Origin: Acidobacteriota bacterium
GTDB taxonomy: Bacteria; Acidobacteriota; Blastocatellia; Pyrinomonadales; Pyrinomonadaceae
DNA length: 64,000 nt
Direction: 5' to 3'
Assembly (NCBI GenBank): GCA_003697135.1
Contig: RFGC01000035.1
Location: 310,001-374,000, forward strand
Position numbers and translations under genes: made by a program. A model generated the notes under the pieces. It had not been told where the DNA came from and ran no database searches. It saw only the letters and a program-made list of their open reading frames with translations. Positions 1-64,000 of the stretch are shown here, piece after piece; the stretch's first letter is position 1, and each line of letters starts with the position of its first letter.

Positions 1-138
1 TTAAGAGCGCAGTATTTAATTCAGTATTACTCTGAAGCTGAATATCCTGAAGGAAAATTCGTAAGGCTCAGGATCAACTTGAAAAACCCAAGTGATTTCA
101 AGGTCAAGGCAAGGCGTGGATATTTCATCAAAAAGTAA
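1..138 (+). CDS. VWFA-related acidobacterial protein, C-terminal end (partial)
   Basis: The window opens inside this gene. Frame 1 is open from base 1 to the TAA at 136-138 and gives 45 residues. The tail holds a tyrosine-rich stretch, then a charged beta-strand-like segment, and ends in KARRGYFIKK. This pattern (YxIxYY, then FRxIxVxxK, then KVRARKGY near the end) is typical of the C-terminus of VWFA-related proteins of Acidobacteriota, which are secreted or membrane-attached proteins of unknown function. A second family member lies at 36192-37337. The following gene is convergent, only eight bases away. Family assignment rests on the short tail alone. Confidence 0.6.
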   Translation, partial: LRAQYLIQYYSEAEYPEGKFVRLRINLKNPSDFKVKARRGYFIKK

Positions 139-146
139 TAAGTCTA

Positions 147-2342
147 TCAAGAATTCCTAATTGCTTTTGATTCAACCAGAAAACTTTCTTCTTTCCGTAA
201 TAGTTTTTCCTGTAATTTTTCCAGTAAAGCCTCCACGTTTATTGTTTCTGCTTCCGATAATTGTTTGTTTCCGAATCGAACTTGATTGTATTTCTCAGTC
301 AACTCCGTCACTTCAGGTATATTGAGAGAATAAGCAAACTCCAATGGGGTTTGAGAATCCTGACGAACATATCCCTTTTCTGCCAAAAGTTTGACCATCT
401 TCTCGTAGAATTCAACTCTTGGCAAAGCTCGATCTGGGAAAAATCGAAGTCTAAGCCTTTCAATCAAAAGCCTAATATTCTTCAGTGCCAATTCAAGCAA
501 CCAAACAAAAGCTACGGCTAACAAAATCAAAGAAAATGTTTTTGTAGCGGTCCAAACACTTGTCCTGAAACCTCTTTCTCCTTTGAGGTTTTTCCACCAT
601 TCCTCAACGTATTCATTTATCTTCTTTCCCCAAATCAACAAGTTGTTTTGCAAATTCCTTTGATTTCCAATCCTGCCTATTAGCGATTTTTGCTCTTGAT
701 TGTCGTAAGCGATGACATACTGAACCCAAAAAGTTTCTAAGGCATCGAAATAGCTTCTGACCCTTCCTAGGATTCCGCTTTCACTAACACCTCCAGACAC
801 TCTACCTGCCGCTGGTGTGGGATCGAAAGCAATCCAAGCATTTTCCTTCGGGAAATAAACCTCTACCCAAGCATGAGCATTGCGTTGACGGACAATGTAA
901 ACGTCAGCAGTTGGATTATATTCACCTGCCTGAAACCCAGTAACAACTCTAGTGGCTATACCTTGAGTTCTGAGCATAACAGCCATTGCTGTTGCAAAGT
1001 ATTCGCAATGACCTTCTCGAACATTAAACAAAAAATCCGCTAGTGGCTGTTCACCACTAGCTCTTAGATTTAGCGTGTAACCGAAATTGTTTTGGAGATA
1101 TTCTTCGATTGCTTTCGCTTTATCATAACGATTCGACGCACCTGATCTACTGATGATTTCCGCCGCAAGTCTAGCAATTCTTGGATCAAGATTCGCAGGA
1201 AGTTGTAAGTAACGGGCAGTTCCAAGCGTATAAGGTGAGTTATCCTTCCTCAGTGATTCAACGCTGGGTGAGGAAATATCAGAAAAGGCTTTGTAAGAAA
1301 ACCTTTCACTACCCGAACGCACAACCATTATTGCGCCTTCAATATCTTTGTTAATCAGCTTGAAACCACCTTGGAAAGCAACAGGTCGAGAGAGTGCGAA
1401 CAAAATAGGCACATCCAAAGGCTCAAGGTAAACGGTTTGAGTCACAAGATTTGGAGTTTTGTTGAATCCGTCAACGATGAAAAAATCTCTCTCGGTTCTA
1501 ACAAATGGCTCGCTATAATCTTTCCTAGATTTTTGCCAACCTAGGTTTGTAAAGTAATCAAGCGCCATTCCACGCCATTTTATTTCTTTTACTGTCTCTT
1601 TGCCTTCTTCTATCCGAACGCGCATCACGATCTCATCGCTTTGCTGAACGCGAGCTATTTCCCCTAATCTAATTGAATCGGAGAAACCCGAAACCACTCC
1701 ACCACCAAGACCACCTCCTATTCCCGCTCCACCAACGCGAGGGAAAAGGAAAAACAACGGCACCGCAAATAAGAGAATTAAAACCAAAAGAACAGCAGCC
1801 ACAGTGGAAAGTCTTAACCTAATCGGCCTTTCCACTTCTCTCAGTTTCTTTTCTTTTGCAACTCTATCTCTTGTTCTTTTAATCTCGAAAGCTATTATCG
1901 AACAAATCATGAAAAACAGATAAAAGAGCATTGAAACCACAAACAATGGGCTTATGCTCATTCCTGCCGATAGCAAAATCTCGAAAAAGGAAATCAAGTA
2001 AATAAAAATCCAGTCACGATTAGCTTTTCTCTGCAAAAGCTTTATAGCCGCTAAACAAAGAATAGTTTTCGCCAAACTTGAAGCTGCTGCAGTTTCTCTT
2101 GGGACAGAAAGAGAGATTTGGTATCGCCAATCCAAATAAAGAATCGGAATGAAAAGCAAAATCAAAATCGTGGCTGTTCTTTCTGATAATGCCCAGTCTG
2201 TATCCTCTATAGACCAAGCCAAAATCAAAACCGCTAAAAATAAAAGCGCAATTGGAGTGCTGATTCCATCTGAAAAATAAAGAGCAAGAAATCCTGAAAA
2301 AACAACTGCGTAAGAACTGAAAAGGAAGAACCGCTGAAACAT
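147..2342 (-). CDS. Transglutaminase-like membrane protein (TgpA / DUF3488 type)
   Basis: 731 residues. The N-terminal 200 residues hold six or so hydrophobic segments (DUF3488-like), ending in a Gly-rich linker at 203-218. A periplasmic part follows with a transglutaminase core: Cys446 in REGHCEYFATAM, His490 in NAHAWVEVYF and Asp507 in AFDPTP form the expected papain-like triad. Another membrane helix lies near 600-620, followed by a DUF4129-like cytoplasmic tail. Pseudomonas TgpA has this layout and is an essential membrane protein. Such genes often sit with a MoxR ATPase and a DUF58 protein, but neither is next to this one. The substrate is unknown. A TATAAT box lies 11 bases before the ATG, so the transcript may have almost no leader. 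Confidence 0.85.
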   Translation of the reverse strand: MFQRFFLFSSYAVVFSGFLALYFSDGISTPIALLFLAVLILAWSIEDTDWALSERTATILILLFIPILYLDWRYQISLSVPRETAAASSLAKTILCLAAIKLLQRKANRDWIFIYLISFFEILLSAGMSISPLFVVSMLFYLFFMICSIIAFEIKRTRDRVAKEKKLREVERPIRLRLSTVAAVLLVLILLFAVPLFFLFPRVGGAGIGGGLGGGVVSGFSDSIRLGEIARVQQSDEIVMRVRIEEGKETVKEIKWRGMALDYFTNLGWQKSRKDYSEPFVRTERDFFIVDGFNKTPNLVTQTVYLEPLDVPILFALSRPVAFQGGFKLINKDIEGAIMVVRSGSERFSYKAFSDISSPSVESLRKDNSPYTLGTARYLQLPANLDPRIARLAAEIISRSGASNRYDKAKAIEEYLQNNFGYTLNLRASGEQPLADFLFNVREGHCEYFATAMAVMLRTQGIATRVVTGFQAGEYNPTADVYIVRQRNAHAWVEVYFPKENAWIAFDPTPAAGRVSGGVSESGILGRVRSYFDALETFWVQYVIAYDNQEQKSLIGRIGNQRNLQNNLLIWGKKINEYVEEWWKNLKGERGFRTSVWTATKTFSLILLAVAFVWLLELALKNIRLLIERLRLRFFPDRALPRVEFYEKMVKLLAEKGYVRQDSQTPLEFAYSLNIPEVTELTEKYNQVRFGNKQLSEAETINVEALLEKLQEKLLRKEESFLVESKAIRNS

Positions 2343-2353
2343 CTTCTAAGGCA

Positions 2354-2359
2354 ATTATA
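2354..2359 (-). promoter_or_regulatory. -10 box of the TgpA-like gene, close to the start codon
   Basis: On the minus strand TATAAT is followed by 11 bases and then the ATG at 2342. No clear -35 is seen at the usual spacing. Transcription would start about four bases before the ATG. Confidence 0.5.
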
Positions 2360-2468
2360 TCAATCGAAAGCAGTTTGGAAAGCTCAATTTTACATGATTT
2401 TCAACAAACCCGATACAGCGCTTATTCTATTTTGCTTGCTCGTTCCAAAAAGCCAGCAAAAGAAATTC

Positions 2469-5400
2469 CTAGAAACTAGTGGGAAAAGCTTTAGGTCCCA
2501 AAGTTCTTCCTCTCCTCAAAATTTCTGTTATTTTCTCTGCTGGCACAGGTTCCAAGAAAAGATAACCCTGCCCTAGTTCACATCCGCATTCTCTCAAAAC
2601 TTCAAGTTGCTCTCTGGTTTCTATACCTTCAGCTATTATCTTTATGTCTAAGTTTCTTCCTATCATCAAGATAGCCTCAACTATTGCTCTGCTTTTTCTA
2701 TCGCTTTCGATTCTCTTTGTAAACGAAAGGTCTAGTTTCAGAAATCGGAATGGAAATTGGCTGAGATAGTTCAAGCTAGAATAACCTGTCCCAAAATCAT
2801 CTGTTGAGATGCCTATTCCCAACGCTCTCAAGTCCAAAAGCGATCTCGATGCAACGTCTTGACCTTCTAAGATGGCTTTTTCTGTTGTTTCGATATTCAA
2901 GCAAGAAGGAGTAAGTCCAGACTCATTGAGGATTTCAACAATTTTGAAGTAAAGGTTAGGGTCTTTTAGTTGATTTGGAGAAAGATTGACACTGACGAAA
3001 AGATCGCTGCAATTCGGAAACATTTCATGCCAAGTGCGAAGTTGATGAAAAGCTTGACGGAAAACCCAATAACCCATCGGGACTATCAATCCCGTTTCTT
3101 CAGCAACATCAATAAATTCTTTCGGACTTACAATCCCCAACAAAGGATGCTCCCAACGAAGTAATGCTTCAAAACCGGCAATCTCACCACTAAGTAGAGA
3201 AACTATAGGTTGATAAAAGAGAATAAAATCTCTTCTTTCAAGAGAAGTTCTTAAATCGTTTTCTAGGTGTAAAAACTTAGCAATCTGGGTTCGCATTTGA
3301 TGGCTAAAAATCTCATATCCGGCTCTTCCCTTCTTTTTTGCCTGATACATTGCAATATCAGCATCCCTGAGATACTCTTCTGGTGTCCGTAAACTAGGAT
3401 CAAACAATCTAATTCCCACACTTGCCGAAGCAAATATCTTATAACTCTGTATAACTACAGGTTCCGATAAAGAACCAATAATTCGCTCAGCAACTCTAAT
3501 AACATCAGCAGAAGAGCTAGAAATGCTATTGAGCAAGACAGTAAATTCATCACCGCCGAAACGAGCAACTATGTCATGCGGGCGAACGCATGATATTATT
3601 CGTTCGGCTATGACCTGCAAAAACTCGTTGCCTACTTCATGACCGAAGTTGTCATTGATAAATTTGAATCTGTCTAGGTCAATGAACAAAACTGCAAATT
3701 TAGCCGAAGGTTCGCTACGCGCTGCACTTATTGAGGCTCTCAGCTTGTTGATAAATTCCGTTCGATTAAGAAGCTTGGTCAATATATCGTGTGAAGCAAA
3801 ATATCTCAGCTTTGCTTCCGCTTCCTTTTGATTGTGAATATCCGTGTTAGTGCCATACCATCTAACTACCTCGCCCTTCAAGTTATATCCCGGAACAGCA
3901 CGAATCAAATGCCAGCGATAATTGTCGTCTTTGCCTAACAGTCTTACCTCCATCTCAAAAGGCAAACAAGCTCTAACACAACGGAGGGTTTTTCTGAGAA
4001 ACCCAAGCTTATCCTCCGGATGGACCTTGGAGACCCAGAAATCAATCACGTTTTCAAAAGAACAGCCAAAATAATCCAAAAGATTTTTGTTCAAAAATTC
4101 AATTCTGCCATCGGGGAATGCCGTCCAAACTTGATGAACTATGCTTTCAGCTAATTGTCTATAGCGCTCTTCACTTTCCCGTAACGCTTTTTCGATTTTT
4201 TTACGTTCTGTTATATCTCGCCCGATTCCCTGCACTCCAATCGGTTTTCCATCTTTGTAAATCAGACGAGTCCGTAACTCTAATGATATTCTCCTTCCGT
4301 CCTTCGAGATTATATCAACCTCGTAAGATGAAGATTCACCTGTTCTGAGCTTCTTTCTGAATTGTTCCCTAGCAACCTCAACGTATTCCGGAGCGACCAC
4401 ATCAACAAAACTCAGAGACCTAATTTCTTCTTTGGAATAACCCGTGATAATTTCGCTTGCTTTATTGCATGAGATATAGTTTCCTTGCAAATCATGCGTG
4501 TAAATTATGTCATTTGCATTCTCGAAAAGATCGCGATACCGCTCCTCACTCTCCTTGAGAGCAATCATAGCTTGATGCTCTTCAGTCACATCTCTTAACG
4601 TCATAACTACCATTTCTTTATTTATCGGTGATATGTAAATCTCATACCATATCTCCTTGTTTTCATGATGCAACCCAGCCCGAAGTTTCTTCACAGCCTT
4701 CTTCTCTAAACACTCAGAGATTCTTAACATCAAAAACCTAGCATCGTCACCCGAGAAGATTTTTTCGAGTGTTTCTCCTGGTTTTAACTTCCTGTGAAAC
4801 TTAGCCCTAGTTGACGGAGCTTTAACTAATTTACCTTCCTTGTTAACTATGAGAACTAACTCTGGTAGTGCTGAAAAAAGCGCTTTTATCTCTCGCTCTG
4901 ATTCTTTTAGCGATTCCGCCAGTTTTTTGCGTTCAGTGATGTCACATGCAACTCCCCAAGTGGCATAAGGCTTGCCACTTTCATTGCGGACAATACTGCT
5001 GTTTAACTCTAGAGTAACCCTCTCTCCGCTCTTTGTAATACATTCAATTTCATAAACGGTGCTTGAAGCTTTACCCTCTATCTTCTCCCTAAGTTTTTTT
5101 GCTATCAAACCCAAGTATTCAGGAGCAACAATGTCCTCTGTCTTTAGTTTCGACAAAATCTCCTCGCGAGAATATCCAAGAATTTTCTCAACAGCAGCGT
5201 TAACTTCCGTCCATTTTCCATTTAAGTCGCTTATGTAAACAATATCATTTATGTTATCAAAGAGTTCACGATAGATGTTATTTTCTTGAGTATTTTTCTC
5301 TAACCACTCTGTAAAATCAACGATAATGCTTAACCAACAAAGCTTCCCGCCATCTTCATTTTGTAAGAAAAGACCATTCTCCTTTACGTAATGGACCCTA

Positions 5401-5651
5401 CCTGATTTTGAAACTATCCGGTACTGAAAATTCAATTCTCTTCTTCTAGAGAAATTCCTTTTTTCTAAAACCCTCGCTCTATCCTCTGGATGCAAAACCC
5501 GCCCCCAAATCTCTGAGTCCCTGTACCAATCTTCCAAAGGATAACCGAAAAGCTTGAAAGCTTCGCTAAAGTAAACAGGAGAATAAGGTGGAGAAGGTTG
5601 CAAAACATAGAAAAGCACAGGCAAATCTTCCGCTAAAAGATGCTTTTTCAT
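2469..5651 (-). CDS. Multi-PAS sensor with GGDEF and EAL domains (c-di-GMP turnover)
   Basis: 1060 residues, with no signal peptide or membrane helix, so it is probably cytosolic. About five PAS/PAC units come first (roughly 10-115, 130-243, 255-360, 370-485, 497-612), several ending in the DITERK linker. The GGDEF domain follows at about 615-780, with an intact RFGGDEF at 697-703 and an RxxD inhibitory site at 690-693, so it should make c-di-GMP and be product-inhibited. The EAL domain (about 800-1050) keeps EALLRW at 828-833, DDFGTGYSSL and AEGIET, so it may also degrade c-di-GMP. Both catalytic centres look intact, so the net activity cannot be read from the sequence. No ligand or heme site is evident in the PAS domains. 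It appears to be transcribed alone. Confidence 0.9.
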   Translation of the reverse strand: MKKHLLAEDLPVLFYVLQPSPPYSPVYFSEAFKLFGYPLEDWYRDSEIWGRVLHPEDRARVLEKRNFSRRRELNFQYRIVSKSGRVHYVKENGLFLQNEDGGKLCWLSIIVDFTEWLEKNTQENNIYRELFDNINDIVYISDLNGKWTEVNAAVEKILGYSREEILSKLKTEDIVAPEYLGLIAKKLREKIEGKASSTVYEIECITKSGERVTLELNSSIVRNESGKPYATWGVACDITERKKLAESLKESEREIKALFSALPELVLIVNKEGKLVKAPSTRAKFHRKLKPGETLEKIFSGDDARFLMLRISECLEKKAVKKLRAGLHHENKEIWYEIYISPINKEMVVMTLRDVTEEHQAMIALKESEERYRDLFENANDIIYTHDLQGNYISCNKASEIITGYSKEEIRSLSFVDVVAPEYVEVAREQFRKKLRTGESSSYEVDIISKDGRRISLELRTRLIYKDGKPIGVQGIGRDITERKKIEKALRESEERYRQLAESIVHQVWTAFPDGRIEFLNKNLLDYFGCSFENVIDFWVSKVHPEDKLGFLRKTLRCVRACLPFEMEVRLLGKDDNYRWHLIRAVPGYNLKGEVVRWYGTNTDIHNQKEAEAKLRYFASHDILTKLLNRTEFINKLRASISAARSEPSAKFAVLFIDLDRFKFINDNFGHEVGNEFLQVIAERIISCVRPHDIVARFGGDEFTVLLNSISSSSADVIRVAERIIGSLSEPVVIQSYKIFASASVGIRLFDPSLRTPEEYLRDADIAMYQAKKKGRAGYEIFSHQMRTQIAKFLHLENDLRTSLERRDFILFYQPIVSLLSGEIAGFEALLRWEHPLLGIVSPKEFIDVAEETGLIVPMGYWVFRQAFHQLRTWHEMFPNCSDLFVSVNLSPNQLKDPNLYFKIVEILNESGLTPSCLNIETTEKAILEGQDVASRSLLDLRALGIGISTDDFGTGYSSLNYLSQFPFRFLKLDLSFTKRIESDRKSRAIVEAILMIGRNLDIKIIAEGIETREQLEVLRECGCELGQGYLFLEPVPAEKITEILRRGRTLGPKAFPTSF

Positions 5652-5776
5652 TTTCCAAGTAACGTCCTATCCTTTCAAAAAGGATTGTAACGATGATAAT
5701 TTTAGCCCTTCCTTTATTTACAAGTAAAGCTCTTCAGCAAAAATTTTCTCGACGAAGAGTCAAAAGCGACAAATTC

Positions 5777-6559
5777 TCAAAGTTTCAAATCCTTCTTAAG
5801 TTCCTTTATATTCGCAGGTTTTTGGAAGATAGATTCGGGGATTTGTTTATTGTAAATCACTTCGACATAGTTTATGCGAGTGGCTTGCATTCCGTTGCGG
5901 AAATGATCAACAACTAATGGAGTCAAAATGCCCTGCACTTCAACGAACTGAGCATATCTATCCTCTTCCTTTGTTTCTTCGCCCTCACTATTTTTGCCTT
6001 TGTAAATGGTCTTCGCCGGTAAGCCGTCAGCAGAAAACTCAAATTCAACCTCGAAACCGTCTTGATAAGACAACTTGACTACATCATTTCTTCTACCGAC
6101 TCCTGCTTCTCTCTTCCCAACATAACTTAAGGTTGCTCCCTCAACACGCCAACCACCACGCAAAAGATTATCAATACTCGTTCTAACAGCTCTTTTGAAG
6201 TTGTTTATCTGCTCTTGAGATTGGTCCTTTATAACTTCTTCCAAAGTGTCACCTATCCAACCGCTTTCTCCTGTATTCACCTGAACAATCTTCTGTCCAC
6301 CAAACTTAAAGTCTGTTCGCTCCTTGTCGGGGAAAACTATTACATCAACAAAAGTTTGAACCGCAGCAGGTAAGCCATCACGAAAAATAGAAAAGTTTCC
6401 TCGGCTAACAATTGTCTTGACCTGCAAATAACGCTCGCCACCTAGTTTTTCAATCGCTTTTCTCAAAATAGCCTCAGCCTTTTCCGTCGAAGCATCTTGA
6501 GCGAAAGCGTGACAAGAAAAGAGCAAAGCGCAAAAAACTTTTAGCAAAAAAACCTTCAT
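5777..6559 (-). CDS. Secreted protein, outer-membrane lipoprotein-sorting (LolA-like) fold
   Basis: 260 residues. A signal peptide covers residues 1-20 (hydrophobic core LLKVFCALLFSC, cleavage after AFA). The mature part starts with a helix containing AEAILRKAIEKLGG. A run of beta-strands follows with the pattern seen in LolA/LolB-like periplasmic proteins of acidobacteria: a RGNFSIF strand, an FPDKERTDFKFGG strand, and DGLPAKTIYKG followed by an EVQGILTP strand. It probably binds a hydrophobic ligand or lipoprotein in the periplasm, but this is fold-level inference. It sits downstream of the ppiD-like foldase gene with a 145-base gap, so a shared role in envelope protein handling is possible. 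Confidence 0.65.
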   Translation of the reverse strand: MKVFLLKVFCALLFSCHAFAQDASTEKAEAILRKAIEKLGGERYLQVKTIVSRGNFSIFRDGLPAAVQTFVDVIVFPDKERTDFKFGGQKIVQVNTGESGWIGDTLEEVIKDQSQEQINNFKRAVRTSIDNLLRGGWRVEGATLSYVGKREAGVGRRNDVVKLSYQDGFEVEFEFSADGLPAKTIYKGKNSEGEETKEEDRYAQFVEVQGILTPLVVDHFRNGMQATRINYVEVIYNKQIPESIFQKPANIKELKKDLKL

Positions 6560-6704
6560 CTAGGTCCGAAGCACTCTTGCTAAAATCTCCCCAAAGATTC
6601 CAAAATCTTCAAAACTCTATAAATTCACCGTAAAATTCAAACACCCTCAGCCAAAATTGCACATTTTCTTGCGCTCTGTTAAACCATAGAGCTTACAAAG
6701 TTTT

Positions 6705-8672
6705 TCAAGTTTCTGCATCAAGTCCGTCAACTTTGTTAATGGCTTCTTTGTAAATTTTTATCCTTCCTTCAGCTTCAAGTCTTCGGCGAACACTTGCGAT
6801 GTAATCAAAGAAAACTTCGCTTCGTTTTTGAAACAGTGCCGATCTCATCAAATCATCACGCTGCTTAGCAAATTCTTCCATATTAGCTTCTTCCCTCTTC
6901 TTGAGTCCTACAATGTAAAAATTGTCACCAACCTTTATCGGTTGATTTGTAACTTCTCCAACCTTTAATGTCCAAATTCTGTCTTCAAGTTCTTTGCTCG
7001 TTCCAGCACTAGCGCCTGATCCCAAAGGTGAACCGAGTATGAAGTTTGTTGCTTCCTCTGCCTTCAGACCCTTTGATTCGGCTATAGCAGAAAGTTGTTC
7101 TAAAGTAGAAGCTCCCGAAGCTATGCTCTTTGCTACTTCTTCCAAAAGAGATCGTGCTTTCTCAGTTTTGAAAGCCTCTGTAACTTTGTCTTTGACTTCC
7201 TCAAAGGTTGCATCACGCGGATCGCGTTTTTCAACAAGCAATGGAATTGCAAACCCGCCTCTTATTGGAATCGGGTCTCCAACGTCATTTGGCTCGTTGA
7301 GTTTTGCGATACCTTCTTCAAATTGCGGCGAAATCCCAATGTTTGGAACATCATCACCGGGCTTTACGAAATCAGTTTCGCGAATCATCTCTTTCAGAGT
7401 TGAATTCGCTTCTGAAACGAATTTTTTAGCAGTGCCTTCGACATCTTTGGTTTGCTTCAACTCCTCTGCAACTTTTCTCGCAAGCTCTACTGCTGCGGAA
7501 TATGAACGACGATTTCTTAAACTCACTTCAAGCTCTTTTTTCGCCATCTCAAATGTTTTAGGCACTGAAGGTCCACGTCTTAAAATGTAGTATCTTTCAC
7601 CGTATTTTATAGGTTCGGTGATTTCACCTTCCTTCATTGAAAGTAATCTCTGGTAAGGATCGGAAGGATTATTCGGATTTTTTCTTATTAAGCCTGGAAT
7701 TCTTCCGCCATTTCTAGCTGTGTTCGGGTCTTCTGAATATCCCCTCGCAAGTTCCGCAAAAGTTTCTTCAGAAACTATCTCACCGTCTTTGCGAGCTTGT
7801 TTAACCAAATTTTCTGCCTTTTCTAAAACTTGTGCATCAAATTCAGGTTTGATAACTCGCAAAACTATCTGTTGCCCTTGAATTCCTGCTTCCTTTTTGT
7901 CTTCTGGGAGTTTCTCATATTCAGCTTTCAGTTCTTCATCGGAAATTTGCAGTTTTTCGCCTATTTTTGCAGTCTCAATGTAAATGTATTTAATTTTCTT
8001 TTGCGGATCGGGAATGTAGTAATTCGCTTTGTTTTTCTCGAAGTATTCTTTCAATTCTTCTTCTGTTGGTTTTATGGTTTTTGCCAAATCCTGAACATTA
8101 ACGGAAACGTAGGTTAAGTCAAATTTGGTGTTTCGTCTTTTGAAATCTTCGAGTATTTCTTCTTCAGAAACTGTAACACCTGCAGTTATGAAAGCCTCTA
8201 GTTTCCGGGCGCTCACCTGGTCCCGCACCATCTCTTCATAAGCCCTAATACTTCCGTATCTTTCAACTACATTTTGTTCATAGCGTTTTAGATCAAACGG
8301 GCTACCATCATCAGGAGTATTATTCCTGCGGATTTCCTCAGCAACTTCTGCATCACTTGCAGTCAAACCAAGTCTTTTGGCTTCCTGACGAATAATTCGA
8401 TCACGAATCATTCCGTCCAAAATCAAACGACTTTCCGGCGCCCTGCCTCCATAAAAAATAGACAGATTCTCCTTCTGTCTAACTAACTCACCAACTGTGA
8501 TATATTCACTCCCTACTTTTGCCGCTGTTTCCGTGCTACGAACCGTTGCGGCGGTGTTGCGCAACTCCAAAACGGAAACACCAAAAAATATCATGCTTGT
8601 AACTAAAAGTATCCCGAAAATGACAACGATAACGTTTCTTGTTTTTTCCAACCGACTGAAAAACTTTATCAT
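6705..8672 (-). CDS. Peptidyl-prolyl cis-trans isomerase, PpiD/SurA type
   Basis: 655 residues. A short cytoplasmic N-terminus is followed by one membrane helix (about 14-35). A SurA_N-like chaperone region comes next (about 45-175; KVGSEYITVGELVRQ and a long helical arm). Residues 285-380 carry a parvulin (PpiC) rotamase domain with the motifs FAELARGYSEDP and GGRIPGLI and a hydrophobic end YYILRRG. The rest is mostly helical and Glu/Lys-rich, with a second degenerate parvulin-like repeat near 500-600 (LWTLKVGEVTNQP-like strand). This matches PpiD, an inner-membrane-anchored periplasmic foldase. The ATG has a GAGGAAG ribosome site about ten bases upstream. It diverges from terC. Confidence 0.85.
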   Translation of the reverse strand: MIKFFSRLEKTRNVIVVIFGILLVTSMIFFGVSVLELRNTAATVRSTETAAKVGSEYITVGELVRQKENLSIFYGGRAPESRLILDGMIRDRIIRQEAKRLGLTASDAEVAEEIRRNNTPDDGSPFDLKRYEQNVVERYGSIRAYEEMVRDQVSARKLEAFITAGVTVSEEEILEDFKRRNTKFDLTYVSVNVQDLAKTIKPTEEELKEYFEKNKANYYIPDPQKKIKYIYIETAKIGEKLQISDEELKAEYEKLPEDKKEAGIQGQQIVLRVIKPEFDAQVLEKAENLVKQARKDGEIVSEETFAELARGYSEDPNTARNGGRIPGLIRKNPNNPSDPYQRLLSMKEGEITEPIKYGERYYILRRGPSVPKTFEMAKKELEVSLRNRRSYSAAVELARKVAEELKQTKDVEGTAKKFVSEANSTLKEMIRETDFVKPGDDVPNIGISPQFEEGIAKLNEPNDVGDPIPIRGGFAIPLLVEKRDPRDATFEEVKDKVTEAFKTEKARSLLEEVAKSIASGASTLEQLSAIAESKGLKAEEATNFILGSPLGSGASAGTSKELEDRIWTLKVGEVTNQPIKVGDNFYIVGLKKREEANMEEFAKQRDDLMRSALFQKRSEVFFDYIASVRRRLEAEGRIKIYKEAINKVDGLDAET

Positions 8673-8780
8673 TCTCTTTAACTTCCTCTTGAGTTCGTTT
8701 TTCTCTTTTGATTAACAAACGATTCTAACAAATCAAACCCACAAAGTCATTTTGGCAGTTGAGAGAAGGAAAGTCCTAAG

Positions 8781-8794
8781 GCTAAAATTTTAGC
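8781..8794. promoter_or_regulatory. 14-bp perfect palindrome before terC
   Basis: GCTAAAATTTTAGC is a perfect palindrome ending six bases before the terC ATG. It could be an operator, or a hairpin in the ribosome-binding region. It also contains a possible -10 (TAAAAT at 8783-8788). Function is unproven. Confidence 0.35.
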
Positions 8795-8800
8795 TTTGCT

Positions 8801-9850
8801 ATGGACTCAATTGAATATCCGTTTTGGGCTTGGGCAACGTTTTTTATTATCGTTTTTACCGCACTGGCAATTGACCTAGGGATCGTCAATAGAACGGCCA
8901 GAATTCCGAAAAAGAAGGAAGTCATTGCTTGGAGCATCGTATGGGTTTCACTTGCCCTGAGTTTTAACTTTTTCGTTTATTGGATGATAAACGACCATTT
9001 TGAAAACCACAAACTCGCCCTAATAAAAACACAAGAATATCTAACCGGCTACCTGATTGAGCTTTCGCTTTCAGTGGATAACCTATTTGTGTTCTTGCTT
9101 ATTTTCTCTTACTTCAAAGTTCCCAAGAAATATCAGCATCGAGTGCTATTTTGGGGAATCATGGGAGCTTTGATTATGAGAATGATAATGATTTTTGCCG
9201 GAACTGAACTTATCGAACGGTTCCACTGGACGATTTATATCTTCGGAGCAATCCTAATCTATAGTGGCTTAAAAATGCTTGCTGGAGATGACGAAGAATT
9301 TAACCCGGAAAACAGCTTTCTAGTTTCTTTAGTTACTCGATTCGTCAAAATCTCCAAACACTATGAAGGCGACAGATTCTTTATCTACAAAGATGGACGT
9401 TGGATGGGAACTCTGCTTTTGATGGTTTTAATTGTTGTGGAAATCTCCGATCTGATTTTCGCTGTTGACTCAATACCAGCAATTTTCGGGGTTACAACCG
9501 ACAGATTTATAGTTTACACCTCAAATGTATTCGCAATTCTCGGCTTAAGAACCTTTTTCTTTTTGCTAGCAGGCATAATTGATAAGTTTCACTACTTGAA
9601 ATATGGTTTAACCTTTATTTTGTGTTTTATCGGTGTTAAAATGTTACTGCCGTTATTTGCAGAGACTTTGCTTTGGACAAACTTAACAGGCGTCGAGACA
9701 ACTGAGATATTGAAAAATTTTCTCGACAAGAAGTATAATGACAAAATGATAACGCTGTCTTTGAGTGTGGTGGCCTTTACGATCTTTCTCTCGATAATGC
9801 TTTCAGTGCTGTTTCCTGCAAAGTCTCGTCAAGAAAAAGAACAGCTTTGA
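8801..9850 (+). CDS. TerC family integral membrane protein
   Basis: 349 residues with about nine hydrophobic helices. TerC hallmarks are visible: the EYLTGYLIELSLSVDNLFVFLLIF segment, with acidic residues inside a helix, and VVEISDLIFAVDSIPAIFGVT further on. Those intramembrane acids are thought to handle metal ions. Family members (Alx, TerC) act in manganese export, tellurite resistance or metal loading of exported proteins. No tellurite cluster (terZABDEF) is present, so a general metal-homeostasis role is more likely. No yybP-ykoY manganese riboswitch pattern was recognised in the 128-base upstream region. The FecR gene follows 16 bases later, so the two are probably co-transcribed. Confidence 0.85.
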   Translation: MDSIEYPFWAWATFFIIVFTALAIDLGIVNRTARIPKKKEVIAWSIVWVSLALSFNFFVYWMINDHFENHKLALIKTQEYLTGYLIELSLSVDNLFVFLLIFSYFKVPKKYQHRVLFWGIMGALIMRMIMIFAGTELIERFHWTIYIFGAILIYSGLKMLAGDDEEFNPENSFLVSLVTRFVKISKHYEGDRFFIYKDGRWMGTLLLMVLIVVEISDLIFAVDSIPAIFGVTTDRFIVYTSNVFAILGLRTFFFLLAGIIDKFHYLKYGLTFILCFIGVKMLLPLFAETLLWTNLTGVETTEILKNFLDKKYNDKMITLSLSVVAFTIFLSIMLSVLFPAKSRQEKEQL

Positions 9851-9866
9851 GGGAAGGAAAATAAAG

Positions 9867-11114
9867 ATGAAAGTAGAACAACCGAAATACCGTAGATTTT
9901 ATGTGGACTGGTGGCGTATAAAAAGAAGCACCGTCTATGGAATGCTAACGGTTTTCGGTTTTTTGATTTTATTTGCCGCTTCGATTTGGTGGCTCGTGAA
10001 AAGCGGGTATTTCTATGCTGAAAGCAAAGAAGATTTAACCATGCCTGCAAACGCTGCTAGGATAGCCTCTTTTGAAGGTGACGTAAGAATCATCAGAGCC
10101 TCAACCCGCACGAGCGAGAAAGTAACTTCAAAAGCTTATGTCCTGCCGGGGGATACTATACAAACAGGTTTTGATGGAAAAGCCGAGATTTTAATGATAG
10201 ACGGTTCAAAGCTATGGATTAGACCCAACTCAACTGTGGTTATTAGAGATAATAGTTCCCTCTTAGGTGGCACAAATGTTCGCGTTAGTCTAGGAACAGG
10301 ACAAATCAATGTCAGAACCGAAGATCAAACCGAAACTTCGCAAAACATCGTAGAGGTTAAAGAATCAGAAAACCGCTTGTTTGCCCAAACAGAAGCAAGT
10401 TTTAACATCAACCAGAAACTCGGAACAGGTGAAATTCGCATAAGCCGCGGTAATGTCGAAACTTCGATAGGCAGTGAGAAAATTATCATTAAGGACAATG
10501 AGTTTGCCTCAATCAGCAACGGAAAACTTAATGCAAAAGAAAAACTGCTCCAACCACCAAAACTTATTTCACCTACATTTCTTGAGCAAATCCCTTCAAA
10601 AGAAGAAGGAAAAGCCGATGTTAATTTTCGCTGGCAAAAGATTGAAGTTCCATCAGCTACCTACGATATTCAAATCTCAACATCACCATTTTTCGTCTCC
10701 GATGCACTCGTAAAAGAAGCTGAAAATTTGACAACCACAAATCTAATTCTTGTCAACATGAACACTGGAAATTATTATTGGCGTGTCAGAGCTACAGCTT
10801 CTTTATCAGGACAGACTACTGAATGGAGTGAGCCTTGGAGATTCACTGTTGTCAAACATGAAAAAACAAGAACTTTAACAGCGACGAATTGGAAAGTAGA
10901 AAATCTGGGCGGTGGTATTTACAGAGTTTCAGCAAGAACCGAACCTGGTGCAATCGTTCGCATACTTGGAAGAGAAGCTATTGCAATGAATGACGGCTTT
11001 TTCACCCTTCAAATCAGAACCTCCTCACCAGAAGTCACGGTCGAGATCACAGACGAAAAGGGCATTAGCTCAAGGTTGACGCTTTCACTGATAAGAGGAA
11101 AACTTGTAGAATGA
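9867..11114 (+). CDS. FecR-domain membrane-anchored protein
   Basis: 415 residues. A cytoplasmic N-terminus of about 25 residues is followed by one membrane helix (about 26-47). The periplasmic part starts with a FecR domain (about 60-200), recognisable from ASFEGDVRIIR, LPGDTIQTGFDGKAEI and GSKLWIRPNSTV. Next comes a fibronectin-like beta domain (about 225-335; NFRWQKI then YYWRVRA) and a last Ig-like domain. Unlike FecR anti-sigma partners, there is no sigma factor beside it. In this setting it is more likely a structural or carbohydrate/peptidoglycan-binding surface protein. A GGAAGGA ribosome site precedes the ATG. It follows terC by 16 bases. Confidence 0.8.
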   Translation: MKVEQPKYRRFYVDWWRIKRSTVYGMLTVFGFLILFAASIWWLVKSGYFYAESKEDLTMPANAARIASFEGDVRIIRASTRTSEKVTSKAYVLPGDTIQTGFDGKAEILMIDGSKLWIRPNSTVVIRDNSSLLGGTNVRVSLGTGQINVRTEDQTETSQNIVEVKESENRLFAQTEASFNINQKLGTGEIRISRGNVETSIGSEKIIIKDNEFASISNGKLNAKEKLLQPPKLISPTFLEQIPSKEEGKADVNFRWQKIEVPSATYDIQISTSPFFVSDALVKEAENLTTTNLILVNMNTGNYYWRVRATASLSGQTTEWSEPWRFTVVKHEKTRTLTATNWKVENLGGGIYRVSARTEPGAIVRILGREAIAMNDGFFTLQIRTSSPEVTVEITDEKGISSRLTLSLIRGKLVE

Positions 11115-11161
11115 AAATTTAACAAGTTACCAAATCGGCAAAACTCACTTAGGTTCAAAAG

Positions 11162-12085
11162 TTGGGAAATAGTTGTCAACAGAAAAATAAAACAGAAAGA
11201 CAGAGAAATGTTAAGCGATTGAAAATCGCTTTAGGATTGACTTTCACTTACATGATAGTTGAAGCAGTAGGTGGGTGGATGGCGAATTCTTTAGTCTTGA
11301 TCGCCGATTCCGTCCACATGCTAACAGACGTGGCTGCCCTTTCGCTAGCCCTTCTTGCAATCTGGTTTGCCTCAAAACCTGCAACCGCAAAGAAAACCTA
11401 CGGCTATTACCGACTTGAAATCCTCGCTGCTTTTATAAACGGCATCCTTCTAACCGTGTTGTCTTTGATTGTCATCTACAACGCATACAAAAGACTCTAC
11501 ACATCTTTGGAAATTGATACAACAAAGCTGAGCTTGATAGCCTTTCTAGGTCTTTGCACGAACTTAATCTGTGCATACCTTTTGCATCAGGGTCAGAAAT
11601 CTGATTTGAATTTGCACGGTGCATGGCTTCACATAATCGGCGATCTACTTGGTTCGGTATCTGCCCTTTCCGCAGGTATCTTGATATTTTTCACGGGTTG
11701 GGTCTGGATGGACTCGGTAACGAGCTTTTTGATAAGTTTGATCATCATTTATGGAGCATGGAACTTAATCAAAGAATCCGTAAATGTTCTTCTAGAAGGC
11801 ACACCTTCTCACATTAACCTAAAATCAATTGAAGAAACGATAAAACAAACCGAGAATGTTCGACAAATTCACGATTTGCACGTTTGGACACTTACCTCTG
11901 GCATACATGCAATGAGTGTTCATGTTGTGCACGAAAAAGGTATCTCACAAATTGAATTACTCAAAAAGGTGCGCAAAAGAATAACCGACGAATTCGGAAT
12001 TGAACATCTAACAATACAGATGGAACCACTTGAAGACGAAATGGCTGTTTGTCATCCAAATTGTTTCAACTCAGAGAAAACATGA
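11162..12085 (+). CDS. Cation diffusion facilitator (CDF) metal exporter
   Basis: 307 residues with six predicted membrane helices and a cytosolic C-terminal domain of about 85 residues. The two metal-binding HxxxD motifs of zinc-type CDF proteins are present: HMLTD in helix II and HIIGD in helix V. The C-terminal part (HDLHVWTLTSGIHAMSVHV) carries the usual His/Asp metal sites of the dimerising domain. It should export Zn(II) or a similar divalent ion in exchange for protons. The frame opens after a TAG at 11150, and the only early start is the TTG at 11162, with a weak ribosome site. Its stop overlaps the next start (ATGA), coupling it to the larA-like gene. Confidence 0.88.
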   Translation: MGNSCQQKNKTERQRNVKRLKIALGLTFTYMIVEAVGGWMANSLVLIADSVHMLTDVAALSLALLAIWFASKPATAKKTYGYYRLEILAAFINGILLTVLSLIVIYNAYKRLYTSLEIDTTKLSLIAFLGLCTNLICAYLLHQGQKSDLNLHGAWLHIIGDLLGSVSALSAGILIFFTGWVWMDSVTSFLISLIIIYGAWNLIKESVNVLLEGTPSHINLKSIEETIKQTENVRQIHDLHVWTLTSGIHAMSVHVVHEKGISQIELLKKVRKRITDEFGIEHLTIQMEPLEDEMAVCHPNCFNSEKT

Positions 12086-13356
12086 AAATAAATCTCAAAT
12101 ACGGTAAAGAACTGGTTCCGCTTGAATTTGATGAAGAGAATTTTCAGGTTCTCGGTTTTGAAGATAACTTATCAGCTTCCCTTTCCGATATTGAAATAGG
12201 CGAAAAACTTGAAAATCCGATTGAATCAAAACCTCTAGAAGAGTTGGTCGGAGCGAATGAAAGTGTTTTGATAGTCGTTCCGGATGCAACCCGCAAAGTT
12301 GGATGCGGGCAGGTTTTGAACTTGCTCATTAGACGTTTGATTGCATCAGGAACGCCTGCTCATCGGATAGCCATTGTAATAGCAACCGGGATTCACCGCC
12401 CTACCACGAAAGAAGAAAAAAGGGAAATCCTGACGCCTTTTATTGCTCAAAGAATCAAAACCTTTGACCACTCGGCAACTGATTTGAAAAAGCTGGTAGG
12501 GCTTGAATCAAACAAATTCGCTTATTTCGGTAAAATCCGAAATGGGATAGACGTATGGCTCAACAGCATGATCACGAAATTCGATCGGATTATATTGATA
12601 GGTGGCATTACTTTTCATTATTTTGCGGGCTTTACAGGCGGAAGAAAACTAATCTGTCCGGGACTAGCTTCAGCCGAAACCATTTCGGAAACTCACAAAT
12701 TGGCTTTCGATTTTGAAAGAAAGGACAGAACAGAAGGCGTCGGGCCAGGTCTTCTAGAAGGGAATGTTGTTCATGAAACATTTATTGAAATAGCAGAAAA
12801 AGTCAGTCCCACGTTTTCCGTTAACACTATAGTTAATGACAAAGGAGAAATAAAATCCTTGTTCTGCGGTCATTGGAAAATAGCACACGAAGAAGCTTGC
12901 AAGTTTTATGCTGAAAGATACACAATCAGGATAGAAGAAAAGCGTGATTTTGTCATAGTCAGTTGTGGTGGCTTTCCGTTCGATTTGAACATGATTCAAG
13001 CCCACAAAGCGCTGGAGTCAGTATCCTATGCTTGCAAAGAAGGTGGAACGATAATTCTGCTTGCTGAATGTGCTGATGGACTCGGAAGAAGCGACTTTCT
13101 CGAATGGTTCAACGTAGAAAACTCAAAACAGCTCGCCGAAAAACTCTGCCAACGCTACCAAGTTAACGGACAAACTGCATGGAGTTTATTGAAAAAAACA
13201 GAACGTTTCAATGTCAAAATCCTAACAAATCTTGATGAAGACACTTGCCGAAAAATGCGCATGGAAAAAATTTCAAAGTTGAACATCCCTAAAACTGCGA
13301 AAGGCTATATTCTTCCTTATGGCGCAAAATTCTTGGTAAGAAAACTCAATCACTAA
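12082..13356 (+). CDS. larA: LarA-family (nickel-pincer racemase-like) protein
   Basis: 424 residues from the ATG that overlaps the upstream stop (ATGA); an in-frame TTG at 12049 is less likely. The N-terminal half is a DUF2088/LarA domain. Family key residues are visible: His in ATGIHRP, His in FHYFAGF, the Lys of GGRKLICPG that carries the nickel-pincer cofactor in Lactobacillus LarA, and His in ETHKLAF, the nickel-ligand position. LarA interconverts D- and L-lactate, but many homologues racemise other 2-hydroxy acids, so the substrate is open. The cofactor-making genes larB, larC and larE are not in the window. Coupling to a CDF transporter is unusual. The end overlaps the convergent gene by 11 bases. 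Confidence 0.8.
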   Translation: MKINLKYGKELVPLEFDEENFQVLGFEDNLSASLSDIEIGEKLENPIESKPLEELVGANESVLIVVPDATRKVGCGQVLNLLIRRLIASGTPAHRIAIVIATGIHRPTTKEEKREILTPFIAQRIKTFDHSATDLKKLVGLESNKFAYFGKIRNGIDVWLNSMITKFDRIILIGGITFHYFAGFTGGRKLICPGLASAETISETHKLAFDFERKDRTEGVGPGLLEGNVVHETFIEIAEKVSPTFSVNTIVNDKGEIKSLFCGHWKIAHEEACKFYAERYTIRIEEKRDFVIVSCGGFPFDLNMIQAHKALESVSYACKEGGTIILLAECADGLGRSDFLEWFNVENSKQLAEKLCQRYQVNGQTAWSLLKKTERFNVKILTNLDEDTCRKMRMEKISKLNIPKTAKGYILPYGAKFLVRKLNH

Positions 13357-13690
13357 TTCTTGAATCTTCAATAAACTCGGCCCACTCTTCATCAGGGTCT
13401 TCTTCCAAAACTATTTCAAATTCAGCATCTTCCATCTCTTGATTGCTTTGCTTTTTGCTTAGTTCTTCGATGACGATAGTTTGTTCTTGAAGTCTCAACT
13501 CAGCTCTTTTAAGCCTCTCTGTAAGGAGTTTGCATTTCTGCTCTAGTTCTATTATTTTTGTTCGCCTTTCCCTTTCAATTCTTTCCAAGTAAAACAAGTA
13601 GAGAAGTTCAACAATCGAAAGCCCAGCAAGCGTCAGCGAGATGCATATTAGAACATAAACTAGCATAAAAACAATTCCTTTTCCCGACAT
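13346..13690 (-). CDS. Small membrane protein with coiled coil and acidic tail
   Basis: 114 residues, no family recognised. One hydrophobic helix (about 7-33) is followed by a strongly charged heptad-like segment (about 35-80, ERIERERRTKIIELEQ onward) that should form a coiled coil. The tail is very acidic (EEDPDEEWAEF). The layout suggests a membrane-anchored scaffold or partner-binding protein, like FtsB- or LapA-type proteins, but no function can be claimed. A TATAAT box five bases before the ATG supports it as a real, probably leaderless gene. It ends by overlapping the larA-like gene by 11 bases, tail to tail. Confidence 0.6.
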   Translation of the reverse strand: MSGKGIVFMLVYVLICISLTLAGLSIVELLYLFYLERIERERRTKIIELEQKCKLLTERLKRAELRLQEQTIVIEELSKKQSNQEMEDAEFEIVLEEDPDEEWAEFIEDSRISD

Positions 13691-13691
13691 T

Positions 13692-13704
13692 GAGTATTAT
13701 ACTC
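13692..13704 (-). promoter_or_regulatory. -10 box inside a 13-bp inverted repeat, next to the start codon
   Basis: On the minus strand TATAAT (13696-13701) lies five bases before the ATG at 13690. It is embedded in GAGTAT-A-ATACTC, a perfect inverted repeat. A repressor bound here would block the promoter, and the transcript would begin at or near the ATG. Confidence 0.45.
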
Positions 13705-13770
13705 TTGACCTTATCGAAAGGAAAGCAGAAAATTTTGATGTTCAGAAAAATTACTTCTTGAGAGACAAAG

Positions 13771-14658
13771 ATGAAAAAGAAAGAACAAGTCACCAACATA
13801 AGTTCGGCTGAGCTAACTAGCTTAAGTAGAAGAAAATTTCTAGTGAATTCTATAATGGCGGCGGGCGTTTTTGCATTGGCAGTTGAACCCATTAACAGCC
13901 AAACCCGTATAGTAACCGACTCAAAAGGTTTAATCGTCGGTGAAGTCAAAATTCCTGTTTCCGATGGTGAGATACCTGCATATAGAGCAATGCCCGAAAA
14001 AGGCAAATCTTTTCCAATTGTGCTAGTTGTTCATGAAATCTTCGGTGTCCATGAATGGATTCAAGACATTTCAAGGCGACTAGCAAAACTAGGTTTCTTG
14101 GCTGTTGCACCTTATCTTTATGCAAGACAGGGCGATGTTTCAAAACTCGAAAGCATACAGGAGATTTTCAGCAAAGTAGTTTCAAAAGTCCCTGATTCTC
14201 AAGTCATGAGCGATCTCGATGCCACGATTGCATGGGCACAGAAAAACAAAGGTAGCAAAAATAAGGTTTCGATAACAGGTTTCTGCTGGGGAGGTAGAAT
14301 CGTTTGGCTTTATGCGGCACGCAATCCGAAGATAAAGGCCGGAGCCGCTTGGTATGGTCGTCTAGCCCCACCTCAACAACCAAATCCTTTGCAACCAAAA
14401 CACCCGATAGACGTTGCAAAAGACCTAAAAGTCCCCGTTATAGGTCTATACGGCGGGAAAGACAGAGGAATCCCGTTAGATACGGTTGAAAAAATGATGC
14501 AGGAGCTTAAGCAAGGAAAATCCGGCTCCGAAATAATAGTCTATCCAGATGCAGATCACGGATTTCTTGCAGATTATCGCCCAAGTTATAACAAACAAGC
14601 ATCAGAAGATGCTTGGCAAAAAATGCTCGAATGGTTCAAAAAGAACGGAGCTATCTGA
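13771..14658 (+). CDS. Dienelactone hydrolase family protein, Tat-type signal
   Basis: 295 residues. The N-terminus has SRRKFL followed by a hydrophobic stretch ([13 protein letters not shown]), a twin-arginine signal, so it is probably exported folded. The alpha/beta hydrolase part matches dienelactone hydrolases: Cys172 as nucleophile in ITGFCWGGR, Asp231 in YGGKDRGIP and His263 in DADHGF, plus the supporting Glu in VVHEIFG. Family members open lactone or ester rings, and the substrate here is unknown. It starts a run of genes on the plus strand and is followed 12 bases later by a small conserved protein. It is divergent from the small membrane-protein gene. Confidence 0.85.
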
Positions 14659-14670
14659 AGGAGTGCAAAG

Positions 14671-15096
14671 ATGGCAAATTTGCAGTTAGTTTACACGCTC
14701 TTGTGTGATGACGTAAGGCTTGAGGTCGGCAATAAAATTTCATTGATGGGAATTTTCCAAAATATAATGGTCGAAAAATTGCCGGTTTCGCTCATAAAGT
14801 TTGCTGTGGTGAATCATTGGAAAGGCGAAGGACAGCATACAACAGAAGTTAGGATTCTTTCGCCTGATAAATCAATGATTGTAGTAACATCACAACCAAC
14901 AAAAATTGAACTGCCGCCGGGCGGCTTTACAGACAACGTCAGCTTCTTCGTCAACGTAGTCTTCCACAATGCTGGCGTTTATTGGGTTCAAACACTTGCC
15001 AACTCGGTAATTGTGGAAGAAATCCCCTTGATTGTTGCTGATGCCCGCTACTTCTCTGGCTCTACACCTCAAGAGGTCTCTCAAACTGTGAATTAA
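14671..15096 (+). CDS. Small conserved protein resembling DUF6941
   Basis: 141 residues, soluble, mostly beta. It opens with a strand followed by CDDVRLEVGNKISLMGIFQNI, then alternating hydrophobic strands and the pattern VSFFVNVVFHNAGVYWVQTLANS. The pattern (ADD-R-E--GK--L-GIF----, then late G-Y-------G) resembles proteins annotated as DUF6941, small beta-sandwich proteins of unknown role. It lies 12 bases after the dienelactone hydrolase gene and 20 bases before the FHA-ABC transporter gene, so it is probably in the same transcript. No catalytic residues are evident. Confidence 0.55.
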   Translation: MANLQLVYTLLCDDVRLEVGNKISLMGIFQNIMVEKLPVSLIKFAVVNHWKGEGQHTTEVRILSPDKSMIVVTSQPTKIELPPGGFTDNVSFFVNVVFHNAGVYWVQTLANSVIVEEIPLIVADARYFSGSTPQEVSQTVN

Positions 15097-15116
15097 ACTG
15101 CTTAAGATTTCAACAA

Positions 15117-18100
15117 GTGAAAATGCAAATAGTAATAGCACAATACAAAAATGGAGAAATTTCAACAACAAGAACCTTCGATATTCCTCAAATTCGCATA
15201 GGTCGCAACCCTACGGAATGTCAGATTTGCTTCGAAAGTCAGGAATATCCAATGGTTTCCCGCCGCCATGCAGAGATAGTTTGGCAAGGCAAAAACTGGA
15301 TTTTGACGGATTTAGGTTCTAGCTTCGGAACATTCCTAAACGGCGAGAAAATCGTATCTCCACAAACTTTGAAAATCAACGATTCGATTCAACTCGGCCA
15401 AAACGGCCCAATCTTAAAAGTCTTGGCAATACAAACAGAATCGCCGCTACCTGACGCTGAAGCCGAGATTATTCCGAAGCTTTTGTCTTTAAGCGACGGC
15501 CGCACGATAGAGATAAAAAAAGAAACCATCTGGTTAGGGCGCGATCCTTCTTGCGATATTGTCATAGATGCTCTTCAAACTATGGTTTCGCGCCGTCATG
15601 CAAAAATTGTAAAACAAGGAGACGACCTCATTCTTTTTGATAACCAAAGTTTCAACGGAACTTTGATAAATAAACAGAGAATATCAACTCCTACGAAACT
15701 TTACCACAACGACGAAATCCAATTAGGTTTGAAAGGACCTGTTTTTCGTCTTCTTTTTCCGAAAAGCTTTCCCAATATAGCTGAAGCTGATCTTGTAGGA
15801 CAAAGATCGGTAGCATTATCACAACAAGGAAATATAGCTCCTGTTAGGCAAAAAACTATTGTTCTTCGTAGTAGTAGCGGTGGAATTCCGCCTTCACAAA
15901 TCAAACCTGAAGAATCCACACTTTTAATGTGTGTTGCGTTTGGAAAAAAAGACAGATTAACAATAGGCCGTTCACCAGACAATGACATAAAGCTCGATGG
16001 ACTTCAAATTTCAAATCATCATGCAGCACTTGTAAAACTCGATGGTGGAATCTTTGTCGAAGACTTAAAGTCAACAAATGGTGTTTACCTGAACGGAAAA
16101 AGAATATCGAAAGAAAGAGTAAGCCCTGAAGATTCGATACAAATTGGAGCTTTTTTGATAAAGGTTGAAAGTCCTTTCGATATAAAGGTTTTCGACACTC
16201 GCTCAAAAACCAGAATTGACGCCGTAGGCATAACGAAAGAAGTCAGAAGTGGCTCTACCGTTACAAAACTGCTCGATGGCATATCACTTAGCATAATGCC
16301 GAACGAATTTATCGGTTTGCTAGGACCTTCAGGCGCAGGAAAATCAACTCTTATGGACGCTCTTAACGGGATGCGTCCACCTACAAGCGGAGCCGTTTTG
16401 ATAAACAACCTGAATCTTTATCAAAACCTATCTGCCTTGAAACAATCAATCGGCTATGTCCCACAAGACGATATAATTCATCGCGAATTGACGGTTTACG
16501 AAACCTTATATTACGTTGCGAAGCTCAGACTTTCGTCTGATGTTTCGAATAAAGAGATAAATCAAACAATCAACGAAGTATTAGACGTAACAGGACTGAG
16601 CGAGAGACGCAATGTTCTAGTTAGCAGGCTTTCAGGCGGTCAGCGAAAAAGGGTTTCGATTGCGGTTGAACTAATCACAAAACCTTCTGTTATTTTCCTA
16701 GATGAACCTACTTCAGGACTTGATCCAGCAACCGAAGAAAAAATCATGATTCTTTTTCGTCAGATAGCCGAATCAGGTAGAACCGTTATTTTGACAACTC
16801 ACGCAATGGAAAACGTCAAGTTATTTGACAAAATCGTTCTTTTGATGCGCGGAAAGCTCGTTTTTTACGGAACTCCACAGGAAGCTCTAGAATACGTTGG
16901 AGCAAAAAGTTTCAAGGAGCTTTACGACAAACTCGAAGAACCTGCCGAACACTACTCAAAAACATCTGCGGAAGGACGAAATACAACCGAGCAAATCGCA
17001 GAAGAGTGGAAGCAAAAATTCCTAAAAACCCCTCAATATCGAAATAATGTTTATGAACCCTTAAAAAATATAAGCAAATTTGAGCCGAAAGCTGTCAAAC
17101 AAAAAAGAAAACTCGGAATTTTCGGCTCAATCCGACAATGGTTTTATCTTTCACGAAGATACTGGAAAGTTCTACTTCGAGATAAATTGAACCTTGCAAT
17201 TCTGTTTCTGCAAGCTCCTCTAATCGCTCTGCTTACCTTCTTGGTTGTTGACAAAAACCAACCTAGGGATTTCATATATTTTGTGCTTTCGCTTGTTTCG
17301 ATGTGGTTTGGCACTTCCGTTGCGGCACGCGAAATCATAAGGGAGCGCCCAGTTTATAACCGCGAAAGAATGTTCAATCTTGGACTTGCACCTTACGTCT
17401 TCTCGAAATTCTTTGTTTTGAGCATAATTGTTGGTATTCAGTGCTTGCTGTTGTTTCTGCCGTTGAAGTTAATGGACTTAACCGGACTTATGGAAATGCC
17501 CGGTGTTATGGGCGGGATTCCGCAACTTTGGACAATGCTCTTGACTGCGTCTGTCGGAATCGCTGTAGGACTTCTTATTTCCGCTTTGGTTAAAACATCT
17601 GAAATGGCTACAAGCCTCGTGCCTTTGATTTTGATTCCGCAAATTCTTTTCTCCGGTTTAGTTGACGTTCCAAGCGGAGTAAATAAAGCAATCGGACTGA
17701 TGATGCCAACTGCATGGTCTTTCGACACCATGAAGAGATTTTCTGGCCTCGATACCCTTGAACCCGAAGGTGCAGACGAATTTGGAGAAACTGAAGGTAA
17801 AGGCTATTACAAATTCATCGAAGAAGAAAACGATAAAATCATTGAAAAAGCACGCAGAGACCTAGAGAACTACAAGCGGGAAGCTGAACAAAAGATGAGA
17901 GACTATGAAAGAGAACTAAGAGACAAGCTCGCCACTGGGCAACCACCGCCACCTTCACCAAAACTGAACCAGCCCCCGAAAATTGAAGACCCAAAAAAGA
18001 TTGACGAAAACCTAAGCCGCTTTGTCAAGTTTCTGCATCCGCTGATGAATGAAGTTTTGAATCAGATTGTTTTAATGATAATGTTTCTTATGTTAATCAT

Positions 18101-18140
18101 TGCAGTGCTGATAGTTTTGCGAATGCAAGACATCGGCTAA
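15117..18140 (+). CDS. ABC-2 type transporter with three FHA domains fused to an ABCG-like ATPase
   Basis: 1007 residues from the GTG at 15117; an ATG lies two codons later. Three forkhead-associated domains come first (about 25-100, 135-210, 275-345), each with a GR-x5-8-I core. The first two have the full SRRH site, and the third has SNHH. The ATPase at about 370-590 has Walker A GPSGAGKS (403-410), signature LSGGQ (505-509) and Walker B VIFLDE. From about 680 come six membrane helices of an ABC-2 permease, with a coiled-coil, Pro-rich insert at about 865-970 before the last helix. It is a one-polypeptide half-transporter, presumably an exporter working as a dimer. FHA domains bind phosphothreonine, so a Ser/Thr kinase probably controls it, but none is encoded here. 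Confidence 0.88.
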   Translation: MKMQIVIAQYKNGEISTTRTFDIPQIRIGRNPTECQICFESQEYPMVSRRHAEIVWQGKNWILTDLGSSFGTFLNGEKIVSPQTLKINDSIQLGQNGPILKVLAIQTESPLPDAEAEIIPKLLSLSDGRTIEIKKETIWLGRDPSCDIVIDALQTMVSRRHAKIVKQGDDLILFDNQSFNGTLINKQRISTPTKLYHNDEIQLGLKGPVFRLLFPKSFPNIAEADLVGQRSVALSQQGNIAPVRQKTIVLRSSSGGIPPSQIKPEESTLLMCVAFGKKDRLTIGRSPDNDIKLDGLQISNHHAALVKLDGGIFVEDLKSTNGVYLNGKRISKERVSPEDSIQIGAFLIKVESPFDIKVFDTRSKTRIDAVGITKEVRSGSTVTKLLDGISLSIMPNEFIGLLGPSGAGKSTLMDALNGMRPPTSGAVLINNLNLYQNLSALKQSIGYVPQDDIIHRELTVYETLYYVAKLRLSSDVSNKEINQTINEVLDVTGLSERRNVLVSRLSGGQRKRVSIAVELITKPSVIFLDEPTSGLDPATEEKIMILFRQIAESGRTVILTTHAMENVKLFDKIVLLMRGKLVFYGTPQEALEYVGAKSFKELYDKLEEPAEHYSKTSAEGRNTTEQIAEEWKQKFLKTPQYRNNVYEPLKNISKFEPKAVKQKRKLGIFGSIRQWFYLSRRYWKVLLRDKLNLAILFLQAPLIALLTFLVVDKNQPRDFIYFVLSLVSMWFGTSVAAREIIRERPVYNRERMFNLGLAPYVFSKFFVLSIIVGIQCLLLFLPLKLMDLTGLMEMPGVMGGIPQLWTMLLTASVGIAVGLLISALVKTSEMATSLVPLILIPQILFSGLVDVPSGVNKAIGLMMPTAWSFDTMKRFSGLDTLEPEGADEFGETEGKGYYKFIEEENDKIIEKARRDLENYKREAEQKMRDYERELRDKLATGQPPPPSPKLNQPPKIEDPKKIDENLSRFVKFLHPLMNEVLNQIVLMIMFLMLIIAVLIVLRMQDIG

Positions 18141-18165
18141 CAAAAAACGGAAAGGCATAGTTTTT

Positions 18166-18711
18166 ATGAGGGTTGCAAGAGTTTTTGTTCTCTTTCTTTT
18201 TTTTATCTTAAGCCACACAGGCTGCAAATCACCGGAAACTACTGTTCCGACAGGTGATGCAGAATACCCTGCTCTTCCTGAAACCATCTCGAAAGCAGAA
18301 CACAGAATTTTAGGCGGGCAAAAGATCAAGCTAGAAGACTACAAAGGTAAAGTTGTGCTGGTAAATTTATGGGCTACTTGGTGTGGGCCTTGTCGCGACG
18401 AAATGCCTCATCTTGCAGAACTTCAGGAAAAATACAAAGGCAAAGGTTTTGAAGTCATAGGCTTGAACGTCGAAGAAGAAGACACCGAAGCTAAGGTAAG
18501 GAATTTTGCCAGTCAAATGCAGATCAATTACACGCTCGGCTGGATAGACGATCAAACACAAAGAGAATTTTTGAAAATTAGCCGTTTCGACGGCATACCA
18601 CAATCTTTCCTCATAAACCGCAAAGGTCAAATTGCAGGTGTTTTCATAGGTGGTGGTCCCAAAACAATCGTTGAAATGAAAGACGTTGTAAGAAAAGCAG
18701 TCGAGCAGTAG
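18166..18711 (+). CDS. TlpA-like periplasmic thioredoxin
   Basis: 181 residues. The N-terminus has a hydrophobic signal ending in HTGC20. The cysteine suggests a lipoprotein, although His at -3 departs from a standard lipobox. Residues 50-175 form a thioredoxin fold of the TlpA/ResA type, with the redox motif WCGPC (Cys73, Cys76) and the cis-proline loop GIPQSF. It should reduce periplasmic disulfides, for example in cytochrome c maturation, though no cytochrome c genes are nearby. It starts 25 bases after the FHA-ABC gene and is probably co-transcribed. Confidence 0.85.
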   Translation: MRVARVFVLFLFFILSHTGCKSPETTVPTGDAEYPALPETISKAEHRILGGQKIKLEDYKGKVVLVNLWATWCGPCRDEMPHLAELQEKYKGKGFEVIGLNVEEEDTEAKVRNFASQMQINYTLGWIDDQTQREFLKISRFDGIPQSFLINRKGQIAGVFIGGGPKTIVEMKDVVRKAVEQ

Positions 18712-18762
18712 CAAAAAGATGACAGAATCTTTCAAATTCTCAAGGAGAGCCGGAAGCGAAAA

Positions 18763-20256
18763 ATGCTCGAACTAAAAGGGATAACAAAAAGGTTTGGAAA
18801 TGTTGTTGCCAATAACAACGTATCAATCAAAGTTGAACCTGGAACGATTCATGCAATTGTTGGAGAAAATGGAGCCGGGAAATCTACCGCTATGCGAATC
18901 GCATACGGTTTTTATAAACCCGATTCTGGCGAGATTTTCTTCAATGGTCAAAAGGTCGAATTCTCAAGTCCGCACGATGCCATAGCACTTGGAATCGGCA
19001 TGGTTCATCAGCATTTCATGCTGGTTGAAAACATGACAGTTACAGAAAACATAATTCTCGGCGAAGAAACTGGCAGTCGTTTCCGATTGGACGTGATAAA
19101 AGCAGAAAACGAGATTACGGAGCTTTCTTCAAGACTTCGACTGAATGTGAATCCGAAAGCGTTAATCGAAGATTTATCAGTTGGCCAGCAACAAAGAGTC
19201 GAACTCTTAAAAGCTCTTTACAGAAAGGCAAATTTCTTGATTCTTGATGAACCCACGGCCGTTCTAACTCCGCAGGAAGTTGAAGAATTTTTTGGGATTT
19301 TACGGCGGATGCGTTCTGAAGGGAAAACCGTTGTCATAATAACTCACAAACTTGAGGAAGTATTAGCAATTTCAGATAACGTAACCGTAATGCGCGACGG
19401 ATGCGTAGTCGGGAACTTGAAAACCGCAGAAACCAATGCTCAAGAACTTGCACGCCTAATTGTTGGGCGCGAAGTGCTGTTGAGAGTAGAGAAGGAAGAT
19501 GCAAAACCAAAAGAAGTAGTTTTAGAAGTTGAAGGTTTGTTTGTTCAAGGTAAACATGGCATTGCAGTCAATGGAGTATCTTTTAACGTTCGTGCAGGTG
19601 AAATAGTCGGGATTGCGGGCGTTGAAGGTAACGGACAAACTGAATTGATTGAAGCAATAGCAGGCTTGATGTCTGTTTCAAACGGAAAAATCAAATTCAA
19701 AGGTTCTGAAATCAACAGCTTGAGCGTTAGAGAAAGAATCGAACTCGGCATAGCACATATTCCCGAAGACAGACAAAAGCGGGGCTTACTTCTGAACTTC
19801 GACTTGAGAGAAAACGCTATTCTTGGCGTTCATCACCGCAAATCTATATCTTCAAACGGATTGATAAACAAGGTAGCAGTTGAGAATCACACGAAAGAAA
19901 TTATCGAGAGATTTGACGTTCGGCCACCAAATCCGCTTCTTCCCGCAAAAGCTCTCTCTGGTGGCAATCAGCAAAAGCTGGTAGTCGGAAGAGAACTGAG
20001 CATGAATCCGAAGTTGCTATTGGTCGCACAACCGACACGCGGAGTTGACATCGGAGCAGTCGAATTTATCCATCGCAAGCTGGTTGAAATGCGCGATTCA
20101 GGCACAGCTATTTTATTGGTGTCCGCAGAACTCGAAGAAGTTAAAAGCCTTGCAGACAGGCTTTTGGTTATAAGAAAAGGCAGAATAGTTGGTGAAGTCG
20201 ATCCAAAATCCGCATCAGTTGAACAAATAGGACTGATGATGACCGGTGGTGAATAG
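18763..20256 (+). CDS. ABC transporter ATPase of the simple-sugar/nucleoside type (two ATPase domains)
   Basis: 497 residues with two tandem ABC domains (about 1-235 and 250-497). Domain one has Walker [10 protein letters not shown], the [10 protein letters not shown]-loop typical of YufO/NupO-type ATPases, and [10 protein letters not shown]. Domain two has [17 protein letters not shown] and [10 protein letters not shown]. The second Walker A is degenerate, as is usual in this family. Such proteins power uptake of nucleosides or simple sugars with two permeases and a BMP-type binding protein. None of these partners is adjacent; the next gene is a regulator. It is either an orphan or works with permeases encoded elsewhere. 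Confidence 0.85.
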
Positions 20257-20393
20257 GCTTCCCACAGCATTTATTCATAAGTCACGCTCCCCAAGATTTT
20301 TCTCAAAAAGCCGAATTCAAACCTTAACTTAGAGAAAAAACAAAATCTACGAAGAGTGCAAACTCCGATTTATACGTAGCCCTGTGTCAAAGC

Positions 20394-20399
20394 TATACT
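20394..20399 (+). promoter_or_regulatory. -10 box of the NtrC-type regulator gene
   Basis: TATACT ends ten bases before the ATG at 20410. No good -35 hexamer is seen 16-18 bases upstream. The transcript would begin a few bases before the start codon. Confidence 0.4.
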
Positions 20400-20409
20400 A
20401 AAAGCAGAT

Positions 20410-21774
20410 ATGGAAGGTGCGAAAATCTTGGTTGTTGAAGATGAAGAGCTAATGCGGGCTATTCTAGAAGAATTGCTTTCAAGCGAGGGCTACAAAGTTT
20501 TCACAGCCGATTCAGCAGAATCCGCAATTGAAAAATTTTCCAGTGAAGACATTGATTTAACAATCGCCGATATAAGAATGGCTGGAATGGATGGACTTGA
20601 ACTCCTTGACAAAATCAAATCAATTGATGAGGAAGCTCTTGTGATAATCATAACAGCATACTCTTCGGTTGATTCAGCAATTTCAGCACTTCGCAAAGGC
20701 GCCTATGACTATATCACCAAGCCGTTTGTGAATGAAGATTTACTTCAAACCGTCAAAAATGCTCTGCGTCAGCGGGAGCTTTTTCGGGAAAATCGGTATC
20801 TGCGAAGGGAACTAAACAAAAAATACGGATTTTCCGAAATAATCGGCATGTCTGAGAGTTTGCAAAAAGTTTTTCGCCTTATAGAAAAAGTTTCTACAAC
20901 CGATGCCAGCGTTTTAATCGAGGGCGAAAGCGGAACCGGTAAAGAGCTTGTTGCGAGAGCAATTCACCACAACAGCCACCGCTCTGACAAACCTTTTATA
21001 GCAATTAACTGCGCAGCTATTCCTGAAACACTACTCGAATCAGAACTTTTCGGACACACAAAAGGAGCTTTCACAGACGCAAAGTTTGAAAGAAAAGGGC
21101 TTTTTCGTTCTGCTGATGGTGGCACTGTTTTTCTCGATGAAATAAGCGAAATGCCTCATTCGCTTCAGGTCAAACTCTTGCGGACATTACAAGAGCAAGA
21201 AGTAACTCCCATTGGTTCAAACATTCCTGTTAAATTCAACGTCAGAATCATATCAGCAACAAATCGCAATCTCGAAGAAGAAGTTAAAATGGGCAGATTT
21301 CGTGAAGACTTGTTTTATCGGCTTAGCGTGATAGAGATAAAACTCCCGCCGCTTAGAGAGCGCAGAGAAGATATTCCACTACTTGCAAAGCATTTCATCA
21401 AAAAAATTGCTCGACGTCTAAACATGCCGGAAAAAAATATATCGAGAGAAGTAATGGCAATGCTAACTGCATACGATTGGCCTGGAAATGTTCGCGAACT
21501 AGAAAATGCTATAGAGAGAGCTTTTATTTTGTCTTCTGGCGATGAGATAAAACCCGAAAACCTCCCGCCTCGAATTCCTGCATCATCTCAAGGCGCTTTT
21601 GAAATCAACGATCCACTCGGTTATCGTCCTACGCTAGAGGAAATGGAACGAAGATACATAATGGAAGTTCTAAAGTCAACCGGCTACGACAAGACCGAAA
21701 CCGCAAGAATCTTAGGCATAGACCTTTCGACACTCTATCGAAAACTTAAAAGATATGAAGCAAGAGAAGGCTAG
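20410..21774 (+). CDS. NtrC-family response regulator, sigma-54 activator
   Basis: 454 residues. The receiver domain (1-120) keeps the acidic pocket (Glu10, Asp11), the phosphate acceptor Asp54 in TIAD, and Lys104 in TKPF. The AAA+ domain (about 142-380) has Walker A GESGTGKE (172-179) and the sigma-54 contact loop GAFTDA (219-224). A Fis-type helix-turn-helix closes the protein (about 412-450, TETARILGIDLSTLYRKLKR). It should activate sigma-54 promoters on phosphorylation by a histidine kinase. No kinase is next to it, and no sigma-54 gene is in the window. It ends 23 bases from the convergent blh gene, so a link to the rhodopsin locus is positional only. Confidence 0.92.
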   Translation: MEGAKILVVEDEELMRAILEELLSSEGYKVFTADSAESAIEKFSSEDIDLTIADIRMAGMDGLELLDKIKSIDEEALVIIITAYSSVDSAISALRKGAYDYITKPFVNEDLLQTVKNALRQRELFRENRYLRRELNKKYGFSEIIGMSESLQKVFRLIEKVSTTDASVLIEGESGTGKELVARAIHHNSHRSDKPFIAINCAAIPETLLESELFGHTKGAFTDAKFERKGLFRSADGGTVFLDEISEMPHSLQVKLLRTLQEQEVTPIGSNIPVKFNVRIISATNRNLEEEVKMGRFREDLFYRLSVIEIKLPPLRERREDIPLLAKHFIKKIARRLNMPEKNISREVMAMLTAYDWPGNVRELENAIERAFILSSGDEIKPENLPPRIPASSQGAFEINDPLGYRPTLEEMERRYIMEVLKSTGYDKTETARILGIDLSTLYRKLKRYEAREG

Positions 21775-21797
21775 AGTTTTTAATTACCTTGATTTGC

Positions 21798-22754
21798 TTA
21801 GATAAGGGATTTTGCCTGCACCGATTGCATAACTTGATGTTCAGAGTAGATAAATCTGCCTAGTTTTTCCAAAAATAAAACAACTAATGCATGTGGTAAA
21901 GTTAGCGCAGAAAGAAAAATCAAGAAGATTTCCACCACTGAGGTTGAAATAAACTGCTGTTGATGCCAGATCAGGAGCATCAAAACAATAGAAATGAGAG
22001 TTACAGGCAAGACACGCAAATGAAATCGCCATAAATTTTGCCATAACGAAAACACATCTGGCAAATCTTGTTTCTCATGGAAACAAATCCTCAAAAAATG
22101 TCGCCATGAATGAACGCATATAAAGTAAATTGCTACTGCAAAAAGCGGAGAGGGAACAAGCCAAAAGAAAATAATGATTAGTATAGACTCCAAATCAAAA
22201 AAGGAAAGTTTTCCTCTAAGGAGAACAGAGAGCAAAGACAAAAAAAGCCCTAAAAAGAAAAGAAGAGATGAAGCTGAAATTATCAAACTTGAGCCTTTAG
22301 CACTTAGCTTTGATAAAACCAACTGGCTTTCTAGCGGATGGAGAAATAGAGAAGCGGAAAGGACAATCAAACCGCGTCCGAGTGAATTCATGATAAAAAG
22401 TCTGTTCTGTTGCTCCCAGATTGCGTCTCCACTCCCAAAGTGCCAGATTGAGAGAAGAAAAAAAGCCACTAAACCCATTGACGGAGAAATCAGCCAAAGA
22501 ACAACTACAGACAAAACTAATAACAAATAAACTGCTAAAAGAGTGCTAAAACGAAATTTTGTTTTTTGACTCAATTGGCAAATAATACGAAAATCCTCAG
22601 CACCGTGAGGAATCCCGAGCAAAAGTGCACTTGCAATGAAGAGTCGGCCTCCCCAAACCTCCAAGTTGCTACCGACAATAACACTAAACAGCCAGCTTGC
22701 GAGCAGGCTTATCCATGGAATCAGATAAAGCAAAATCCAAGCTCTTTGATTCAT
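21798..22754 (-). CDS. blh: Beta-carotene 15,15'-dioxygenase, Brp/Blh type (makes retinal)
   Basis: 318 residues, about eight hydrophobic helices. The histidines that bind iron in Blh enzymes can be matched: IPHGAEDFR near residue 50, SIWHFGSGD near 105, VHSWRHF near 215 and LPHALVV near 288. It cleaves beta-carotene symmetrically to two all-trans retinal molecules in the membrane, giving the rhodopsin chromophore. Its ATG lies inside the end of crtY, a 71-base overlap in another frame, so the two are translationally coupled. I kept this start because it provides the first membrane helix (WILLYLIPWISLLASWLF). It is the third gene after the rhodopsin on the same strand. Confidence 0.9.
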   Translation of the reverse strand: MNQRAWILLYLIPWISLLASWLFSVIVGSNLEVWGGRLFIASALLLGIPHGAEDFRIICQLSQKTKFRFSTLLAVYLLLVLSVVVLWLISPSMGLVAFFLLSIWHFGSGDAIWEQQNRLFIMNSLGRGLIVLSASLFLHPLESQLVLSKLSAKGSSLIISASSLLFFLGLFLSLLSVLLRGKLSFFDLESILIIIFFWLVPSPLFAVAIYFICVHSWRHFLRICFHEKQDLPDVFSLWQNLWRFHLRVLPVTLISIVLMLLIWHQQQFISTSVVEIFLIFLSALTLPHALVVLFLEKLGRFIYSEHQVMQSVQAKSLI

Positions 22755-23910
22755 TGCACTTCAGCTCTTTTCTCTTCAGAACTTGCCATGAAGCTTTCAG
22801 AAAAGGCATCTTAGGAAGCGTAGAAATCACTTCTATATCATCGAAAAAAGAACTTTCATCCATTAGAAACCGAATAAGCACATCAGGCTTGCTTAATGAA
22901 AACATTCTCAGGAAAGACTCTTTAACAGCACTTGGGTTGGAAACGATCAGCTCAAGAAAAATCGCGTCGAGAATGTCATATTTCGATAAAGCCGATTCCA
23001 AAATGATTTCTTCACCTTTCACTAAAGCGGAAGCTATTTGAGATACTTGACGTTGAATTCTGTGGAATGCGTACCCACTTGAAGGACGAATCGCATTACC
23101 ACTTATGCCAATACAGATAGCACGATTGCTATAGCATTGAGGCTTTGCAACCGTCATCGGAAGCATTCCCTTTTCTTCTCTTTTCACCACAAAGTTTGAA
23201 CCGATATGCTCTTTAATATACTCGTTTAGCAAATAGCGATGAACATCAAAAGAAACTGGAGTTTGACTGAATGATGTGCTTTCGATTAGAGCTTCTGTTT
23301 CAGAGTAGGGCAGAATATAGACAAAATTTATACAGGAAGCTAGCTTAGACGATCCTTTGAGCCTGAAATCCATTAGCGTAATTGTTTCAGTATCAAAGAC
23401 AGAATGAGTGAATTCAGCTAAAAATCCTAAAAATGTTTGGTAAAGAATAACCTGATTTTTCAGCCTATAGAAATTTCCTCTAGCATCGAAAACAAGTTTT
23501 GCTTGCCAAAAAGTCTTGTCTGTTAAGACTTTAACTATGCCGCTTTTTTCTTCTACCCGAAGAACTTTTTCGCCTAACACGAGAGAAACTCGATTCTGAC
23601 TTTTCCAACGTGAATGAAAGTGGGAATAAAAGTCCGGAGCATAGATTTGGCGATATGGCATTGTTAAAGAACTTTGCGTAGTTGAGAAGTTCCAATCAAC
23701 AACTTTCCATCTATGCCATGTTTTTTTAATTATCGGAGCCAGAACAGGAAGTGGATTCGCCCAACTACACCAACGCTGTTCTTGACTAAAATCAGTTCTT
23801 GCATCAAGCAAGGTTATTTCACCCGAATAGCCCTCTCTTTCTAGTTGAGCCGCTAGGAGAGTCCCAGAAAGACCCGCTCCAAGAATGAGAATTTCCGTTT
23901 TTCGTTTCAT
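22684..23910 (-). CDS. crtY: Lycopene beta-cyclase (CrtY type)
   Basis: 408 residues. The N-terminus is a dinucleotide-binding beta-alpha-beta unit (ILILGAGLSGTLLA, then an acidic residue in TLLDAR). Further CrtY marks are FDARG, QTFLGFLAEF, MDFR, FVYILPYSETEALIEST, GMLPMT and IRPSSGYAFHRIQRQ. The enzyme cyclises both ends of lycopene to give beta-carotene, the substrate of Blh. Genes for earlier steps (crtE, crtB, crtI) are not in the window and must lie elsewhere. The start is 120 bases after the rhodopsin stop, with a perfect stem-loop between them. Its last 71 bases also encode the start of Blh. Confidence 0.92.
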   Translation of the reverse strand: MKRKTEILILGAGLSGTLLAAQLEREGYSGEITLLDARTDFSQEQRWCSWANPLPVLAPIIKKTWHRWKVVDWNFSTTQSSLTMPYRQIYAPDFYSHFHSRWKSQNRVSLVLGEKVLRVEEKSGIVKVLTDKTFWQAKLVFDARGNFYRLKNQVILYQTFLGFLAEFTHSVFDTETITLMDFRLKGSSKLASCINFVYILPYSETEALIESTSFSQTPVSFDVHRYLLNEYIKEHIGSNFVVKREEKGMLPMTVAKPQCYSNRAICIGISGNAIRPSSGYAFHRIQRQVSQIASALVKGEEIILESALSKYDILDAIFLELIVSNPSAVKESFLRMFSLSKPDVLIRFLMDESSFFDDIEVISTLPKMPFLKASWQVLKRKELKCNESKSLDFALSDSMDKPARKLAV

Positions 23911-23941
23911 CTTCGATTCTTCTTTACCTAGCGACTATCTC

Positions 23942-23981
23942 AGATGCTTGAGGTCCATAAATGAACCTCAAGCATCTTTTT
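23942..23981. other. Perfect 13-bp stem-loop between rhodopsin and crtY
   Basis: AGATGCTTGAGGT (23942-23954) pairs exactly with ACCTCAAGCATCT (23965-23977) around a ten-base loop. Five T follow on the plus strand, so it reads as an intrinsic terminator for antisense transcription. On the minus strand, the sense strand of the operon, the stem has no U tract after it. There it may instead protect or process the 3' end of the rhodopsin message and lower crtY-blh expression. Confidence 0.7.
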
Positions 23982-24030
23982 CATTCAAGACAATCTTCAC
24001 TCTGCAAGAAATATAAGCCTTTCTTGAAAT

Positions 24031-24879
24031 TCAAGCTGGTAGCGGTTGTGCTCCAGCAATTTCTTTTGCAGGACTACGACGTTCAAGAAGCTGTCGGCCA
24101 GCCATGTAAACTACAATTCCCGGAGCAATCTTGTTTACTTGGTCTCCGATATTATAAACGATATGAACAATGTTCAGGTCGAATTGTGGAAAGATCGCAG
24201 GAATCATGTATCCAATCGGGTAAATTCCCCAACCTGTGACAATAAAAATCGCCATGACCTTGTAAGCCCATTGTTCTTCAGGTTCAGCATCCTTGGCCAT
24301 ATTCCTAACAGTCGTGAAAATTATGTAAACGATGCCAAGATAGCCTATGGTTGAAATCGCACCCCACAAAAGATGAGTAGAAGGAACCGCTACGTATTGT
24401 TCACCGATAAACCCAGTTACAATCATGAAAACATCGGCAATAATCAGAGCCGTAATAACCCCTCCTACCTTGCGCCCAGCGGCAACAGCTAATGGGATTT
24501 TTGCAACCAGAAGCGGCGTCGTAATCAGCCAGTCCATATAACGGTAATTGATAATCCCGAAAAACGATTTCTTAGTGATTTCCAAATAGTTTGCCCCACC
24601 TTTTGCCAAGTCCTCTGCCAAAAGTGGCAGTGTAGTCTCAGCATAAAGAGTTTTCATGTAGAAATAGTGAAAAGCCGCAATCCCGACTATCAAGGCTGAA
24701 AGCACTAAAGCGGTCCTATATTCAGGCGCTACATTGTTGCGTTGTGCCAAGAAAAAAACAAAAGCCGCTCCCATCGAAATGTAAGCGACAAAGAAAGTAA
24801 AGTTGACTATCATCGGCAGAATGCCGACATCAGTCGCATTTATCAGACTGGTCACGAAAGCAATCGTCGTGTGTTCCAT
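24031..24879 (-). CDS. Microbial rhodopsin, probable outward proton pump of DTK type
   Basis: 282 residues, seven membrane helices. Retinal would attach to Lys250 in helix G (NIGDQVNK), with Asp246 as part of the counter-ion. Helix C reads RYMDWLITTPLLVAK. Asp116 is the proton acceptor, Thr120 is conserved, and Lys127 sits where proteorhodopsins have Glu108 and bacteriorhodopsin has Asp96. Exiguobacterium sibiricum rhodopsin also has Lys there and pumps protons. His71 in helix B matches the His that pairs with the acceptor in proteorhodopsin, and Leu124 at the spectral-tuning site suggests green absorption. A strong GGGAGG ribosome site lies upstream. No Gly is evident at the carotenoid-antenna position, but that alignment is uncertain. 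Confidence 0.93.
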   Translation of the reverse strand: MEHTTIAFVTSLINATDVGILPMIVNFTFFVAYISMGAAFVFFLAQRNNVAPEYRTALVLSALIVGIAAFHYFYMKTLYAETTLPLLAEDLAKGGANYLEITKKSFFGIINYRYMDWLITTPLLVAKIPLAVAAGRKVGGVITALIIADVFMIVTGFIGEQYVAVPSTHLLWGAISTIGYLGIVYIIFTTVRNMAKDAEPEEQWAYKVMAIFIVTGWGIYPIGYMIPAIFPQFDLNIVHIVYNIGDQVNKIAPGIVVYMAGRQLLERRSPAKEIAGAQPLPA

Positions 24880-24902
24880 CTTTTAACCTCCCGTCTTTTT
24901 AG

Positions 24903-24932
24903 TATTAAGATGATTGCAAATAAATCGCTCAA
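24903..24932 (-). promoter_or_regulatory. Candidate rhodopsin promoter
   Basis: On the minus strand TTGAGC (24927-24932) and TTAATA (24903-24908) are 18 bases apart. A GGGAGG ribosome site lies between them and the ATG. Both hexamers are imperfect. Confidence 0.4.
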
Positions 24933-24939
24933 ATCGCTC
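24922..24939. repeat. Tandem 9-base repeat overlapping the candidate rhodopsin -35
   Basis: AAATCGCTC occurs twice without a gap (24922-24930 and 24931-24939). It covers the presumed -35 box and could be a regulator site or a chance duplication. Confidence 0.5.
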
Positions 24940-25254
24940 TTTTTTCATGAAAAAATTTGTGGTAATATCGGGAGAACGATACTGGAAGAACTACAAAACA
25001 GGAAGTCACAAGCTTTCTGGGATCAAACCGATTAGTGTCGCTGAGTGAGTTGCTGTTAAGGCTTTGGAATTTGAGTTATGAAGTCATTAAAGCTCTTGAA
25101 ACTCGGGAGAAAAATTAGGCAAAGGCGCAAACCATTTGGAGTTGGCCTAAAACGTTCTCCAAAGCCCAATCTTTGATAGTTATGTCTGTCTGACTTCCGA
25201 TGTAGATCAGAATTCAGACTTTGAAAGACACATTAAACAGCAAGTTTTATTGTC

Positions 25255-26145
25255 TCAAGAGATCCTTTCGTAAAAGCTCAAGCCCGTTTCGCCGATGGTT
25301 GAAACTTTTATGCGTTTGAGCACTCCCAGCTTTTCGTCGAAGAACATTTCGGCAGGATGTTCGATTACCAAGATACCGCCTCTAGGACAAACAGCTGCAC
25401 CTCGTTTGAAGTATTCTAGGACTTCATCGTAGTTTGCGTCATAGGGCGGATTGAAATAGACTATGTCCCAATAGCGGCGGCGTTTTTTCATTCTTTTCAA
25501 AAACGGCACAGCCTCTATTTGGAAAATCTCGCCGTGTCCTTCCTTGATGCCGCAAATTTCCATATTTTTCTTTATGAAGCTGCACATCTTTGCCGAGCGT
25601 TCGACAAAAGAGCAAAGCAAAGCACCGCGAGAGATTGCCTCGATGCCTACAGTTCCCGCGCCCGCACACAAATCCAAGAACCTTTTTCCGCGCACGCGCC
25701 GACCTAAAGTTTTGAACAAGTTTTGACGAACTGCGCTCGGTGTTATCTTAATTTTTGGTGAAGCTGTTGTTTGCAAAAGCTTGCCAGCATGCCTTCCACC
25801 TGTGACTTGCAATTCGCTGTGTATCTCGATTTTTGGTCGAACGGGTTTCTTTTTTACTTTTGCCTTTTTGGCTTTTAGTTTTATGGGTTTCTTTTTGGAC
25901 TTTTTGTCAGCAAGGCTTTTTGCTTTGGTATGTTTTCTGAAGCGCCCATTTGGCTTAACCCCTTCGGTGCGGAAGTTTCTTTTCTTTCTTTTGACTCTCA
26001 ATTTGCCTTTGGGAAAGCGATTTTGACGATTGGTAGAAAGGCCCTTGCGTTGTTCTCCTTTCCTTTCCTTGATTTCGCCCTTTTCTTGTCTTCTTCTTTC
26101 ATAAGCAAACGCTGAAGTTCCCTGCTTTTTCTCCTGCTTTTCCAT
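25255..26145 (-). CDS. rsmD: 16S rRNA m2G966 methyltransferase RsmD with long basic N-terminal extension
   Basis: 296 residues, about 100 more than the usual length of roughly 185-200. Residues 110-296 are a normal RsmD domain: VTGGRHAGKLL, the ITPSAVRQNLFKTL segment that corresponds to RPTxxRvRealFn, the SAM loop DLCAGAGTVGIEAISRGA, and the catalytic NPPY at 232-235. It methylates N2 of G966 in 16S rRNA. The first 105 residues are almost pure Lys/Arg/Glu with no hydrophobic core, probably disordered and RNA-binding. The ATG has a GAGGA ribosome site seven bases upstream, so the extension looks translated. A later start is not ruled out. Confidence 0.85.
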   Translation of the reverse strand: MEKQEKKQGTSAFAYERRRQEKGEIKERKGEQRKGLSTNRQNRFPKGKLRVKRKKRNFRTEGVKPNGRFRKHTKAKSLADKKSKKKPIKLKAKKAKVKKKPVRPKIEIHSELQVTGGRHAGKLLQTTASPKIKITPSAVRQNLFKTLGRRVRGKRFLDLCAGAGTVGIEAISRGALLCSFVERSAKMCSFIKKNMEICGIKEGHGEIFQIEAVPFLKRMKKRRRYWDIVYFNPPYDANYDEVLEYFKRGAAVCPRGGILVIEHPAEMFFDEKLGVLKRIKVSTIGETGLSFYERIS

Positions 26146-26468
26146 AAATTTTTCCTCGCTAACAGTTTTATCGGAAGGACAAATTCTTGATCACCTTTTA
26201 CTATCAGAAATCATTTTTTATCATTCCAAACGCTACCAAAAAGATTCTAATATTCTCGCTTCTCTCTTCAACAGACATCAACGCTATAAGACTTTTCAAC
26301 TCCCACGAACGAAAAATTTACAAAAGGGCGATAAAAAAATGATATACAATTTTTTGGCAGGAATTCAATTCTAAAAAACGAATGCTTGTTCAGAATCTCA
26401 GATTCAGAGATAACCAAAGAACTAGGATGGATAAAAGCTAAGCACTTCTCCATAAACAAACTTAAGAT
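26146..26468. other. Intergenic region between rsmD and typA
   Basis: 323 bases, very AT-rich. It must hold the rsmD promoter and the end of the typA transcript. I see only a short imperfect hairpin near 26391-26407 without a clear T tract. A 63-codon frame in it has no ribosome site and an unconvincing composition. Confidence 0.4.
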
Positions 26469-28295
26469 TTAATTTGAATCCTTGACGCTTCTAACTACTC
26501 TCTCATTTGCCCTCAGCACTTTTTTACGCAGACGGATTGATTTCGGAGTGACTTCGACCAATTCATCATCGGAGATAAATTCAAGTGCTTGTTCTAGCGA
26601 GATTTCCTTAATTGGAACTAAACGCATTGCTTCTTCAGCTGTTGAAGAACGAATGTTCGTTAGCTTCTTTTCCTTGACTGCATTAACGTTCAAATCAACT
26701 GCACGAGCATTCTCGCCTATTATCATTCCTTCGTAAACCTTCGTTTGCGGACGTATAAAAAGAGTCCCTCGCTCTTGAAGATTGTATAGGGCATAAGTCG
26801 TGGCTTCACCCATTCTGTCAGCAACCAATGCTCCTGTGCCCCTGGATTTCATCTCGCCTTGCCACTTGTCATATCGAAGAAACATGGTGTTCAAAAGCCC
26901 TGTTCCTTTCGTCTCCGTCAAGAATTCACTTCTGAAACCTATAAGTCCACGTGAAGCGACTTCATATTCGAGTCTGACTCTCCCCGACCCGTTGTTTATC
27001 ATCTTTTTCATCTGCCCTTTGCGTCGCCCCAATGCCTCTGTAACAACACCGATAAACTCTTCCGGCACGTCAATAACTACCAATTCAATCGGTTCAAGAA
27101 GATTACCGTTTTCGTCTCTCTTTGTGATAACCTCAGGTCTTGAAACCTGAAATTCATAACCTTCACGCCGCATCGTTTCAATCAATATAGCTAGCTGCAA
27201 TTCTCCCCTGCCAGAAACCTTGAATTGATCGGGAGAATCTGTTTCCTCAACGCGCAAGGCTACATTTCCCAATGCTTCCTTAAAAAGTCTCTCTTTGAGC
27301 TGGCGCGACGTAACAAATTTGCCTTCCGTGCCTGCAAAAGGCGAAGTGTTGACACCGAAAATCATCGAGATTGTAGGCTCATCAACAGCTATCGGTGGCA
27401 TCGGCTTTGGATTTTCAATGGAAGTAATGGTTTCGCCTATTTGAATATCATCAAATCCCGCCAATGCCACTATTTCGCCTGTGCCAACTCTTTCAACCGT
27501 AACTCTTTCCAAGCCTTCAAAAATATAAAGTTCTCTAATGCGACTTTTTACAATTTCGCCATTGCGCTTGCAAACAGCAACTTCTTGATTTTTCGCAATC
27601 TCGCCTGAAAATATCCTGCCTATAGCTAAGCGCCCAACAAATGGATTGTAGTCAATGTTTGTTATCAAAATTTGAAGCGTATCCTTACGCAAGGGTTTCG
27701 GAGCTGGAATTGTCTCGATTATTTGCTCAAAAAGCGGCCTGAGATTTTGCGAGTTGTCATCAAGAGATTTTTTCGCAATCCCTTCACGCGCGATTGAATA
27801 CAGAATCGGAAATTCAATCTGCTCATCAGTTGCTCCCAAATCAATGAAAAGATCGTAAACCTCATTCACGACTTCTTGTGGACGAGCGTCTTGACGATCA
27901 ATTTTGTTAATCAAAACAACGGCAGGTAGATTCTGCTCAAGAGCTTTTCTCAAAACAAAGCGAGTTTGAGGTAAACAACCTTCTGCCGCATCAACCAAAA
28001 GCATGACTCCATCAACCATCTTCAAAACACGCTCGACTTCACCGCCGAAATCTGCATGTCCAGGGGTGTCAACAATGTTGATCTTGTAATCGCCATAACG
28101 GATCGAAGTGTTTTTCGCCATTATCGTTATGCCACGCTCTCTTTCCAAATCCAATGAATCAAGAATCCGCTCCTGCACTTCTTCATTTTCTCGAAACAAA
28201 CCAGATTGCTTAAGCATGGCATCTACCAGCGTCGTCTTGCCATGATCTACGTGCGCTATTATTGCAACATTGCGAATTTTCTCTATTGGTGTCAT
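26469..28295 (-). CDS. typA: Translational GTPase TypA/BipA
   Basis: 608 residues, the normal length. The GTPase domain carries G1 AHVDHGKTT (14-22), the G2 region [12 protein letters not shown]3 [12 protein letters not shown] and G4 [10 protein letters not shown]. The EF-Tu-like domain II, domains III and V, and the BipA-specific C-terminal domain ([29 protein letters not shown] region) follow in order. It binds the 70S ribosome and helps 50S assembly and stress growth. It is a single gene here, downstream of recA by 130 bases on the same strand. Confidence 0.96.
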
Positions 28296-28425
28296 TTTTC
28301 TTAAGACTCAGGAAATTCCTTAGATTCACAGATTGAATAAAGTCCGAAATTCTCTTAGGAAATCTCGGTTTTGAAAATCAGTGCGGATAACTACAATCGC
28401 CCTAAAAATCAGTCTTTCGAGACGC

Positions 28426-29448
28426 TTAGGCTGAAGGTTGAGCCTGTTTGGGTAATCCCAATTTCTCCCTCAACTCGTTTTCTATTTTCTCGCATAGTTC
28501 TTTGTTTTGCTTGAGTAGCTTCCTTAGGTTTTCGCGCCCTTGTCCGAGCCTTTCGCCTTTGTAGGAAAACCATGTGCCAGCCTTTTCTATTACGCCATGT
28601 TCAACACCTAAATCAATCAAATCGCCTTCTCTCGATATTCCTTCGTCGTAAATTATGTCAAATTCGCATTCATGAAACGGTGGAGCTACTTTATTTTTAA
28701 CGACTTTCACTTTTGTTCGATTGCCTATAACTTTTTCGCCTTCCTTGACCGAACCGATGCGCCGAATATCAAGCCTGACAGAAGCATAATACTTCAAAGC
28801 ATTGCCGCCCGTAGTAGTTTCAGGATTTCCAAAGCTAATCCCTATTTTGCTTCTAAGTTGATTGATGAATATAAAACAAGTATTACTTGAAGCAACGATG
28901 CTTGTTAGCTTTCTCAAGGCTTGAGACATCAATCTTGCGATCAAGCCCACATGAGCATCTCCCATTTCGCCTTCGATTTCGGCTCTGGGAACGAGAGCGG
29001 CGACCGAATCTACAACCACAACATCAATTCCGCCAGACCTTACAAGAGTTTCGGCTATTTCCAATGCCTGTTCGCCTGAATCAGGTTGAGAAATGAATAA
29101 ATCATCAACATTGACTCCTAGCTTCTTTGCATAGTTTGGGTCGAGAGCATGCTCAACATCTATGTAAGCCGCAAAACCTCCTTCCTTTTGTGCTTGTGCT
29201 ACAACTTGCAAGGCTAAAGTGGTTTTACCAGAACTTTCAGGTCCGAAAATTTCTGTTATTCTGCCCCTTGGAAGTCCTCCGACACCTATCGCTAGATCAA
29301 GGCTTAGGCAGTTCGTCGAAATAGCTTGGATTTTCTCTTTCGGAGTTTCACCAAGCCTCATTATTGCCCCTTTGCCGAATCTTTTTTCGATCTGCGAAAG
29401 AGCTATTTCTATGGCTTTCGATTTGCTGTCTTGTTTGATTTCTTTCAT
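28426..29448 (-). CDS. recA: Recombinase RecA
   Basis: 340 residues from the ATG at 29448, which has GGAGAG five bases upstream. The open frame continues further back, but that part does not look like RecA. Walker A GPESSGKT is at 69-76. The [40 protein letters not shown]-binding loop region is intact, as is the KNKVAPPF element. The protein forms ATP-dependent filaments on single-stranded DNA for recombination and SOS induction. A possible promoter (TTAACT, 17 bases, TAAAAT) lies just upstream. I saw no recognisable LexA box. It is divergent from miaA. Confidence 0.97.
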
Positions 29449-29598
29449 TGTTCTCTCCGTTTGTTTAAGGTTTATTTTATGACTTGTTGGCCAATAAGTT
29501 AAGTTAGAAAATTTTATTGTGAGATTTTCAAGAAACCAAATAATCGCTAGCGCCATTTTACTGGTCTTGATTATTCTGATCGCCGTGTTGAGAAAATT

Positions 29599-30543
29599 AT
29601 GAAAAAGCCGATTTATGCAATTGTTGGTCCTACAGGCTCAGGAAAAACTGAACTCAGCATTGATCTTGCAAAAAGACTCGGCAAAGCTGAAATAATAAAT
29701 TGCGACTCGGTGCAAATTTATAAAGGTATATGGATCGCTACATCGAAACCGAGCGAAGAAGAAAGATGCGGTGTTCCCCACCATTTGATTGATTATGTTG
29801 ATCCAAATGTAAGATATACTGCCGCCGATTGGGCAAAAGATGCAACAGAAAAAATTATCGAGATCGAAGAGCGCGGTAACATACCGATCCTAGTTGGTGG
29901 AACAGGTTTTTATCTGAGAACATTGATGAAACCTTTGTTTGAAAGTCCGAAAACTGATGAGAGGCTAAGAGAAAAGCTCAAAAACATAAAGGAAAAAAAA
30001 GGAGTTGAGCATTTACATAAAATTTTACAAAGGATTGATCCTACTAGCGCAGAAAGACTTTTTCCACGAGATTATCCACGCGTAATGCGAGCCTTAGAAG
30101 TTTTTTTTCAAACAGGCAAACGTCTTTCTGAACTCCAAAAACTTTGTCCCAAACCACCTGAATTCGTAAGTAGGATAAAAATCTTTGCATTGAATCCACC
30201 AAGAGACGTGCTTTATGAAAAAATCAACAAAAGAACCGAAAAGCACTTTGCTGATGGTTTGATTGAAGAAGTTAAAAAACTAAGAGAAATGGGCGTAAGA
30301 GATGATTCGAGCGCCCTAGGTTCACACGGTTATAGAAGAGTTTGCGAATTCCTGCGAGGCGAAAGAACTCTGGAAAGCGCTATTGAAAAAACTAAGCAAG
30401 ACGTGAGAAACTACGCAAAACGGCAAATCACCTGGTTTAAGCGTGAAAACGTCATCTGGCTTAACGGCTTCGGCACAGACCAAAACATAAAAGAATTGTT
30501 GTGGCAAATTATCTCCAAAGACTTACAAGCGACTGTTTTTTAG
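29599..30543 (+). CDS. miaA: tRNA dimethylallyltransferase MiaA
   Basis: 314 residues. The P-loop [11 protein letters not shown] lies at 10-20, followed by [11 protein letters not shown], the [10 protein letters not shown] segment and the [11 protein letters not shown] motif. It transfers dimethylallyl from DMAPP to N6 of A37 in tRNAs that read UNN codons. The C-terminal [13 protein letters not shown] motif is present. It is followed after 133 bases by hfq, the classic miaA-hfq order known from Proteobacteria and others. Confidence 0.96.
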
Positions 30544-30676
30544 CAAAATCCACATTCTCAAGAAATTTCTTAAAGAAATTCTTTACATGCTTTTCAAATT
30601 TGACAAAATCTGCGAGATTTGAAACAATTTTTGACGGATTGATCATACTTTCACAAATTCGATTGAGAGAGATTCC

Positions 30677-30937
30677 ATGAGTAAGGTTCAGGATGCTTAT
30701 TTGAATATTGCAAGACGCGAAAAAGCTAATGTCTCGATAGTGCTTTTACAGGGCGAAACAATCCAAGGAAGGATAAAAAGCTTCGATAGAACCTCGGTTC
30801 TGGTTCATTCGGAAAACGGAGATACTTTGGTCTTCAAACATGCTATAGCAAAAGTCTCATATAAGAGAAAGAAAGCCGAAGCTTCAGCAGAAGCTAAACA
30901 AACGTCTTCACAAGAAACAGAAACAAAATCATCGTAA
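30677..30937 (+). CDS. hfq: RNA chaperone Hfq
   Basis: 86 residues. Residues 4-64 form the Sm fold: QDAYLNIARRE in the N-terminal helix, FDRTSVLVHSENGD as Sm1, and the Sm2 signature FKHAIAKV at 53-60, close to the usual YKHAIS. The last 22 residues are Lys/Ala, then Ser/Glu/Gln-rich, and likely disordered. It should form hexamers that pair small RNAs with messages. A GAGAGAG ribosome site precedes the ATG. The sequence is diverged from enterobacterial Hfq, but context (miaA) and the KHA motif support the call. Confidence 0.92.
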   Translation: MSKVQDAYLNIARREKANVSIVLLQGETIQGRIKSFDRTSVLVHSENGDTLVFKHAIAKVSYKRKKAEASAEAKQTSSQETETKSS

Positions 30938-31142
30938 AGAACAGAACCGACAAGAAAGTCTTTCAGAAGCCACCTAACGGCTATTCGTCGAAGTGTTTTT
31001 TGAGGAGCCTTGAGCTTAGCCTAGCATGGCTGTTCGTTGGGGTTGTTTTTTCTTTTCGAGAAGTTTTGAGTTTAATTTTTGAATCAGTCCAAGCTTGATC
31101 TGCATCCTTTACTCCCGAATGCCCGTAAACAGCAAAACGTTG

Positions 31143-31148
31143 TAACAT
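31143..31148 (+). promoter_or_regulatory. Possible -10 box of the rlmI-like gene
   Basis: TAACAT lies eight bases before the ATG at 31157, and there is no ribosome site between them. Weak as a promoter on its own; listed because several genes here share this close spacing. Confidence 0.3.
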
Positions 31149-31156
31149 AGCTTTCT

Positions 31157-32347
31157 ATGATTCATGGTGAAGTCCTTGTAAACCAAAAAGGTGCAAAGCG
31201 AATCAGAAACGGGCATTTGTGGATTTACAGAAGCGACATTCTCAAAATCAAAGCTTCAGGTGGCGATGTTGTAAGTGTATTTGATGAAGCGAGAAATTTC
31301 GTTGGTAAAGCTTTCTATTCAGATGCTTCAGAAATTGCACTACGCTTTTTTACAACTCATAACGAAAACATAAACGAGGAATTTTGGCAGAAGAAAATAC
31401 TGCAATCAGTCGCAAGAAGGCTCGGCTCTCTTGAACTTTCCGCAATCCAAGAAAAATTTCAAACAAACGCTCTTCGATTTGTGAACGCCGAAGGCGATTT
31501 GATTCCATCATTGATTATAGACTTTTACAACGGCGTTTTTGTTATTCAAACACTTTCACAAGGCACAGAAAAGCTTAAGTGGCTGTTTGCAGAGATACTG
31601 AAAAATAATTTTTCTCCTGAAACAATAATCGAAAAAAATGATGCAAGCGTGCGACTTCTGGAAAAACTTGAGTTAAAAAATGATGTTCTCTTTGGCAAAA
31701 AAATAGCCGAAACCTTAATTGAACAAAACGGACTAAAATTCCGCATCTCTTTTTTGGAAGGTCAAAAAACTGGGGCTTTTCTAGATCAAAGAGAAAATTA
31801 TCTTGTCGCAAAGAGATTAGCAAAGGGCAAAGCGCTCGACTGCTTTACGTTCGGTGGTGGCTTCGCTTTGAATATGGCCGCTAATTGCGATGAAGTTCTG
31901 GCTGTTGACATATCGGAAAAAGCAATAAAACTTGCTGAAGAAAACGCAAAGTTGAATCAAATCAAGAACGTGCATTTTAGGGTTGCGAACGTTTTCGATT
32001 TTCTACGTGAACTCGAAAAACGCAAAGAAACCTTTGACACGATTGTTCTCGATCCACCGTCTTTTACGAAAACCCGCCAATCTCTGGAAAGGGCTACACG
32101 AGGCTATAAAGAAATCAATCTCAGAGCCATGAAACTTCTAAATCCAGAAGGCATATTGATTACATGCTCTTGTTCACAGCATTTTAAAGAAGAGTTATTT
32201 CTTGAAACCTTACAAGATGCGGCGCACGATGCAAAAAGAAAATTACAACTAATTGAGAAAAGAATGCAGTCTGCTGATCATTCAATTCTTTTAACTGTCC
32301 CCGAAACTTATTATCTGAAGTGCTTTGTTTTGAGGCTGGTTTCTTAA
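31157..32347 (+). CDS. 23S rRNA (cytosine-C5) methyltransferase, RlmI-like
   Basis: 396 residues. An N-terminal PUA domain (1-75; GHLWIYRSDI) is followed by a linker domain and a class I SAM methyltransferase. The SAM motif is ALDCFTFGGGFALNMAA, the catalytic-site loop is VLDPPSFTKTRQSL, and the cysteine pair is in LITCSCSQHF. This is the layout of E. coli RlmI, which makes m5C1962 in 23S rRNA. The exact target base is inferred from the family. It ends five bases from the convergent ctpA gene. Confidence 0.88.
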   Translation: MIHGEVLVNQKGAKRIRNGHLWIYRSDILKIKASGGDVVSVFDEARNFVGKAFYSDASEIALRFFTTHNENINEEFWQKKILQSVARRLGSLELSAIQEKFQTNALRFVNAEGDLIPSLIIDFYNGVFVIQTLSQGTEKLKWLFAEILKNNFSPETIIEKNDASVRLLEKLELKNDVLFGKKIAETLIEQNGLKFRISFLEGQKTGAFLDQRENYLVAKRLAKGKALDCFTFGGGFALNMAANCDEVLAVDISEKAIKLAEENAKLNQIKNVHFRVANVFDFLRELEKRKETFDTIVLDPPSFTKTRQSLERATRGYKEINLRAMKLLNPEGILITCSCSQHFKEELFLETLQDAAHDAKRKLQLIEKRMQSADHSILLTVPETYYLKCFVLRLVS

Positions 32348-32351
32348 TGCT

Positions 32352-33998
32352 TCAACTCACATCTGAAAGCGCACGAGTCATTTCAGCAAGCCTTGCCGCT
32401 TCTGGAAGGACTTCAATCGCTTTAAGTAGCTGCGGATCGATTTCAAGAAACACCTGGGCACCGGCTTCAAGCGAATAATGCGCTGTTACGATCTCTTGCC
32501 TAAGGCGAGCCTTGACGTAATCAAGGTCTTTGTCAATCATTTGTTGCGTTAAACCGTAACTTTTGTCGTTCTCGACAAAGCTACGAAAAGCACTAAGCAG
32601 TTTATCAGTTATCGGAAATTCATCACGCTGAACAACTGTCACATTTTTCGTTCTCTCAACCTTGTAATTTTCCAAACCTTCGACTTTTCCTGAAACTAAA
32701 AGGCGTGTGAAAAAAAATGCGGCTTCATTGATTCGGTATCGAAGATTGTTAAATTCTAAAGGTTCAACTTTTACGTCAGGAGTTATGCCGCGTCCGCCAT
32801 AAAAAATTCTTCCACCTGCCGTTACCACAGCCGTTCCTTTGTCATTATTTTGTCCGGCCACAGGTTGCTTCGCTTCATCTTCGGTGTGATGAACGTAGTA
32901 GTCGTAAATACCATTTGAATAATCTCTCTGAAGCGAGCGCCCAAAAGGCGTGTAGTAGCGAGCTGTCGTTAGAGTTAGACCAGTTCCCATCGGTAAAGGA
33001 AAGACCTTTTGCACCAAACCTTTTCCAAAACTTTCCGTGCCTACAATCAAGCCACGTCCGTAGTCTTGAACGGCACCAGCAACTATCTCTGAAGCCGATG
33101 CTGAAGCACCGTTTATCAAGATGACTAACGGGAAGTTTTCGACCTTATTGCCCTTAGAAACTAGCTCCTCCGATTTTGCGTATTGAGAACGCCCTTTAAC
33201 CGAAACAATCACCTTGCCTTGAGGAATGAACCTGCTAGCTACTTCAACCGCTTGAGGCAAAAGCCCGCCCGGATTATTTCTGAGATCGAGAATCAATCTC
33301 TTCATGCCTTGTTTTTTCAAATTACTAATGGCTTCGTCAAGCTCTCTGGCTGTAGTCTCTTGGAATCCGCCTGTCAAACCTATGTAGCCGATGTCATCTC
33401 GGAGCATGAAGTAATTTCTGATCGAAGGATATGGCACTCCGTCACGAACAATCTCAAACTCGAGTGGCTCTTCTTCGCCCGCTCTTTGCATTTTCAGACG
33501 GACTTTCGTTCCACGTTCACCACGAACGTTTTTAGAAACTTCTGCACTAGACCATGAGGTTGCGTCTTTTCCGTCAACTTCTAAGAACTTATCGCCATAA
33601 CGAAGTCCCGCTTTGTCGGCTGGAGTTCCAGGAATGACTGATTGAACATAAACTCCGTCTCGATGTCGCAATATGGAAACGCCTATGCCAAAAAATCTTG
33701 AAGATTGATCTTCGTAAAGTTTTCTAAATTCGGCTTGTGTAAAAAACGATGAATGCGGGTCTAATGTCCACAGCATACTTTGTATCGAGCTTTCGGAGAT
33801 TCTTTCGTAGTCAACCTTGCCAGCGTAATTCGACTGAATCACCTTGACAGCTTCTCGGTAGCTATTACTTATCTCTTCTGAGGTTATTCCATTTCCCGCC
33901 CCTGAACCTTGTCTTTGTAAGTTAGTAAAAATCCCGCCCGCTAGCGAGGAAGTCAAAATAATCAAAACTCCGATAAAGACAAGCGATCTATTACTCAT
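32352..33998 (-). CDS. Carboxy-terminal processing serine protease (S41, CtpA-like)
   Basis: 548 residues from the ATG at 33998. An in-frame start 60 codons upstream would run over the divergent neighbour gene. One N-terminal membrane helix (about 6-24) anchors it. A PDZ domain (about 100-185) is followed by the S41 protease core with the Ser301-Lys326 dyad in NGASASASEI and ESFGKGLVQ, and Gly/Asn-rich LDLRNNPGG. The last 130 residues are helical. It cleaves near the C-terminus of periplasmic proteins. An extended -10 (TGCTATCAT) lies 11 bases before the ATG, with little room for a ribosome site. Confidence 0.92.
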   Translation of the reverse strand: MSNRSLVFIGVLIILTSSLAGGIFTNLQRQGSGAGNGITSEEISNSYREAVKVIQSNYAGKVDYERISESSIQSMLWTLDPHSSFFTQAEFRKLYEDQSSRFFGIGVSILRHRDGVYVQSVIPGTPADKAGLRYGDKFLEVDGKDATSWSSAEVSKNVRGERGTKVRLKMQRAGEEEPLEFEIVRDGVPYPSIRNYFMLRDDIGYIGLTGGFQETTARELDEAISNLKKQGMKRLILDLRNNPGGLLPQAVEVASRFIPQGKVIVSVKGRSQYAKSEELVSKGNKVENFPLVILINGASASASEIVAGAVQDYGRGLIVGTESFGKGLVQKVFPLPMGTGLTLTTARYYTPFGRSLQRDYSNGIYDYYVHHTEDEAKQPVAGQNNDKGTAVVTAGGRIFYGGRGITPDVKVEPLEFNNLRYRINEAAFFFTRLLVSGKVEGLENYKVERTKNVTVVQRDEFPITDKLLSAFRSFVENDKSYGLTQQMIDKDLDYVKARLRQEIVTAHYSLEAGAQVFLEIDPQLLKAIEVLPEAARLAEMTRALSDVS

Positions 33999-34009
33999 TT
34001 TCTGAAAAA

Positions 34010-34018
34010 ATGATAGCA
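34010..34018 (-). promoter_or_regulatory. Extended -10 box of the ctpA-like gene
   Basis: On the minus strand TGC precedes TATCAT (34010-34015), followed by 11 bases and the ATG at 33998. The extended -10 can work without a good -35. The leader would be about four bases. Confidence 0.5.
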
Positions 34019-34110
34019 CACTTATTTTGTCTATATGAAACTTAGGCAAATTCAAGTTTTCGTTCTTTGCACAGATAGTTGTAGAATTTAAGTTTTGAGT
34101 CTTTGATGCA

Positions 34111-34899
34111 ATGAAGAAATTTCTCTCAATAGTCATCCCAGCATTTGAAGAATCCGAACGCTTAGGAAAAAGCATCAATCTGATTTCAGACTACATTAGG
34201 CTGGAAAAATTAGATGCTGAAATCATAGTTGTTGACGATGGCTCAAAAGACAACACCAAAGAAGTAGCGCTGGAAGCATTCAAAGGATTTCCAGAAATCC
34301 AAACTAAAGTCATTCGCTACGAAGAAAACCGCGGAAAAGGCTTTGCTGTAAAAACAGGTCTGATAGCGTCAGAAGGCGAAATTGCGCTCTTTTCTGATGC
34401 AGACTTATCTACACCGATTGAAGAACTCCCAAAATTAGTCGAACCCATCAAAAGAGATGAATTTGATGTAACCTTTGGTTCAAGAGCATTGGACAGAAGC
34501 CTAATCGGAGTTAGACAGCCTTGGAGACGTGAGCAAGGTGGAAAAGTTTTCAATCTATTTGTTCGGTTGATCACGGGACTACCGTTTTGGGATACACAAT
34601 GCGGTTTCAAAGCCTTCAAAATGGAAAAGTTTCGCCCGCTTCTAGGGCTGATGACAATTGAAAGATTCGGTTTCGATGTTGAATTTCTCTACGTTGCATA
34701 CAAAAAGGGACTGCGCTTGAAGGAAATACCTGTTAGGTGGAATCACGACGAAAGAACCAAAGTAAATGTCTTGCGCGATAGCCGCAGAATGCTTAAGGAA
34801 GTTTTACAGATAAAGCGAAACGAAAGAAAAGGTTTATACAACTTGAACCAAATCGAAGACTTAGAAGCCTATGAGTGCAAGGTTGAATGTAAACATTGA
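34111..34899 (+). CDS. Family 2 glycosyltransferase (dolichyl/polyprenyl-phosphate sugar synthase-like)
   Basis: 262 residues. The GT2 core is clear: LSIVIPAFEE at the start, IIVVDDGSKDNT with the UDP/GDP-sugar-binding Asp pair, FSDADLSTP as the metal-binding DxD-like motif, and the DTQCGFKAFK acceptor-side motif. No membrane helix is evident. The sequence resembles DPG/DPM synthases that load glucose or mannose onto a polyprenyl phosphate, supplying glycolipid or glycoprotein synthesis. The donor cannot be told from the sequence. Its end overlaps pdxJ by 29 bases. Confidence 0.85.
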   Translation: MKKFLSIVIPAFEESERLGKSINLISDYIRLEKLDAEIIVVDDGSKDNTKEVALEAFKGFPEIQTKVIRYEENRGKGFAVKTGLIASEGEIALFSDADLSTPIEELPKLVEPIKRDEFDVTFGSRALDRSLIGVRQPWRREQGGKVFNLFVRLITGLPFWDTQCGFKAFKMEKFRPLLGLMTIERFGFDVEFLYVAYKKGLRLKEIPVRWNHDERTKVNVLRDSRRMLKEVLQIKRNERKGLYNLNQIEDLEAYECKVECKH

Positions 34900-35635
34900 T
34901 CACGTTGCAACAGTCCGACAAGCACGCAGAACTATCGAACCAAATTTAATTGCGGCAGCTCTTCTATGCGAAAAAGCAGGAGCAGACGGGATAACAGTTC
35001 ATCTAAGACAAGACAGAAGACATATTCAAGATAGAGACCTGTTTTTGCTACGTCAAACACTCAATACGTATTTGAACGTCGAAATGGCAGTAGCGCCTGA
35101 AATGATTTCAATAGCACTGGAAGTTCTACCGAATGCTGTCACTCTAGTTCCCGAAAGACCTGAAGAAATAACCACGGAAGGTGGTTTGAACGTCCAAGAA
35201 AATTTCGAGGCTGTTAGAGAAGCAATTCTGAGACTAAAAGAAGCCAGGATTTTTACGAGCATATTTGTCAATCCCGAAATTGAGCAAATAGAGGCTTCAA
35301 AAAGAGCAGGCGCAGATCAGGTTGAACTCTGCACTGCACATTACTCAGAATTAACTCTCTCTGGAAACTCCTTTCACGGAGAAGCACTGGGAAAGGTCAA
35401 GGAGGAGATCAAAAGACTCAGCGATGCCGCCAAATATGCGGCTAGTTTAGGTTTGGTAGTAGCGGCGGGTCATGGACTTACGTATCGAAATGTCGGTGCT
35501 ATTGCAGCGATTGAAGAGATAAGCGAATTCAACATAGGCCACAACATAATCTCACGTTCTATCTTTGTCGGGATTGAACAAGCAGTGCGCGAAATGATTC
35601 AAGCCATAAAACAAGGCAGACAAAATCGAGGTTAG
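34871..35635 (+). CDS. pdxJ: Pyridoxine 5'-phosphate synthase PdxJ
   Basis: 254 residues, normal length. Marks of the family are LNVNIDHVATVRQAR at the N-terminus, ITVHLRQDRRHIQDRD, the VTLVPERP strand with the catalytic Glu region, and AGHGLTYRN near the C-terminus. The enzyme joins 1-deoxyxylulose 5-phosphate and 3-amino-2-oxopropyl phosphate to make pyridoxine 5'-phosphate (vitamin B6). It lies in a tight run, overlapping the glycosyltransferase gene before it and four bases ahead of coaD. Confidence 0.96.
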   Translation: MSARLNVNIDHVATVRQARRTIEPNLIAAALLCEKAGADGITVHLRQDRRHIQDRDLFLLRQTLNTYLNVEMAVAPEMISIALEVLPNAVTLVPERPEEITTEGGLNVQENFEAVREAILRLKEARIFTSIFVNPEIEQIEASKRAGADQVELCTAHYSELTLSGNSFHGEALGKVKEEIKRLSDAAKYAASLGLVVAAGHGLTYRNVGAIAAIEEISEFNIGHNIISRSIFVGIEQAVREMIQAIKQGRQNRG

Positions 35636-35639
35636 TCAG

Positions 35640-36173
35640 ATGCCAGAAATAAACAAACTCAAGCGTGCGGTTTTTCCCGGTTCTTTCGATCCAATAACCA
35701 ACGGGCATTTGGACATTATCAAACGCAGTTTGCCCCTCTTTGATGAAATAATTGTCGCCGTTTTGAACAACCCCGAAAAGCAGCCGATGTTTTCCGTCGA
35801 AGAAAGATGCTCAATGATAAAAGCAGTTTTATCGAACATAGAATCTGAAAATTGCAGACTTTTGGTTGATAGTTTTTCCGGTCTTACGGTTGATTTTGCT
35901 AGGAAAGTCAAAGCAAATGCTATTTTGCGAGGCATCAGAGCAATCTCTGATTACGAATACGAACTAACAATGGCTTTGATGAATCGGAAATTAGCTCCCG
36001 AAATTGAGACTGTTTTCCTGATGGCTGCTGTTGAGTATTCCTATGTCTCTTCCCGACTCGTGAAACAAGTCTTTACACTTGGAGGATGTATAAAAGGCTT
36101 GGTTCCTGAATTGATTGAGTCGAAAATGAAAGAAAAGCTATCGAACGCTAGTTTTGACTCCCTAAAAACCTAA
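35640..36173 (+). CDS. coaD: Phosphopantetheine adenylyltransferase CoaD
   Basis: 177 residues. The nucleotidyltransferase motif is FPGSFDPITNGHLDII, with TNGH corresponding to T/HxGH. It continues with RGIRAISDYEYE and the YSYVSSRLVK segment that binds ATP phosphates. It makes dephospho-CoA from 4'-phosphopantetheine. It closes the glycosyltransferase-pdxJ-coaD run. The VWFA-related gene is convergent, 18 bases away. Confidence 0.96.
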   Translation: MPEINKLKRAVFPGSFDPITNGHLDIIKRSLPLFDEIIVAVLNNPEKQPMFSVEERCSMIKAVLSNIESENCRLLVDSFSGLTVDFARKVKANAILRGIRAISDYEYELTMALMNRKLAPEIETVFLMAAVEYSYVSSRLVKQVFTLGGCIKGLVPELIESKMKEKLSNASFDSLKT

Positions 36174-36191
36174 AGACGAAACTCAAGAAAC

Positions 36192-37337
36192 TCAAAAAGC
36201 TCTCTTTACTACCACAAGTTTTCTCTTTCCCCGAACAATCAGGCCTTGCCTGCGAGAGAAAACTTCTACTGAACGAACTTCACCTTCTTCGGATTCTGCA
36301 AGAGGCTTCTTAGGGACATAGGTCGCTGTGTATTGGGAATCTATGTTTTCAGCTAGTTGCACCATTTTACCAATCATTTCTTCTTCAGAATCAGGAAGAA
36401 AAATCTCGCCGTTTGTGCTTTCGGTTATCTCCGTCAAAAGTGACTCACTTTTTTGGAGTTTTTCGATTTGTTCTTTTCTTTTACGCGCCATCGCTCTATC
36501 GAGATCAATCGTTGCAATGGAAACGGTTGGAGTGCTTCCCCGTAACGGCGGCTCTGCACCTGGCGGAAGATCGGGCTTTCTAAAAGGCGAATTCTTTGAA
36601 ACTTCTTTTATCGCCTTCTTCTGAATTGCCGTATAGCTTACAACATGAACATTTATGTCGGAGGAAAAAAGTGTCTGCAAGGCTGTTTTCTTTTCTTCGC
36701 TTCTATCGAAGCTATCAACTCCATCTGAGATGATTACGAGATGACGATTTGAAAGTCCTTGCTCATTGAGAAACTTCACTGCTTCAATCAATGCTTTGAA
36801 AAATGCTGAGCGTTTTGCGAGATTTAGTTTCCTTTCGTCCAAACGCGACAAAACGGAAGCTCTATCTGTTGTCCAATCCGCCAAAAGCTCTGCCTTTTCG
36901 CCATATTGCATCAAAGCAATTGAATCACCTTCTCGCAACGAGTTGATAAGTGCTCTCGCTGTATTGAGCGTAATTGAACGACGTTTTGCATAAGAGATTT
37001 CGCTTCCCACATCAAGAAGTATCAAAACGCTTGCAGGAATGCGCTTTATGCTGGAAGGTTCATGGATTCGTCCATTCTCCAGAATTACTATGTCCTTCAA
37101 TCCTACATCAGATACAAAATTTCCGTTTGAATCGAAAGCCGAAAAATTTATCTTTATTTCTTCCGAAACAACTCTTTCAACATCAGCCTCCACAGGTGGA
37201 GTGGGTCGAGGATTCTGAGCAAATGTCATTACAAAAGAAAAAAACAGAAAAATTGAAAGCTTGACGAAGCCTAAACTCCTCTCAAGCGCTAAAGTCGAAA
37301 ACCACATACTTTTCTTAAGATGCCAAAAGAAACTCAA
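36192..37337 (-). CDS. Secreted VWFA-related acidobacterial protein
   Basis: 381 residues. The hydrophobic stretch at about 26-40 (LSIFLFFSFVMTFAQ) looks like a signal peptide; a start at Met11 would shorten its N-region. A short beta domain (FDSNGNFVSDVGLKDIVILENG) precedes a von Willebrand A-like domain from about 105. The metal-site loop is degenerate (DVGSEIS where DxSxS is expected), while the later ISDGVD loop is kept. The C-terminal strands contain the QYTATYVPKKP element typical of VWFA-related proteins of Acidobacteriota. Function is unknown. It is transcribed alone. Confidence 0.8.
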   Translation of the reverse strand: MSFFWHLKKSMWFSTLALERSLGFVKLSIFLFFSFVMTFAQNPRPTPPVEADVERVVSEEIKINFSAFDSNGNFVSDVGLKDIVILENGRIHEPSSIKRIPASVLILLDVGSEISYAKRRSITLNTARALINSLREGDSIALMQYGEKAELLADWTTDRASVLSRLDERKLNLAKRSAFFKALIEAVKFLNEQGLSNRHLVIISDGVDSFDRSEEKKTALQTLFSSDINVHVVSYTAIQKKAIKEVSKNSPFRKPDLPPGAEPPLRGSTPTVSIATIDLDRAMARKRKEQIEKLQKSESLLTEITESTNGEIFLPDSEEEMIGKMVQLAENIDSQYTATYVPKKPLAESEEGEVRSVEVFSRRQGLIVRGKRKLVVVKRAF

Positions 37338-37451
37338 AAATTCCTTCGGATAAACCTCGTTCTACCGTTAATTCAACATTCATGACTTCTTGCCACAACA
37401 AAACCCTTCAGTCTCTCAAACGTTCTGAAGCATTGAATTTAATCAATTCCT

Positions 37452-37482
37452 AAAACAAAAAGGGCGATCCACTGATCGCCCT
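37452..37482 (-). terminator. Intrinsic terminator of the FecR/Trp-rich protein gene
   Basis: AGGGCGATC (37461-37469) pairs with GATCGCCCT (37474-37482) around a four-base loop. On the minus strand the stem is followed by a T-rich tract (complement of 37452-37460). Confidence 0.85.
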
Positions 37483-37491
37483 CAATCTTAT

Positions 37492-39516
37492 TCAATCGTC
37501 TTTATTGTGTCTTTTAAGTTGTGCTCCTTCAAAAGGTTTCTCAGAAGGCTTCTGTTCTTGCGGTGGAGGAGTTTCTTCTTTAGGTTTAGGTGCCGGCCGT
37601 GGTTCTTCTCTTGTTGGTGGTGGAGTTTCTTGGCGCGGTCTAGGCATTGGTCTTTGTGGCTCCTCCTTTGCTGGTGGTGGAGTCTCCTGACGTGGCCTAG
37701 GCATTGGTCTTCGCGGTTCTTCTGATTGCTTCGGCACTTCTACGGGCGGCACGTAAATTGGTGGCGTTCTTTCTTCATCAACTTTTTCTCTCGGCTTTCT
37801 CTCTGATTTTTCTGCAGGTCTTTCCTTAACAGGTCTTTCGGATTTATCTTCCCATTTTTCCGAATCATCTCGTTTAATTATCTGAACTGGTGCATTTCTC
37901 TTTATTGCTCCAACATCTTTTTCTTCTCTCCCATCTATCGGTTTTGAAATCTGCGGACTTTCTTCGACGGGAATCCGGCCATCGAAAACTTTTGTCCGTC
38001 TTATCTTCTCGTCCATCGAAACTCCCGGCTCACGTGGGATAATTCCTGTCGAAGTGTCCGAAAGAATAGGCTTTTTAGGCTCTTGAGCTAGCCAATCACT
38101 TTTTGTCAAATCCGCTTTTGGCAACTTCGCCATCAAATTAGGCTCGGCTTGCAAAACTTTATCAACAATATCGGCCGTGATCTTCTGAGAAGATGCTCTC
38201 ATGAGTCCGAACTCTTCTTCCTTCACTGCTACAACTGCATCAAATGGGAATCGAGGACTCAAAGGCTTTCTTCTCGTCGGTGGTGTGTCGTCTGAAGGTG
38301 GCGCAGGCGTCGGCAACGGTGAAGGCACTGGTGTGGGTGATGGTGAAGGTTGAGGTGCTGGAGATGGCAACGGCTGAGGTGTTGGGTTGTTAACGATTAT
38401 CGTTGTGTTGTAATAATTTTTCACCTTCGTGTAGTGATAGCTGTAGTAATACGGTAGCGGATACCAACAAATGTAGCCTCTTACGTATGCAATCACTACC
38501 AGCGCCGGACTCCAAACTGCGACACCCCAAGATGGATGATGCGGTATCCATACCCATCCGTTGATATAAACCCAACGTCCGTAATGGTAGGTTACCCAGC
38601 CCCAAGGCTCATCACAAATCCAAACCCAACCAAAAGGTGGAATCCATCGCCAATGTCCGTAACGATAAGGCGACCAACCCGGATAAATCCTCAAAGCACT
38701 ATCATAAGGCTTCCAAACCCAACCATACTCTCTTGTGTAAATCCAACTTCCATATTCTTCTAGGTCTTCTGCTCCATAAAAAGTGTCCTCATAAAATCTT
38801 CCGTAGTTTGCACGATTGAGTTTTTCTACTACTTTCCGGTCGCGCTTTTCAACCCATTCATCCCATTCGTCTGATAGAATCATTGAAAAATTCCAATCGC
38901 CAGCATTCTCGCCTTTCACTTGAATTATTGCAGAGCGCCCAGTGCGAAGCGTAAATCCAGAATCCGCCGAATAAATCCGAGCCTCACCTTCAACAGTTTT
39001 GATTTTCACCTCTGCATCATCGCTGGCATCTATCCTGTAGAGACCTTCCTTCTGTATAGCAATGGTTGTTTTCGGAGCATCTATCTCGAAAAAAGACTCT
39101 CGTTTATCGAAGTTAAATAGCCTCAGACTCAAGTTCCCTTGCAAAAGGCTTATGACCGTGCCTTCGCTTCTTAAGGTTGAAATCTTCAGATACGAGTTCC
39201 CATCAAGACGAATATAAGAGTTTTTATCAAGTTGTATTTCTAACTTTGAGTTATCATCGGTTGCAATTGAGTCTCCCTCAACCAAAGGGAGATTCATAAC
39301 AGCCTTTTCCCAAACTCGGTCTTCACCACGCCGAATTTTGGCATCCCCTTCAATAAAACTAATTCTCGCAACCTTTGGCACTTGCTGGCTTTTGTCTTCA
39401 TCTGCGAAGACGAGATTTACTGCCAAAAACAAAAGCAAAACAAAGAAAAAAACTCTTAAATTTTCATAAAAGACGCCCCTGACGAGAATCTTCTTGAGAA
39501 AATCCCTTCCAAACAT
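37492..39516 (-). CDS. FecR-domain protein with Trp-rich (DUF6600-like) repeats and Pro/Arg-rich tail
   Basis: 674 residues from the ATG at 39516, which has GGAGGAG six bases upstream; earlier in-frame starts lack this. A signal peptide or anchor lies at about 20-40 (FFFVLLLFLAVNLVFA). Residues 50-215 are a FecR domain (SFIEGDAKIRRG, LPLVEGDSIATDDNSKLEI). A Trp/Tyr/Gly-rich zone follows (about 250-350) with repeats such as YGRWVYINGWVWIPHH, like DUF6600. Then comes a Pro/Ser stretch, a charged middle region, and a C-terminal tail with repeats of PMPRPRQETPPP. Probably a cell-envelope or surface protein. The tail looks disordered. Confidence 0.8.
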   Translation of the reverse strand: MFGRDFLKKILVRGVFYENLRVFFFVLLLFLAVNLVFADEDKSQQVPKVARISFIEGDAKIRRGEDRVWEKAVMNLPLVEGDSIATDDNSKLEIQLDKNSYIRLDGNSYLKISTLRSEGTVISLLQGNLSLRLFNFDKRESFFEIDAPKTTIAIQKEGLYRIDASDDAEVKIKTVEGEARIYSADSGFTLRTGRSAIIQVKGENAGDWNFSMILSDEWDEWVEKRDRKVVEKLNRANYGRFYEDTFYGAEDLEEYGSWIYTREYGWVWKPYDSALRIYPGWSPYRYGHWRWIPPFGWVWICDEPWGWVTYHYGRWVYINGWVWIPHHPSWGVAVWSPALVVIAYVRGYICWYPLPYYYSYHYTKVKNYYNTTIIVNNPTPQPLPSPAPQPSPSPTPVPSPLPTPAPPSDDTPPTRRKPLSPRFPFDAVVAVKEEEFGLMRASSQKITADIVDKVLQAEPNLMAKLPKADLTKSDWLAQEPKKPILSDTSTGIIPREPGVSMDEKIRRTKVFDGRIPVEESPQISKPIDGREEKDVGAIKRNAPVQIIKRDDSEKWEDKSERPVKERPAEKSERKPREKVDEERTPPIYVPPVEVPKQSEEPRRPMPRPRQETPPPAKEEPQRPMPRPRQETPPPTREEPRPAPKPKEETPPPQEQKPSEKPFEGAQLKRHNKDD
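37561..37735 (-). repeat. Imperfect coding repeats for a Pro/Arg-rich tail
   Basis: About three copies of a 50-60 base unit, each encoding PRPRQETPPP-like segments followed by a charged linker. The first two are nearly identical, so the copy number may vary between strains. Confidence 0.6.
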
Positions 39517-39707
39517 AACTTCTCCTCCTCTCTTGGGAAGTTTCATAAGAACGTAAGGCAAAAAGTATGCCTATTTTGCGCAAAGAGTTTGTAAGCCCGA
39601 GCTAGGAATTCTACGAATTTCTGTTCCAGTTACTTACCCCCAGATGGTATATTCGATATGGTTAAAATAACGATCAAAATAGTGTAGGATTTTGAAACGA
39701 GGAGTTT

Positions 39708-41507
39708 ATGTTTGAACCGATAACAATTGTTTTGACCTTGCTGGTGGTTGCTCTCGTTTTGTTCGCTACAGAAAAACTCCCTGTTGATGTAGTCGGCATT
39801 TTGCTTGTTATTAGTTTAATCTTGACGGGAGTTCTGACGGTTCAAGAAGGATTTGCAGGTTTTGGTGATAGCATAATCATAACCATCGGTGGGCTTTTCG
39901 TGCTTACTGGCGGTTTAGTTAGAACTGGTTTGGTTGATTTAATTGGCAGGCGCTTATATCAATTTGCCGGAAAAAACGAATTTCTCTTGACACTAGCCGT
40001 AATGATTACAGCCGCAGCAACTGCCTCTATCATGAAGAACACTACTACAACAGCAATGTATTTACCTGTTGTTCTAGGACTTGCAGAACGGGCAAAAATC
40101 TCTCCATCAAAACTGTTGATGCCACTTGCTTTCGGAGCAATCTTGGGTGGCTCATGCACCTTGATCGGAACTTCCACGAACCTTGCAGTCTCAAGCGCCA
40201 TAGAACGCTATGGCATGAAACCTTACACGATGTTTGAATTAACTCCTGTTGGAGTTGTAGCAGTTATTGTTGGAACAATCTACATGCTCACAATAGGCCG
40301 GAAAATCCTTCCCGTTCGCAACGATGTTACTGAAAACTCGCTCTTATCTCAATACAACATTCGAGATTATGTCTCCGAAATCATCGTGCTCCCTGGTTCT
40401 AACCTGATAGGCAAAACTTTGGAAGAAACAAATCTAAATCAGGAGCTAGATTTGAACGTTCTTGGCATAATACGCGGGAAGGAGCGAAAGATTTTTCCAG
40501 GCTCAAAAGAAAGGATAGAAATGAACGATTTGCTGATAGTTGAAGGTAAAGTTTCCGATATCCTCCGCATCAAGGCAGAGGCCGGGATAGAGATAAAGCC
40601 GGATTTTAAGCTTAACGATAAAGTTTTAGAAAGCACCGACGTTGAGCTTTTTGAGGTAATGGTAATGAGAGATTCAAGATTTGTTGGACAGACTCTAAAA
40701 ACTTTGAACTTCCGTCAAAGATATGACTTAACGGTTCTAGCAATTAACCGACACGGCGAGACCATATTTGAGAAACTCAGCGAAGTACCCTTACGTTTCG
40801 GTGACGTCCTTCTAGTTCAAGGTAAAAGAAGACTAATCGAACCTTTGGTTTCGAGTGGAGAATTACTCTTTCTAGAAAATGTATCAACGAGCCTAATGCG
40901 AACAGAGAAAAGAAAATGGGCTGTTCTAGCTTTTTTGGTGTTTCTAACCCTATCAATTCTTGGGACTCTCTCTCCTATCTCGATTCCGCTTTCAATAGCT
41001 GTCTTATTCGGAGTTTTGATACTGCTAGCCACAAAAACCATTAGATACTCGGAGCTTTACTCGCTGATAGACTTTCGCCTTTTGGTTTTGATTGCCTGTA
41101 TGCTCAGTTTCGGTATAGCGATGGAAAAAAGCGGAGCAGACGTTTATTTGGCTAATAAGATAGAGATATACTTTGGCAATTATGGCCCCATAGCTTTACT
41201 TTCAGGATTCTTTTTGTTAACAGTATTCCTAACACAACCCATGTCAAATCAAGCAGCAGCTTTAGTAGTTTTACCTGTAGCCGTCAAAACAGCTATAGCA
41301 TTAGGATTAGACCCAAGAGCATTCGCCGTAACGGTAACATACGCCGCTTCAGCTTCTTTCCTTACACCACTTGAGCCTGCATGTGTGCTTATTTATACTC
41401 CTGGGAGATACCGCTTCTTTGACTTCGTTAAAATTGGTGCGCTTTTAACAATTCTAATTTTCCTGGTTATAATCTCGCTCGTGCCGATTTTCTGGAAACT
41501 CCAATGA
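39708..41507 (+). CDS. SLC13-family (divalent anion:Na+ symporter-like) transporter with two RCK_C domains
   Basis: 599 residues. Hydrophobic halves at about 1-200 and 400-599 flank a soluble middle with two TrkA-C/RCK_C domains (about 215-300 and 305-385; IIVLPGSNLIGKTLEETN and MVMRDSRFVGQTLKTLNF). The transport halves have the SLC13/ArsB-like signatures GGSCTLIGTSTNLAVS and QPMSNQAAALVVLPVAV. This is the layout of SAC1-like sulfate or dicarboxylate transporters. The substrate is unknown. The middle domains may sense a ligand. A GAGGAG ribosome site precedes the ATG. Confidence 0.88.
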   Translation: MFEPITIVLTLLVVALVLFATEKLPVDVVGILLVISLILTGVLTVQEGFAGFGDSIIITIGGLFVLTGGLVRTGLVDLIGRRLYQFAGKNEFLLTLAVMITAAATASIMKNTTTTAMYLPVVLGLAERAKISPSKLLMPLAFGAILGGSCTLIGTSTNLAVSSAIERYGMKPYTMFELTPVGVVAVIVGTIYMLTIGRKILPVRNDVTENSLLSQYNIRDYVSEIIVLPGSNLIGKTLEETNLNQELDLNVLGIIRGKERKIFPGSKERIEMNDLLIVEGKVSDILRIKAEAGIEIKPDFKLNDKVLESTDVELFEVMVMRDSRFVGQTLKTLNFRQRYDLTVLAINRHGETIFEKLSEVPLRFGDVLLVQGKRRLIEPLVSSGELLFLENVSTSLMRTEKRKWAVLAFLVFLTLSILGTLSPISIPLSIAVLFGVLILLATKTIRYSELYSLIDFRLLVLIACMLSFGIAMEKSGADVYLANKIEIYFGNYGPIALLSGFFLLTVFLTQPMSNQAAALVVLPVAVKTAIALGLDPRAFAVTVTYAASASFLTPLEPACVLIYTPGRYRFFDFVKIGALLTILIFLVIISLVPIFWKLQ

Positions 41508-41514
41508 AAATCGC

Positions 41515-43332
41515 TCAATCATCGTCTAGTGAAATTTCGATGTCAGATGCAGAACCACTTGACGCTACTTTAGCTCTCTTAGGATGCCCGGCACTTACAG
41601 GACGAATCTTTCCTTCTTCACAAGCTCTGGCCAAAGCTTCAACCACCTTGCCATCATATCGGATACCGACATAACTTTTGATTATCTTCAAGGCTTCCTC
41701 CATTTTCATTCCCTTTTGATATGGGCGATCAGTTGTCATCGCATCGAAAGTATCGGCTACTGAGATTATTTTGGCTTGCAAAGGTATCTCATCACCTTTG
41801 AGTCCTTGCGGATAGCCCTGCCCATTGACCATCTCATGGTGCATATACATTCCCGGCAAAAAATCTTTCATCGCGGGTATCTGCGACATTATCTTGTAGC
41901 CTTTTTGCGGATGCGTTTTCATTATTTCGTACTCTTCTTCGGTTAAAGCAGCCGGTTTTTTCAGAATTCTATCGTCAATCGCAATTTTCCCAACATCATG
42001 AAGCAAAGCGCTGATACGAAGCTTCTCCAATTCTTCTTCGCTCATTCCTAGATACTTACCGATTTCAACAGAAAACCTTGCAACTCTTTCCGAGTGTCCG
42101 CGAGTGTATTTGTCCTTACCATCAATTGCCGCTGCTAACGCTTTGACTGTTCCGACGAACAACTCTTTGTTTTCTTTAGCCGCTTTCGCAAGCTTTTCGA
42201 TATGCTCCTTTAGGTTTTCACTCATCAAGTTAAAGGTCTTGCCAAGCGTTTCAAACTCCTTAAAACTGCCTAAATTTATCCTGATTGACAAGTCACCGCC
42301 AGCAATGCGATTTGCAGCTGCTTCCAGCGTAAATATCGGCTTCGTAAGAAACCGAACAAAAATACTGCCTATTATTACAGCAATCGCCGCAAATGTAACG
42401 CTTACAATCAACATCTGCAAACGCATTCTCTTAACAGAAGCCAAAGCAGTTTCTTCATCTTGCATGACGATAACGCCCAGATAAACTTCATTATTGATGT
42501 TTGCAGTTGAATAAGCTCCTATCATGTCATAAGCCTTACCAGCATATTCCGCAGTAAAAGGAAACAAGGCAGACTGAACCTGCCGACTGGTCTGTTGCCA
42601 CTCTTGAACGATCTTTAGATTTGTTAAAGGCTTCTGTCTTTCGACTACCTGCCAATCTTGATGAAAAATAGGTCTGCCTTGCTCATCAACAACAAAAACA
42701 ATCGGTAAACCTAAAGACCAGAGCTTTTCCTCACTCGTTGGCTCTATCCCAGACATTACACTTGCAATCTCACGCAAGGAAACCACACAAACAACCGCTG
42801 CACGAACCTGTTTTTCATGCATCACAGGTATAGCTATCGGTAAAACCAATTCGCCACTTTTGCGAAGTCTCTGCGGTTGACCAACAGCCGAACTACTCTG
42901 CCCCAGCTTTGCTAGAACAGGCGACGAAATTCTCTCAAGGTCTGATTCATCAGCTATTTCAGCACGATAAACCAAAACTCTCTCCCCTTTGATTGGATAA
43001 ACAGAAACTGCTACCAAATAGGGATGTTCACTGAGGATTTGTCCAAGTTTTTCTTGCTCGTAAGGCGTTGCTGATAATTCCTCCTGAGCAGAAAATTCAA
43101 AAGCTCTTGCAATTCCAAGAGCTAGATCAAAATATCGCTGCCCTATCATCTCTATCTGGCGAGCTTTATCCTGCACTAGTCGTGTTTGATAACGACTCTC
43201 AAGTGCCCGCAATTCTTGAGCGCTATTTTCTGAAAGAAGCCATCCTGTAAACAACTGAGGGGAAAACCCCACCAGCAATAACATCAACAAAACCAGATAA
43301 ATTAAACTAACTTTTTCTATGGGAAACCTCAT
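41515..43332 (-). CDS. Membrane HD-GYP protein (c-di-GMP phosphodiesterase)
   Basis: 605 residues. A membrane helix at about 9-30 and another at 306-328 bracket a periplasmic sensor region (about 35-300, Cache-like). HAMP follows (about 328-382), then a short helix and the HD-GYP domain (about 390-570). The metal-binding His445-Asp446 is in ALLHDVGK and the signature GYP is at 506-508 in GQGYPQGL. The later HHE and DTFDAM motifs are also kept. It should hydrolyse c-di-GMP in response to an external ligand. It opposes the GGDEF/EAL protein at 2469-5651. A good promoter and a palindrome lie just upstream. Confidence 0.92.
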   Translation of the reverse strand: MRFPIEKVSLIYLVLLMLLLVGFSPQLFTGWLLSENSAQELRALESRYQTRLVQDKARQIEMIGQRYFDLALGIARAFEFSAQEELSATPYEQEKLGQILSEHPYLVAVSVYPIKGERVLVYRAEIADESDLERISSPVLAKLGQSSSAVGQPQRLRKSGELVLPIAIPVMHEKQVRAAVVCVVSLREIASVMSGIEPTSEEKLWSLGLPIVFVVDEQGRPIFHQDWQVVERQKPLTNLKIVQEWQQTSRQVQSALFPFTAEYAGKAYDMIGAYSTANINNEVYLGVIVMQDEETALASVKRMRLQMLIVSVTFAAIAVIIGSIFVRFLTKPIFTLEAAANRIAGGDLSIRINLGSFKEFETLGKTFNLMSENLKEHIEKLAKAAKENKELFVGTVKALAAAIDGKDKYTRGHSERVARFSVEIGKYLGMSEEELEKLRISALLHDVGKIAIDDRILKKPAALTEEEYEIMKTHPQKGYKIMSQIPAMKDFLPGMYMHHEMVNGQGYPQGLKGDEIPLQAKIISVADTFDAMTTDRPYQKGMKMEEALKIIKSYVGIRYDGKVVEALARACEEGKIRPVSAGHPKRAKVASSGSASDIEISLDDD

Positions 43333-43351
43333 GAAATCAACTTGATTTCAT
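43331..43351. promoter_or_regulatory. 21-bp palindrome at the start of the HD-GYP gene
   Basis: Ten-base arms ATGAAATCAA and TTGATTTCAT meet around one central base. The element spans from the -10 box to the start codon, covering the predicted transcription start. It looks like an operator or a hairpin at the mRNA 5' end. Confidence 0.6.
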
Positions 43352-43379
43352 TGTAAAATACACGGTTAATATCAGTCAA
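43350..43379 (-). promoter_or_regulatory. Sigma-70-type promoter of the HD-GYP gene
   Basis: On the minus strand TTGACT (43374-43379), an 18-base spacer and TACAAT (43350-43355). Both hexamers match consensus at five of six positions. Confidence 0.65.
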
Positions 43380-43451
43380 CGAAATTTCGGAAAGCGTCAA
43401 AAACCTGCATGGAAGGTTAAAACTAAACTTTGAAATTTGAAGATTGTTCTC

Positions 43452-44075
43452 ATGAAAATCTCCGACATTCTAAGAAAAAAACAACCTTTCTTTGGTTTGA
43501 ATCTTCAGGAAGATGAATTAGAAAGACTTGAAAAATATAGCGATCTTGTTTTTCTCAACAACGATTTCCTCCATCTAGTTGCGCCAATGTCACTAGAGGA
43601 ATTCGCTGTTTACCATATTCTTGAATCTCTAATGATGCTAGAATTTCTACCCTTTGGCACGAACTTCGCTGATATAGGAGCAGGAGCAGGACTTCCTTCA
43701 ATCCCTTGTTTAATTGTACGCAAAGACCTAAAAGCTGTTCTGATAGAACCAAGACAAAAAAAATCTTTATTTCTGCACGATACTATCAAAAAACTAGCCT
43801 TGGAAAATAGAGCTGAAATCATCAACAAACAGTTTCAGGAAATCAAAAAACCTGACGTTTACTTCATCACTTGTCGTGCCTTAGACAAATTCTCCCAAAA
43901 ACTCCCCAAACTCCTCAAATGGGGCAAAGATTCAAATTTCATCCTTTTCGGTGGAGATTCTCTTCGAGAAACGCTAAAAAAACATTCGATAAACTATAAA
44001 GAAAAACTGCTACCACTTTCAAGACAAAGGTTTCTGTTCTTCATTGAAGCTGAAACAACCGTAGGCAAAAGTTAG
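43452..44075 (+). CDS. rsmG: 16S rRNA m7G527 methyltransferase RsmG (diverged)
   Basis: 207 residues from the ATG at 43452; a TTG 15 bases earlier is possible. The pattern fits RsmG: an N-terminal helical part (LVAPMSLEEFAVYHILESL, like the N-[LI]t-x8-h-h-DSL segment), then the SAM loop FADIGAGAGLPSIPCLI, VLIEPRQKKSLFL and ITCRALDKF. RsmG methylates N7 of G527 in 16S rRNA, and its loss can give low-level streptomycin resistance in other bacteria. It is more diverged than usual and not next to parAB or mnmG, its common neighbours. Confidence 0.8.
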   Translation: MKISDILRKKQPFFGLNLQEDELERLEKYSDLVFLNNDFLHLVAPMSLEEFAVYHILESLMMLEFLPFGTNFADIGAGAGLPSIPCLIVRKDLKAVLIEPRQKKSLFLHDTIKKLALENRAEIINKQFQEIKKPDVYFITCRALDKFSQKLPKLLKWGKDSNFILFGGDSLRETLKKHSINYKEKLLPLSRQRFLFFIEAETTVGKS

Positions 44076-44085
44076 TCATTCAAAC

Positions 44086-44116
44086 AAAAAGCACACCCTC
44101 AAGGGATGCGCTTTTT
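44086..44116. terminator. Bidirectional terminator between rsmG and the first phasin gene
   Basis: AAAAAGCACACCCT pairs with AGGGATGCGCTTTTT around a two-base loop, with one mismatch and one bulge. A-rich and T-rich flanks serve both strands, and both neighbours end here. Confidence 0.75.
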
Positions 44117-44145
44117 GTTGATTCAGGAATTTCTTGCATCAGAGC

Positions 44146-44907
44146 TTACTTCTTCTCCTTACCAGCAGGCTTACCTGAAGAAAAAAGACCCGTTGCTACC
44201 TCAAGCCATCGCCTTTGTGCTTCAAGTATGTTTTTAAGCATCGAATCGGCAAAATTAGCTACGTAAGCAATGCTTGACTTTTCGTCTGCCCCCAGACTTT
44301 TCTTTATCGTGCTACTTACCTGCTCACTCTGCTTTTGCAGAAACTCAGCCCAAGCATTTTGCATCTGCGAAACACCTTCAAGAAAAACCTCTAAGTTCCG
44401 CTTGAAAACAGCAGGATAACTTGAAGGATCGGAAATATGCTTCAGGCTTCCTGTGATTTCACTACTCTGTCTTGCCAAAATCTTAGACCACTGATTTTGA
44501 AGAGCTATGAAATCCTCAGTATTCTGTCTCATCATCTTTGCGATTGCCTCAGTTGATTCGCTCTTTACCCCAGCTGCGTTAGAAACTAGCTTCAAAAGCA
44601 TTTCAGTTTGCTGAAGGCTTATTTCAAACCAAACCTTTTGAATGTTTATAAACTCTCTCAAAACTATCTCAACAAGATTCACAGAAGCCTGCGAACTTTC
44701 CTTCGACAAACTAACACCTTCAGACTTTTTCGATTCTGCTTTTGATTTGCTAGTGGAAGTAGCTTTCTTTTTGGTTTGTGACTTCTTACTCGATGCTTGT
44801 TTCGACTTTGCCTTAGCACTCTGCTTTGCAGAGCCTGTTTGAGAAACCTCAGCAGTTTCAGTAGTTTCTTTACTTTCCATCTTGTTCACTTCATCTTTCG
44901 GTTGCAT
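44146..44907 (-). CDS. Phasin-like granule protein, long form
   Basis: 253 residues. Residues 1-75 are Lys/Ser/Thr/Ala-rich and low in complexity (KSKQASSKKSQTKKKA), probably disordered. Residues 80-245 are amphipathic helix with two similar parts, each with an FxxxQxxW pattern (FINIQKVWFEISLQQTE and FLEGVSQMQNAWAEFLQK). This fits phasins, which coat polyhydroxyalkanoate (PHA) granules. A strong AAGGAGGAG ribosome site supports the start at 44907. The call leans on the adjacent phaR and second phasin gene. PHA synthase is not in the window. Confidence 0.7.
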   Translation of the reverse strand: MQPKDEVNKMESKETTETAEVSQTGSAKQSAKAKSKQASSKKSQTKKKATSTSKSKAESKKSEGVSLSKESSQASVNLVEIVLREFINIQKVWFEISLQQTEMLLKLVSNAAGVKSESTEAIAKMMRQNTEDFIALQNQWSKILARQSSEITGSLKHISDPSSYPAVFKRNLEVFLEGVSQMQNAWAEFLQKQSEQVSSTIKKSLGADEKSSIAYVANFADSMLKNILEAQRRWLEVATGLFSSGKPAGKEKK

Positions 44908-44943
44908 TATAGATTTCTCCTCCTTCTCTTGTTATTTTGCTCT

Positions 44944-44995
44944 CCCCAAAAATCAAAACGAAGGAAGAGCCTTCTTTACGAAAAACTCTTCCTTC
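44944..44995 (-). terminator. Terminator between the two phasin genes
   Basis: CGAAGGAAGAG (44958-44968) pairs exactly with CTCTTCCTTCG (44985-44995), loop 16 bases. On the minus strand a TTTTGATTTTT tract follows. Readthrough would be needed to express the longer phasin from the upstream promoter. Confidence 0.8.
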
Positions 44996-45008
44996 GCTGA
45001 GGAGGGAG

Positions 45009-45377
45009 TTACTTGCTCGTTGCCTTTGCTTGGGCAGTTTGAGCCGTTTGCTCAAAGTTGAATATGCCTTTTGCAAATCCAACAATTTGCTTTTGAATCG
45101 GCAGCTCACCTTTCGCTGCAGAGTCTATAAGACTCTCTCCTGCGCTTGCGAAAAGCTTCAGCCAATCTTGCCTTATCTGAGAAGTCGCATCCCAGTAACC
45201 CTTTGCAACTTTCAAAGCCTCTAGATTTGCATCGTAACCAGCTTTGTAAATTCCTTGGGCATAATTTTCGGCAACCTCAGCCGCTTGAACCATCGTTTTC
45301 AAAGTAGCATTAGCCGCTCTTTGAGTCAACTCAACCGTGCCTTCAAAAGTTTCCTTGACAACATTTTTCTTCGTCAT
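45009..45377 (-). CDS. Phasin-like protein, short form
   Basis: 122 residues from the ATG at 45377, with an AGGAG ribosome site ten bases upstream; a non-ATG start 16 codons earlier is less likely. The protein is nearly all amphipathic helix (TVELTQRAANATLKTMVQAAEVAENYAQ, then NLEALKVAKGYWDAT and WLKLFASAGESLID). It ends in an Ala/Gln/Lys-rich tail. Size and pattern match phasins. A near-consensus promoter and TTTGCACAA sites that could bind PhaR lie upstream. PhaR normally represses phasin genes until PHA granules titrate it away. Confidence 0.7.
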   Translation of the reverse strand: MTKKNVVKETFEGTVELTQRAANATLKTMVQAAEVAENYAQGIYKAGYDANLEALKVAKGYWDATSQIRQDWLKLFASAGESLIDSAAKGELPIQKQIVGFAKGIFNFEQTAQTAQAKATSK

Positions 45378-45430
45378 CTTCTCATTTCTCCTTTCTCTTT
45401 TTTCCAGCCTTTCTCCGACTGACAATTTGA

Positions 45431-45459
45431 ATCATAGCAGACGAAAAACAATCTGTCAA
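45431..45459 (-). promoter_or_regulatory. Near-consensus promoter of the short phasin gene
   Basis: On the minus strand TTGACA (45454-45459), a 17-base spacer ending in TGC, and TATGAT (45431-45436). This is a perfect -35, an extended -10 and the optimal spacing, the strongest promoter I found in the window. Confidence 0.8.
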
Positions 45460-45473
45460 GTAAAATTTTTGCA

Positions 45474-45541
45474 TTTGCACAAAAAATTTTTAATTTTTTG
45501 CGATAATCTTTTATCTAGTTAACATTTACACATTGTGCAAA
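45474..45541. promoter_or_regulatory. Candidate PhaR operator: inverted TTTGCACAA sites
   Basis: TTTGCACAA (45474-45482) and its exact reverse complement TTGTGCAAA (45533-45541) lie between phaR and the short phasin gene. The first is 15 bases upstream of the phasin -35. PhaR of other bacteria binds TGC/GCA-rich sites. Confidence 0.45.
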
Positions 45542-45549
45542 ATCTAAAA

Positions 45550-45580
45550 AGCATCTTTTAGATATTTTTGAAAAGATGCT
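45550..45580. other. 10-bp perfect stem-loop upstream of phaR
   Basis: AGCATCTTTT (45550-45559) pairs with AAAAGATGCT (45571-45580), loop 11 bases. It lies just upstream of the phaR promoter region. It may be a protein-binding site or a weak terminator. Confidence 0.5.
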
Positions 45581-45600
45581 ACACGCCTGATAAGTTTTCG

Positions 45601-45609
45601 TGATACAAT
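45601..45609 (+). promoter_or_regulatory. Extended -10 of phaR, at leaderless spacing
   Basis: TGA followed by TACAAT (45604-45609) ends six bases before the ATG at 45616. Transcription would start at the A of the ATG. Confidence 0.55.
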
Positions 45610-45615
45610 TTTGGC

Positions 45616-46170
45616 ATGCCAAGAAGAAAAGCTAAAAAACTCAATTCGGCAGAACTCAAAAGCAATGAAGTAATTATAAAACGATACGGGAACCGTCGTC
45701 TTTACAACACAGAAACAGGCGGTTATGTAACCTACGAAGACTTAATCAATCTAATAAGAGAAGGGCGCGACATAAAAGTTGTAGATTCTGTTACTTCTGA
45801 AGATGTTACGAAAACAATTTTAATACAGCTAATTTTAGAAGAAGAGAAAAGAAAAAAAGCGATTTTACCAACAGAGTTTTTATTTCAACTTTTGCGTTCG
45901 CGTGAAGAGGCAGTACAAGATTTCTTCAAAAACCACCTTGCCGCAAGTTTCGAGGCTTACCTAAGAACAAAAGAAGAGTTTGACAAAAGATTTCGTGCTA
46001 TGTTGGAAATGGCTTCCACAGCGCCACAACTTTGGGAGAAGTTAATCCCTGGTGCTGAAATCTTCCGTGAAATCCTAACTGGAAAGAAAAGAGAAGATAA
46101 GGAAAACATAGAAGAAAGCAAAGAGACAAAAAACAATGTCAACAAGAAAAAGGTTACTAAGAAACGGTAA
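45616..46170 (+). CDS. phaR: Polyhydroxyalkanoate synthesis regulator PhaR
   Basis: 184 residues. The PHA accumulation regulator DNA-binding domain is clear at about 18-80: [20 protein letters not shown] followed by [26 protein letters not shown] helical middle (about 85-150) resembles the granule-binding part. The last 30 residues are a Lys/Glu/Asn-rich tail. PhaR represses phasin genes and its own gene, and is released when it binds PHA polymer or granules. It is divergent from the short phasin gene, with shared candidate sites between them. It is followed directly, tail to tail, by folA (ends adjacent at 46170/46171). Confidence 0.92.
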
Positions 46171-46686
46171 TCAAAAGCTTTGAAAGCTCGTAGCATTGTT
46201 TTGATTTATGCGTGAATACTCCTTTACGATCAGGTCTCCCAAAGAAATTTGCCTCGAAAGCTCGAAACCTGATAGAAAGTCACTAGGCATAAAGGAATCA
46301 GCATCTTCTATATCCAAAGGGATTTCCGTAACAAACCATTGTTGAATATTTTCTAAAAATTCCAAATAAGTTTTTGCGCCGCCGATGATAAACAAATCAC
46401 ATTTAAGATATTTCGCTAAAAATAGGACTTCTTGTTTTGTTCGCATTAGCAGTAGGCCTTCTTGAGATTCTAAATTTCTTGAACGACTAAGAACTATGTT
46501 TAGCCTGTTTTTTAGAGGCTTGCCGATTGAAAGCCACGTATTATAGCCCATTACAACAGCATGCCCTGTAGTAGTTTCCCTGAAAAATCTAAGGTCTGAA
46601 GGATAATACCAAGGGATTTTTCCACTTTTACCTATGGCAAAATTTTTCGCAATTGCAACAATTCCTATTATCTTTGCTTGATTCAT
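46171..46686 (-). CDS. folA: Dihydrofolate reductase
   Basis: 171 residues. Family motifs in order: IGIVAIAKNFAIGKSGKIPWYYPSDLRFF with the Trp and active-site Asp, TTTGHAVVMGYNTWLSIGKPLKNRLNIVLSR for NADPH binding, and LFIIGGAKTYLEFL. It reduces dihydrofolate to tetrahydrofolate with NADPH. thyA is not adjacent, so it may be used with a distant thyA, or thyX may operate. TATAAT six bases before the ATG suggests a leaderless message. Confidence 0.93.
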   Translation of the reverse strand: MNQAKIIGIVAIAKNFAIGKSGKIPWYYPSDLRFFRETTTGHAVVMGYNTWLSIGKPLKNRLNIVLSRSRNLESQEGLLLMRTKQEVLFLAKYLKCDLFIIGGAKTYLEFLENIQQWFVTEIPLDIEDADSFMPSDFLSGFELSRQISLGDLIVKEYSRINQNNATSFQSF

Positions 46687-46692
46687 GTTTCG

Positions 46693-46698
46693 ATTATA
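46693..46698 (-). promoter_or_regulatory. Consensus -10 of folA at leaderless spacing
   Basis: On the minus strand TATAAT is followed by six bases and the ATG at 46686. A TTGAAC hexamer lies 19 bases further upstream. Confidence 0.55.
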
Positions 46699-46798
46699 TT
46701 GACTTAAGTTTGCTTCAGTTCAATTATTTTTTGACTTTTTTGTCTCTTTCGATCTTTTCAGTAGATATTTCATGATAAAATTAAAAACTTGAGGCAAC

Positions 46799-48451
46799 AT
46801 GAACGTCGCCACCAAAAGCCTCATAATACACATTAACATCGGCAATCAAAAGCGCACCGAGTTTTTTGATGAAGACAGAATTCGTTTAGGGACAGAAACT
46901 GATTGCGAACTTCAAGTCCGCACGTCTAGAGTAAAAAAATTAGGGCTTTGGTTCGAGATAAGAAGGAAAGGCGAAGATTACTACATAACAAAGTTCGATG
47001 AATCACTCGACTTACTTCTCAACGGCAAGTCTTTAAAATCCCTAGTAACTGCAAACGAAGCTGAATGGGTTGCAATAAAAGACGGAGACAGAATTTCGAT
47101 TGATGGAACCGGTGTGAATTTCTCTTTCTTCATAGTCGAGCCAGATTCAGCTTTAGTCAAAGTCAACAGATTTGCAAATGTCGCTCCTTTCATAGAAGAA
47201 GCGGCACTCGAAGCCGCAACCTCATCAAAACGAGAAGATGCCAAAATCTTCTTGCGCGAGCTTGCAAAAGAACTTTTCCGAGAAACTAGCTTGAAGACTA
47301 AGCTGATTATCTCAGTTCTGTTTATTTTTGCCATTTCTAGCCTGCTTTACTTTGGATTTTCGTTCATCTCGGAAATCAGAAAAACACGCGAGCAAGTTGC
47401 AAAACAAGAAGAGATTATCCAGAGATTAGAAAAACAAATTCAAGAAACAAATGAGCAACTCAGCAATCTCGATAAAACAAGCCAACAAATCATTAAAACT
47501 GTATCGCTTGCGCCGAACTTACGCGTTCAATACGGCGACGGAGTTTGCCTTATCGTCGGAACATACGACCTGGTAAGCAAACAAAATGGTAAGGTTTTGC
47601 GTTATCCTGATCCCTCTATCTATCAACCCGATCCTTTCGAGCCACTCGAAGGTGAAGGAATAAAACCAAAACAATATCCGAACCAAGTAACGCTAACCAC
47701 AGAAGGCAACGGGATGCCGGTTGAATATGATTTTATAGGCACTGGATTTCACGTAGGAAATGGCTACATAGTAACAAATCGCCATGTCGTTCATCCCTGG
47801 GAAGAAGATGATTTAGTTATTCAAATGATGAAACAAGCAGACGCAAAGGCAAGAGTAAAAAAACTTGTGGCTTATTTCCCGAAACTTCCTAATCCAATAG
47901 CCCTGAAGGTAGTAGCCTTAGGAAAGCGAGAAGATATAGCTATTGGAGTTATCGATCCGCTTCTCGCAACGTCTGAAATACCCGCTTTACCGATAGATAA
48001 CTCATCAGATGCCGTTGCCATCGGCAAAATGGTTGTTTCCATCGGCTATCCAAATGGTCCTGACAGATTGCTTGCAATGCTTGATGATGAAGAGGCTAGA
48101 AGCATCAGTGCTCGTTTTGGAAATTCTAGACAGGCACTTTTGAACTATCTAGCCCAAGCAGGGAAAATTCAACCTTTGACAACGCCCGGAGCAATAACTG
48201 ATTTGGATTCAAAGAGAATAGTTCATGACGCAAAAACGGCTGAAGGTGGCTCAGGAGCACCTTTGTTTGGACAATCAGGAAAAGTTATAGGTGTTAACTT
48301 TGGTGTTTTCACAGAAAACACGGCTACCAACATGGCTATTCCAATCAAATTCGCAGTAGAACTCTTGAAAGAAGCAGGCTGGAAATCGCCTGAAGAAATA
48401 CAAAACGATCAAGCAAAACAAACTCAAGCCGCCCAAACTTTACCTAAATGA
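46799..48451 (+). CDS. FHA-domain membrane protein with trypsin-like protease domain
   Basis: 550 residues. An FHA-like domain at about 10-105 (IRLGTETDCELQV, LLLNGKSL) is presumably cytosolic. A linker follows, then a membrane helix (about 168-190) and a coiled coil (about 192-235). The C-terminal part (about 300-520) has a chymotrypsin/DegP-like fold with His329 in VTNRHV, Asp379 in REDIAIG and Ser485 in EGGSGAPLF, a complete triad. No PDZ domain is seen. It looks like a periplasmic protease tied to a cytosolic phospho-signal sensor. Its stop overlaps the psuG start (ATGA). An extended -10 (TGATAAAAT) and a GAGG ribosome site lie upstream. Confidence 0.8.
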   Translation: MNVATKSLIIHINIGNQKRTEFFDEDRIRLGTETDCELQVRTSRVKKLGLWFEIRRKGEDYYITKFDESLDLLLNGKSLKSLVTANEAEWVAIKDGDRISIDGTGVNFSFFIVEPDSALVKVNRFANVAPFIEEAALEAATSSKREDAKIFLRELAKELFRETSLKTKLIISVLFIFAISSLLYFGFSFISEIRKTREQVAKQEEIIQRLEKQIQETNEQLSNLDKTSQQIIKTVSLAPNLRVQYGDGVCLIVGTYDLVSKQNGKVLRYPDPSIYQPDPFEPLEGEGIKPKQYPNQVTLTTEGNGMPVEYDFIGTGFHVGNGYIVTNRHVVHPWEEDDLVIQMMKQADAKARVKKLVAYFPKLPNPIALKVVALGKREDIAIGVIDPLLATSEIPALPIDNSSDAVAIGKMVVSIGYPNGPDRLLAMLDDEEARSISARFGNSRQALLNYLAQAGKIQPLTTPGAITDLDSKRIVHDAKTAEGGSGAPLFGQSGKVIGVNFGVFTENTATNMAIPIKFAVELLKEAGWKSPEEIQNDQAKQTQAAQTLPK

Positions 48452-49353
48452 AACTGATTTTCTCTAAAGAAGTATCCGAAGCCAAAACGGCAAATAAAGC
48501 TATTGTTGCGCTTGAATCAACAGTAATTGCGCATGGGTTAAAGTTTCCAGAAAATCTCAAAACCGCTTTGGAAATGGAAAATGAAATCCGATTGCTCGGT
48601 GCAGTTCCTGCAACAATAGCTGTTATTCGTGGTGAAATAAAGGTCGGTTTAGAAAAAGATGAATTGAAAAATTTGAGTGAAAACAAAGAGATAAGGAAAA
48701 TATCGAAGAAAGACCTACCTATCTGCATTGCTAGGAAACAAAACGGCGCTACTACTGTTTCTGCCACTTCTTTCATAGCTTATCAAGCTGGGATAAAAGT
48801 TTTCGCAACAGGAGGCATAGGTGGCGTTCATCTAGATTTTCCGGCAGATGTCTCTGCGGACCTACCTACTCTTGCAGAAACTCCAATCGTTGTTGTATGC
48901 TCAGGTCCAAAGTCAATCTTAGATTTAGCCGCCACCAGAGAATGGCTCGAAACTTATGGGATACTAACCATAGGCTACAGATGCGAAGAAATGCCCTGTT
49001 TTTACTCCTCAAAAAGCGGCTTGAAAGTTGATGAAACGGTTGATTCAGTCGAGGAAATAATCGAGATCATCAAGCTAAGAGATGAGCTTGGAATCAAAAG
49101 CGCTTGTCTTGTTATGAATCCAGTTCCGCCGGAATTCGAGATTGATCCTGAGGAGCAAAAGAAATACTTGGATGTGGCACTTAGAATTGCAAAGGAGCAA
49201 AAGATAAATGGCAAGGACCTGACACCTTTTCTACTCAAAAAGATGTCCGAAATCAGCCAAAACAAGACACTTCAAGCCAATATAGCTCTACTGAAAAACA
49301 ATGCAAAACTCGCCGCAATGATTTCACTTGAACTGAAAAATACTTCAGCGTAG
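48448..49353 (+). CDS. psuG: Pseudouridine-5'-phosphate glycosidase
   Basis: 301 residues. Family marks: VALESTVIAHGLKFPENL at the start, the GATTVSATSFIAYQAGIKVFATGGIGGVH core with the catalytic Lys region, VVCSGPKSILDLAATREWLETYG, and NPVPPEFEID. It cleaves pseudouridine 5'-phosphate reversibly to uracil and ribose 5-phosphate. The kinase gene psuK, its usual partner, is absent here. The ATG overlaps the protease gene stop by four bases, so translation is coupled. No functional link between the two proteins is known. Confidence 0.95.
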   Translation: MKLIFSKEVSEAKTANKAIVALESTVIAHGLKFPENLKTALEMENEIRLLGAVPATIAVIRGEIKVGLEKDELKNLSENKEIRKISKKDLPICIARKQNGATTVSATSFIAYQAGIKVFATGGIGGVHLDFPADVSADLPTLAETPIVVVCSGPKSILDLAATREWLETYGILTIGYRCEEMPCFYSSKSGLKVDETVDSVEEIIEIIKLRDELGIKSACLVMNPVPPEFEIDPEEQKKYLDVALRIAKEQKINGKDLTPFLLKKMSEISQNKTLQANIALLKNNAKLAAMISLELKNTSA

Positions 49354-49462
49354 CCACCCAAGATTTCTTTTGGCTGAAAAATTCGTTTGCATCTAAACGC
49401 GTTGCTATTATCATCTTCCGTTGTTAGAATTTGATTGAGAGTTTCGAGGAGGTTGAAAAACA

Positions 49463-50221
49463 ATGTCATTAAGCAAGCGGGTTTTCATGTATTTTGTTTT
49501 CTTAGCTTTTTGCACAATGGTCTCAGCTCAAGCGAAAAGAGTTATAACGAATCTCGACTTGGAAAAGTATCGCGAGCAACGCGTTAAAGCCGAGCAGGAA
49601 TATCTTGAAAAGCACAAAGAAAAAGGCTTGCCTTCACCCGAAGATATAGAGAAAATAGCTCAAGAACGGCGTAAATGGCTTGCAGAATTCTCTCAAAGAT
49701 ACGAACAACAAATCCTTCAAACAGCCGAGGACTTCCAAAGGAGAGCTGACGAACTGAGACTTCAAATAGCATCAATTGAAGCCCAAATTTCATACGTTAG
49801 AAGGCAAATAAATGAATTTGATGGGCCTTACAGAGGCGGTGCTGTTTCATCAGGCATTTTTACAGGCACCTTCTTCTTCCCCACCTCGCCACAAGGCACT
49901 GTCATCGGACAATCGCCAAAAACTCCTCCTAATGTCCAAACGGTTCAAAACTTCGGTCTTGGCTTTCCAACAGCAACCGAAATACGCAATAGAGTAAACG
50001 GAGTATTTTCACCTGTCCCTCAAGCCATTATTCAAACTCCTGCTCCTCAGGGAACAGGGTTTTTCTTTTATCCGTTTCCTGTGATTGTTGATAACACCAA
50101 CTATGCTCGCCGACGGCTGGTAGAACGCTTGCAGGAACTAGAACAACTTCGCGCTGGACTTTTAGCAACTTTATCTGCCCTGGAAGAACAAGCCCGTCGC
50201 GCAGGAGTTAAAATCAGATAG
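49463..50221 (+). CDS. Secreted coiled-coil protein of unknown function
   Basis: 252 residues, no family recognised. A signal peptide covers about 1-23 (VFMYFVFLAFCTMVSAQA). Residues 30-118 are charged helix (LEKYREQRVKAEQEYLEKHKE, then ERRKWLAEFSQRYEQQ), likely a coiled coil. A Gly/Pro/Phe/Thr-rich middle (about 120-205) looks extended. A last helix (about 208-250) is again Arg/Leu/Glu-rich. The layout suggests a periplasmic or outer-membrane-associated structural protein. A GAGGAGG ribosome site ten bases before the ATG supports the start. Confidence 0.6.
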   Translation: MSLSKRVFMYFVFLAFCTMVSAQAKRVITNLDLEKYREQRVKAEQEYLEKHKEKGLPSPEDIEKIAQERRKWLAEFSQRYEQQILQTAEDFQRRADELRLQIASIEAQISYVRRQINEFDGPYRGGAVSSGIFTGTFFFPTSPQGTVIGQSPKTPPNVQTVQNFGLGFPTATEIRNRVNGVFSPVPQAIIQTPAPQGTGFFFYPFPVIVDNTNYARRRLVERLQELEQLRAGLLATLSALEEQARRAGVKIR

Positions 50222-50281
50222 TCTAAAACTTGTGAAGTCTCCTGAAACTCAAATCTTCAGCGATCCGAAGATGAATTTTCC

Positions 50282-51301
50282 TCAGATTAGCTTATTTTTT
50301 ACAACCTCACGTATGATTTCCCGATTTCTTTTGGCAGAAGTCGTTACTCCTTCAAGTTTTTCTTCTTCTATGCCGTAGATTTCCTTACCGAACACGCCAT
50401 TCCACGGTGGAATAACAATCGTAACATTTCCCTTCACTTTTGCTTGACAAGCCAAACGCAAAAACGGTGTTGGTTCTTCAGGTTGGTTATAACCGAAAAA
50501 TTTCATTCGCTTCCTTTCGAGCCTTTGAACCTCAGAAAGTTTCTCTTGTCCTCCCAAAATACCTACCCAGCAACTTCCGCAAGCCGCACTCTTGCATTCA
50601 ACAGGTATTGGTCCTTCAAGACATCTTTCATCAGTCTTGATATTGCATCTCGCTGCCGCTGAAGTTATTTCTTCGTTCAAGATAGCCTTGAACCTTCTGT
50701 TCTTGCTAGATTCGTCAAAAATTACTGAGTATTGCTTGTCAACTGTTCTTAAAAATCCAAATATACCTTGTGAATCATCTTTTGCTCTTTCTGCAACAAT
50801 CTGATCAGGCTTTTTCTTCGCAAACTCTGGAGTTAAAAACACATTCCCGGCCGATTGCTTGAAATTTTCAAAGCCTGCCTGAACTACGGTCATTAAACCG
50901 ACAAGTGTAATGCCAAGCGTCAAATCTTTAGTTGTTTTTGCTTTTTGCGCTCCAATTTCTGCAATCGAAAGAGCCAATTTGCTCAAATCTGTTTGTTCAT
51001 CAAGATTTTCTGCTTCAATAATCGCTTCTTTAACTTGCTTCCAAAAACGATGCCCGTAAAGAAACTTATGAGATGAATCTATTTGATTCTTCAACTCAAA
51101 ATTGCCTCTTATGGCGAACTTCCTAAGAACCTCTTCCCTATTCTCAGCATTTTGAATGTATCTAAAAAGTTTCAGAGGATAAAATCTAAACCAAATCTGA
51201 ACTGCATTTCTATCAACTTCATGTATTTCTGGGAGAAGTTTTTCGATTGCTTCAAACCAGTCCTTCTCTTCAAACTGATTCAAAAAATGTTCTAGTTTCA
51301 T
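50282..51301 (-). CDS. Protein with C-terminal plant-type 2Fe-2S ferredoxin domain
   Basis: 339 residues. The N-terminal 180 residues are helical, with a hydrophobic stretch near 130-145 (LTLGITLVGLMTVVQAGF); no family recognised. The last 150 residues hold a ferredoxin-like cluster site: CKSAACGSC (spacing C-x4-C-x2-C) and a fourth Cys about 40 residues on in LACQAKV. That is the plant/adrenodoxin pattern. It may pass electrons in a pathway not visible here. A TTGAGG ribosome site precedes the ATG. The next gene upstream on the same strand is the MM0924-like gene. Confidence 0.65.
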   Translation of the reverse strand: MKLEHFLNQFEEKDWFEAIEKLLPEIHEVDRNAVQIWFRFYPLKLFRYIQNAENREEVLRKFAIRGNFELKNQIDSSHKFLYGHRFWKQVKEAIIEAENLDEQTDLSKLALSIAEIGAQKAKTTKDLTLGITLVGLMTVVQAGFENFKQSAGNVFLTPEFAKKKPDQIVAERAKDDSQGIFGFLRTVDKQYSVIFDESSKNRRFKAILNEEITSAAARCNIKTDERCLEGPIPVECKSAACGSCWVGILGGQEKLSEVQRLERKRMKFFGYNQPEEPTPFLRLACQAKVKGNVTIVIPPWNGVFGKEIYGIEEEKLEGVTTSAKRNREIIREVVKNKLI

Positions 51302-51379
51302 AAGTTTGCCTCAATCATCGGTTTTTAGGCTAAAAAACCAATTTAGCAAAAATTTGTTACAGAAGACAATTCGGGAAAG

Positions 51380-51595
51380 CTATTTAGCACCAACAAGGCC
51401 GGGGCGATGATGATTTTCCTTAACTTCCCAAACAGCAGCTATTTTGTCAATAGCAACGTAGATTTGCCTCTCGTCCTCATCTCGAAGGTAAAGGATTCCG
51501 TCTTGAGCCTTGACTATTTCGCCCCTAATAACTGCACTTTCCCCACAAGCAACATCTACCTTCTTCCCTTGTAGCTGAACCAAGAAATTCTCCAT
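51380..51595 (-). CDS. Small MM0924-like protein
   Basis: 71 residues, mostly beta. The pattern VQLQGKKVDVACGESAVIRG, then GILYLRDEDERQIYVAIDKIAAVWEV, resembles a small Sm-like or ligand-binding barrel annotated as MM0924 family, common in acidobacteria. Function is unknown. It lies 25 bases downstream of accC and is probably in the same transcript. I am fairly sure the gene is real because of its composition and the close spacing. Confidence 0.65.
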   Translation of the reverse strand: MENFLVQLQGKKVDVACGESAVIRGEIVKAQDGILYLRDEDERQIYVAIDKIAAVWEVKENHHRPGLVGAK

Positions 51596-51620
51596 AGTCC
51601 TACTTCCTTTCTTTGGAGTC

Positions 51621-53126
51621 CTAAATTCTGCTAGCCATTAATGCCTTTCTTCCAGCCATAACCCACTTATTCGGCTTATTGTTGTCTGTTGCTACTGAAG
51701 TTGGCGATTTGCTTAAATGAGCCAATACAGAAGCAATTATAGCAAAATCTTTTTCCGTTTCGGATAAATTATTTTTCTTTCTCCTTCTTTGCCATCTTTC
51801 AATAAAGCCCGTATCGAGAATGCCCTTTTGAAACTCTTCGTCCTCGATTATTTCACGGAAAAAAGGTAGTGTCGTTTTGATTCCACCGATTTCATACTCT
51901 TGCAATGCCCTACGCATTCGGTCAATGGCTTCTTGACGATCTCTTCCGTATGTGCAGAATTTTGAAATCATCGGATCGTAGTAAATCGAAACCTCTGCAC
52001 CTTCGTAAACCCCACCGTCATCGCGTATCCCATTGCCTTGTGGGATGCGTAATCTTGTTATCTTACCGGGTGAAGGCATAAAGTTATTCTCAGGGTCTTC
52101 TGCATAGATTCTGCATTCGATTGCATGTCCCGTCCATTTAATATCTTCCTGTTTGAAGGAAAGTTTTTCTCCTGAAGCGACTCTTATCTGTTCTTTGACC
52201 AAATCAATCCCCGTAACCAACTCTGTAACAGGATGTTCGACTTGAAGTCGTGTGTTCATTTCGAGAAAGTAAAATTCTCTTGTTTCATCTGAGACCAAAA
52301 ACTCAACCGTTCCGGCCCCGACATAACCGACAGCTTGAGCAATCTTCACAGCGCATTCACCCATTTTGTTGCGCAAAGTCGAATCATTTATCGGCGAAGG
52401 ACATTCTTCTATCACTTTTTGATGCCTTCTTTGAATTGAGCATTCACGCTCTCCAAGATGAACGTGGTTGCCATGTATATCTGAAAAAACTTGAATCTCG
52501 ATGTGCCTTGGGCGAACAACTGCCTTTTCGATATAAACCGAATCATCACCGAAAGCTGATCTCGCTTCGCTTTTGGCAGTTTCAAATGCTGATTTTAGAT
52601 CGGCTTCTCTCTCAACCAATCTCATTCCCTTTCCGCCACCACCGGCAGAAGCCTTCAGCATTACAGGAAAGCCGTAACTTCGAGCTATTTCGAGAGCTTC
52701 TTCGTAAGATTTCAAGGGTTCAATGGTGCCGGGAACAACAGGAACCCCAGCATTTATAGCAATTTTTCTTGCAGAAATCTTACCACCCATCGCTTCCATA
52801 GCTTCAGGTGGCGGCCCTATGAAAACTATGCCGTTTTTGGTAACTTCGCGAACAAAATTAGCATTTTCCGACAGAAAGCCGTAACCCGGATGAATAGCTT
52901 CTGCCCCCGATTTTTTCGCTACTTCGATTATCTTATCACCACGTAGATAGCTCTCAATCGAAGGTGAAGGACCTATGTGATAAGCCTCATCCGCCATACG
53001 AACATGCAAGGCATTTTTATCAGCATCTGAGTAAACTGCAACGGTTTTGATTCTCAATTCCCTACAAGCTCGGATTATTCTACAAGCTATTTCCCCACGA
53101 TTCGCAATCAAAATTTTCTTGAACAT
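51621..53126 (-). CDS. accC: Acetyl-CoA carboxylase biotin carboxylase subunit
   Basis: 501 residues. Biotin carboxylase domains in order: [32 protein letters not shown], the ATP-grasp loop [40 protein letters not shown] and the C-terminal [15 protein letters not shown]. It carboxylates the biotin of AccB with ATP and bicarbonate. The C-terminus is about 50 residues longer than in E. coli AccC, with a Lys/Ser/Thr-rich linker. The biotin carrier gene accB is not adjacent, so the subunit may serve acetyl- or propionyl-CoA carboxylase. Confidence 0.94.
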
Positions 53127-53142
53127 AAGCTCTTGAATCCAG

Positions 53143-53430
53143 CTACTCTAAAATAGAGTTCCCATGATTTTTGGGATCGTAACGAACATTTACTTTAGCT
53201 CCAGGAGCGTATTTCAAAGGATTTTTCATCTGCTCAAACGTCAAAAGCTCAGAAGATTCAAAATTAACACCTTGAACACTGTAAACATAAAAAACTATCT
53301 CCCCGCGCGCAGTCGTTTGGCTATCAATAATAGTTCCCTCAGTGATTCTTCCGTTTTTCAGCAGAAACTCTCGCCTTTTCTTCTCCAAGTCTTCGTCTCT
53401 ATTCCTGCTAAAAATATCCAAAATTCCCAT
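53143..53430 (-). CDS. Small DUF3592-like protein
   Basis: 95 residues from the ATG at 53430; a TTG three codons earlier would overlap the upstream stop. After a charged helix ([18 protein letters not shown]), a beta part reads [21 protein letters not shown] and ends with [15 protein letters not shown], like the soluble part of DUF3592 proteins. No membrane helix is present. Function is unknown. It lies five bases after the PGPGW-like gene and 16 bases before accC, so it is in this operon. Confidence 0.6.
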
Positions 53431-53435
53431 AAGGC

Positions 53436-53861
53436 TCAATCCAAAATAAGTGGAGGTTTATTAAACTTGGCTCTCAAATCGTTAATTGCCTTCAAGATAG
53501 AAGGGCGACTTATAATTTTGGCCTCTATTGGCCTTTTTCCGGGAATGTCCAGCATTATCAAACCTAACAAAATCGTTAGAAGTCCTTGACCGGGAATACC
53601 CGGAAGGGAAAGCACAATGCCTAAAAGAATCAAGAAAACTCCCAAGAGGTTTTTCAATATCACTGCTCCCCATCGCACCAAAAATGGACTATCTGGCATG
53701 AAATCTTGCTGATAATGTGAACTAAAGTAATTCGCAGGCAGTTTGACAATCACAAGCACTATAGCAAGAAAGCTAATTGCCAGTGAAGTCAAGAAAATCA
53801 GGATTGTAAACAAAACTTCTTGCCATGTTATGTTTTCAAAGAATTTGAATATCCAACTCAT
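53436..53861 (-). CDS. PGPGW-type small membrane protein
   Basis: 141 residues with three hydrophobic helices (about 15-42, 65-85 and 88-108). The LSLPGIPGQGLLTILLGLIML segment, then DIPGKR, matches the putative transmembrane family PGPGW. Function is unknown. The ATG overlaps the stop of the CDP-alcohol phosphatidyltransferase gene by four bases, which suggests a role connected with membrane lipids. Confidence 0.7.
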   Translation of the reverse strand: MSWIFKFFENITWQEVLFTILIFLTSLAISFLAIVLVIVKLPANYFSSHYQQDFMPDSPFLVRWGAVILKNLLGVFLILLGIVLSLPGIPGQGLLTILLGLIMLDIPGKRPIEAKIISRPSILKAINDLRAKFNKPPLILD

Positions 53862-54493
53862 GACGTTTTGGCTTCAAGTCGTTTGAATTCCTTCCAAGTA
53901 AAATACATTCGATGGATAAAAGTCCAAAAAGAGCCTACAGCTAAGACCCAAAGCACCTGAGGCATTCTGTTTGCAAAGAAGCTTGACGATTCCCAATGAG
54001 TAGAAAGCGCCCCCAAGATCACAAGAACCACTCTTTCAGGTCGTTGTAGAAACCCAACATTTGCTTTAATTCCTAAGCTTTCAGCTCGCGCCGTTGTATA
54101 ACTAACCATCACCGATCCCATCAAAGCAACAAGTGCAAGGAAAGCATTCAGCAAAGACCTATGCGGCGTATTGCTCGCATAGAAAAAGACTATGCCTGCG
54201 AAAACAACCATGTCAGATAGTCTGTCAAGCGAAGAATCCAAAAATGCTCCGAACCTTGTTACGTTGCCAGTAACCCTCGCAACGTTCCCATCAAGCATGT
54301 CAAAGAGATTCGCCGCAATCAAAACAATACCTGCCCAGAAAAATTCACCTACGCCAAACAATATCCCGCAAAAGACGTTTATTATGACTCCGATTGTAGT
54401 TAGAATGTTTGGATGAATCCTAGCCGCAACAATGCCTTGAACCATCAAATTGATGATTCTCGACGCTCCCTTGCCGATGCTAGCCCCAACCAT
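53858..54493 (-). CDS. CDP-alcohol phosphatidyltransferase
   Basis: 211 residues, about six membrane helices. The family motif D-G-x2-A-R-x8-G-x3-D-x3-D is complete: DGNVARVTGNVTRFGAFLDSSLD, which binds metal and the CDP-lipid. It joins CDP-diacylglycerol to an alcohol acceptor. The acceptor (glycerol-phosphate, inositol-phosphate or other) is not settled by the motif. It is the first gene of a tight run with the PGPGW-like and DUF3592-like genes and accC. Confidence 0.88.
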   Translation of the reverse strand: MVGASIGKGASRIINLMVQGIVAARIHPNILTTIGVIINVFCGILFGVGEFFWAGIVLIAANLFDMLDGNVARVTGNVTRFGAFLDSSLDRLSDMVVFAGIVFFYASNTPHRSLLNAFLALVALMGSVMVSYTTARAESLGIKANVGFLQRPERVVLVILGALSTHWESSSFFANRMPQVLWVLAVGSFWTFIHRMYFTWKEFKRLEAKTS

Positions 54494-54524
54494 TCTGTCC
54501 GTCCTAGTTTTTTCTTAGGGCTTA

Positions 54525-54995
54525 CTACTCTTGCTGATCATGAATAGTGTAAAGCTTCTTTATTTCAAAATTCCGCCAGCCCTTGGGAGTTTTTACCTTA
54601 ACTGTGTCGCCTTCTTCTTTCCCCATGAGTGCTTGTCCTATGGGCGAAACTGTTGAGATCAATCCCTTTTCTGGGTTACTCTCCTCAGAAGTTACGAGTT
54701 TATAGGTTATCTCTTCTTCGGTGTCTAAATCGTAAAGAACAACTTTTGAGCCGTATGCAACCCTGTCCTTCGGGAGCTGGGATAGATCAACCGATTGAAT
54801 CTCCCTAAGGCGCTGATGAATCTGCATAATTCTCGCCTTTACGATTGATTGACGTTCTAAAGCCGCTTTATATTCCGCGTTTTCACGCAGATCACCATAC
54901 TCACGTGCTTTTTGAATTTCCTTCGGCAATTTGTTATGAAGCTCTTCTTCCAATTGTCTAAGTGCTTCTTGAAGTTTCTTTCTAATCGCTTCCAT
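54525..54995 (-). CDS. greA: Transcript cleavage factor GreA
   Basis: 156 residues from the ATG at 54995; the frame is open 22 codons further, but those residues do not fit the family. The N-terminal coiled coil includes the tip motif YGDLRENAEYKAALERQ with its acidic residues, which reaches into the RNA polymerase channel and triggers RNA cleavage. The C-terminal FKBP-like domain has TVSPIGQALMGKEEGDTVKVKTPKG. It rescues stalled RNA polymerase. The ribosome site is weak. Confidence 0.92.
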   Translation of the reverse strand: MEAIRKKLQEALRQLEEELHNKLPKEIQKAREYGDLRENAEYKAALERQSIVKARIMQIHQRLREIQSVDLSQLPKDRVAYGSKVVLYDLDTEEEITYKLVTSEESNPEKGLISTVSPIGQALMGKEEGDTVKVKTPKGWRNFEIKKLYTIHDQQE

Positions 54996-55185
54996 ACGTC
55001 TTTCGTGCGTAACAAAGATTTGAACCGAAACTTTGAGAATCGGTAATTCAGATTTTAGCAAAACATGCTATCGAATGCCTATTTTGAATGAAATTTACAG
55101 AGTTTGCAATATAATCACGACACAAAACAAACTCACAGCAAGCAAGAATCTTAAAGACCGAAATTTCGGGAATAACAAGAAAAAC

Positions 55186-55977
55186 TCAAAGTTTCAGATA
55201 AGTTCTAGCTTCCCAAAGTTCTGGCATAAATTTCTTCTGTAGCGTCGTTCTTAAGTAAGGAACTCCTTCCGAACCGCCTGTGCCTTTCTTCATTCCTAGC
55301 ATTCTTTCAACCATCAAAACATGATGATGTCGCCAAAGAGAGATGTTTTCATCGTGTTCTATCAACAAATCTTGCATCACATAGATTTCAGGCTCTCTTT
55401 CAGGATGCCTTAGAATCTCAACAATAGAATTGATGCGTTCTTCACGGGTAGAAACACTGAATCCTTTACGTCGCAATGCTTCCCAAAACACATCTGCCAG
55501 TGACGGCGAATCAAATCGCTTTCTTAACCTTTCGTAAGCCTCTGGCTCGTCCCTGAAAGCACTTAAAATCTTTTCATCCTTTGCTCCCGAAACAAACTCT
55601 ATTTCACGAAATTGGAAAGATTGAAAACCACTCGCAGGTCTCAACCGGTCCCTAAATTCCAAGAAACCTATCGGTGCCATCGTTTCAAGTATATGGATTT
55701 GAGAGACCAAAATTTTACCGATTGCAACTACAGTTTTTAAGGAGTGATTCGCTCGAAAAAGTCTGCCTTCTTCTATCCAATTTATAACTGCATCTATTTC
55801 ATGAAGAATTTGCTTGAACCATAGCTCATAAGTCTGATGAATTATTATAAAAAGCATTTCATCATGGCTTACCGGATCAGAAAGTGTTTCCTGCAACTCG
55901 ATTAACTCTTTAACCTTCAAATACTTGCCATAAGATAGCAATGCACCTTTGCCGTATTCTTCCATCTGCATCTCCAT
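55186..55977 (-). CDS. kynA: Tryptophan 2,3-dioxygenase
   Basis: 263 residues. Family motifs: LLSYGKYLKVKELIELQ, HDEMLFIIIHQTYELWFKQILHE with the catalytic His, RPASGFQSFQFREIE and the heme-side WRHHHVLMVERMLGMKKGTGGSEGVPYL. It opens the indole ring of tryptophan to N-formylkynurenine. Other kynurenine genes (formamidase, kynureninase) are not in the window. An extended -10 (TGTAAAAT) lies 22 bases before the ATG. Confidence 0.95.
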   Translation of the reverse strand: MEMQMEEYGKGALLSYGKYLKVKELIELQETLSDPVSHDEMLFIIIHQTYELWFKQILHEIDAVINWIEEGRLFRANHSLKTVVAIGKILVSQIHILETMAPIGFLEFRDRLRPASGFQSFQFREIEFVSGAKDEKILSAFRDEPEAYERLRKRFDSPSLADVFWEALRRKGFSVSTREERINSIVEILRHPEREPEIYVMQDLLIEHDENISLWRHHHVLMVERMLGMKKGTGGSEGVPYLRTTLQKKFMPELWEARTYLKL

Positions 55978-56186
55978 TCTGAAAACTTGAATAAGAAAAT
56001 TTTACATTGATTTGAACTATTCGTCTATCAATCTTTTAACAACGCCAAAAACGCCGAAAATCCTCAATCTACACTCGATAGTAAAATGCCCCACAGAGAC
56101 CTAAGTAACTCGAAGAAGTCTTTTTCGTAGTAAGCCTTCAACAAATTGCAAAATCTAGCTCATCTTTAACTTAGTATTTAATCAAC

Positions 56187-56215
56187 TTGACATTAGGTTA
56201 AAAATTGGCTAAATT
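56187..56215 (+). promoter_or_regulatory. Promoter of the cold-shock gene
   Basis: TTGACA (56187-56192), a 17-base spacer and TAAATT (56210-56215). The predicted leader is about 40 bases, shorter than the long thermosensing leader of E. coli cspA. The rest of the 283-base gap from 55978 shows nothing clear. Confidence 0.65.
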
Positions 56216-56260
56216 TTACATCGTTTTTATTGCTTTTAGAGGTTTTGTAGTGAGGCAAAA

Positions 56261-56485
56261 ATGGAAAGAGCAAGAGTAATCGGCAAAGTAAAGTGGTTCA
56301 ACAACGTGAAAGGCTATGGGTTTATCGAAAGACCTGGCGATAGAGATGTTTTTGTGCATTACAGCGCTATAAGCGGCAACGGATACAGAACGCTTAATCA
56401 AGGTCAGGAAGTCGAATTCGAGATTGTCAATGGCCCAAAAGGTCCACAAGCAGAAAATGTTGTAAAAATCCAGAAAAGCTCATAG
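56261..56485 (+). CDS. Cold-shock domain protein (CspA type)
   Basis: 74 residues, one cold-shock domain. RNP1 is KGYGFIER and RNP2 is DVFVHYSAI, preceded by [14 protein letters not shown]. The end is the usual [10 protein letters not shown]. It binds single-stranded RNA and DNA and keeps messages unfolded. A GTGAGG ribosome site lies before the ATG. It is transcribed alone. Confidence 0.95.
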
Positions 56486-56546
56486 TATCAAAGGACATTA
56501 AATTGCTTTTCAGGAAACGCTTGTGAGTTCAGCATTATTTTTCCTG

Positions 56547-56855
56547 CTAAAAGGTTGGCTCATTCCTTGCTTTCAAGGTGCGTCGCCAAAGTTCTCTGTA
56601 GGACGTATAACGAGCTACCAAATTATTGAAAAAATAACGCTGAGCGTAAGTTAGATTTCTGTTGTCTGATATTCTTTTTATAGTGGCTTCTACCCTACCA
56701 CGAGCTTCATGAGGAGGACGCTTTGAGCCACCATTGAAGTAAACATCAAAGTCAATTTTGAGCCTTCTTATGTCCTCTTCCAATCTTGCTAGTTGTTGAT
56801 CAATCGAAATAGACTCTTCCTTTCTCTGCTGCTGACGTGACCTAAAATCCGGCAT
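56547..56855 (-). CDS. Small conserved hypothetical protein
   Basis: 102 residues from the ATG at 56855, chosen because AGGAGG lies five bases upstream; the frame is open 17 codons further. The protein is charged and helical (QQQRKEESISIDQQLARLEEDIRRLKIDFDVYF), then has GGSKRPPHEARGRVEATIKR and an aromatic, basic tail. No family is recognised with confidence. It lies 57 bases downstream of clpX on the same strand. The strong ribosome site and composition support a real gene. Confidence 0.6.
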   Translation of the reverse strand: MPDFRSRQQQRKEESISIDQQLARLEEDIRRLKIDFDVYFNGGSKRPPHEARGRVEATIKRISDNRNLTYAQRYFFNNLVARYTSYRELWRRTLKARNEPTF

Positions 56856-56912
56856 TGTTCCCTCCTTTCCAATTTTACGCAAAAACCAAGCTTCAAATCC
56901 TTGCAAAACTCC

Positions 56913-58157
56913 TTACGCAGCCGCTTCTGTGTCCTTGAGCATTTCAAAAACAGGCACTTTTCTTTCAACCATCTCCTTCGTGATAACAAGTTCCTTTATT
57001 TTCTTCTGTGACGGCAGGTGATACATTGGCTCAAGAAGAAGTTCCTCTAAAATCATCATCAAGCCACGCGCCCCTACTTTTCTTTCGTATGCTTGATGAG
57101 CAATTGCGCGTATTGCTTCATCAGAAAATCTCAACCTTATGTTATCAAACTCAAACTTGCGTTGATACTGTTTTATCAAAGCGTTCTTCGGTTCTGTTAA
57201 AATTCTGACAAGCGCATCTTCGTCAAGCTCGTGCAAAACACCTATAACAGGTAAACGCCCGACAAATTCAGGAATTAAACCATACTTGATTAAGTCTTCT
57301 GGCTCCACTTTTTGCAACGCTTCGTTAATACGCTGTTTTGAAAGTTTTATCTCGGCTTGAAATCCTAAGGATTTGTTTCTAAGCCTTCTTTCAATTATCT
57401 TCTCAAGTCCTACAAAAGCCCCACCACAGATAAACAGAATGTTTGTAGTATCAACCGGGATAAACTCTTGATGCGGATGTTTTCTTCCTCCTTGCGGTGG
57501 GACATTTGCTATTGTTCCTTCAAGTATTTTCAAAAGTGCCTGCTGAACACCTTCGCCGGAAACATCTCTAGTAATCGAAGGATTGTCATCCTTGCGGGAA
57601 ATTTTATCAATTTCGTCAATGAAGACAATGCCCTGCTGTGCTCGCTCAACGTTTCCATCTGCGGCTTGCAGAAGTTTCAAAATAATGTTTTCAACATCTT
57701 CACCAACGTAGCCTGCTTCTGTCAATGTTGTAGCGTCAACAATACAAAAAGGAACGTTCAGAAACCGCGCTAGTGTCTGTGCAAGCAAAGTTTTGCCTGT
57801 TCCAGTAGGACCGATCAAGAGTATGTTCGATTTTTGAAGCTCAATATCTGATCGGCGCTTGGCAAACTCTATTCTTTTGTAGTGCTGATAAACAGCTACA
57901 GCTAAGCGTTTTTTGGTTTCTTCTTGACCTATTACGTATTCATCGAGAAAAGCTTTTATCTCTGCAGGCTTAGGAACCGATGCTTTACCGGCAGAAACTG
58001 CTTCGTTACGGTCGTCTTCATTGATGATTTCATTGCAAATGTCAATACACTCATTACAAATATAAACGCTTGGTCCAGCTATGAGCTTTCTAACTTCATT
58101 TTGCGTCTTACCGCAAAACGAACAACGCAAGGTTTCTTCAAATTTATGAAACGGCAT
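56913..58157 (-). CDS. clpX: ClpXP ATPase subunit ClpX
   Basis: 414 residues. The N-terminal zinc-binding domain has Cys12, Cys15, Cys34 and Cys37. The AAA+ domain follows with Walker [16 protein letters not shown], the [10 protein letters not shown] pore-loop region, Walker [11 protein letters not shown] and the sensor-2 [11 protein letters not shown]. It unfolds tagged proteins and feeds them to ClpP. It starts six bases after clpP, in the common order tig-clpP-clpX. Confidence 0.97.
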
Positions 58158-58163
58158 ATCTGT

Positions 58164-58742
58164 TTAGCGATGCTCTATGACTTCGTCAATCAATCCGTAT
58201 TCTTTAGCTTGTTGTGGCGTAAAAATCAAGTCTCGCTCTACGTCTCTCTCAATTCTCTCGTAAGTTTGCCCGGTGTGCTTTGCCAAAAGTCTGGAGGTCA
58301 TCTCTCTTATTCTCAGAATTTCCTCTGCCATTATGCGAATATCTGTCGCTTGCCCTTGTGCACCACCTGAAGGTTGATGGATCAAAATCCTCGAATGAGG
58401 CAAAGCAAAACGCTTACCCTTAGTTCCTGCCGCTAAAAGCAAGGCTCCCATTGAGGCACATTGACCGATGCAGATTGTAGCTACGTCATTTTTTATGAGC
58501 TGCATCGTGTCATAAATCGCCATGCCCGCCGTGACCGACCCTCCAGGACTGTTTATGTAAAGATTTATGTCCTTCTCAGGGTCTTCAGCTTCCAGAAACA
58601 GCATCTGAGCAACAACCAAATTAGCGACAGTATCGTCAATCGGTGTTCCTATGAAGATAATGCTATCTTTGAGGAGTCTCGAATAAATATCGAAAGCTCT
58701 TTCACCACGCGAAGTTTGCTCAACTACCATCGGGACTAACAT
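58164..58742 (-). CDS. clpP: ATP-dependent Clp protease proteolytic subunit
   Basis: 192 residues. The catalytic triad is at the standard places: Ser97 in CASMGALLL, His122 in [10 protein letters not shown] and Asp171 in RDLIFTP. The N-terminal axial loop [22 protein letters not shown] is typical. Fourteen subunits form the chamber that pairs with ClpX. A GGAGAGG ribosome site precedes the ATG, and a promoter candidate of its own lies upstream. Confidence 0.97.
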
Positions 58743-58770
58743 ATACTAACCTCTCCTAAGTCCAGTAAAG

Positions 58771-58798
58771 ATTTTACAATTTGGCTCGGAAAAATCAA
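58771..58798 (-). promoter_or_regulatory. Candidate clpP promoter
   Basis: On the minus strand TTGATT (58793-58798), a 16-base spacer and TAAAAT (58771-58776). It lies in the 144-base gap after tig, so clpPX may be expressed apart from tig. Confidence 0.4.
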
Positions 58799-58886
58799 AG
58801 CCTACACTTTTTAGGCGGGACAAGCAAGATTTCCGTTGAAATGAGTTGTTCTTCTAGTCTATTGCTCCACACCTCTTCAATAGCTT

Positions 58887-60308
58887 TTATTTCGTCTCCT
58901 CTAAACTTGATTGTTCTTCTTCGCTATCAGATTTAGATTCTCTTTCTGATTCCTCCAAGCCTTTAGATTCTTCAATCCATTCTCCTTCAACTATTTTCGC
59001 CTTTTCTACCACACGATCTATTGTTTTCCTAACCTTTATGTTGTCTTCCAAATTCTTCCTGAATCTTTCGTTCTGAAGCAATTTCTCCTTTTCTTCTTCT
59101 TTAAGGTTGTTGATTCTTGCGATCAAATCAAGTTCCTTTTGGACGTCCTCCTCGTTAACTTCAATTTTCTCGATTTCTGCTATTTTATCCAGAATCAAAG
59201 CCGCTCTAACTTGTCTTTCGGCCTTGGGCATGAGATTCAGATAAATCTGCTGTAAAACTTTCTCATCGGTCTTTCTAACGTCAACCCCTCTCTCGCTTAG
59301 TTCACTCAAGAAATCTCTCAGCAAGAAACTAGTCTGATGACGAATTAGGGTGCCCGGAACTTCTATTGGATTCTTCTTCAATAATTCTTCCACAACCGCA
59401 TTTCTAAGTTTCTCATCAGCTTCAGCTTTTGAGATTGTCTCTAGTCGTTTTCTTATCTTTTCCCTAAAATCTGCGAGCGATTCGTAACCTTCATCTAAAC
59501 TCTGCGCCCATGCATCGTCGAGTTCAGGAAGTTCAACCTGCCCAACAGACTTGACTTTAACTTTGTATTCTACAGATTTGCCTGCTAATTCTTTTTGGAA
59601 ATAGTTTTCTTCATATTTAACGACAAACCGCCTTTCATCGTCCTCTTCTACCCCGATAAGATTGTCGCTGAACTCTTTTTTCGTTGCCTCGTCCCCAAGC
59701 AAAATCTCTATATCTTCAATTTCTATGTCTGGGTTTTCCATATCGAAAGAGTTATCAGATTCCCTTAAGAACCAACCTTTTATATCTGCAACAATTGTGT
59801 CTCCTATTTCCGACTTCCTTCCTTCAACAGGAACAAAAACAGCCGATGCCTTGCGCCTACTTTCGATGTATTCTTCAATCATCTCGTCCGTGACAGGTCT
59901 TGCGCGCCTCGTAACTTCCAATCCTTCATACTCGAGTTCTGAAATCTGAGGCATAACCTCAAAAATGGCTTTTATCGAAACCTCTTCTGTCCCGTTCAAG
60001 TTTGATGATTTAGCATTTTCCAACAAAATTTGTGGTTCCTCAGAAAGAACATGAAGACCCGTTTCCTCGATAGCCTTGACCACTTCGCCTCTTACTAACT
60101 CGCTGAAAACTCTTTCTTTAATCTCATCCTTATAGTGAATTTTCACCAAATCTAAAGGTGCAAGCCCTTTGCGGAATCCAGGAATAGAGGCTGACTTCGC
60201 AAAAGCACGACTTACTTTGTTATAAACTTCCCGAACCTTCTCAGGCTCTATTACTACTTTGACTTCTCTTACGGTTGGCGAAATTTCCTTGACTTCTGTT
60301 CTGCTCAT
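58887..60308 (-). CDS. tig: Trigger factor
   Basis: 473 residues from the ATG at 60308, with AGGGA upstream. The frame is open 36 codons further, but that part runs into the tRNA gene. The N-terminal ribosome-docking domain has the signature GFRKGLAPLDLV. The FKBP-like middle follows (about 150-245; GDTIVADIKGWF). The C-terminal helical arms come next, and the last 35 residues are Glu/Ser-rich. It binds nascent chains at the ribosome exit and has prolyl isomerase activity. It is in the usual place upstream of clpP. Confidence 0.93.
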   Translation of the reverse strand: MSRTEVKEISPTVREVKVVIEPEKVREVYNKVSRAFAKSASIPGFRKGLAPLDLVKIHYKDEIKERVFSELVRGEVVKAIEETGLHVLSEEPQILLENAKSSNLNGTEEVSIKAIFEVMPQISELEYEGLEVTRRARPVTDEMIEEYIESRRKASAVFVPVEGRKSEIGDTIVADIKGWFLRESDNSFDMENPDIEIEDIEILLGDEATKKEFSDNLIGVEEDDERRFVVKYEENYFQKELAGKSVEYKVKVKSVGQVELPELDDAWAQSLDEGYESLADFREKIRKRLETISKAEADEKLRNAVVEELLKKNPIEVPGTLIRHQTSFLLRDFLSELSERGVDVRKTDEKVLQQIYLNLMPKAERQVRAALILDKIAEIEKIEVNEEDVQKELDLIARINNLKEEEKEKLLQNERFRKNLEDNIKVRKTIDRVVEKAKIVEGEWIEESKGLEESERESKSDSEEEQSSLEETK

Positions 60309-60373
60309 TGATTTCCCTAAAACTTTTTGTTTATAGCACGTCGAAAGGGACGGGCTATTATCGGAAGGATAAT

Positions 60374-60459
60374 TGGTGCTGAGGGCGAGACTCGAACTCG
60401 CATGCCTTTTGGGCACCAGATCCTAAGTCTGGCGCGTCTACCAATTCCGCCACCTCAGC
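60374..60459 (-). tRNA. tRNA-Leu (anticodon UAG)
   Basis: 86 bases with an encoded CCA end. The acceptor stem is GCTGAGG with CCTCAGC, the anticodon loop is CTTAGGA between CCAGA and TCTGG, and a long variable arm (TGCCCAAAAGGCA) marks a class II tRNA. The T loop is GTTCGAGTC. It reads CUN leucine codons. Confidence 0.97.
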
Positions 60460-60519
60460 AAACTTTTCAATTATCGAAAGTATGAGTTTAGCCAATCTGA
60501 AGAAAAAATGCAAAGAAAG

Positions 60520-61191
60520 TTACAGCTCTGAAGATTCGCCGTGATGTTTAATGAAAACAGCTTCTTTCATGTAAACCGTAAGTTCACAAATGTCTTTGAT
60601 GTAATCTCCAATACGTTCCAAATGTTTTGCAACAAACAAAAGTTGTGCCGCTACAGCAGTTGTTGATGTATCTTCAATCATCATCTCTAGAAGTTTATCG
60701 AAAGTCTCTTTGTAATCTGCATCAATTTCCTTATCTTGTTTTATTATCTGGCGTGCCGCTTCAGCATCCTCCGATATTATCGCCTCCAACGACTCTTTAA
60801 GCATCTTACAAGCCTTTTCAGCAATTATCGGAATTTTGAAGTAGCTTTTTATCTTTGGATGCTGGCTTATTCTGATCGTAGCTTCAGCTATGCTCGTAGC
60901 ATGATCTGCAATTCTTTCGAGAATAGGCGTGATTTTGGCTATCGAAATGACAAATCTCAAATCGTGTGCCGCAGGTTGATGAAGAGCCAAAACTTCTATA
61001 CAAAAGCGGTCTATTTCAAGCTCCATAGCATCAATTGTTCTATCCATTTCGATAGCCTCTCTGGCTAAATCTTCGTTCGTCTCTATCAAAGACTCGATGG
61101 CCTTTTTCAGAAGCCTCTCGACTTCTGATCCCATCCGCAAGAGTTTTGCCTCTAATTCTTCAAGATATTTGTCTATTATTCTCTGATGCAT
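60520..61191 (-). CDS. phoU: Phosphate signalling protein PhoU
   Basis: 223 residues, all-helical, made of two similar three-helix bundles. Each has the metal-binding E/D-x3-D pattern (EMDRTIDAMELEIDRFCIEVLALHQP in the first and IIKQDKEIDADYKETFDKLL in the second). PhoU links the Pst transporter to the PhoR kinase and limits phosphate uptake. Its ATG shares one base with the pstB stop (TAATG), so translation is coupled. phoB and phoR are not in the window. Confidence 0.95.
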   Translation of the reverse strand: MHQRIIDKYLEELEAKLLRMGSEVERLLKKAIESLIETNEDLAREAIEMDRTIDAMELEIDRFCIEVLALHQPAAHDLRFVISIAKITPILERIADHATSIAEATIRISQHPKIKSYFKIPIIAEKACKMLKESLEAIISEDAEAARQIIKQDKEIDADYKETFDKLLEMMIEDTSTTAVAAQLLFVAKHLERIGDYIKDICELTVYMKEAVFIKHHGESSEL

Positions 61192-62003
61192 TAGCCGAAA
61201 TTCCCTGTAATGTAATCTTCCGTCAATTTCTTAGACGGATTTTGAAATATCCTTTTAGTTGTGTCGAATTCTATCAATTCACCGAGATACATAAAAGCCG
61301 TATAATCTGAAATGCGTGCCGCTTGTTGCATATTGTGAGTCACGATTATTATAGTCACCTTTTCTTTCAAAAACGTAATCAACTCTTCGATTTTTGCCGT
61401 TGCTACTGGATCAAGCGCTGACGTTGGTTCGTCAAACAAGAGTATCTCTGGGGTTGTTGCCAAAACACGCGCAATGCAAAGTCTCTGCTGCTGTCCGCCA
61501 GAAAGATTATAAGCCGACTTGTGAAGCCTATCCTTGACTTCGTCCCACAAAAAAGCCATTCGCAGAGCTTGCTCAACCTTCTCTTCAATTACATTTTTTC
61601 TTCGCTCTCCTTGCAACCGAAGCCCAAACGCTACGTTTTCAAAAACCGACTTCGGAAATGCTGTCGGCTTTTGGAACACCATACCAATGCGCATTCTCAT
61701 TTCCAACGGATCAACTTCGGGAGACACTATGTTGATACCGCTCGGATGTAAGATAATCTCCCCTTCATATCGAATGTCCGGATAAAGATCATGAATTCGA
61801 TTCATGCAACGCAAAAGCGTTGATTTACCGCAGCCAGAAGGTCCTATGATTGCCGTTACTTTGTTCTCAGCAAAACTCAAGTTTATATTTTTCAAAGCCT
61901 TGTTTTTGCCGTAGTAAAAGTTTAACCCCTTAACCTCAGCTTTTATTTTGACCTCTAGACCGAGACTAGTAGCTTCACCTTGATTATGCGAGAATGAATG
62001 CAT
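61191..62003 (-). CDS. pstB: Phosphate ABC transporter ATPase PstB
   Basis: 270 residues from the ATG at 62003; a TTG at 62012 overlapping the pstA stop is also possible. Walker A is GPSGCGKST, followed by the PstB-specific CMNRIHDL, the Q-loop [12 protein letters not shown], signature [13 protein letters not shown] and Walker [13 protein letters not shown]. It powers high-affinity phosphate import with PstA, PstC and PstS at the inner membrane. Confidence 0.96.
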
Positions 62004-62005
62004 TT

Positions 62006-62914
62006 TTACCAAGTTATCCTTTTACGCATTCGATAGCGTAGGTAAATGGCTGCCGCATTAAGCGCAAGTGTTACAGTTATCAAAGCAAGTCCTGCTCCTG
62101 CGGCATTTACGGCAAACTCTCTATCAGGTCTTGAAACCCAGTTAAACATTTGTATTGGTAAGACTGAAAACGGCGACCAAAGCCAATCGAAAGAAATATA
62201 AGGCGGCTCGCTTTGTATCGGCGAAGGCGGCAGAAACGCTATGAAAGTCAAAGCTCCGATTGTAACTAACGGAGCAGTTTCTCCAATCGCTCTAGATAAA
62301 GCAATGATGACACCAGTTAAAATTCCACCTGTTGAATAAGGCAAAAGATGGTATCTTACAACCTGCCAATTCGTTGAACCCAAAGCCAAAGCGGCTTCTC
62401 TGATGCCTTGTGGAATAGTTCGTAGAGCTTCGCGCGTCGCTACTATCACAATAGGCAAAATCAAAAAGGAAAGCGTTAGCCCGCCTGTCAAAACGCTCTG
62501 TCCCAAATTTAGCTGATAAACCAACAACCCTAATGCCATCAATCCGTAAATTATCGAAGGCACTCCTGCCAAATTAGCAATGTTTATCTCTATCAAGTTT
62601 GTCAACCAGTTTCTCCTTGCATATTCTTCCAGATAAATCCCCGCCGCCACACCAAGCGGAACAGCTATCACTGTTGTAACCATCATTATTAGCAGCGTTC
62701 CAACCCATGCAGACAAAATACCAGCTTTATCAGCAAAGCGTGAAGGATATGAAGTAAGAAACTGCCAATTAAGACGCGGCAGTCCATCCATTACCAAATC
62801 AACTATCAATGCTCCTAGCGTTACAATCCCAATCAAAGTGCAAATAATGCCGATAATGTTGAAGATAAAATCTTCTCTCTTGCGTTTCTTGATTATTCTT
62901 GCAAAGTCACTCAT
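62006..62914 (-). CDS. pstA: Phosphate ABC transporter permease PstA
   Basis: 302 residues, about six membrane helices. The permease core contains [16 protein letters not shown] and the EAA loop [28 protein letters not shown] that docks on PstB. The [14 protein letters not shown] segment is typical of PstA. It starts one base after the pstC stop, and pstB follows at once, giving the order pstC-pstA-pstB-phoU. Confidence 0.96.
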
Positions 62915-62915
62915 C

Positions 62916-63845
62916 TTAGTAAGCTTCTCTGTATTTCTTACGTAGATAAAATCCGATGACGTTGAAAATTAAGGTCATCAAGAAAAGCGTTAATCCCGCC
63001 GCGAAAATTGACTGATAGCCGATGCTTCCATGTGGCAGATCGCCAAGACTAACCTGCACGATGAAAGCCGTAATCGTTGCCGCAGGCTCTCTAGGATCAA
63101 TCGTCAAATTAGGTTGCATTCCTGCGGCAATTGCCACAATCATCGTTTCACCTAAAGCCCTGGAAACCGCCAAAATATAAGAAGCTATTATCCCAGAAAG
63201 AGCGGCTGGATAAACGACTTTAATGGCAGTTATGATTTTGTTTGCTCCCAAAGCATAAGCACTTTCCCTAAGCGACATCGGAACAGCACGCATCGCATCT
63301 TCACTCAGCGAACTCACGTAAGGAATTATCATGATGCCCATGACTATCCCGGCACTCAGCATGTTGAAAGTGGGTAGCTCAGGAATGAATTTCTGCAATA
63401 GCGGCGCAACAAATAGCAATGCAAAGTATCCGTAAACAACCGTAGGTATTGCACTAAGAAGTTCCAAAATCGGCTTAAGAGATTCTCTCACAACTCTCGG
63501 CGCAAATTCACTCAAGTAAATCGCTACAACCGAGCCTATGGGCAAAGCAACAGCTAAAGCTATTGCCGTTGTGACAAGCGTTCCCGTAACAAGCGGTAGA
63601 ATTCCAAATCTAGGTGGATAAAATAATGGTGTCCATAGCGTATCGGTTAGAAACTCAATCAAAGAAACATGACTAAAAAAGGTCAGCGATTCATAAACAA
63701 GCGTGCCGAAAATGCCAAGAGTAATGATTATTGAAAAGAAAGCCGCAAGAAAAAGCAAAGATTCAATGATTCGTTCTTTTATTCGAGTGAGTTGCTCTGA
63801 ATCCCAGAATTCGCTTGATTTAGTTCTCTCTATGGCCGGGTCCAT
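62916..63845 (-). CDS. pstC: Phosphate ABC transporter permease PstC
   Basis: 309 residues, about six membrane helices. Permease motifs: PIGSVVAIYLSEFAPRVVRE, PTVVYGYFALLF, and the EAA loop EDAMRAVPMSLRESAYALGANKIITAIKV. SRALGETMIVAIAAG is typical of PstC. It forms the channel with PstA. It is 63 bases downstream of the partial gene at the window edge. Confidence 0.96.
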   Translation of the reverse strand: MDPAIERTKSSEFWDSEQLTRIKERIIESLLFLAAFFSIIITLGIFGTLVYESLTFFSHVSLIEFLTDTLWTPLFYPPRFGILPLVTGTLVTTAIALAVALPIGSVVAIYLSEFAPRVVRESLKPILELLSAIPTVVYGYFALLFVAPLLQKFIPELPTFNMLSAGIVMGIMIIPYVSSLSEDAMRAVPMSLRESAYALGANKIITAIKVVYPAALSGIIASYILAVSRALGETMIVAIAAGMQPNLTIDPREPAATITAFIVQVSLGDLPHGSIGYQSIFAAGLTLFLMTLIFNVIGFYLRKKYREAY

Positions 63846-63908
63846 AGTGCTTTCAAAACCTCTTACAGTTCATTGTTTAACCGGCATTCGTTTTCGCTAC
63901 CCAAAGAA

Positions 63909-64000
63909 TTAAGATTTCGGTTCACGATTCATTATCTCTTCAACGCTTAATCCAACTTCTGGAATACCGCCAAATGCTGTGCCAGCTTGCATTTTTTGAA
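63909..64000 (-). CDS. C-terminal end of a gene upstream of pstC, probably pstS (partial)
   Basis: The frame is open from the window edge to the TAA at 63909-63911 and encodes about 30 residues, ending FGGIPEVGLSVEEIMNREPKS. The position directly before pstC suggests the periplasmic phosphate-binding protein PstS, but the tail alone does not identify it. Confidence 0.5.
   Translation of the reverse strand, partial: QKMQAGTAFGGIPEVGLSVEEIMNREPKS

Follow-up and report, generated by a model that had tools for sequence, protein, structure and literature searches.

A Lys-type microbial rhodopsin with a retinal gene cassette in Pyrinomonadaceae (Acidobacteriota), predicted to be a light-driven proton pump

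Results

A rhodopsin gene followed by crtY-type and blh genes

The window, that is, the whole 64,000-nucleotide stretch of DNA analysed here, carries a rhodopsin gene with two further genes downstream on the same strand (Table 1). A sequence-only reading of this DNA had placed the rhodopsin at 24031-24879, which proved exact, and was silent on the strand. The gene lies on the minus strand, where 24879-24031 is an open reading frame with an ATG start; the plus strand of the interval is interrupted by stop codons. The product scored 142.7 bits against the Pfam family Bac_rhodopsin (cut-off 24.6). Its AlphaFold2 model (mean pLDDT 91.9) matched solved seven-helix rhodopsins, the top PDB fold match being the Exiguobacterium sibiricum rhodopsin (ESR, 4hyj), and the alignment put Asp246 four residues before the retinal lysine, Lys250. 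The Pfam score, the modelled seven-helix fold and the helix-G Lys with an Asp four residues before it identify the protein as a type-1 microbial rhodopsin. A genome search found it to be the sole rhodopsin in the 2.79-Mb genome.

Table 1 Features of the rhodopsin locus (positions in the window)
Feature	Position	Strand	Basis or remark
Type-1 rhodopsin gene	24031..24879	minus	282 aa; ORF, Pfam PF01036, column mapping, AF2 model, PDB fold match
Non-coding leader	24880..25254	minus	5' of rhodopsin; GGAGG-type ribosome site just before ATG
Intercistronic RNA hairpin, 16-bp stem	23942..23977	minus	between rhodopsin and crtY; z -4.3
Lycopene cyclase family gene (crtY-type), 408 aa	22684..23910	minus	PF05834 169 bits
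Brp/Blh dioxygenase gene (blh)	21798..22754	minus	PF15461 144 bits; TIGR03753 153.9 bits, cut-off 95.25

A promoter and terminator scan performed no better than on shuffled sequences, and in the leader no promoter stood above chance. The crtY-type product matched TIGR01790 under the family cut-off; its homologues, 43-48% identical, adjoin the rhodopsin in three relatives. The crtY and blh genes overlap by 71 bases. The order rhodopsin-crtY-blh is found in all four Pyrinomonadaceae cassettes (the window, L009, L172 and L173), and the outer flanks of the window cassette are unlike those of the three relatives. No sensory transducer gene adjoins the rhodopsin among the neighbouring ORFs in the window.

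The hairpin between rhodopsin and crtY occurs at the same place in the three relatives (z -3.4, -5.6 and -2.8). Its position is kept among the four cassettes while its sequence differs, and it has no T run. Recurrence at the same site with different sequences suggests a role in setting the rhodopsin and enzyme mRNA levels apart.

The same genome also contains crtB and crtI elsewhere. Since crtB, crtI, crtY and blh are all present, the genome would be able to make beta-carotene and retinal, judging from gene family membership. A second crtI-family gene, nearest to CrtD, lies at G000:C12:252039-253511; a CrtD-like desaturase suggests further carotenoids, which are possible antenna pigments.

The donor-position lysine is genuine and conserved

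Alignment with ESR brought His71, Asp116, Thr120, Lys127 and Lys250 onto His57, Asp85, Thr89, Lys96 and Lys225 of ESR, column for column, and the numbering that the sequence-only reading had given to the five residues is right. An Asp acceptor, Thr and Lys stand at the bacteriorhodopsin 85, 89 and 96 positions (a DTK motif), and they are kept in four species. A genome scan detected a homologue with 71% identity in one MAG of the Pyrinomonadaceae (locus L009) and, among 162 genomes of the class, more homologues in G447 and G448 (L091 and L092); a further locus, L093, is the L009 genome again. With the window included, four Pyrinomonadaceae species are counted. The rhodopsins of the three other species are 68-75% identical to the window protein. 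His71, Asp116, Thr120, Thr121, Leu124, Lys127, Asp149, Gly173 and Lys250 are invariant in the four proteins.

Codon 127 reads AAA, and because Lys is found here in all four species, a sequencing error or chance at this codon is excluded: the donor-position Lys is real. The acidobacterial source held up as well. The GC content of the cassette (0.403) matches that of the window (0.409), and recA-, bipA- and miaA-like genes flank the cassette on a contig of 516 kb, which makes contamination unlikely; the kinship table also places the genome (G000) in one family with the Pyrinomonadaceae genome G440/G560. With four species of this family, a Lys-type rhodopsin does occur in a lineage far from Bacillota (Firmicutes), as had been proposed. 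The residues, their conservation, the cassette, the fold and the family are shown by the analysis itself.

Rhodopsins are rare in the phylum Acidobacteriota, being borne by 7 of the 396 genomes sampled. We rejected a recent gain argued from absence in the congener (G001): its contig C17 stops inside the sigma-54 regulator and C20 begins beside bipA, so that the assembly breaks off to the left and right of where the cassette would be and the absence is uninformative.

Residues accompanying the lysine, and a putative antenna window

In a comparison of group consensus sequences, Thr121 and Asp149 were common to HeimdallR1 and every bacterial Lys protein; the proteins with Glu and those of Poseidoniales had Val at 121 and Ala or Ser at 149. 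The pair corresponds to Thr90 and Asp115 of bacteriorhodopsin, in an alignment with a stretch of that protein identical to the PDB sequence. The Pyrinomonadaceae rhodopsins also have a long B-C connection, modelled by AlphaFold2 as helical extensions: 40-45 residues lie between His71 and Asp116. The planctomycete DTE proteins have 39 here, and most other rhodopsins have 22-34.

Gly173 aligns with Gly156 of xanthorhodopsin (XR), and Gly occupies this position in all four species, as in antenna-type (fenestrated) rhodopsins. A residue of the XR Gly156 type defines the carotenoid-antenna window in XR and Kin4B8 (PMC13093654), and by analogy a lateral opening for a carotenoid antenna may exist at Gly173. 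In the alignment this site is Tyr in ESR, Leu in Poseidoniales and Gly in HeimdallR1. Among the sequences compared, the joining of a Lys donor with the Gly window in the acidobacterial clade appears to be new in bacteria; HeimdallR1 has both.

Phylogenetic placement

We gathered 160 rhodopsin loci from Acidobacteriota, from the two phyla to which a Balneolaceae MAG and a planctomycete belong, and from the Exiguobacterium order, Poseidoniales and plasmids. A donor Lys was seen in Pyrinomonadaceae, in a second acidobacterial clade (L005, L095 and L096), in all of the Exiguobacterium proteins fetched, in the planctomycete protein L138, in Poseidoniales and in PDB 9jtq (HeimdallR1). The plasmids yielded only distant rhodopsins with other motifs, and the viral contigs yielded no relative in a first scan and only a DTE proteorhodopsin in a second.

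The four Pyrinomonadaceae rhodopsins form one clade (100/99). The trees place this clade tentatively beside HeimdallR1 (92/86; 95/86 without the donor columns), whose row is long-branched and partial, and a grouping of HeimdallR1 with Poseidoniales was not rejected (p 0.078). All of the Lys lineages and the Glu-donor planctomycetes fall in one group (93/93; 87/81 without the donor columns; 83/58 without the long rows). The best trees do not group the window protein with Exiguobacterium apart from other lineages; ESR itself clusters with planctomycete proteins and with acidobacterial ones from outside the Pyrinomonadaceae clade. Uniting the window and ESR lineages without the Glu-donor planctomycetes was rejected (AU p 0.001), whereas their wider union with the planctomycetes was not (p 0.054; p 0.5 without the long rows). 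The sequence-only reading had called the protein strikingly close to ESR. That description suits the helix-C stretch but not the whole protein, in view of the rejected ESR-only clade and of the overall identities: 40% to HeimdallR1, 40% to planctomycete L138, 38% to Poseidoniales, 35% to XR and 34% to ESR. In these comparisons the Pyrinomonadaceae rhodopsins are a lineage of their own, nothing marks ESR as their nearest kin, and their deep placement is unsettled.

The characterised relatives resemble the window protein in different respects. HeimdallR1, whose source study is probably that of Tzlil et al. 2025, shares Asp-Thr-Lys, the Thr-Asp pair and the Gly at the antenna-window site, but differs in its 40-42% identity, long branch, archaeal host (Heimdallarchaeia, Asgard) and B-C span of 30 residues. 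ESR shares the five aligned functional residues and the Thr-Asp pair and is the closest fold match, but has Tyr in place of Gly at the antenna-window site; at the Exiguobacterium loci examined, no crtY or blh homologue was detected within about 5-6 kb of the rhodopsin. XR (3ddl) and the XR-like proteins of other Blastocatellia share the Gly, but have a Glu donor and form a separate clade (100/100). The 'SP' proteorhodopsins of Poseidoniales (Rinke et al., PMC6461757) share the Lys donor, His and Asp, but differ in the residues at 121 (Val), 149 (Ala) and the antenna-window site (Leu) and in their B-C span of 22.

The trees also bear on the origin of the lysine. Lys127 of a Lys-driven pump might be a separate acquisition of Pyrinomonadaceae, in a proteorhodopsin or xanthorhodopsin that had a Glu donor before, an origin made conceivable by the weak deep nodes (83/58 to 93/93) and by the remaining rhodopsins that the survey found in this class, which are Glu-donor XR-like proteins (L002, L089, L090 and L094). 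We consider this unlikely, since in the best tree with the donor and neighbouring columns removed, which joins all Lys lineages and the planctomycetes, two K/E changes suffice, and since Thr121 and Asp149 are also common to the bacterial Lys proteins and HeimdallR1.

Predicted proton pumping with a lysine donor

The window protein is probably an outward light-driven proton pump with Lys127 as its internal proton donor. Pumping, the donor role, the colour and the antenna are taken here from characterised relatives. The nearest solved structures by sequence, ESR 4hyj and HeimdallR1 9jtq, are both light-driven proton pumps, the latter according to the description in its PDB entry. In ESR the donor Lys is uncharged in the dark, loads a cytoplasmic proton and then gives it to the Schiff base, and a Lys swapped into a Glu-type proteorhodopsin also acts as the donor in a protein that pumps (PMC8387761). 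In ESR and in the proteorhodopsin variant PR-E108K, the pKa of proton uptake by this Lys is about 7-9 (PMC8387761). Because Lys works in both ESR and proteorhodopsin, it is likely to be functional here in the same fold.

In the proposed mechanism, CrtB, CrtI and CrtY would supply beta-carotene, Blh would convert it to retinal, and the retinal would form a protonated Schiff base with Lys250. On illumination the retinal would isomerise, and the Schiff-base proton would pass to Asp116, which His71 tunes, before leaving the cell at a later stage. Lys127 would be neutral in the dark, as in ESR; only after deprotonation of the Schiff base would it be protonated from the cytoplasm and then pass the proton on, the reverse of the order followed by Glu and Asp donors. 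Green absorption is predicted from Leu124, by a tuning rule derived from proteorhodopsin. A Na+ or Cl- pump was rejected, as the NDQ and NTQ motifs are missing.

The protein could also pump protons without Lys127 as the main donor, with slow reprotonation from the cytoplasm directly or from another group. Some DTX rhodopsins (DTG, DTS) are able to pump although their donor position holds neither a carboxylate nor a Lys (PMC10154332), and the helix-C neighbours in the clade are slightly unlike those in ESR (V125, A126 and I128 vs L, V and F). Such a pump is nevertheless improbable here, given that Lys is strict in the four species, at protein identities of 68-75%, is missing from the rest of the wider group only in the planctomycete Glu proteins, and serves as the donor in two different backgrounds. 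A light sensor instead of an energy converter is more improbable still: a sigma-54 response regulator does lie past blh on the opposite strand (20410-21774) and the genome has a single rhodopsin, but the protein retains the donor and acceptor residues of pumps, the donor position of sensory proteorhodopsins is occupied by Phe or Ser (PMC6461757), and no sigma-54 regulator stands beside the cassette in L009.

Relation to known Lys-donor rhodopsins

The sequence-only reading implied that a Lys donor outside Firmicutes would be new, which does not hold: the Lys-donor 'SP' proteorhodopsins of Poseidoniales were already described (PMC6461757), and HeimdallR1 (9jtq) is also of the DTK type. A branch around ESR with a deviating position 96 was noted in a 2026 paper (PMC13043013), and Glu-donor proteorhodopsins are known in Acidobacteriota (PMC11561045). 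In our literature search, which was short on subscription papers, no Lys-donor rhodopsin was reported from Acidobacteriota. We place the protein in a small, previously known class of pumps, in which the combination of Lys donor and antenna window in bacteria is the part worth testing.

ESR is the Lys-donor pump studied in depth. The Pyrinomonadaceae proteins add to it a group of distant relatives that is conserved and comes with all the genes of a retinal cassette. This group offers a way to test whether the Lys donor was invented once, long ago, whether the shared Thr-Asp pair accompanies it, and whether it can cooperate with a carotenoid antenna in bacteria. A far-reaching and, taken as a whole, rather doubtful scenario would make the window protein the first bacterial pump to join a Lys donor with a carotenoid antenna, of common origin with the Asgard HeimdallR via gene transfer, the Lys being an old cross-domain trait that reverted to Glu in planctomycetes.

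Additional Lys-donor rhodopsins were noticed during the survey. In planctomycete G972 (L138/L174), the Lys rhodopsin adjoins a divergent crtY, a crtI-like gene, a probable crtB and an RPE65-type carotenoid oxygenase, and no blh was seen at this locus. In Exiguobacterium alkaliphilum (G561), the rhodopsin match L105 contains one in-frame TAG, possibly at the very end, and is possibly a pseudogene. The second acidobacterial Lys clade (L005, L095 and L096, from G281, G513 and G543), which belongs to another order, has Asn instead of His (N-DTTK), so that the acceptor side varies among Lys-type proteins and should behave differently in this clade. L005 is 55% identical to ESR, and in the L095 genome the rhodopsin is clustered with crtI, crtY and blh (L176).
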